IMG/VR virus record: IMGVR_UViG_3300025853_000601
Location: 1-25,054 of that record
DNA from: a virus
Reading direction: 5' to 3' (one strand)
Length of the DNA stretch: 25,054 nt
In this document: piece after piece, positions 1-25,054 of the stretch
Numbering within the stretch: position 1 is the first letter of the stretch
Layout: every line of letters begins with the position of its first letter
Notes under the pieces: generated by a model
Seen by the model: the letters and a program-made list of their open reading frames with translations, nothing else
Database searches by the model: none
What the model was told of the DNA's origin: nothing
Translations under genes and position numbers: made by a program

Positions 1-873
1 GGCTGTACCAGCAATAGTACGAATACCGTCAGGACTCAAGAACAAAAGGTCACCACCAATTTCTTGAATGCTATAGCCTGATAAACATCCTACGTTTTCT
101 GTAATAGGGTCGATGCGTATATTAGAAGAATCGTTAATGTTTATAAGCTTATGAATGCTGTTTTTAGCAAACACAATCAAATCAGTACGGAATCCACGAA
201 TGCCTTGAATTTGATCTGATATAACTACTGAGCCAGCACCAGTACCCGTAAAGTTATCAGGATCGTTGTAAACACTGTAGTAAACTGTATTTAAATTGTT
301 TTCTACGCCTGCTGCAATAAGATGGTGGTCGTGGTTGGTTATGTACTTAACGCCGTTAGTGCCATCTACTGTAATTTCATATGCAAAAAATGTACGAGTT
401 GTAAGCGCACCAGTGCCTTCCATACGGAACGAGTAAAGCTTGTTAGCACCGTCTGCAATGATCAACTCGCCATAGTCGTATGTCGCACCTTCAAAGAGTG
501 CGAATGAGCATTGACCTTGACCTGTTCGCGTTAAGGCAGTGCGGCCCGTAAAAGCGGTATAGTTATCACCACCAACAGCCACACTGTCTCTATTAATTTG
601 TAGCCACGTTGAGCCATCAAGACTAAAATGTATATCAGTGCTTGAGCAGACAACTACGCCATCGCCATACACAAAAATCCCAAGAATATCATTGTCACTA
701 TTGGGACGTGTATCACCATATTGCGTAAAGCCATTAATGCGTCGATAGCCGCCATCAGGATCTACCTCAAAGTTTCTAAGTCGTGTAGCAAGTCCGGGCT
801 GTCGAAGCATTTCAAGCTGGTTGAGGTTGGTGTTTAGACCACCTCTACATGAAATGCCAAAGGGCTGAGACAT
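1..873 (-). CDS. Virion/tail structural protein, C-terminus beyond window
   Basis: The open frame runs from an ATG at 873 to the window edge (291 codons seen, no stop), so the C-terminus is missing. The N-terminus contains a GGLNT-type segment, then LRNFEVDPDGGYRRINGF, a signature I associate with podovirus virion proteins placed after the tubular adaptor. The rest is rich in short beta-strand-like blocks with Gly and Asp turns (for example IFVYGDGVVV and GELIIADGANKLYSF), which suggests a beta-propeller-like tail or hub protein. No transmembrane segment is visible. The start codon overlaps the stop of the upstream adaptor gene by one base (TAATG), implying coupled translation. A role in the tail tube or nozzle is inferred from position and fold appearance; the exact family is not established here. 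Confidence 0.75.
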   Translation of the reverse strand, partial: MSQPFGISCRGGLNTNLNQLEMLRQPGLATRLRNFEVDPDGGYRRINGFTQYGDTRPNSDNDILGIFVYGDGVVVCSSTDIHFSLDGSTWLQINRDSVAVGGDNYTAFTGRTALTRTGQGQCSFALFEGATYDYGELIIADGANKLYSFRMEGTGALTTRTFFAYEITVDGTNGVKYITNHDHHLIAAGVENNLNTVYYSVYNDPDNFTGTGAGSVVISDQIQGIRGFRTDLIVFAKNSIHKLININDSSNIRIDPITENVGCLSGYSIQEIGGDLLFLSPDGIRTIAGTA

Positions 874-1643
874 TATACAAACCTCATACGGTCATCTTTA
901 AAATATCCGGGCGTAGGCTCCATTAAATGAAGTTTCATTAAACGTAATCCACGTTTATAATCTTCCAGAGCAAAGGCCGCTTCTTGTGTATTTTCTTTAA
1001 ACTGATGTACATAATATCTAGCTCTTGCAAGCAAAACTGTTTTATATACATCTGGAAAAACTATTTCATCACCAAAAGCTGAAAGTTCTGTAGGTAATAC
1101 GTAAGCATAAAACCAAACACGATATACTTTATCAGGTATTGCGCTTAGTCCAAACTTACGATTATCAGGACTTTTAATTACACGGTCAGGTACACCATAT
1201 TGCTGAGTATCTGCATCATCTAAGTTTTCTGGAATACGTCGATAGTCTTTCCAAGATTCTATAGTAGTAAAACGCAAGTTACGTGCAACATAAGGTGCTG
1301 TTTCTCCTGATACACCTACAGTAGTTAAATAAAAGTTATCCCAATCAACATAACCATAGTCAGTGGTTAGAGAAGAACTAGAAGGTTTTAAATTATACCA
1401 ACGCTGTCCTGCCACAGTTTCTACATACACATTGCCGTACATAGGATCTGTTTCACCACTTAAATTAGCTGCTAGAAAAGGCCACTGAGGTTCTTCATTA
1501 ACTATATCAAAGTAAGCCCTATTGACTACATCTTTGACATGTTGTTGAATGCCAATAGCACCAGCAAAAGTTGCAGAAGTCAACGCAACCTCATTTAGCT
1601 CCCGCAGAAGTTCGTTGGTTATTTGTAGATATGTTGCAGCCAT
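873..1643 (-). CDS. Head-tail adaptor / tail tubular protein A-like
   Basis: This 256-aa protein begins with a helical segment (YLQITNELLRELNEV), followed by FAGAIGIQQHVKDVVNRAY and a WPFL motif. That N-terminal pattern is typical of podovirus tail tubular protein A / head-tail adaptor proteins (T7 gp11-like position). The middle is beta-rich and contains DWDNFYL. The C-terminal helical part (VLLARARYYVHQF) resembles the closing helices of adaptor families. Such proteins form a ring that binds the portal and seats the tail tube. The gene sits between micro-genes and the tail protein, the usual order in this virion module. Start and stop both overlap neighbours by one base in TAATG arrangements. 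Functional assignment rests on motif memory and synteny. Confidence 0.75.
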   Translation of the reverse strand: MAATYLQITNELLRELNEVALTSATFAGAIGIQQHVKDVVNRAYFDIVNEEPQWPFLAANLSGETDPMYGNVYVETVAGQRWYNLKPSSSSLTTDYGYVDWDNFYLTTVGVSGETAPYVARNLRFTTIESWKDYRRIPENLDDADTQQYGVPDRVIKSPDNRKFGLSAIPDKVYRVWFYAYVLPTELSAFGDEIVFPDVYKTVLLARARYYVHQFKENTQEAAFALEDYKRGLRLMKLHLMEPTPGYFKDDRMRFV

Positions 1644-1786
1644 TATTTATGTACCTTTTGAACCTCAAAGGTTGCTGATTTACTTGCACCCTTATGAGGC
1701 TTATAACCGTCTTTAGGATCTTTCATAAGCCTGTAAGACTTGCCGGACTTCATCCAGTGATAGCCTTTAGGAGCAGCTACTTTCAC
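1643..1786 (-). CDS. Small conserved phage protein (47 aa, GTG start)
   Basis: This short frame encodes a basic 47-aa protein with the core APKGYHWMKSGKSYRLM and a later PHKGASKSATFEVQK. That pairing recurs as a small protein beside capsid and adaptor genes in marine phages, as far as I can recall; its function is unknown. The proposed start is GTG at 1786, because the frame has no ATG before the conserved core and meets a stop shortly upstream. A weak GGAA lies about nine bases before it. The start overlaps the end of the 54-aa gene by four bases, and the stop overlaps the adaptor ATG by one base (TAATG). The tight double overlap supports a real gene. About one quarter of residues are Lys or Arg, so nucleic-acid or capsid-interior binding is possible, but this is speculation. 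Confidence 0.7.
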   Translation of the reverse strand: MKVAAPKGYHWMKSGKSYRLMKDPKDGYKPHKGASKSATFEVQKVHK

Positions 1787-1947
1787 TTCATTGAGTTCCG
1801 TGGTGATTTAGTACTGCACATTTTTTCCATATCTTGTACAGAAGCATAGCCGCCTTTATTATACATAGAGCGTCCACCGCCCATCTTACCTTCACGTACC
1901 ATACTGCCGTACATCATTCCTTTCTTTTTATCTTTGCCGTACATCAT
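1783..1947 (-). CDS. Small Met/Gly/Lys-rich protein (54 aa)
   Basis: A 54-aa frame starts at an ATGATG pair (1947 or 1944) that overlaps the stop of the upstream 68-aa gene, and ends four bases into the next micro-gene. The protein starts with a short tandem repeat, MMYGKDKKKG then MMYGSMVREG. It continues through a Gly-rich stretch (KMGGGRSMYNKGGYA) and ends SVQDMEKMCSTKSPRN. The composition is basic and low-complexity with no membrane segment. Small proteins of this look occur among the head genes of marine phages, but no function is known to me. The position between capsid and adaptor and the coupled overlaps on both sides argue that it is expressed as part of the virion operon. Confidence 0.65.
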   Translation of the reverse strand: MMYGKDKKKGMMYGSMVREGKMGGGRSMYNKGGYASVQDMEKMCSTKSPRNSMK

Positions 1948-2153
1948 TAGTCTTGCTCCATTGAAAAAGTTTTACTAATTGCTCTAGCGCCTTCAAACTC
2001 TGTAGCGCATTCAGGGTCAGAGTCTTTATTAAAAATTTTATCAAAGTTATCTTTATAACGTGCGTAATTAGTTCCTTTACGGATTCTACTGCCTTTACCA
2101 GCAATAGTTTGTCTCATCATTAACGGCTTTGCATCAGATCCAAGTTGGGGCAT
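1947..2153 (-). CDS. Hypothetical protein (68 aa)
   Basis: This 68-aa frame has a clear Shine-Dalgarno (GGAG about six bases before the ATG) and lies just downstream of the hairpin that follows the capsid gene. The N-terminal half is basic (MRQTIAGKGSRIRKGTNYARYKDNFDKIF), and the C-terminal half is mildly acidic and ends FSMEQD. I do not recognise the family. Its place as the first of three consecutive small genes between capsid and adaptor is consistent with a minor head or connector factor, but nothing in the sequence proves it. Transcription would have to read through, or initiate after, the capsid terminator. Confidence 0.6.
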   Translation of the reverse strand: MPQLGSDAKPLMMRQTIAGKGSRIRKGTNYARYKDNFDKIFNKDSDPECATEFEGARAISKTFSMEQD

Positions 2154-2166
2154 TATAATCTCCAGT

Positions 2167-2196
2167 AAAAAGGAAAGGGGCCACCGAAGCAGCCCC
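2167..2196 (-). terminator. Intrinsic terminator after major capsid gene
   Basis: On the minus strand an 8-bp stem (2189-2196 pairs with 2177-2184, including two G-U pairs) closes on a C(UUCG)G tetraloop. It is followed by a T-rich run (2167-2176). It lies 14 bases after the capsid stop. Partial readthrough would let capsid be made in excess of the downstream adaptor and tail genes. Confidence 0.8.
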
Positions 2197-2209
2197 CACC
2201 TAAAAAGGT

Positions 2210-3199
2210 CTAGTCGATACCGTAGAAGGCTTTAACCAGAGCTTCTGGTCGCAGTACCTTAGCACCGTAAACGTGTAGACCACGAACAATGTCACCAAAG
2301 CTATCTGGGTCACGGATGACCTCAGTGCTGGTGATCGTTTGAGCCGTTGCCGTAGAAGACATGTGACCAGCCAGACATTGACCAGCAGCAAGAGATACCG
2401 CAGGAATGTTGTTTGACTTGTACATATCAAAACCACGCAGCTTGCCAGAGCTTACCAAACCATTACGGATGGAGCCTTGACCAGCGTTGAAGTCTACGTT
2501 CAATAGCTTAGAGCTAGACTGAGACAGTACTTCGTAGAACTCTGGTGAAGCTACGAACCAACGGCCTTCTTCTGGAATGTTCTGTTCGTCTAGCAAACGT
2601 GCCATACGTGCCATAATATCCAGAGGATCATGCTCACTGGCACCAAAACCAATGTCTAGGTTACCAGTACCGTCAAAAGTACCTGCTGCCAAATCAGTAG
2701 CATTATCCGAACCAAGTACATGGTCAGGAGTAGCAGTAGATACACCAGCAAACATCGTTGCCAGTACACCTTCGTCAAAAGCATCACGCAAAGAGTAAGC
2801 TGCTGAAGACGTAGCAACGTCACGGAAGTTAACGTGAGACATATTAGTTTCAATGTCATCTACGATGAACTTAAATGCGTTAGCAGTGTCAACAACCAGA
2901 GTTACTTCTTGGTCGGTCAACTTCGTAGCGGTCACATCTTGACCACGCTCATACTGATAAACAGTAATTTCAGGCTCTTTGATGATTCGTACACTATCAC
3001 CAAACGCTGCAATTTCACCTGCATAGTCGGTGTTAGTAATTGCTTCAATCACAGAAGCCTTACGGAAAAAGTTTAGTACCTGCTTGGAATAAACTTTAGG
3101 TAGGAAAAACGAGTTGTTTTGTCCTGCAACAGAGTTACCAAAGTTAGCATTGGTATCTGTAGCCGGTTCAAAAAATTGGTCACTTACATTATAAGCCAT
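2210..3199 (-). CDS. Major capsid protein (HK97-fold type)
   Basis: This 329-aa protein is preceded by AGGAG nine bases before the ATG. It begins with a short arm (FEPATDTNANFGN), then VYSKQVLNFFRKASVIEAI, and EFGDSVRI-like strand material (AAFGDSVRIIKEPEITVYQY). The D-rich DIMARMARLLDEQNIPEEGRW segment follows, then FVASPEFYEVLSQS. The linear order of N-arm, long helix and P-domain strands is characteristic of podovirus HK97-fold capsid subunits of 310-350 aa. It directly follows a scaffold gene and is followed by a strong terminator, the normal order for the most abundant virion protein. No protease domain is visible. Whether residues are removed from the N-terminus on maturation cannot be told from sequence alone. 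Confidence 0.9.
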   Translation of the reverse strand: MAYNVSDQFFEPATDTNANFGNSVAGQNNSFFLPKVYSKQVLNFFRKASVIEAITNTDYAGEIAAFGDSVRIIKEPEITVYQYERGQDVTATKLTDQEVTLVVDTANAFKFIVDDIETNMSHVNFRDVATSSAAYSLRDAFDEGVLATMFAGVSTATPDHVLGSDNATDLAAGTFDGTGNLDIGFGASEHDPLDIMARMARLLDEQNIPEEGRWFVASPEFYEVLSQSSSKLLNVDFNAGQGSIRNGLVSSGKLRGFDMYKSNNIPAVSLAAGQCLAGHMSSTATAQTITSTEVIRDPDSFGDIVRGLHVYGAKVLRPEALVKAFYGID

Positions 3200-3228
3200 G
3201 TTAATATTCTCCTAATAACACAAATTAA

Positions 3229-4056
3229 TTATGCTACTACGCGACCCTCCATCATTGCTTGCTTAATATCATCTTCATATTTATCAAACTGATCTAGGGA
3301 CATAGCAGCGATTTCCCGTTCAGTCCAAATCTTAGGTTGTTTAGCATCTATAGTGGTTGTTTTGGTTGATACCATATCTGCTGCCGAACCTTGAGGTTTT
3401 TGCTTGGACTGTTGTTTAGTTTGAGTCTTGCCAGTTTCTAACTTATAAAGATCAATAGCTTTCGATGCCAAAGCAACATTATCAGGATTGTTATAAATCC
3501 AATCCTGAATTTGCTCAGGTTGCTGCTGCGCCCACTCATGGAACTGCTCATCCCCTCTGATTTCATCAAAATCTGGATGGCGCTGTTGTAGAGTAGCTTC
3601 AGCCTCTCTACGCATTACTTCAGCCTCACGCTGACGCATAGACTGTAGTTGCGCTTCAAGTTCTGCCACCTGCCGTTGGCTCTGCATATGTGCTACAGAT
3701 TCAACAGTATTGTAAAGATCAGGATACTCCTGCTTAAAACTTTCTAACTCTTCTTCAGACTTAGGCGGTTCATAACGGGGCTGTGCTTGTTGAGCCATCG
3801 CAAGGAGTTCTTGTTCCTTTTGTTTAAACTCTCCAAGTTTCTGATCATAATGACGCTTTAAATCATCGTATCGCTTTTTATAATTAGTCCTTTTACGAGG
3901 TTGATCCTCTTCTTGCTCAGGGGCCTCTTCAAGGGTAGCCTGAGGTGGTTCAAAAAATAATCCATCTGCATTGCCCATACTAGGCTTGTCTGGCGTATGC
4001 CAAGACTTTTTAGCGTTATATGGATTAGGTACTTCCTCTTGTTGTACTTCTGACAT
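3229..4056 (-). CDS. Capsid assembly scaffolding protein
   Basis: A 275-aa, highly charged, Gln/Glu/Lys-rich protein with a long predicted coiled coil (about residues 60-165, rich in heptads such as YDDLKRHYDQKLGEF and VAELEAQLQSMRQ). A C-terminal helical tail (FDKYEDDIKQAMMEG) follows. That architecture, and its place immediately before the capsid gene, fit the internal scaffold that shapes the procapsid and then leaves. I chose the ATG at 4056 because AAGGAG lies seven bases upstream; a TTG two codons earlier has no suitable site. No protease motif is seen. The first codons overlap a 24-aa frame at 4025-4099. Confidence 0.85.
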   Translation of the reverse strand: MSEVQQEEVPNPYNAKKSWHTPDKPSMGNADGLFFEPPQATLEEAPEQEEDQPRKRTNYKKRYDDLKRHYDQKLGEFKQKEQELLAMAQQAQPRYEPPKSEEELESFKQEYPDLYNTVESVAHMQSQRQVAELEAQLQSMRQREAEVMRREAEATLQQRHPDFDEIRGDEQFHEWAQQQPEQIQDWIYNNPDNVALASKAIDLYKLETGKTQTKQQSKQKPQGSAADMVSTKTTTIDAKQPKIWTEREIAAMSLDQFDKYEDDIKQAMMEGRVVA

Positions 4057-4099
4057 TCTCAATCTCCTTCACGGGGCTTGTGTCTTGCAAGGTAGCCAT
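4025..4099 (-). CDS. Possible leader peptide (24 aa) overlapping scaffold start
   Basis: An ATG at 4099 has a good Shine-Dalgarno (CGGAG, five bases upstream) and opens a 24-aa frame, MATLQDTSPVKEIENVRS and six more residues, ending inside the scaffold gene. Its first codons lie in one copy of an imperfect direct repeat. Translation of it would carry ribosomes across the scaffold Shine-Dalgarno and start, so it could couple or damp scaffold expression. No homologue is known to me, and it may be fortuitous. Confidence 0.3.
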   Translation of the reverse strand: MATLQDTSPVKEIENVRSTTRGST

Positions 4100-4143
4100 A
4101 TTAACTCCGTCGAGTTTATGGGGCTTGTCTTACCAAGGTAGCC
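4073..4143 (-). repeat. Imperfect direct repeat between 737-aa gene and scaffold gene
   Basis: Two copies, 4073-4097 and 4120-4143, share GGGGCTTGT, TCTT and CAAGGTAGCC blocks (plus-strand reading) and are 47 bases apart. In the minus reading one copy begins ATGGCTACCTTG (the 24-aa frame) and the other ACGGCTACCTTG, as though it had lost its start codon. Confidence 0.7.
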
Positions 4144-4150
4144 GTAAAAA

Positions 4151-6364
4151 TTATTGAAGACTAGGCATCTTATTTGCACCCATCATAAGCTTTTTGATTT
4201 CCTCGTCGGTTTTAGAAAGAGGTGAATCTTGCTGTTCAGAGTCTTTTTGCATATAGCCGCCAATAGCCTTCATTTGATAACCGCCATCATAAGCACGTTC
4301 AGCATCATCCATCATTTGTTGGAGATTTTCTGCACCAATCTGGTCGGTCGCTTTTCTGGTAAATACAAACTCTCCATCACTCAAACGAGCGGGGATAGAA
4401 TCTGATACACCAGTTCCGGGGCCTTCGACTTCTCCAGCACCCGAAAACTCACTAGCAGTAAGAATTACTTGATCTAAGATGTCTGCTAAACGATCATCTT
4501 TTTGTAATGCTTCTACTAAATAATCTTGATCTGAGCCTGATAAGGCTTCATCCATAATATAATCTATATAATCATCTTCCATTTCATTATCTGGAAGCTG
4601 TGAAGCCAGTGCTTCATCCATTTCATCTTCTGGTATGTTAGGATAGGTATCTACTGGCATACCTTCAGGAGGCATCATTAAAGAGCCTTCTGCTTTATTT
4701 TCACGTTCTTCAACAAAAGTTTTATAAGTAGAATCACCTAACTTAAAATTATCTATTTTAGATTTTAAATCTTCAGGAATAAATTTTGTTTCTTGTGGAA
4801 AATTTTCATTACTTCTTGCAAATCTATTTTTAATATCAAATTTTAAATCTTCTAATTCTTCTTCAGAAGTTGCCTTACCTAGTTGTTTAGCAGCTTGAAT
4901 TACAGCCTCTCTATCAGTATACTTTCCCTCTTGTAAAAGTAAAAATGCTGCACCTATATGCTCTTTAGCAGTAATACCGCCACCTTCATTAAAAACTCCA
5001 CGACCTTTCAAGACATCTGCCTGAGTAACTTCTCCATCGCCTGTAAGGTCTGGAAAAGCTCCTTTTGCCAAAGGCTGTCTTTCAAATCTTTCAGCAGCTT
5101 CATTCATTTTACGCTGCATTTCTTCTTGCTCCATTTGCCTTACCATAGCTTCTACTTTATCAGGCGTAGGAACCATGTTATTGGCTTCTAAACGAGCCTT
5201 AGCATTTCTTTCTAGTTGAAGAAGCCTTTGACGCTCATTGTTGTCTGCTGCGGCTTTTTTAGCTGCTAAAGATGCTTGAGTCTTTTCTGGATCAAAAAGA
5301 CCACCTTTTTCCATTTTAAATCTATCTAAAGCTTTTAAAGCACCCATTACATTGTAGCTATCACCATCAAAAACAAACTCATCTTCTCCTGCTTTTGCAG
5401 CTTTTTGAGCAGCACGTTTAAATCCAGAGTTACTATAAGTCGTCACTCCTGATTTTGTTTCTTTTGTTACAATAGCTCCTTCCATTGGTAAATCTTCGAT
5501 AGAATAAGAAACTTTAGAATCTTCATCACTTCCAAGCAAAGAACTTATACCAGTTCCTAGTCCTGTTAAAAGTGTTGCACTACCAAGACCTTCTAAACGC
5601 CCTGTTGTTTGGGCACTTTTTTCAAAAGCTGCTGTTCGGTCTTTACCAATAACTGCGCCTCTGTTTTTTGCTGTGGCACCGGGAGTGTCTTCTGTAATTC
5701 CTTGAGCTTTATCTAGAGCTTCTTTAGTTTTTTTATCTAATTTTTTATAAGCCTGTGTGCCTTTTTTGACTCCAGCTTTTATAAGCTCAGCTATAACTTT
5801 AGCTCCTGCAAAGTATTGTTCACGCTCTGGTGGATTTAACATGCTTTTACCACCATTTGATTTTGTTTTTCTTGGCCCTAGTTCTGACATGTAATCTCCA
5901 AAAACTTCAAGGTCATCATCAGATAAATTATTTTTAAATTCTCTAAGATCTTTTGCATTTAACGTAGACATATATTCAAAAATATCATCATCATCAAAAA
6001 CAAGAATATTTTCTGCTACTTCTTTAGGTGACATATCTTTTATCATGCTGCTAGTATTTTCTGCAATATAAGCAGAGTACTCATCAGCTAAACCTATTTT
6101 AGCTTTATTTTTAGTTGATAGATTTTCTAAAATACTTATAGGCATTTCATCCAAAGCATATGGATTAGAATTAATTTCATTGATAATAATATCTTCTGCT
6201 TCTGCCTCATCTTTAATAGCTTTTCGTCTTTGCGCTGTTTTCTTAGGAAGCTCTTTAGCTAATAATTTTTCTGCAAAGTTAATAATATTTTTACTTGCGA
6301 CTTTACCTAAACTACCTACAACGTACTTTTCACGCTCTGGAGGATTCAACATACTTCTAGTCAT
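4151..6364 (-). CDS. Large virion-associated protein with internal N-terminal repeat (737 aa)
   Basis: The protein opens SMLNPPEREKY (residues 4-14), and the same element returns as SMLNPPEREQY at 174-184, so the first 170 residues look like an added or duplicated module. A Gly-rich hydrophobic stretch lies at about 258-278. A charged coiled-coil region covers about 345-430. A calcium-loop signature of dockerin/EF-hand type (D439, T441, D443, G444, D450) follows. Residues 648-665 hold GPGTGVSDSIPARLSDGE, a motif I know from many phage tail and injection proteins. The place between portal and scaffold and the acidic C-terminal half suggest an internal or ejected virion protein, but the role is unproven. 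The ATG at 6364 has AGGA about six bases upstream and overlaps the 77-aa gene by eight bases. Confidence 0.75.
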   Translation of the reverse strand: MTRSMLNPPEREKYVVGSLGKVASKNIINFAEKLLAKELPKKTAQRRKAIKDEAEAEDIIINEINSNPYALDEMPISILENLSTKNKAKIGLADEYSAYIAENTSSMIKDMSPKEVAENILVFDDDDIFEYMSTLNAKDLREFKNNLSDDDLEVFGDYMSELGPRKTKSNGGKSMLNPPEREQYFAGAKVIAELIKAGVKKGTQAYKKLDKKTKEALDKAQGITEDTPGATAKNRGAVIGKDRTAAFEKSAQTTGRLEGLGSATLLTGLGTGISSLLGSDEDSKVSYSIEDLPMEGAIVTKETKSGVTTYSNSGFKRAAQKAAKAGEDEFVFDGDSYNVMGALKALDRFKMEKGGLFDPEKTQASLAAKKAAADNNERQRLLQLERNAKARLEANNMVPTPDKVEAMVRQMEQEEMQRKMNEAAERFERQPLAKGAFPDLTGDGEVTQADVLKGRGVFNEGGGITAKEHIGAAFLLLQEGKYTDREAVIQAAKQLGKATSEEELEDLKFDIKNRFARSNENFPQETKFIPEDLKSKIDNFKLGDSTYKTFVEERENKAEGSLMMPPEGMPVDTYPNIPEDEMDEALASQLPDNEMEDDYIDYIMDEALSGSDQDYLVEALQKDDRLADILDQVILTASEFSGAGEVEGPGTGVSDSIPARLSDGEFVFTRKATDQIGAENLQQMMDDAERAYDGGYQMKAIGGYMQKDSEQQDSPLSKTDEEIKKLMMGANKMPSLQ
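5820..6352 (-). repeat. 23-bp direct repeat 510 bp apart inside the 737-aa gene
   Basis: Copies at 6330-6352 and 5820-5842 match at 21 of 23 bases and encode the two MLNPPERE elements. The interval is exactly 170 codons, so loss or gain of the intervening segment by recombination would keep the frame. Confidence 0.85.
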
Positions 6365-6590
6365 ATTCTTTCCTATTAAGTGCTTCGTCTACTTGCTCAG
6401 GTAAAGTTTCTAGTCTAGCCAGAAAACTCAGCTTCCCCTGACTGCGGAACAGATCCAGTTCCGATGTTGCCGCCACCAGTACCTGTAACTCCAAGGTCTT
6501 GAGGTTGCTCAGGTACTCCTTCAGGGCCTCCCATGATTCCTTGTTCTTCACCACCGGGGCCAGCTTGCGAGCTAGGGCTTTGTCCAACAT
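6357..6590 (-). CDS. 77-aa protein overprinted on the portal gene 3' end
   Basis: This frame starts inside the portal gene and overlaps its last 176 bases in another reading frame. It ends eight bases inside the 737-aa gene. The protein is amphipathic and helical, with NKESWEALKEYLSNL, then TSELDLFRSQGKLSFLARLETL. The W..L..YL and R.QG-L...L pattern resembles small proteins encoded directly after portals in other podoviruses, which I recall as uncharacterised. In the same DNA the portal frame encodes a low-complexity Gly/Pro/Gln tail, as expected where the second frame carries the constraint. AGGA sits about ten bases before the ATG. A virion assembly role is inferred only from position. Confidence 0.7.
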   Translation of the reverse strand: MLDKALARKLAPVVKNKESWEALKEYLSNLKTLELQVLVAATSELDLFRSQGKLSFLARLETLPEQVDEALNRKEYD

Positions 6591-8583
6591 TATTTTGCAT
6601 TCCTATAATCTTAGCCATCATTGCAGCTTCTTCAGGGTCATTCATTAGCTCTTCTGGGTCTAAGTCTAAACTGTATGCCAGTTCACTAATAAGCTTGTTC
6701 ATCTTAATAAACGGAGCTACAGCAGGGTTAGCTGCGGTCTGGAGGAACATCGTAAGTCTTTGAGAGCGTACTTCCTTCTGCATCAAGCTATTTGTACCTG
6801 TAGCCTTAACTTCTAAATCACCATCAATACCAAGTTTATAGTCTGAAAATTGCATGTTCCACTGAAAGTATGCTTCACCTAAAGGTTTCAATAGGAAATC
6901 ATCAAGATTCTTAATAACAGTTTTAATATTCAATGAGGCTGCACCAAGCAACATAGACATGCCTGATGCGGTACGTGTCATGCTTTGTACGCCTGTTTGA
7001 CCGTGACTATAAGACGGAATACCTGTTTGTTCATCTGCAAGCTGTCGGAATTTATCAAACATCTGCATATTTTCTACAGTAGTGTTTGGAAACTTCAAAC
7101 CATTAATAGCTTGTCCGGGTACACCCGCTTGCCGTCTAAATACTTTACCCGGATAAATTTCCATACTCTGACCACCCACAAGGGCAGTTTCATCGACATC
7201 AAAGATTACAGAGCCTGATAAAGCCAGATTATCAATAGCCATACGTGCATGACCATTCATAATCTTTTGAGAGTCATCCATGTTTTCTGCTACGCCTATA
7301 CCAAAAAAGCTATAGGGGTTTTTTTCATAGCTGAACGCATGGTACGGAATACGGAAAGGAGTAAATGGATTTATAACACTGCGAAGCATTTGACCATTAC
7401 AAATCCAAGCATTGATCTGTACTTCATCTAGGTCATCTACTTCGTCAGGAATATCCATACCCACTTGTCGGCAATATTCTGCATCCATGACACCCCAGTA
7501 TTCTAGTACTTCATATTGAGATGAACCATATTCATCATTACGATTATCATCTTTTAATTCTTGTTCGTAATCTTCTTCTACGTAATTAGGCCCCATCTGG
7601 AGGCAAGTACGAATAGCTTCTTTGTCAAAGTAAGGCATTTTACCAAGACTACGAAGCTGGGTACGGTTCATTCGATGACGGTGGAATACATACTCTGACT
7701 CATCAACATTTGTTGCGTTGGGGTCTGGGAAAAAGTCCCAGATACTAACAAACTCCAAACGAGGAACCCGCACATCAACAGGAGAATAAGTTCTTGTGCC
7801 GTCCTCTCCTTCCGTCCATCGGTGGAGGGTTTTGTTAAAATTGAATGGCCCTTTAACGATTCCTGTGCCGAATAAAGCTGATTCAAATAATGCGTTTCTG
7901 ATTTCACTAGCGCCGTTTGACTCCTCAATTTGATCGTGAATAAGTTTTTCCATGCGTCGTGCGGCTTTTTGTGCAGGACTTAACTCAAGTACTTGAGGGT
8001 CTGGTGAAGGCCCTTCAACAAGCATATCTTTTTCTTCTGCTTGTTTGTCAAGTTGTATATCTTCAAATTTACCTGCGGCAAAAGTAGCACCGGGCTTTAA
8101 CACACGACCATCACCCTCGTAGCCTACATCATAAGGATTTTCAGGTGCTTTTTCTTCAGGAGTCTGCCCTTGAGAAGTTTCAATGCCCGGTGAAGCTGTT
8201 GCGTCTATGTGCCCATATTGAGGAACACCTTCAGGCATCTTAGTTTCACTAATACCAATAGGAAACTTATTAGCACCAAACACTACGTCTACGAGTTGAC
8301 CAAAGGCTGCAAGAACTTTGGTCTTAGTTACTTTAACAAACACTCTAGATTTTTCAGATTCTCTAAAGCGTACATTCTTGCCATATAGTCCACGATAGTT
8401 ATGGTAGGCTGTAAGCCACCGTTGCTCATCTAAGTCGCGGGACATCTTAGCAGAAGTATAGCGGTCATTAATAAGACCTACTAAGTTGTTACGCAGGTTT
8501 TCTTCCAGCGTAAGCTGTATACCATCTTCGTTAGGTACATCTTCAAAGTAGATGTTATTAGATGTTAGGTTAGTTTCTGCCAT
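6415..8583 (-). CDS. Portal protein
   Basis: This 722-aa protein has the size of P22-type portals. Recognisable parts are the N-terminal helical region with RWLTAYHNYRGLYGKN, then KSRVFVKVTKTKVLAAFGQL and a clip/wing region beginning near FESALFGTGIVKGPF. An RRQAGVPGQAI segment and a long helix around QTGIPSYSHGQTGVQ and RTASGMSMLLGAAS follow; similar G/S-rich runs occur near the tunnel helix of podovirus portals. It forms the dodecameric ring at one capsid vertex, through which the terminase pumps DNA, and docks the adaptor. The last about 70 residues are Gly/Pro/Gln-rich and probably disordered; that DNA also encodes the 77-aa protein. The start overlaps the large terminase stop by one base. 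Confidence 0.93.
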   Translation of the reverse strand: MAETNLTSNNIYFEDVPNEDGIQLTLEENLRNNLVGLINDRYTSAKMSRDLDEQRWLTAYHNYRGLYGKNVRFRESEKSRVFVKVTKTKVLAAFGQLVDVVFGANKFPIGISETKMPEGVPQYGHIDATASPGIETSQGQTPEEKAPENPYDVGYEGDGRVLKPGATFAAGKFEDIQLDKQAEEKDMLVEGPSPDPQVLELSPAQKAARRMEKLIHDQIEESNGASEIRNALFESALFGTGIVKGPFNFNKTLHRWTEGEDGTRTYSPVDVRVPRLEFVSIWDFFPDPNATNVDESEYVFHRHRMNRTQLRSLGKMPYFDKEAIRTCLQMGPNYVEEDYEQELKDDNRNDEYGSSQYEVLEYWGVMDAEYCRQVGMDIPDEVDDLDEVQINAWICNGQMLRSVINPFTPFRIPYHAFSYEKNPYSFFGIGVAENMDDSQKIMNGHARMAIDNLALSGSVIFDVDETALVGGQSMEIYPGKVFRRQAGVPGQAINGLKFPNTTVENMQMFDKFRQLADEQTGIPSYSHGQTGVQSMTRTASGMSMLLGAASLNIKTVIKNLDDFLLKPLGEAYFQWNMQFSDYKLGIDGDLEVKATGTNSLMQKEVRSQRLTMFLQTAANPAVAPFIKMNKLISELAYSLDLDPEELMNDPEEAAMMAKIIGMQNNVGQSPSSQAGPGGEEQGIMGGPEGVPEQPQDLGVTGTGGGNIGTGSVPQSGEAEFSG

Positions 8584-10268
8584 TAATATCCAAACTCCGC
8601 ATCAACGGGTGTGTATGCCTGTTCCATTCTCATGTTTCTAAACTGACTAAATATGTCATTAACTTTAGGTCTTGACATAATTAAATATCTTAGCGCATCA
8701 TAAGCATGATCAGGCGCATGTGTATCTACATCTTCTGGGTTAGATTTATCCAGAGGAAGACTTTGGAGTTCGCGTATCAAGTTGGGACAGCTATTAAATA
8801 TCTGTATCTTAGGTCTGCCACTTGGTTGCACTCTCAAGTATTCGTGGATTTGTATCTTCCCTTGTATTCTATTTTTATCTGCTCTACGTAGCTTATGCCC
8901 CGCTCGTTGAAGTGTCTCTCCAACTGTAGGGCCTGTTGTACCTGTTCTATTCCATGCTGCTGTATCAAGTACTCCCGGCACAGAAAAAGGGTCTGTTAGC
9001 TCCATGTTAGTAATCATCTGAGCTAAATCAACACCTGTCAGTCCTTTCCGATAAAGTTCCCTATATATAATAAGTGTACCATCAGTGGGATCAACAGCGC
9101 CCCAAACACAAGCAGATTCTGAAGCGTATCCGTAGTCAATTCCTTTTACCCTTTCCCAACCTACTGGGATCTCAAATGGGGTTATAACATGCTCCATTAC
9201 ATCAAACTCTGTAAAGGCAGCACCCTCTGTAATGTCCCAGTTACCTTCTAAAAGCTGTTTACGCTGTACATCTGGTAGAGCTTTTAGCATCTGTTCATAT
9301 CTGCCGTCTGTAGCAAGATATGGGTTATCTTCTAGTCTAGCCGGTATAAAACGTCGTGTCAACCCATCTTGGCCTGTAAAACTTTGATTAGGCTCTGATG
9401 GATTCACATAACGCTTCTTTACCCATGTTGCACCAGCACCACCGGGGTTAGCTGTACAACGCATGTACGGCGTAATCTCAGGGTCTGTAGTACGTAGTCG
9501 TGACGCTAGGTAGTTCCAAGAAAACTCTGTTGATAGGTGAGTAATCTCATCAAAACCAATCCAACTATAAGCTTGCCCTTGATAGCGGTACACATCTGCA
9601 TCTCTTTCAAGGAAGCCAAACTCTAGTTTAGCACCACTAGGGAATGTCCAGATCTTTTCAACTTCTCTGAACTTACACCCCGGAAAAGCCTTCGGGTATA
9701 ATTCCCTAGACTTATCTATAAGCTCCCTGAGTTCAGGCATAGAGCGTCTTAACACTAACGCTCTGTGGGCTGCCCTGTGAGCGAATCTCAGGGGATCTAC
9801 GAGCATAGCATAGGACTTACCACCCCCTGCTGCGCCACCATACAGTACATCCGTTTCAGGAGCCGCTAAGAAGTCTGTCTGCGGCCCATCATTAGGTCTG
9901 AAGATAACATTCTCTAATGCTTCTTCTTTTACATTCTTAGGAAGATTTTCAATAGTATCTTCTGTAAGAACTTTACCTTCTTTAGATGTCTCTTTGTTAT
10001 CTAATTTAGCTAGTGTGGATCGTGAAGCCTTTAAAGTATTCTTTTGACTTTTTAGTTTAGCTTCAGCTTTAGCAATAAGTTTTTCTTTTTCTCTTATAGC
10101 CTTATTAGCTTTCATCCTAGCTTGGGTAGCTCTACTATAGTTATAACCTCTAGACTTGCTTCCCTTTTTACGTCCTCCACGTTTCTTTGGAGTACCGTCT
10201 ACTTTTAAGATAAAGTTACCATCTTCATCTTTTAAGTAGTCATCTGGATTAACTTCCCAATCTTTCAT
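8583..10268 (-). CDS. Terminase large subunit
   Basis: This 561-aa packaging motor has all expected elements. Walker A is GGAAGGGKS at about 144-152, Walker B is WIGFDE at 236-241 with the catalytic Glu at 241, and a coupling motif CTANPGG lies at 271-277. An RNase H-like nuclease has acidic residues at D378 (GIDYG), D435 (GVLDTAAW) and D524 (HAYDALRY). The first about 100 residues are an extra, strongly basic N-terminal extension (KKRGGRKKGSKSRG, then a Lys-rich coiled coil), longer than in compact relatives and perhaps DNA- or TerS-binding. It cuts concatemeric DNA and drives it into the procapsid using ATP. The start overlaps the 78-aa gene by 20 bases; no strong ribosome site is seen, so translational coupling is likely. 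Confidence 0.95.
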   Translation of the reverse strand: MKDWEVNPDDYLKDEDGNFILKVDGTPKKRGGRKKGSKSRGYNYSRATQARMKANKAIREKEKLIAKAEAKLKSQKNTLKASRSTLAKLDNKETSKEGKVLTEDTIENLPKNVKEEALENVIFRPNDGPQTDFLAAPETDVLYGGAAGGGKSYAMLVDPLRFAHRAAHRALVLRRSMPELRELIDKSRELYPKAFPGCKFREVEKIWTFPSGAKLEFGFLERDADVYRYQGQAYSWIGFDEITHLSTEFSWNYLASRLRTTDPEITPYMRCTANPGGAGATWVKKRYVNPSEPNQSFTGQDGLTRRFIPARLEDNPYLATDGRYEQMLKALPDVQRKQLLEGNWDITEGAAFTEFDVMEHVITPFEIPVGWERVKGIDYGYASESACVWGAVDPTDGTLIIYRELYRKGLTGVDLAQMITNMELTDPFSVPGVLDTAAWNRTGTTGPTVGETLQRAGHKLRRADKNRIQGKIQIHEYLRVQPSGRPKIQIFNSCPNLIRELQSLPLDKSNPEDVDTHAPDHAYDALRYLIMSRPKVNDIFSQFRNMRMEQAYTPVDAEFGY

Positions 10269-10485
10269 GTATAATTTTCTTTAATCCCTGATGACTTAAT
10301 CGTCTACCTGTTTTATGTTCTAACCATGCAGAGCCTTCACGAAGACTTAATACTTGGTCTTTAACTAAAACAGATATTTCCTCTAATGCTTCAAGTTGTG
10401 CTGAAACCTCTTCAAGCATTTTAGGATTATCTTTAGATATAACATATCCAAAGGGTATTACACTGCTACGCTTCGGAATGCTCAA
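10249..10485 (-). CDS. Small HTH-like protein beside terminase (78 aa)
   Basis: The protein begins RSSVIPFGYVISKDNP, then a helical middle (MLEEVSAQLEALEEI), and ends SLREGSAWLEHKTGRRLSHQGLKKII. That end reads as a helix-turn-helix: a SLRE helix, a turn at TGR, and a recognition-like helix. Proteins of this layout are common next to terminase genes in marine phages; I recall no experimentally proven function. It overlaps TerS by 20 bases and TerL by 20 bases, so it is translated in step with both. A role in recognising a packaging site with or beside TerS is plausible but inferred. Confidence 0.7.
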   Translation of the reverse strand: MSIPKRSSVIPFGYVISKDNPKMLEEVSAQLEALEEISVLVKDQVLSLREGSAWLEHKTGRRLSHQGLKKIIHERLGS

Positions 10486-10849
10486 TTATAACTTCCTCTT
10501 TAGCAGGTAATATAAAAACACCACCTTGAACTGTATGGTTAACATCTAACCTGTCCGATTTACCTAGTCCAATCCGATCTAATATTGTTTGTGCTGCTTG
10601 AAGTCGGATATTGGCTTGAGGAATTGGCTGGTCAGAGTTCATAACCTCAGTAAGCTTTAGTGCAGCTTGCGGAGCAGATTGCGCTAGGATATTTGACGCT
10701 AGGTCTATTATTTCATTTTTGAGTGACTTGGTAACCTGCCAATGATTCCCAGAATAACCTGCAAGTTCGGCTGCTTTCTTTGGATCACCTCCTACTTCCA
10801 TAAGATGGCCTAGAAAGTTCTTTTGTTTCTCTGTTAATTCCTTTTTCAT
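10466..10849 (-). CDS. Terminase small subunit
   Basis: From the ATG at 10849 the protein is 127 aa: LTEKQKNFLGHLMEVGGDPKKAAELAGYSG is the N-terminal helix-turn-helix typical of small terminases. It is followed by a helical oligomerisation region (LASNILAQSAPQAALKL) and a beta-rich C-terminus (GGVFILPAKEEVIIE). It recognises the packaging site and stimulates TerL. An in-frame ATG at 10885 would add 12 residues, but it lies in the -35 box of the promoter and upstream of the predicted transcription start, so it cannot be used from that promoter. The chosen ATG is only zero to two bases from the predicted transcription start and lacks a Shine-Dalgarno, so the mRNA is probably leaderless. Confidence 0.85.
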   Translation of the reverse strand: MKKELTEKQKNFLGHLMEVGGDPKKAAELAGYSGNHWQVTKSLKNEIIDLASNILAQSAPQAALKLTEVMNSDQPIPQANIRLQAAQTILDRIGLGKSDRLDVNHTVQGGVFILPAKEEVIIEHSEA

Positions 10850-10856
10850 ATAAAAC

Positions 10857-10885
10857 AGTATAGGGTTAGATTTAGCATTTGTCAA
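10857..10885 (-). promoter_or_regulatory. Strong sigma70 promoter for the virion operon
   Basis: Minus strand: -35 TTGACA (10885-10880), a 17-bp spacer, then -10 TATACT (10862-10857). The expected start is at 10851-10849, right at the TerS ATG. It is the only strong promoter seen upstream of the whole structural arm. Confidence 0.88.
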
Positions 10886-10897
10886 CTACTTTTTAAC

Positions 10898-10926
10898 TTG
10901 ACAAATGCTAAATCTGAGGCTATACT
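10898..10926 (+). promoter_or_regulatory. Strong sigma70 promoter for the early/replication arm
   Basis: Plus strand: -35 TTGACA (10898-10903), a 17-bp spacer, -10 TATACT (10921-10926). The predicted start is near 10933, leaving a long leader of about 650 bases before the first gene with a good ribosome site at 11589. Confidence 0.88.
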
Positions 10927-10973
10927 AATTATGTAACCCACCGGGGTTGCATATAGATATATAGGTAACTATA

Positions 10974-11007
10974 AAGCCCTGCCAAAGTACTTTTAAGCCC
11001 TGCCAAA
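10974..11007 (+). repeat. Two 13-bp direct repeats, 21 bp apart
   Basis: AAGCCCTGCCAAA occurs at 10974-10986 and 10995-11007. The 21-bp period equals two helical turns, so both copies face the same side of the DNA, as expected for paired protein sites. They lie about 50 bp downstream of the plus promoter. Confidence 0.8.
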
Positions 11008-11144
11008 ACACTCTTTAGAGTCCCACCTAAAATAGGGGTAGATAGCCAAACCCTAGTTGACACTTCAAAGTTTCGTAAAATGTTTGAGATTTAGTATATA
11101 TATACGGGTGGGGGTATGGGCACCTGCCCGCCCCTCAGTAATAC

Positions 11145-11382
11145 TCCAGAATACTTCAAAGATTACTAAGTGTACATTCCAGAGTACTCTAAAGTATTCC
11201 CAAAGGGAAACTCCAGAGTAGTTTACATTCCAAAGAGGACTGTGAAGAGACAGTAAAGTAAACTTTTACTCCAGAAAACTACAAAGGATTTCAAAGAGTT
11301 AACTAGTTTTCACGAAGCAAGCCCAGCGATCCCAGCAGATCATCCCAAGTATCCCTAAGGATACTCCCTCCAAAACTCCAGA
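11145..11382 (+). repeat. Dispersed TCCAGA-centred degenerate repeats
   Basis: TCCAGA occurs at 11145, 11178, 11212, 11270 and 11377. It is usually preceded by ACT or AT and followed by (G/A)TACT-like bases and AAAG. The first three are 33 and 34 bp apart, close to three helical turns. Lone TTCCAAAG or TTCAAAG variants lie between them. Confidence 0.55.
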
Positions 11383-11588
11383 ACCGCCAAAAACCCAGCA
11401 AACTCAGGGCCGATTTGGGCCGTTTCTAAATCTTCGCCTGTTTTAGCGCGGAGCCTTCGGCTCTTCACGCGGGAAAAATCACGCGCCAGATTCCGTTGAC
11501 ATCGTTTTCGGCTTCCGGCAACGTTGAAAGGGCTGGCGGCGAGGTCAGCATGACAATTAAATAAAACTACTTCAGGAGAAGAGTACAC

Positions 11589-12059
11589 ATGAATAATTTC
11601 GCAAACATCGACGCAAATCGTCCTGCCACTTTCAAGCAGTTTGAGTTCGCAGTTTACAAAGTAACTCAAGGGGTGGCGAAGACTCGCAAGATCAGTGAGA
11701 AAAAAGCGGGTAAGTTAAACCCAGAGTTTAAGATTCTGAAAGCCCGTGTGTCTGCCGCCACTGCGAAATACTACGGCGACCAAGGTCAGCGGATGTCCCA
11801 CGGCGATGCTCAGAAGTTTATCACTACCGGCGAACTTCCGAAGGAAATCCTTGAGCTAGTTCAGACTGGCAGCGTCGAAAAGCCGAAGGCTTCACCCAAG
11901 CCAAAGGCTCCCAAGAAAACTGCGGAGCAGGAAGAACTTGAGCGACTTCGCAAGGAAGTTCAAGCTTTGCTTGCAGAGCGTGACGCTAAGTCCCAGTCTA
12001 AGCCTAGAAAGCCTACGGCTAAGGAAGCTGCTGCCGCAATCGCTGCCCTACGCAGTTAA
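11589..12059 (+). CDS. Early basic Lys/Ala-rich protein (156 aa), unknown function
   Basis: This is the first gene after the plus promoter, with a strong AGGAG ribosome site. The N-terminal 95 residues look folded (FKQFEFAVYKVTQGVAKTRK, then FKILKARVSAATAKYYG). Residues 98-110 are Pro/Lys-rich (EKPKASPKPKAPKK), followed by a charged helix (EELERLRKEVQALLAERD) and a basic, Ala-rich end. The tail looks like a nucleic-acid-binding linker plus coiled coil. I do not recognise a family. Codon use is richer in C/G third positions than in neighbouring genes, which suggests very high expression or recent acquisition. Being first in line, and followed at once by a terminator, it is probably an abundant early protein, perhaps a DNA-binding or host-takeover factor; that is inference. 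Confidence 0.85.
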   Translation: MNNFANIDANRPATFKQFEFAVYKVTQGVAKTRKISEKKAGKLNPEFKILKARVSAATAKYYGDQGQRMSHGDAQKFITTGELPKEILELVQTGSVEKPKASPKPKAPKKTAEQEELERLRKEVQALLAERDAKSQSKPRKPTAKEAAAAIAALRS

Positions 12060-12068
12060 AATTATCAC

Positions 12069-12090
12069 GCCCCTCTTCGGAGGGGCTTTT
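12069..12090 (+). terminator. Intrinsic terminator after the first early gene
   Basis: GCCCCTC (12069-12075) and GAGGGGC (12080-12086) form a perfect 7-bp stem on a UUCG loop, followed by TTTT. It lies ten bases after the stop, so the 156-aa gene forms its own short transcript with partial readthrough. Confidence 0.88.
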
Positions 12091-12101
12091 CAGGAGTTTT
12101 A

Positions 12102-12191
12102 ATGAATTTTATTTTTTTAAGTTTTATTGTTTTTTTTACTTGGGCAGTTCTGCTGGCCCCAGTGTTAATTAATCTAACCGTACACGTTTAA
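12102..12191 (+). CDS. Single-span membrane micro-protein (29 aa)
   Basis: AGGAG lies five to six bases before the ATG. The peptide, MNFIFLSFIVFFTWAVLLAP followed by nine residues, is almost wholly hydrophobic (one Trp, no charged residue, one His near the end) and would make one transmembrane helix. Its stop lies nine bases before the next ATG, with that gene's own ribosome site between. The frame sits right after the terminator, so it would be expressed by readthrough. Function is unknown; small phage membrane peptides can act in superinfection exclusion, membrane anchoring or lysis control, but nothing here chooses among these. Confidence 0.65.
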   Translation: MNFIFLSFIVFFTWAVLLAPVLINLTVHV

Positions 12192-12200
12192 GGATATATT

Positions 12201-12446
12201 ATGTCAGTTTTTTCCACATTCACTAATTTAACTCATGCTGAAAGAGAATTAGTAATATTCGATGAGGCTTTTCGGGAAATCCACACCCAGTTAAGATTAA
12301 TTGAAAATTATCCCGAAAGGCTGGAGGGAGTTAAAGATTTATTAAAAGATAAAACTTTTAAGAATAATTCCTGTCAGGTCAGTGAGTTTGATCTGGCTCA
12401 GGTATTACTACTTGTAGTCAATCGGATTCAAGCCATCGAAGATTAG
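12201..12446 (+). CDS. Hypothetical protein (81 aa)
   Basis: AAGGA lies about six bases before the ATG. The protein is mostly helical and acidic: FTNLTHAERELVIFDEAFRE, then a second helix with RLEGVKDLLKD and a third (LAQVLLLVVNRIQAIED). One cysteine is present and no membrane segment. The fold looks like a small helical bundle of the size of many early host-interacting proteins. I do not recognise the family. It is followed by a terminator-like hairpin, so 12102-12446 may form a small transcription unit. Confidence 0.65.
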   Translation: MSVFSTFTNLTHAERELVIFDEAFREIHTQLRLIENYPERLEGVKDLLKDKTFKNNSCQVSEFDLAQVLLLVVNRIQAIED

Positions 12447-12469
12447 TTTTTAATCTTAATTAAACCTAC

Positions 12470-12491
12470 AAAGGGCGCTTCGGTGCCCTTT
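12470..12491 (+). terminator. UUCG-loop terminator-like hairpin
   Basis: A 9-bp stem (12470-12478 with 12483-12491, one G-U pair) closes on UUCG. The stem ends in TTT, and only a short T run follows, so it may terminate weakly or protect an mRNA end. It has the same loop as the terminators at 2167, 12069 and 17886. Confidence 0.7.
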
Positions 12492-12598
12492 CGTCGTTAG
12501 AGCGATTCTAAAGCGTTTTCAGGAATACTGGTAGGATTGCCCTAGTGTTAAACTAAAACGGCTTAGGATTGAATTCTGAGCCTCTCAGGAGTATATAT

Positions 12599-12706
12599 TT
12601 GCAGTGTTCTAGATGTGGTGCTAGTAAACCTAGTGGTCTGCTAGTAAAAGTAAAAGATAAACTCATATGCGTGACATGTGCGCTCAGGCTCACGTTACTG
12701 ACTTGA
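12599..12706 (+). CDS. Zinc-ribbon micro-protein (35 aa, TTG start)
   Basis: AGGAG (12587-12591) lies seven bases before a TTG that opens a 35-aa frame, LQCSRCGASKPSGLLV then a second half with LICVTCA. Two CxxC pairs (C3/C6 and C26/C29) are separated by 19 residues, the layout of a minimal zinc ribbon. No alternative ATG exists in this frame. A hairpin (12560-12582) sits just before the ribosome site. Such peptides can bind nucleic acid or RNA polymerase, but the partner is unknown. The TGA stop lies inside a TTGACA hexamer (12703-12708). Confidence 0.65.
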   Translation: MQCSRCGASKPSGLLVKVKDKLICVTCALRLTLLT

Positions 12707-12772
12707 CAGGTCGGGGAAGATGTGATTGTTTAGGGGTGGATAGCGGAAAAGTAATTTAACTAGGAGTGAATA

Positions 12773-12958
12773 GTGACTTACAAACAATTAAAAATATGGC
12801 TTGACAGTCTTGATGCGGATGAATTGTCAAGGGATGTCGCAATTGAATTTAACAGAGAGTTTTATCCTGTTGTTAAGTATCCTTACTTTGTTGATGCCGA
12901 ACAATGTGATGTGTTTGATGAAGGCCAGTTAATTTTAAAGGTGGATACATATGAGTAA
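12773..12958 (+). CDS. Hypothetical protein (61 aa, GTG start)
   Basis: AGGAG (12762-12766) is six bases before the GTG. The sequence has MTYKQLKIWLDSLDADELSRD, then beta strands with FNREFYPVVKYPYF and a C-terminal FDEGQLILKV. This is the look of a small alpha-beta domain that I have seen as uncharacterised proteins in phages and bacteria (an N-terminal helix that starts with TxKQL, and a DxGQxIL end). It overlaps the next gene by eight bases, which favours co-expression with the Gp88-like protein. Confidence 0.7.
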   Translation: MTYKQLKIWLDSLDADELSRDVAIEFNREFYPVVKYPYFVDAEQCDVFDEGQLILKVDTYE

Positions 12959-13763
12959 CTTAATAACATCAGAGTCTTTAGAGCTTTTAAGATCTAATAA
13001 GACATATTATATGTCTACTAAACAACCTCTTATGGGGTTTAATAGTTCTGTAAAGATCTCTAAAGGTCTTAAAAAATTTGATTATACCACAGGAATCTTG
13101 TACTTGCAACCCTCAAATGCAGTTTCTGTTAAAACTTTTTGTCCGTTTGCTGACCAAGCTGGCTGTAAGGATGATTGTTTAGGTAAAACTTCTGGACGTT
13201 TAGTTATGTCACCAGTTCAACGTGCGATGACTAGGCGATCTTTGCAGTATGTTCTTGATCCTGACGGGTTCAAGGAAAGGTTACGACACGAAATAATTAA
13301 AAATGAAAAGGATAACTATTGCATTCGGCTCAATGGTACCAGTGATATTGATTGGTCTGATCTGATTGCTAGTTTACCTAACGTACAGTTTTATGATTAT
13401 ACTAAAGTTTTCAAGAGGTTAGAGCGTAATACTTTACCTAATTATCACTTGACATTTTCAGCATCTTTCAAGAGCGACAAGACAATTAAACAAACTAAGG
13501 AGGCAATCAAGCGGCAATATAATGTAGCAATTCCATTGAACACTAAAGAATGCAAGGGCGAATTCAAGCGGCCCACTGAGCTTGTCATTAATAATGTAAC
13601 TAAAGAGTTACAAAATTTTGACACTACCGATCTTAGGTTTCTTGATAAGCCCTCTAGTGTAGGCACTTTAACTCGCAAGGGTTCTAGTATAAAACAAAGA
13701 TTGGCTGAGATGGCTGGCCCAAGTTTCTTTGGGAATCCTTCTACGCTTGCGTTACTGGCTTGA
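12951..13763 (+). CDS. Gp88-like phage protein (270 aa)
   Basis: I recognise the Gp88 type first described from mycobacteriophages. It has a Cys-rich site CPFADQAGCKDDC (C64, C72, C76), followed by the basic KTSGRLV, then IRLNGTSDIDW at about 124-134 and NVQFYDYTK at about 144-152. The family has no proven reaction to my knowledge. The three clustered cysteines and the conserved RLNG-SDI / FYDYTK motifs look like a metal- or nucleotide-handling enzyme, which is inference. It is co-expressed with the 61-aa gene upstream (eight-base overlap). The stop TGA lies within a -35-like TTGACA. Length is normal and no frame damage is seen. Confidence 0.75.
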   Translation: MSNLITSESLELLRSNKTYYMSTKQPLMGFNSSVKISKGLKKFDYTTGILYLQPSNAVSVKTFCPFADQAGCKDDCLGKTSGRLVMSPVQRAMTRRSLQYVLDPDGFKERLRHEIIKNEKDNYCIRLNGTSDIDWSDLIASLPNVQFYDYTKVFKRLERNTLPNYHLTFSASFKSDKTIKQTKEAIKRQYNVAIPLNTKECKGEFKRPTELVINNVTKELQNFDTTDLRFLDKPSSVGTLTRKGSSIKQRLAEMAGPSFFGNPSTLALLA

Positions 13764-13788
13764 CACGGTTTGGCGGGGCTGCTAAGGT
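13760..13788 (+). promoter_or_regulatory. Possible sigma70 promoter for the DUF932 gene
   Basis: -35 TTGACA (13760-13765, overlapping the Gp88-like stop codon), 17-bp spacer, then -10 TAAGGT (13783-13788) preceded by an extended-type TGC. The -10 matches only three of six positions, so strength is doubtful. Confidence 0.35.
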
Positions 13789-13832
13789 GGCTCCGTCATC
13801 ACGACAAAATAATTTAATTTTCAGGAGTTCAC

Positions 13833-14789
13833 ATGAACACAGTTACTTCCTTATTTTCAAACAATCGCCACATTGATACCTTGCGTGATGCTGGTTATGG
13901 TGAGGCAGACTTTCAAGTCTCTTCCTCTCCAGTATTATACAAGGCGGAAGGCTTGGGTAACTTTGGAAATATAAACAAGCTTGAAGGTAAGCATGTATAT
14001 TACCGCGAAGATACCGGCGATGCTTTGGCGATCCACGGTGAGCGATACAAGCCAGTATCACATACCCGAATGATTGATACCGCTCGTAATGTATTGGAGC
14101 GCAGTAATTTAGATCTTAATGGTATTAAGGAAAACATCCAAGTCGGCGACGGCGGTGCAGTTTGTTTTATTCGCCACCAGCTGCCTAATCATGAAATTGT
14201 AACTCCCGACGGTGACACTGCGATCCTTGAAATGTTACATATCAATTCATTTAATTCAGTGTGGCCCTATCAGGCTACTGTCGGTGCCATGCAGAATGCT
14301 TGTACTAATCATCAAGTATTTCTTGGGCAGACCGCTGGAATCTACAAGGCTCGACACACCAACAAGCTCAGTGTAGATCATGGCGCTAGTCAAATAAATA
14401 AGATAATGGATGTCCTTGACACTCAAAATGAGATCTGGGCTGAGTGGTCTAAAATACCAGTGGGTCGCAAGGAAGCCTTTAGTTATATTGCAGAGGCGAC
14501 AGGCTCTAAGTTTGCACTTGGTAAACTAAAAGAGGGTGAAGATACTTATTCAATCATGTCCATGCCGACAGCATATAATAATTCTTCTTTAGTTTATGCT
14601 TGGACTCTGTACATTGAGCGATACAAGCGATCAATGGGTGAAACTTACTGGGCTGTCTACAATGCTTTGACTGATTGGTCAAGCCATCATGTAGGCACTA
14701 GTAAGAATAAAATTGATATTCCAGTTGCTCAGGTAAAGAAATCTGAGAAGGTTCAGCAGGTAATTACAAGGTTCCCTCTAGCGGCATAG
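13833..14789 (+). CDS. DUF932 family protein (phage/plasmid-like)
   Basis: This 318-aa protein matches the DUF932 pattern. YREDTGDALAIHGERYKPVS near the N-terminus is followed by NVLERSNLDLNGIKE. Next come GGAVCFIRHQLP, LHINSFNSVWPYQATVGA and QNACTNHQVF, then KARHTNKLS. Members of this family are common in phages and conjugative plasmids; some are linked to DNA metabolism, but no activity is firmly established. It has its own AGGAG ribosome site and a 69-base gap upstream that holds a possible promoter, so it may be expressed separately. It is soluble, with no membrane segment. Confidence 0.85.
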   Translation: MNTVTSLFSNNRHIDTLRDAGYGEADFQVSSSPVLYKAEGLGNFGNINKLEGKHVYYREDTGDALAIHGERYKPVSHTRMIDTARNVLERSNLDLNGIKENIQVGDGGAVCFIRHQLPNHEIVTPDGDTAILEMLHINSFNSVWPYQATVGAMQNACTNHQVFLGQTAGIYKARHTNKLSVDHGASQINKIMDVLDTQNEIWAEWSKIPVGRKEAFSYIAEATGSKFALGKLKEGEDTYSIMSMPTAYNNSSLVYAWTLYIERYKRSMGETYWAVYNALTDWSSHHVGTSKNKIDIPVAQVKKSEKVQQVITRFPLAA

Positions 14790-14859
14790 GCTCTCCTGAC
14801 ACCCTGAGCATGGTGAAAAACTGCTCACTTAATATAACCCCCGGTAATAGAAGATTGAT

Positions 14860-15156
14860 ATGGATGAAAGGATAGAAAATTTATTTGGCCTTGATCGTCA
14901 AAGTTTTAATGGGCTTTTGTGTGGTGTAAATGAATCTAGTGTGCATACTAGTGTCGTAGGAAACTCATTGTTTGTTTTATATTTTGATGGTGATATGGGC
15001 TGTGCTTTATTCTCTAGCGGAAGTGAGGCTTTTGATGAGGATGGTTTGCGATTAGAATTAATTGACTGCGCTTGGTGTGATCTAAAACTTGATGAGATGT
15101 TATTTATTCAACAAATTTTTAAGTCTTTCTATAAAGAGGTAGGCAATGTACACTAA
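14860..15156 (+). CDS. Hypothetical acidic protein (98 aa)
   Basis: The frame opens MDERIENLFGLDRQSFNGLL, then a beta-rich middle (VVGNSLFVLYFDGDMGCALF) and an acidic, Cys-containing DCAWCDLKLDEMLF. No family recognised. The ribosome site is weak (AGAAG ten bases before the ATG), and a 6-bp inverted repeat TGAGCA/TGCTCA (14805-14827) precedes it. It is the first of a run of nine small overlapping genes (14860-17156) placed before the SSB gene. The 54-aa frame begins within its last 11 bases. Confidence 0.6.
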   Translation: MDERIENLFGLDRQSFNGLLCGVNESSVHTSVVGNSLFVLYFDGDMGCALFSSGSEAFDEDGLRLELIDCAWCDLKLDEMLFIQQIFKSFYKEVGNVH

Positions 15157-15310
15157 AGATATTTTAATTAATGGATTTCACGACAATCAGGACAGTGATT
15201 ACATCAGCGAGTGTATACAGGCTGAGTTAATTGATAGAGGATACAAGCCTGAAAGTTTTTCTTGGGCCATAAGTGTTACTATTTTTGAGGAAGATGAAAA
15301 TGAAAACTAG
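15146..15310 (+). CDS. Hypothetical protein (54 aa)
   Basis: ATG at 15146, with GAGG and AGGC just upstream, overlaps the preceding stop by 11 bases. The frame ends inside the next gene at 15310. The peptide starts MYTKDILINGFHDNQDSDYI, contains ECIQAELIDRGYKPESFSW and ends with an acidic FEEDENEN. It fills an otherwise unexplained gap of about 140 bases in a densely coded run, which is the main support. The ALIDRGYKP-like helix and the FSW strand read like a small alpha-beta domain. Function unknown. Confidence 0.55.
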   Translation: MYTKDILINGFHDNQDSDYISECIQAELIDRGYKPESFSWAISVTIFEEDENEN

Positions 15311-15533
15311 AATCCATGTTAATCAACATAACATTAAAGCTAATGCTAAGGGCGCTGAGTTGCCAGTGATTACTGTCAAGGACTATAAACAAAATAGAAA
15401 GGCTAATCATGCCGCTGTTGTAGACTCTGAAGGTAAGCCACTGGTTAGTGTTTACTACTGCCCTGATAGCCCGCTACCTTGTGGCGCTAAAGTTTGGATC
15501 GAAACTGAGTTGGAGGTTGTGACCGTTGGATAA
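15300..15533 (+). CDS. Hypothetical protein (77 aa)
   Basis: I take the ATG at 15300 because GAGGAAG (15287-15293) lies six bases before it; an in-frame ATG at 15294 is too close to the site, and one at 15273 lacks a site. The protein is basic and beta-rich: MKTRIHVNQHNIKANAKG, then PVITVKDYKQNRKANHAAVV and a closing VWIETELEVVTV. The middle (GKPLVSVYYCPDSPLPCGA) has two cysteines ten residues apart. It looks like a small beta-barrel; family unknown. It overlaps the 54-aa frame and the next gene. Confidence 0.65.
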   Translation: MKTRIHVNQHNIKANAKGAELPVITVKDYKQNRKANHAAVVDSEGKPLVSVYYCPDSPLPCGAKVWIETELEVVTVG

Positions 15534-15810
15534 GATAGATTTGTTTGTAGATCATTTTGTAATTTACTCTGATAGTCGGGAGGCTTTGATACTCAACAGC
15601 AATGTCGATAACTTCAAAAATAACTTGCGAGAGTTGATCTCTTCTGAGGTTAGAGATGCACTACTGGAGCGTGTGAAAGTTTTAGATTATGACATGAAAC
15701 TGGCTGAACGTAATCGCCATGTAAGTCCTCAATATGATAGACTTAGAGATGCTAGGACTGCCTTGATGAGACTGCACAATGATCTTCTTTGGAATAAGGA
15801 AACTGCATGA
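15526..15810 (+). CDS. Hypothetical helical protein (94 aa, TTG start)
   Basis: GGAGG (15512-15516) precedes a TTG start by nine bases, and the frame overlaps the upstream stop by eight bases. The sequence is mostly helical with many charges: NFKNNLRELISSEVRDALLE, then VLDYDMKLAERNRHVS, then RLRDARTALMRLHNDLLW. It resembles a short antiparallel coiled coil of the sort that often mediates protein-protein contact. No family recognised. It ends in an ATGA overlap with the next gene. Confidence 0.65.
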   Translation: MDKIDLFVDHFVIYSDSREALILNSNVDNFKNNLRELISSEVRDALLERVKVLDYDMKLAERNRHVSPQYDRLRDARTALMRLHNDLLWNKETA

Positions 15811-16268
15811 ACATATTTTATATTGATACTTGCCCTGTCAAGGCTGCACAAATGCAGTGTGATAAACATGTAGTTAAAATGATTTTAGAATCTGCACAAA
15901 TGCTCTGTGCTGCACACCATGTTGAGGGTGACGGTAATGTACCTTACAAGCTGGCCCATAAAAATCATCCCAGCACTGTTTGGACTCGCACTAACAAGAA
16001 ACATTATCAGTGGCTCTGGGATCACATGATAGCCTTGGGTGAGGAATACACTAGCCGCTATGGTAAGGTACATATGACCATTACTAAGTGCGCCGAAGCT
16101 CTCAAGAATCCTCCTGAAGCTGTGCCAGATATTGAATGGACTGATCCACCACAGTGTATGCCTGATGAGTGTAAGCGAGAGACTTCACTGGCTGGGTACA
16201 CTGAGTATTATTTTAATTACAAACCAAAAGTTATAGACATGCGTTGGATGGGAGTTAAGTATGAGTGA
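15807..16268 (+). CDS. Conserved phage protein with CDKHVVKM motif (153 aa)
   Basis: The protein starts MNIFYIDTCPVKAAQMQCDK, then HVVKMILESAQMLCAAHH, HPSTVWTRTNKKHYQWLW, and ends with KPKVIDMRWMGVKYE. Full-length proteins of this pattern (FYLD..P..AA...CDKHVVKM, and W...NY.WL) are frequent in marine and T4-like phages. I recall them as a conserved family without a firmly proven activity. Conserved Cys18-Asp-Lys-His21, His38/His39 and several Trp and Arg residues suggest an enzyme or nucleic-acid-binding site. AAGGA is seven bases before the ATG, which overlaps the upstream stop (ATGA). A role in DNA repair or modification would be a guess. Confidence 0.75.
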   Translation: MNIFYIDTCPVKAAQMQCDKHVVKMILESAQMLCAAHHVEGDGNVPYKLAHKNHPSTVWTRTNKKHYQWLWDHMIALGEEYTSRYGKVHMTITKCAEALKNPPEAVPDIEWTDPPQCMPDECKRETSLAGYTEYYFNYKPKVIDMRWMGVKYE

Positions 16269-16485
16269 TATATTTTATAGATCTCTTAAAGATTATCACA
16301 ACGCTCTAGATAAAATGTATTCCAAACGAAACTGGCCCAGCGGCGCAAGATCAGAACCCGCACCACACATAGTTGAAATTATAAAACTGTATCGAAGGGG
16401 CTTTACGAATGCCCAAATCTCTGCTAAGGTGGATAAACCACGCAGGATGGTAAAAGAAATTATTAGAAGGTCTGGGTGTAGATAG
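16261..16485 (+). CDS. Small helix-turn-helix DNA-binding protein (74 aa)
   Basis: Residues about 36-70 read as a resolvase/homeodomain-like helix-turn-helix: HIVEIIKLYRRGFTNAQISA, then KVDKPRRMVKEIIRRSG, with the turn at RGFTNAQISAKV. The N-terminal half is short and basic (KMYSKRNWPSGARSEP). It could regulate phage transcription or recruit replication proteins. It is the only clear HTH protein of the right arm and thus a candidate to act on the inverted-repeat promoters at 10857-10926; that link is speculative. It overlaps the stop of the CDKHVVKM gene. Confidence 0.75.
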   Translation: MSDIFYRSLKDYHNALDKMYSKRNWPSGARSEPAPHIVEIIKLYRRGFTNAQISAKVDKPRRMVKEIIRRSGCR

Positions 16486-16673
16486 TGCAAAATTTAATTG
16501 ATATATCAAATCATATTCTTTGTCACTCTGCAATTTATTGTGGCTATGAAGAAATCAATGATGAGATGCAAGAAGAAGCAGTAGGATTGCTTTTAAGACA
16601 TGGTGATTTTGTAAAAGACTTTGTTAAAATTTATTTAGATGTACAGGAGGAAACAAGGAATGAGTGCTACTGA
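16485..16673 (+). CDS. Hypothetical protein (62 aa, GTG start)
   Basis: A GTG start shares its first base with the upstream TAG. AGAAGG lies about 15 bases before it, so initiation may depend on coupling. The peptide begins MQNLIDISNHILCHSAIYCG and continues through YEEINDEMQEEAVGLLLRHG to a helical acidic end. It is acidic and helical with three cysteines. Family unknown. It overlaps the next gene's start by 14 bases. Confidence 0.55.
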   Translation: MQNLIDISNHILCHSAIYCGYEEINDEMQEEAVGLLLRHGDFVKDFVKIYLDVQEETRNECY

Positions 16674-16884
16674 TACTAGGGAAGAGTTCTGTAGTATGGT
16701 GGATGATTGGTGGTGCCAGTTATTTGCTATGCGTTTAGGCGCTCCACTACCTTCAGAAAAAATTAAATTTAGATTTATAAGTTTTGTTGAGGAGCGTTGT
16801 TCCGAAGTAGATAGCTGGCGCATAACTGACGATGATCTTTCTAATTTATTTCCTGAATTTATTGATAGGCTAGGCGAATGGTAG
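16660..16884 (+). CDS. Hypothetical acidic protein (74 aa)
   Basis: The ATG at 16660 has AGGAGG (16645-16650) nine bases before it; an earlier in-frame ATG (16639) would lie before that site. The sequence is MSATDTREEFCSMVDDWWCQ, then LFAMRLGAPLPSEKIKF, then SWRITDDDLSNLFPEFID. It has many acidic and aromatic residues and two cysteines. No family recognised. It overlaps the next ATG by seven bases. Confidence 0.6.
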   Translation: MSATDTREEFCSMVDDWWCQLFAMRLGAPLPSEKIKFRFISFVEERCSEVDSWRITDDDLSNLFPEFIDRLGEW

Positions 16885-17156
16885 AAGATATTTTAAAATT
16901 AAAACAAATGTTGCTAAATCCTAAGCGTAGTGACGAGTTCGATACTTGGTATTATCTTGACGGATGGCGTATGTGTACTGTAAAAGTTGGAAATAAAAGA
17001 GGTATAGTAACTCCCAAGTTTGGTCGTGGTAAAATTACTCTAGGTATGAGGCAACTTAAAGAAGATCTAAACAATCTTTACTGGTATGCAGCACGTTGTC
17101 ATGCTAGTAGGGATGTTAAGAAAAGACCCAAGAATTGGGCAGCACATTATGCTTGA
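16878..17156 (+). CDS. Hypothetical basic protein (92 aa)
   Basis: The start overlaps the upstream TAG by seven bases. It has an N-terminal helix (VEDILKLKQMLLNPKRSDEF), a strand region with WYYLDGWRMCTVKVGNKRG, and a basic C-terminus ending KKRPKNWAAHYA. The net charge is clearly positive, so DNA or RNA binding is possible. Its stop TGA is part of a TTGACA promoter box. It closes the run of small genes just before the SSB gene. Function unknown. Confidence 0.65.
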   Translation: MVEDILKLKQMLLNPKRSDEFDTWYYLDGWRMCTVKVGNKRGIVTPKFGRGKITLGMRQLKEDLNNLYWYAARCHASRDVKKRPKNWAAHYA

Positions 17157-17181
17157 CAAGCTGGTGTGTATCATGTATCGT
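17153..17181 (+). promoter_or_regulatory. Likely sigma70 promoter for the SSB/replication genes
   Basis: -35 TTGACA (17153-17158, sharing the upstream gene's stop), exact 17-bp spacer, -10 TATCGT (17176-17181, four of six). A start near 17188 would give a leader of about 22 bases to the SSB ATG at 17211. Confidence 0.55.
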
Positions 17182-17210
17182 CAACAAACCAAAAACATAG
17201 GAGTATATAA

Positions 17211-17636
17211 ATGGTACTAGAAGGCATAGCTTATTGGGCTAGTGTTACTTCCCCTAATACAACTTTCGAGCCTGTCTACACAGTAAACTTGGTAGTGTCT
17301 GAAGAAAAAGCTGATGAGCTTAGATCTCAGGGTATCAAGGTTGTTGATAAAGAAGAAGGGCCTACCGTAGTTGTAAAGCGTAAGGTAAATGGGCCTAATG
17401 GTATGATTCGTAACGCACCAAAACTATTGGATGCTCAAAAGCGACCAATGGATTGTAAGGTGGGTAATGGATCTAAAGTTAAGGTTCAATATAAGCCTTG
17501 GGAAGTTACTCGCAGCGGTGCAGTCTATCGTGGATTAGACTTTCAAGCCATGCAGGTTTTAGAGCTTGTTAGTTATTCTGTAGATGGCGACGAGTTCGAC
17601 ATTGAAGATGATGAAGAGGAGATTTCAGAACTATGA
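17211..17636 (+). CDS. Single-stranded DNA-binding protein, T7 gp2.5-like type
   Basis: This 141-aa protein begins VLEGIAYWASVTSPNT and has beta strands (YTVNLVVSEEKADEL) and then VVVKRKVNGPNGM. A GNGSKVKVQYKPWEV strand follows, and it ends in an acidic tail with DEFDIEDDEEEISEL. An OB-fold core plus strongly acidic C-terminal tail is the hallmark of phage SSBs, whose tail contacts polymerase and helicase. It protects unwound strands and organises the fork. AGGAG precedes the ATG, and a likely promoter lies just upstream. The stop overlaps the next ATG (ATGA). Confidence 0.85.
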   Translation: MVLEGIAYWASVTSPNTTFEPVYTVNLVVSEEKADELRSQGIKVVDKEEGPTVVVKRKVNGPNGMIRNAPKLLDAQKRPMDCKVGNGSKVKVQYKPWEVTRSGAVYRGLDFQAMQVLELVSYSVDGDEFDIEDDEEEISEL

Positions 17637-17881
17637 GTGAAGCTAAAAATACAGTGACCTATAAAGACGTTGAGTACAATGTGTCAGATTTATCTGATCG
17701 TGCCCAACAACTTGTAGGTCTTGTACAGATGGTGCGTGAAGAGGCTGGTGGTCTACAGGCCAGACTAGCTATCCTTCAAGGCGCTGAAGTAAAGTTCTCT
17801 GAGGAACTTGAAGGAGAGTTTGATGGTATGGTTGATGAACCTGATGATCAACTAGAACTAGAACTCTCTGGTCTTGACTAA
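17633..17881 (+). CDS. Small acidic protein co-transcribed with SSB (82 aa)
   Basis: The sequence runs VTYKDVEYNVSDLSDRAQQL, then a helix VGLVQMVREEAGGLQARLAI and an acidic end with DEPDDQLELELSGLD. A short beta hairpin with a V/Y-D-x-L-S-D turn and a following helix is reminiscent of the DUF6447 type small proteins, a tentative memory match. The acidic tail resembles the SSB tail, so it may contact the same replication partner. It overlaps the SSB gene by four bases, and a terminator follows within five bases. It is transcribed with SSB. Confidence 0.65.
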   Translation: MSEAKNTVTYKDVEYNVSDLSDRAQQLVGLVQMVREEAGGLQARLAILQGAEVKFSEELEGEFDGMVDEPDDQLELELSGLD

Positions 17882-17885
17882 GTTA

Positions 17886-17909
17886 AAGGGGCTTCGGCCC
17901 CTTCTTTTT
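17886..17909 (+). terminator. Intrinsic terminator between SSB unit and primase-helicase
   Basis: A perfect 7-bp stem (17886-17892 with 17897-17903) on a UUCG loop is followed by CTTTTT. It lies directly after the 82-aa gene. It should make SSB more abundant than primase-helicase and polymerase, which depend on readthrough. Confidence 0.88.
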
Positions 17910-17924
17910 ATGCGGAGATAGTTA

Positions 17925-19568
17925 ATGTCATTTGTAAAATATCACCAACCTTGCCCGTTATGTAACAGTAGTGATGCTGCTAGTATAAATGCGGATGGTT
18001 CTGCATATTGTTTCAGTTGTTATGTGCGTATACCAAATTATGATAATCAAGAGGAAAGAGTGGAAGATTTTAAGACTTACAAAAACAATTCTATGAACAA
18101 CAACGAAGGATCTTTTACGGCCCTCACAGACCGTAGTATCTCATTAGAAACAGCCAAAAAGTTTGGTGTTAAATCTACTACCAATGTCGATGGTTCTATT
18201 AAGTCTCATCTGTACCCATACTACATTGCAAATGAAATGGTTGGTACTAAAGTTCGAGATTGTAAAACAAAAGAGTTTATTTGGAGAGGATCTCCCAAAG
18301 GAACTACATTGTTTGGTCAACAGTTATGGCAGAACGGAGGTAAGTTTATAACCCTTACAGAGGGTGAGTGCGATGCTATGGCTGCTTATGAGATGATGGG
18401 TTCTAAGTGGCCTGTAGTTTCAGTTAAGAACGGCGCTGGTGGTGGAGTAAAAGATGTAAAAGAAAACTTACAGTTCCTTGAATCCTTCGACAATATTGTT
18501 ATTGCATTTGATAACGATAAGGTAGGTAAAGAGGCGGCACATAAGGTTGCTAGATTGTTCCGTCCGGGTAAAAGTAAAATAGTTCTTCTTCCCGAAGAGT
18601 TTAAAGACCCTAATGATATGCTCAAGAATAACCGTGGCGCTGCGTTTATGGCAGCATGGTGGGCAGCTAAGACCTACACACCTGCCGGTGTCCTTGACAT
18701 CACTGAGATGAAGGAAGAGTTCTTTAAGAATGATGAAAAGGAATCTATCCCGTATCCTTGGACGGGCCTAAATGAAAAGCTTTTCGGTATGCGACAAGGC
18801 GAGTTAGTTACTTGGACAGGCGGCTCAGGTCTTGGTAAATCTAGCGTAACCAGAGAGCTTGAACACTGGCTGTTAAAGACAACCAAGGATAACGTAGGTA
18901 TCTTGGCCTTGGAAGAAAACTGGAAGCGAACAGTATTTGGCTTGCTTTCCATTGAGGCTAACAAAAGATTATACATAAAACAAATAAGAGACGAGCTACC
19001 GGCTGGAGAACTATCAAAGTATTTTGATAAACTCCATGATAAGGAAAACGCCCACAGGCTTATTGTACACTCTCACCTTGGCGTTCAAGACGTAGAGGAA
19101 TTGTTTTCTAAATTACGATACATGATTATTGGTCTGGATTGTAAGTGGATTGTAGTAGACCACTTAGGCATGATGACTTCAGCTATGGGCGAAGGCGATG
19201 AGCGTAGAGCTATTGATAATATTATGACTAGGCTACGATCCTTGGTGGAGGAAACAGGTGTTGGAATGATGCTTGTATCTCACTTACGGCGTGTCGATGG
19301 TAACAAGGGTCACGAAAATGGTGTTGAAGTATCATTGTCACACCTCAGAGGCTCTAATGGTATCGGTCAAATATCAGACTGTGTTATTGCTCTTGAGCGT
19401 AATCAACAATCTGATGACCCGATTGAGGCTTCGACAACTCGTATGCGTATCTTAAAATCTAGATATACTGGTGAGGTAGGTCTTGCAGGACACTTGCTTT
19501 ATGATAAGGATACTGGTAGACTCAATGAAATATTTGTAGATGAAAAAGATGAGGAAGTAGAACTTTGA
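17925..19568 (+). CDS. Primase-helicase (T7 gp4-like)
   Basis: The 547-aa protein carries a zinc-binding domain (C10/C13 and C29/C32, with CPLC and CFSC) that recognises the priming site. A TOPRIM primase follows, with E147 in TEGECDAM and D196/D198 in FDNDK. The RecA/DnaB-type helicase has Walker A GGSGLGKSS at 299-307 and a Walker B-like IVVDH at about 406. It ends in an acidic tail (DEKDEEVEL), similar to T7 gp4, where the tail binds the polymerase. It both makes primers and unwinds DNA at the fork. It has a GGAG site eight bases before the ATG and overlaps the polymerase TTG start by four bases. Confidence 0.95.
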   Translation: MSFVKYHQPCPLCNSSDAASINADGSAYCFSCYVRIPNYDNQEERVEDFKTYKNNSMNNNEGSFTALTDRSISLETAKKFGVKSTTNVDGSIKSHLYPYYIANEMVGTKVRDCKTKEFIWRGSPKGTTLFGQQLWQNGGKFITLTEGECDAMAAYEMMGSKWPVVSVKNGAGGGVKDVKENLQFLESFDNIVIAFDNDKVGKEAAHKVARLFRPGKSKIVLLPEEFKDPNDMLKNNRGAAFMAAWWAAKTYTPAGVLDITEMKEEFFKNDEKESIPYPWTGLNEKLFGMRQGELVTWTGGSGLGKSSVTRELEHWLLKTTKDNVGILALEENWKRTVFGLLSIEANKRLYIKQIRDELPAGELSKYFDKLHDKENAHRLIVHSHLGVQDVEELFSKLRYMIIGLDCKWIVVDHLGMMTSAMGEGDERRAIDNIMTRLRSLVEETGVGMMLVSHLRRVDGNKGHENGVEVSLSHLRGSNGIGQISDCVIALERNQQSDDPIEASTTRMRILKSRYTGEVGLAGHLLYDKDTGRLNEIFVDEKDEEVEL

Positions 19569-21322
19569 AACAATTAGTCTTTGATATTGAAACGGACGAT
19601 GTTAAAGCAACAAAGATCTGGTGTATATGCACACTGGATGTGGATAGTGGAGAAGAAAAAACATTTACTTATGAGAACCTTGACGAGGGTATAAAGTATC
19701 TTGAGTCAGCAGATAAACTGATAGGCCACAACATTATAGGTTTTGATATACCTGTAGTGGAGAGACTAGCCAACGCAGACTTATCAGATAAAAAAGTTGT
19801 AGATACTCTTGTGCTTTCAAGATTATTTAATCCTGTACGTGAGGGTGGTCACGGTCTTGAGTCTTGGGGCTACGCTTTAGGTGTTCCTAAGATTGAGTTC
19901 GACCAGTATGATACTTTCTCTCAGGAGATGATTGATTACTGTGTCCAAGATGTCAGGCTAAATTTTAGAGTCTTTGAAGAATTAAAAAGGCTTAGTAAAG
20001 GATTCAGTCCTGAGTCAGTGCAGATAGAGATGGAAACATACAAGGTAATCTGCAAGCAACGGGACAAAGGTTTCATGCTTGATCTACCCAAAGCACAGTC
20101 ATTATTGGCAGAACTTAATTTTAAAATGGATGAGGTAGTCAGTAAGGTACATGAAAGATTTCTTCCAAAGAAGCAGACCACCTATTTGTACCCACAGTTT
20201 TCAAAGACTGATAAGCTTTTGAAGACATGTGTTACTAACTTTGGAAAGAAAAGCAGGCTCAACCCTCTTGAATTTAGTCAGATGGAAGAAGCTGTAAATA
20301 CTCGTGGTCGTAATGTAAAGATACCCCGTGTTGAACTAACGGACTTTAATCTAGGATCTAGAAAACAAATAGGTGAGTATCTAATTGAGTTTGGATGGAA
20401 GCCTACAGTTTTCACACCCACAGGCCAGCCGCAAGTAGATGAAAAGATACTTTCTAAAGTAGACATACCAGAGGCAGGATTTATCTGTGACTACCTCATG
20501 TATCAAAAGCGAATAGCTCAGATAGAGTCTTGGTTAAAATGTGAAGAAGATTCTAGGGTGCATGGGTTCGTTAATAGTAATGGCACTATTACAGGGCGTA
20601 TGACACATAACAGTCCTAATTTAGCACAGGTTCCTAGCAGTAGTTCTCCTTATGGAAAGGAGTGCCGCGCTTGCTGGACTGTTCCAAAAGGATATAAATT
20701 AGTTGGTATTGATGCCAGCGGTCTTGAGCTAAGAATGCTTGCTCACTATCTTAATGATGAGGATTACACTAATGAAATCGTTAACGGAGATGTCCATACA
20801 GCTAACCAAAGATCTGCGGGACTTGAATCAAGAAGTCAGGCTAAGACTTTCATCTATGCCCTCCTATACGGAGCAGGAAATGAAAAGCTTGGAACAGTGG
20901 CTGGAGGAGGTGCAAAGCTTGGTGCAAGACTTAGAAAATCATTCTTCGATAATCTTCCATCATTCAAAGCTCTTACGACTAGAGTTACAGCAGCGTCTTC
21001 AAAAGGATACCTCAAAGGACTAGATGGACGTAAAGTTTATGTAAGATCCAGCCACGCAGCACTTAATAGTTTACTTCAGAGTGCTGGAGCTATTGTAATG
21101 AAGAAAGCCTTAATGATCTTTAATGAAAAAATCAAAGACATGGACGCTCACTTTGTTGCTAATGTACATGATGAATGGCAGATTGAAGCAGAAGAAATGT
21201 GTGCAGACACTGTAGGTAACTTAGGTGTTGAAGCAATTATTCAAGCAGGTATCGAACTTAATTTAAATTGTCCACTAGATGGAGAGTATAATGTCGGAAG
21301 CAACTGGTCGGAGACACACTAA
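19565..21322 (+). CDS. DNA polymerase, family A, with 3'-5' exonuclease
   Basis: A 585-aa polymerase. The proofreading domain has D7/E9 (FDIET), D61 (GHNIIGFD) and D129 (YCVQD). The polymerase domain has motif A DASGLELRML (D383), motif B KTFIYALLYGAG (427-438) and motif C VHDEW (D536). Tyr431 lies where E. coli Pol I has Phe762; a Tyr there is seen in T7 and is usually linked to lytic phages. It is shorter than T7 gp5 (704 aa) and seems to lack a long thumb insertion, so thioredoxin use is doubtful. The start is TTG at 19565, overlapping the primase-helicase stop. It copies the genome with SSB and the primase-helicase upstream. Confidence 0.95.
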   Translation: MKQLVFDIETDDVKATKIWCICTLDVDSGEEKTFTYENLDEGIKYLESADKLIGHNIIGFDIPVVERLANADLSDKKVVDTLVLSRLFNPVREGGHGLESWGYALGVPKIEFDQYDTFSQEMIDYCVQDVRLNFRVFEELKRLSKGFSPESVQIEMETYKVICKQRDKGFMLDLPKAQSLLAELNFKMDEVVSKVHERFLPKKQTTYLYPQFSKTDKLLKTCVTNFGKKSRLNPLEFSQMEEAVNTRGRNVKIPRVELTDFNLGSRKQIGEYLIEFGWKPTVFTPTGQPQVDEKILSKVDIPEAGFICDYLMYQKRIAQIESWLKCEEDSRVHGFVNSNGTITGRMTHNSPNLAQVPSSSSPYGKECRACWTVPKGYKLVGIDASGLELRMLAHYLNDEDYTNEIVNGDVHTANQRSAGLESRSQAKTFIYALLYGAGNEKLGTVAGGGAKLGARLRKSFFDNLPSFKALTTRVTAASSKGYLKGLDGRKVYVRSSHAALNSLLQSAGAIVMKKALMIFNEKIKDMDAHFVANVHDEWQIEAEEMCADTVGNLGVEAIIQAGIELNLNCPLDGEYNVGSNWSETH

Positions 21323-21504
21323 TGCCTGAGATGATAGAAGAAGAGGAAATATATTTTAGATTAAAAGACAGCGAGGCAAGTGAACTTTTCTTAGCTTATG
21401 ATTACGGCCCTGAAAGCTGGAGAATAGATAAAAATGGAATTCGCTGGGTGTATGTAACCGAAAATATGTGGGTGTCAGAACTAGGAGGTTGGGAAGAATG
21501 GTAA
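21322..21504 (+). CDS. Hypothetical acidic protein (60 aa)
   Basis: ATG in a TAATG overlap with the polymerase stop, with GGAG about nine bases before. The sequence is MPEMIEEEEIYFRLKDSEAS, then LFLAYDYGPESWRIDKNG and an aromatic end with ELGGWEEW. Highly acidic, with five Trp residues at the C-terminal half. Family not recognised. Position between polymerase and nucleases hints at a replication accessory, but it may also be neutral filler carried with the GIY-YIG gene. The end overlaps the next start by seven bases. Confidence 0.6.
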   Translation: MPEMIEEEEIYFRLKDSEASELFLAYDYGPESWRIDKNGIRWVYVTENMWVSELGGWEEW

Positions 21505-21998
21505 ATAAAATTAATCCAAAAACAGGTAAGCCTTATTACTATAAAGACAATCCTGCAACTGTTAAGGCTAGGGATGCCCGAAGGATGTGGGTAAACGGAA
21601 AAGAAATATCTAAACTACATCCGCTTCACAAGCCGGGAAGATATAAAACTTTAGGCGAGGCAGCATTTAGTTCTCTAAAAGGGTATGAAACCATTAAAAG
21701 CGGTTTTATTTATATAATGCACAATCCAGTTTTTCCGGGCTGGGTCAAGGTTGGTATGGCTATTGACGCTGAAGATAGGATAAAACAATTTCAAACTGGA
21801 TCTCCCTATAGAAACTATTCACTTATAAAGTCTTATAAAGTTTCTAACAGGCGCGAAGCCGAAGCTAAAGCTCACGAAGCTTTGACTGTTGAGGGGCGTG
21901 GACGCAGAGGCGAGTGGTTCTACATGGGAGCCAATGTAGCCGTTGACGAACTTGATAAATTATTTCCTGCTGGAGAACAACTTGAACTCTTTGAATAA
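21498..21998 (+). CDS. GIY-YIG / T5orf172-type nuclease (166 aa)
   Basis: I start at the ATG at 21498 because AGGAGG (21483-21488) lies nine bases before it. Residues 69-140 form the nuclease: GFIYIMHNPVFPGWVKVGMA (the GIY and YIG strands), R94, and RGEWFYM with E139. In this family the first Tyr, an Arg and the Glu near EWF form the active site. The first 60 residues are basic with KTGKPYYYKDNPATVKARDA, perhaps a DNA-binding region. Free-standing genes of this type often act as homing-type endonucleases in phages, but some have other DNA roles. It sits between polymerase and PD-(D/E)XK nuclease genes and overlaps the latter by 17 bases. Confidence 0.8.
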   Translation: MVNKINPKTGKPYYYKDNPATVKARDARRMWVNGKEISKLHPLHKPGRYKTLGEAAFSSLKGYETIKSGFIYIMHNPVFPGWVKVGMAIDAEDRIKQFQTGSPYRNYSLIKSYKVSNRREAEAKAHEALTVEGRGRRGEWFYMGANVAVDELDKLFPAGEQLELFE

Positions 21999-22851
21999 CC
22001 TTGTATCAGATATATACGATACACTGGAGCCTCTTTGTGACGGCAATAGTATAGATATACCCGACGAGCTAATAGACGAATTGGGAGATAATATAAAAGC
22101 TGTATTTAAGCAGTGGCAGAATGTGCCTGAAAGGAACAAAAAGTTTACACTTAGAATGTCTAACGTGGGCCGTCCTGCTAGACAACTATGGTATGAGAAC
22201 AAAGCTGGCGCTAGTGGAAGAGGAAGTATAGAACCATCCACCTTCATCAAGTTTATGTATGGTCATATACTAGAAGAGGTGCTACTTTTCTTGGTTAAGA
22301 TCGCAGGCCACGAGGTCAGCGACTGTCAAAAAGAAGTAAAGGTTAAGGGCATATCTGGTCATATGGACTGTAAGATAGATGGTGAGGTAGTGGATATAAA
22401 GACGGCTTCTGGCAGGGCCTTTCAGAAATTCTCTAATGGTACCCTACCAGAGGACGACCCCTTTGGTTACATAGCCCAGCTATCTGGTTATGAAGAAGCT
22501 GAAGGTACAGACAACGGAGGTTTTCTTGTTATAAACAAAGAGACAGGAGAGTTAGCTTTTTTCCAACCTGAAGAGCTTGACAAAATCAATATAAGCTCTA
22601 CAATAGATAGACTACTTTCAACTTTGTCAATTGACACCCCGCCAGAGAGATGTTATAGTCCCACCCCTGATGGTAAATCAGGCAATATGAAGCTTAATAA
22701 GGGCTGTAATTACTGCTCTTACAAGTTCGATTGCTACGCTGATGCTAATAATGGAAAAGGCTTACGGGTATTTAGTTATGCCAAGGGGCCTGTGTACATG
22801 ACAGAAGTTAAATCTCTCCCAAGAGTTACGGAGATTACTGATGAACTCTAA
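21982..22851 (+). CDS. PD-(D/E)XK exonuclease, Cas4/RecB-like (289 aa)
   Basis: Core motifs are YGHILEE (about 94-99), GHMD (D129), VDIKT (D138, K140) and QLSGY (about 166). Four cysteines follow: C224, C242, C245 and C251, in CNYCSYKFDC, a C-x2-C-x5-C pattern as in Cas4/AddB iron-sulfur nucleases. The usual first cysteine in the LGxCxRxLWY element is Pro here (VGRPARQLWYE). Function: probably degrades DNA ends or aids recombination. Start choice: TTG at 21982 with GGAG six bases before; an upstream TTG (21943) lacks a site. It contains two internal promoter-like sites (22577 and 22631). Confidence 0.82.
   Translation: MNSLNNLVSDIYDTLEPLCDGNSIDIPDELIDELGDNIKAVFKQWQNVPERNKKFTLRMSNVGRPARQLWYENKAGASGRGSIEPSTFIKFMYGHILEEVLLFLVKIAGHEVSDCQKEVKVKGISGHMDCKIDGEVVDIKTASGRAFQKFSNGTLPEDDPFGYIAQLSGYEEAEGTDNGGFLVINKETGELAFFQPEELDKINISSTIDRLLSTLSIDTPPERCYSPTPDGKSGNMKLNKGCNYCSYKFDCYADANNGKGLRVFSYAKGPVYMTEVKSLPRVTEITDEL
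22577..22604 (+). promoter_or_regulatory. Internal promoter candidate, first of a tandem pair
   Basis: -35 TTGACA (22577-22582), 16-bp spacer, -10 TACAAT (22599-22604, five of six). It lies inside the PD-(D/E)XK gene and 54 bases upstream of a second site, so it may drive the genes from 22841 on. Confidence 0.45.
22631..22659 (+). promoter_or_regulatory. Internal sigma70 promoter candidate with extended -10
   Basis: -35 TTGACA (22631-22636), 17-bp spacer, TGT plus -10 TATAGT (22654-22659, five of six). The -35 is part of the palindrome TGTCAATTGACA (22625-22636). It would drive the 96-aa gene, endonuclease I, DUF3310 protein and ribonucleotide reductase. Confidence 0.6.
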
Positions 22852-23131
22852 AGTATGTAAGAAAATATCCCGCCAAGCCGACGCAATACTTTTTGATTGG
22901 TTGAAAACTCTAGTGCCTGAAGAAGATCATGATAAAATAAATAAAAATAATTTTAAGCAATACTTGCCTGAAGCTAATTACTTTTATGCTAACAACTCTA
23001 TAAGACTAAGTTTCTACAGCCCTCAGTGGGTTAGGAAACAACTCAAAAAGTTTGTTAAGCTTGGTTTGCGGATAGAAGATACAACTATGTCTGATTTAGA
23101 AAACTATGCAAAGCGGGGAGTAAGTCATTAG
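22841..23131 (+). CDS. Hypothetical protein (96 aa)
   Basis: The ATG overlaps the upstream stop by 11 bases, with GGAG about nine bases before it. The protein is basic and helical: VCKKISRQADAILFDWLKTL, then KNNFKQYLPEANYFYANNS and WVRKQLKKFVKLGL. No membrane segment. Small proteins of this layout (a basic N-terminal helix, then a FYSPQWVRKQLKK element) occur in phage replication modules, with no known role to me. Its stop overlaps the endonuclease I AUU start (ATTAG), so expression is probably coupled. Confidence 0.7.
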   Translation: MNSKVCKKISRQADAILFDWLKTLVPEEDHDKINKNNFKQYLPEANYFYANNSIRLSFYSPQWVRKQLKKFVKLGLRIEDTTMSDLENYAKRGVSH

Positions 23132-23645
23132 TACTAAAAAGAAAGCCCCTAGCGGTTGGCGCAAACCTAGAGTACCTCGCCCAAAGCTTGTAAAAAAAGA
23201 CGGTAATAAATACGATTCTATCTGGGAAATGTTATTACATGAGTCTATTTTAAAAGATTGGGAACACCATACAGATTTAGTTCCTTATATTATAGAGCAT
23301 AAATACGAGCCTGACTTTGTTAGAAAGATAGGTAGAAAGAAGATCCTGCTTGAATCTAAGGGAAGGTTCTGGGACTTCCAAGAGTACAATAAGTACATCT
23401 GGGTTAAAAAGATCTTGCCTAAAAATACTGAACTGGTATTCTTGTTTGCTAATCCTTCAGCCCCTATGCCGGGAGCCAAGCGCCGTAAGGACGGCACTAA
23501 AAGATCTCATGCGGAATGGGCAGAGGCTAACGGCTTCAGATGGTTTAGTGAAGAAACAATACCAGATAGTTGGATTGATCCTAAAGCCAGAGAATCTGAA
23601 GATTACAAGAAGAGAAATGACAAGCTTGATTTGGAAATGCAATGA
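23127..23645 (+). CDS. Endonuclease I, Holliday-junction resolvase (T7 gp3-like), AUU start
   Basis: The protein has YEPDF (D63), ILLESKG (E76, K78) and KYIWVKKILP, and ends with RWFSEETIPDSWI. These match the T7 endonuclease I pattern of D, E-x-K plus an upstream Glu. That Glu (E34 in YDSIWEML) and about 33 other residues lie before the first ATG at 23229, so the gene must start upstream. The frame has no ATG, GTG or TTG there after the stop at 23121; the best start is ATT at 23127 with GGGGAG (23115-23120) six bases away, overlapping the upstream stop. This gives 172 aa. The enzyme cuts branched DNA and debranches replication intermediates and host DNA. Confidence 0.85.
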   Translation: MSTKKKAPSGWRKPRVPRPKLVKKDGNKYDSIWEMLLHESILKDWEHHTDLVPYIIEHKYEPDFVRKIGRKKILLESKGRFWDFQEYNKYIWVKKILPKNTELVFLFANPSAPMPGAKRRKDGTKRSHAEWAEANGFRWFSEETIPDSWIDPKARESEDYKKRNDKLDLEMQ

Positions 23646-24031
23646 GTATTGATAATATCACTCCACAGGAATGGAATAGAATGGCATTTAAGACTATAGA
23701 AGACGCTGCACCCAAAGAACATTTCTACTATGATGACGAAGACAACGAACCCAACCACCATCCAAGGTTCTCTGAGGAGGCTATGGCTAAGAGCTACGAT
23801 GTAGTTAACCGACCAGAGCATTACAACAATGGCAGTATGGAATGTATTGAAGCTATCCAAGGTATGCTGACCCATGATGAGTACATTGGGTACTTACGCG
23901 GAAATGCCTTGAAGTACATGTGGAGGTTTAGATACAAGGGTAAACCTGTAGAAGATCTGCGTAAGGCTCGTTGGTACGAAGAAAAGTTAATTAATTATTT
24001 ATTGGAGCATCCAAGTGAGCAGCTACGATAG
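23642..24031 (+). CDS. DUF3310 family protein (129 aa)
   Basis: The C-terminal half carries VNRPEHYNNGSMECIEAI, then LRGNALKYMWRFRYKG and VEDLRKARWYEEKLI, the core of DUF3310. T7 gp1.7, a nucleotide kinase, includes a related region, so a role in nucleotide handling is plausible; it is not proven here. The first about 55 residues are a variable acidic region (YYDDEDNEPNHHP). It lies between endonuclease I and ribonucleotide reductase, both tied to nucleotide recycling. The ATG overlaps the endonuclease stop by four bases. Confidence 0.85.
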   Translation: MSIDNITPQEWNRMAFKTIEDAAPKEHFYYDDEDNEPNHHPRFSEEAMAKSYDVVNRPEHYNNGSMECIEAIQGMLTHDEYIGYLRGNALKYMWRFRYKGKPVEDLRKARWYEEKLINYLLEHPSEQLR

Positions 24032-24182
24032 AAAAGCTGAGAGGGTTGCTAGGTTTAATAAAAAGAAACAGTCCAAGAATAAAGCTAGGACTAGGGGCTA
24101 CAGAAAAGAGCAGTTAAATGAAAAGGATGATGAGTATGACATCAAAAATTGGCAAGCAGGATTATCTAGGGATTCAGATTGA
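24015..24182 (+). CDS. Small basic protein (55 aa, GTG start)
   Basis: GTG at 24015 has GGAG seven bases before it and overlaps the DUF3310 stop by 17 bases. The peptide is MSSYDRKAERVARFNKKKQS followed by KNKARTRGYRKEQLNEKDD and an acidic end. Many Lys and Arg residues suggest nucleic-acid binding. The last 47 bases overlap the ribonucleotide reductase start in another frame. Family unknown. The strong ribosome site and the way it fills the gap support a real gene. Confidence 0.65.
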   Translation: MSSYDRKAERVARFNKKKQSKNKARTRGYRKEQLNEKDDEYDIKNWQAGLSRDSD

Positions 24183-25054
24183 TTACGATTTAGAAGATAC
24201 TCTTAATAATTTTTCTCTGGAAACAATAAAAGATAGATACCTTTGGAAAGATGAAACACATGCCCAAGAAGCCTTCGCCAGAGCATCGGTCTACGGTGCA
24301 ACGTATCAAGGACATACTGACTACAATCTTGCACAGCGACTTTACGACTACGCAAGTAAGAGTTGGTTCGGTTTTAGCACTCCTATACTTAGCAACGGGG
24401 GAACCACTCGTGGCCTCCCTATTAGCTGTTTTCTTAATTATGTTCCTGATTCAAGGCGTGGCCTATCTGACCACTATGATGAGAACATTTGGTTGGCAAG
24501 TGGAGGTGGAGGCTTGGGTGGATATTGGGGTGATGTTAGAAGCAACGGCGTTTCTACTGCTAACGGCAGTCAGTCTACTGGTAGCATCCCTTTCATGCAC
24601 GTAGTGGACAGTCAGATGCTGGCCTTCAACCAAGGTGTAACCCGTAGGGGGTCATATGCAGCGTACATGGACATCAGCCACCCAGAGGTGGAGGAGTTTA
24701 TTGCTATGCGTAAGACTACTGGTGGTGATCTAAACCGTAAGTGTCTTAACCTACACAACGGTATAACAGTAACAGATGAGTTTCTACAGGCTGTAAAGAA
24801 TGATGACCAGTGGCGCTTGATTGACCCTAAGTCCAAGCAGGCCATCAAGACTGTATCAGCTAGGGACTTGTGGTGGCAGCTAGTGCATACTAGAGCAGAG
24901 ACAGGTGAACCATACATTGTTAACCTAGATCGCTGTAATGAGGCTCTACCACAGCCACAGAAGGAGCTAGGGCTGGAGGTACGCCAGAGTAACTTATGCT
25001 CTGAGATTACCCTACCAACCAGTGAGCAGCGTACAGCAGTGTGTTGTTTGTCCA
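24136..25054 (+). CDS. nrdA: Ribonucleotide reductase alpha subunit, class I, 3' end beyond window
   Basis: 306 codons seen without stop. AAGGA is eight bases before the ATG. Recognisable parts: FGFSTPILSNGG (about 79-89), then ISCFL with C98 (the C225-equivalent redox Cys). Next is NLCSEITLPT with N286, C288 and E290, matching the catalytic N437/C439/E441 of E. coli NrdA. It reduces ribonucleotides to deoxyribonucleotides using a radical from a partner subunit, expected just downstream. The catalytic part begins after only about 45 residues, so the usual N-terminal ATP-cone (about 90 aa) is absent and dATP inhibition through it cannot occur. Class I is favoured by the NLCxEI context, but a final call needs the missing end. 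Confidence 0.9.
   Translation, partial: MTSKIGKQDYLGIQIDYDLEDTLNNFSLETIKDRYLWKDETHAQEAFARASVYGATYQGHTDYNLAQRLYDYASKSWFGFSTPILSNGGTTRGLPISCFLNYVPDSRRGLSDHYDENIWLASGGGGLGGYWGDVRSNGVSTANGSQSTGSIPFMHVVDSQMLAFNQGVTRRGSYAAYMDISHPEVEEFIAMRKTTGGDLNRKCLNLHNGITVTDEFLQAVKNDDQWRLIDPKSKQAIKTVSARDLWWQLVHTRAETGEPYIVNLDRCNEALPQPQKELGLEVRQSNLCSEITLPTSEQRTAVCCLS

Follow-up and report, generated by a model that had tools for sequence, protein, structure and literature searches.

A conserved divergent pair of host-type promoters between the packaging and replication genes of HTVC103P-type ocean phages

How a phage with two near-consensus promoters standing back to back could keep its early and late genes apart is the question raised by positions 10857-10926 of the DNA analysed here, a stretch of 25,054 nucleotides from IMG/VR record IMGVR_UViG_3300025853_000601 that we refer to as the window. 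At this site two divergent TTGACA-17-TATACT promoters face each other with their -35 ends, each matching the sigma70 consensus at 11 of 12 positions. An earlier note had described them as one near-perfect inverted repeat, and had proposed that a protein bound at its centre, a cruciform, or separate means of early/late control might be involved.

The promoter pair and its genomic setting

The site and the gene that adjoins it on the late side are composed as follows.

10466..10849, minus strand: terS (small terminase), with its ATG at 10849, 7 nt after the -10 box
10857..10885, minus strand: sigma70-type promoter of the late side (TTGACA-17-TATACT), directed at terS and the packaging/structural operon
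10886..10897, no strand: 12-bp centre between the -35 boxes, CTACTTTTTAAC
10898..10926, plus strand: sigma70-type promoter of the early side (TTGACA-17-TATACT), directed at the replication genes by way of a long leader

The repeat as first described, with its hexamers, 17-bp spacers, 18 identical bases and 12-bp centre, was exact in every element, and the mirroring goes further than had been noted, as 26 of the 29 positions agree between the arms, 18 of these contiguously. It is the strongest inverted repeat of the whole window, and its longest perfect stem of 18 bp compares with a maximum of 14 bp in 200 Markov shuffles, which excludes a chance origin. Folded as single-stranded DNA, the site has a z-score of -8.6 that none of 200 shuffles equalled. 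The predicted divergent start sites lie ~82 bp apart, and a search of E. coli genomes for similar DNA gave no match.

Both promoters face their operons, in agreement with the earlier assignment of structural and replication arms to the pair. The minus-strand genes to the left encode TerS, TerL, and portal-like and capsid-like proteins, and primase/helicase and DNA polymerase are among those on the plus strand to the right; the pair thus appears to launch packaging/structural genes in one direction and replication genes in the other. The TerL of the window is closest to those of the Pelagibacter phages HTVC115P, HTVC103P and HTVC104P (65-66% identity, against ~45-50% to HMO-2011 types), and its TerS is 54-58% identical to those of HTVC103P/104P/115P. 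Packaging and morphogenesis genes are HMO-2011-like and nearest to HTVC103P/104P/115P, and terS heads a minus-strand packaging operon that points away from the replication module, both as in the HTVC103P type. In HMO-2011-type phages (CRP-1, 2, 3, 9, 207, 345, 603, 738 and HMO-2011), by contrast, terS is embedded in a minus-strand gene run, whereas here it begins at the divergent promoter pair. Some isolates of the HTVC103P type have SAR11 as hosts, the bacteria that are most abundant in the ocean. Judged by its genes, the window phage is of the HTVC103P type of PMC8528129 or of the more distant 'group IV', and its G+C content of 40.6%, outside the range given there for 'group III' (30.8-34.0%) and inside that for 'group IV' (31.9-44.4%), is the better fit to the latter.

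Conservation of the pair among relatives

Relatives were gathered from IMG/VR via TerS, and the region upstream of terS was scored for divergent promoters; a terS was taken as clearly related at a score of at least 130 bits. The pair was present at 321 of 351 loci when duplicate contigs were included and at 171 of 197 after deduplication, with the caveat that a promoter-consensus filter was used in scoring the loci and inflates the apparent conservation of the hexamers. Among unique relatives with clearly related terS, 164 of 165 carry a divergent pair with a centre of at most 60 bp, and the remaining one keeps both promoters around a wider centre of ~115 bp. Upstream of terS in L019/L023 we observed an insertion, with the hairpin CCGAACA...TGTTCGG in L019, that leaves the promoters ~115 bp apart and both arms in place.

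The isolates HTVC103P, 104P, 115P and 033P likewise have near-consensus divergent promoters upstream of terS. All 21 long relatives (~44-53 kb) contain the pair, and in 11 of them it is the sole match to TTGACA-N16-18-TATA(A/C)T, a pattern beyond which weaker promoters may exist elsewhere in these genomes. Its presence in every close relative examined, in the isolates and in every long relative marks the pair as a lineage-wide hub, and as judged by sequence pattern the near-perfect host-type promoters of this ocean phage family lie almost all at one divergent spot. The centres are A+T-rich (79% across clusters) and range from 7 to 58 bp, with ~115 bp in one lineage and no fixed phasing.

Origin of the mirror symmetry

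The earlier note had suggested comparing related genomes for symmetry outside the promoter boxes, and had taken a missing repeat there as a refutation. This applies to the repeat beyond the hexamers, which is not conserved, but not to the promoter pair, which such genomes share; conservation covers CTTGACAAA and the -10 but does not extend to the mirror symmetry. Strong symmetry beyond the hexamers is missing from most relatives. Asymmetries by single substitution are common within the window's subgroup, as in L336, L332 and L012, and are tolerated even in the closest relatives. The symmetry that exists is nevertheless real. Across 51 clusters, the spacers of one locus match each other at 7.4 of 16 positions against 6.1 between loci (permutation p 0.0002), and they do so in register only; pairing the arms of different relatives gave no run of 12 spacer matches, and a run of 9 in 0.04% of the pairs. 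In the window's subgroup, the arms have changed together: 57% of mirrored double differences agree between them when compared in register, and 2-32% at other offsets. No correlation between symmetry and centre length was found, either among the relatives or among unrelated phages of the same promoter geometry. The symmetry is in part the promoter consensus that both arms share and in part the concerted change seen within one subgroup, and is probably not a conserved operator.

Divergent promoters of the same -35/-35 geometry, some with mirrored spacers, are also found in unrelated phage contigs such as L438; these differ from the present family in having no HTVC103P-type terS. A smaller in-register excess of spacer matches was measured in 64 such unrelated phages. 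In L438 (8540-8920) we observed a perfect 29-bp promoter palindrome amid numerous DnaA-box-like TGTGGATAA repeats, in what looks like an origin of replication.

Several causes of the symmetry can be weighed against these data. One phage or host regulator might bind or bridge the identical -35/spacer half-sites of the two promoters, repressing or activating both arms at once; the 18-bp identity of the half-sites, the matched changes within the subgroup and a weak HTH_23-like protein match in the early region (16261-16485) would all suit such twin operators. The 14-base half-site, however, has no copy elsewhere in the window at up to 1 mismatch, and its matches at up to 3 mismatches (9, against a mean of 5) are near chance; the unphased centres, the single asymmetric substitutions in relatives L336, L332 and L012 and the lack of extended symmetry in most of the family also count against this explanation, which we consider unlikely. 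A fixed-geometry central operator was tried as a general rule and rejected in view of the variable centre length and spacer sequence. The proposal of one protein at the centre is not supported as a conserved mechanism: the centres vary in length without phasing, spacer symmetry is modest overall and the window has no further copy of the half-site, so that a protein clamped on the centre is unlikely. An inverted repeat kept for its DNA structure, as a cruciform or single-strand hairpin that might, for instance, signal replication or packaging, would accord with the strong single-strand fold (z -8.6), with the position of the site beside terS and an array of short dyads described below, and with the L438 palindrome among DnaA-box-like repeats. 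This is very improbable all the same, as the extended stem is not kept in most relatives, including HTVC103P/104P/115P, while the promoters are; the suggested cruciform is likewise not supported as a conserved mechanism, since asymmetries are tolerated and the arms of most relatives are not strongly symmetric outside the hexamers.

The symmetry may instead be mutational, with DNA polymerase repeatedly switching templates and copying one inverted arm into the other, and no selection for symmetry being involved. Template switching can homogenise the arms of inverted repeats (PMC8604942, PMC8794818), and the perfecting of imperfect inverted repeats by arm copying (PMC7202029, PMC8604942, PMC8794818) resembles what is seen here; the abstracts of these papers draw no tie to phage promoter pairs, and at the window pair the mechanism is a candidate. 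Matched changes confined to the in-register comparison, a symmetry that is sporadic and eroding, and the weaker excess in unrelated phages, the L438 palindrome included, all argue for it. Against it, no inverted centre, the other footprint expected, was noticed by eye among close relatives, and shared promoter preference and base composition could explain part of the excess; because symmetry does not track centre length, whereas template switching would be expected to favour short centres, this mechanism is unproven. We regard it as the simplest cause of concerted arm change and as a serious candidate, if one at somewhat below even odds, and it is compatible with a promoter hub as the explanation of what the site does. 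The spacer identity in the window phage is best read as two inverted arms changing in concert within one subgroup, whether by mutation or through a shared local preference; the mirror symmetry is real yet drifting and sporadic, and is unlikely to be a conserved protein-binding site.

Transcript features and early/late separation

On the late side, the distance from the -10 box to the terS ATG is 6-11 nt in 46 of 51 clusters, and differences in the length of the TerS N-terminus do not alter it. With the ATG so near the -10, a ribosome site would not fit in between, and the terS mRNA is therefore predicted to be leaderless or nearly so, and in the window too the message appears leaderless. The early side is organised differently, with the following features.

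10933..10950, plus strand: 5'-terminal hairpin of the early transcript, GTAACCC-ACCG-GGGTTGC, from the predicted +1
10968..11297, plus strand: about 15 copies of a degenerate 10-bp dyad, ACTYYRRAGT, in the noncoding leader, spaced mainly by multiples of ~10 bp
11057..11127, plus strand: leader block CTAGTTGACACT...TATATATATA...CACCTGC, strongly conserved and almost without variation within the window's subgroup
11589..12059, plus strand: ORF1, the first early gene, 156 aa, lysine-rich, with a helical model
12069..12090, plus strand: intrinsic terminator, GCCCCTCTTCGGAGGGGC-TTTT, 9 nt past the ORF1 stop

Along 45 diverse leaders, folding energy is unusual only in the interval that starts 2-4 nt past the -10 (mean z ~-2.1, against ~-0.2 elsewhere). 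Covariation of the hairpin stem on the sequence alignment was not significant, with 53.7% of cells paired, the same as in shuffles, so the case for the hairpin is one of folding energy only. A noncoding leader of ~500-700 nt separates this hairpin from ORF1, and Rfam gave no credible match to a known RNA family within it. The TTGACA of the conserved leader block has no -10 at promoter spacing downstream. ACTYYRRAGT dyads are about five times commoner in the window's leader than expected (~15 against 3), and are shared with many relatives whose leaders otherwise differ, though absent from HTVC103P/115P/033P. Their helical phasing is clear in the window's subgroup and in pooled leaders (p 0.001); the 10.5-bp signal was not found in single leaders of other subgroups (L031, L029, L051, L146, L151). 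The array could possibly be a replication origin or a nucleoprotein array.

ORF1, whose lysine-rich helical protein family stands at the head of the early operon, is preceded by a clear ribosome site, and its AlphaFold model is helical with a pLDDT of 78. It was considered as a known regulator and rejected as such, having no Pfam or PHROG family above the cut-off and no PDB fold match. A hairpin with T-run stands ~7-16 nt past the ORF1 stop in about a dozen relatives, most of those checked; no such terminator was detected in L062, L075, L066, L064, L146 or L151, nor directly after ORF1 in L002. No near-consensus promoter was found behind the 12069-12090 terminator, an arrangement suggesting that the early operon is controlled by attenuation or antitermination. 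Past the terminator, 12102-12191 encodes a tiny predicted membrane peptide (29 aa), and similar short peptides occur in L007 and L022. The suggestion that early and late output may be separated by other means is supported to the extent that candidate features lie downstream, in the leader, the 5' hairpin and the terminator after the first early gene.

Our preferred explanation, to which we give a probability of about 0.72, is that the site is the main entry point for host RNA polymerase in HTVC103P-type phages, a divergent near-consensus pair with the early/late split made after initiation. Host RNA polymerase holoenzyme would initiate at both arms as soon as infection begins, and would transcribe the replication side (plus strand) and the packaging/structural side (minus strand) with similar intrinsic strength. 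If initiation is symmetric in this way, the separation of early from late output has to come later, and probably does; the plus side would rely on its stable 5' hairpin, long leader, strong ribosome site and terminator after ORF1, and the minus side on its predicted leaderless terS message. Two polymerases probably also hinder each other at gaps so short. A broader proposal, in which the whole lineage is run from essentially one symmetric bidirectional host-type promoter with arms evolving in concert, and timing is set post-initiation by a leaderless late message on one side and, on the other, by a leader capped with a hairpin, gated by a terminator and carrying a phased dyad array, is tentative and on balance doubtful.

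Known systems offer partial parallels to the promoter hub. Bidirectional E. coli promoters, in which 10, 18 or 23 bp mostly separate the start sites and the -10 elements lie close together, also combine symmetric DNA with divergent sigma70 transcription and competing orientations (PMC12825309). The window pair is unlike them in that its -35 boxes face each other and its predicted starts are far more widely separated. The A2b/A2c-A3 region of phi29 is similar in that it too is a short stretch, in a podovirus-like phage, with divergent early and late promoters. The phi29 A3 promoter lacks a good -35 and needs protein p4 for activation, whereas both arms of the window pair are near consensus.

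No account of transcription control in HTVC103P-type phages was found in the literature searched, and a single conserved promoter hub would offer a concrete, testable entry to the timing of their early and late operons. With more than 100 natural promoter pairs whose centres span 7-58 bp, the family also provides a series in which to study how back-to-back polymerases compete, together with an example of two inverted promoters that change in step.
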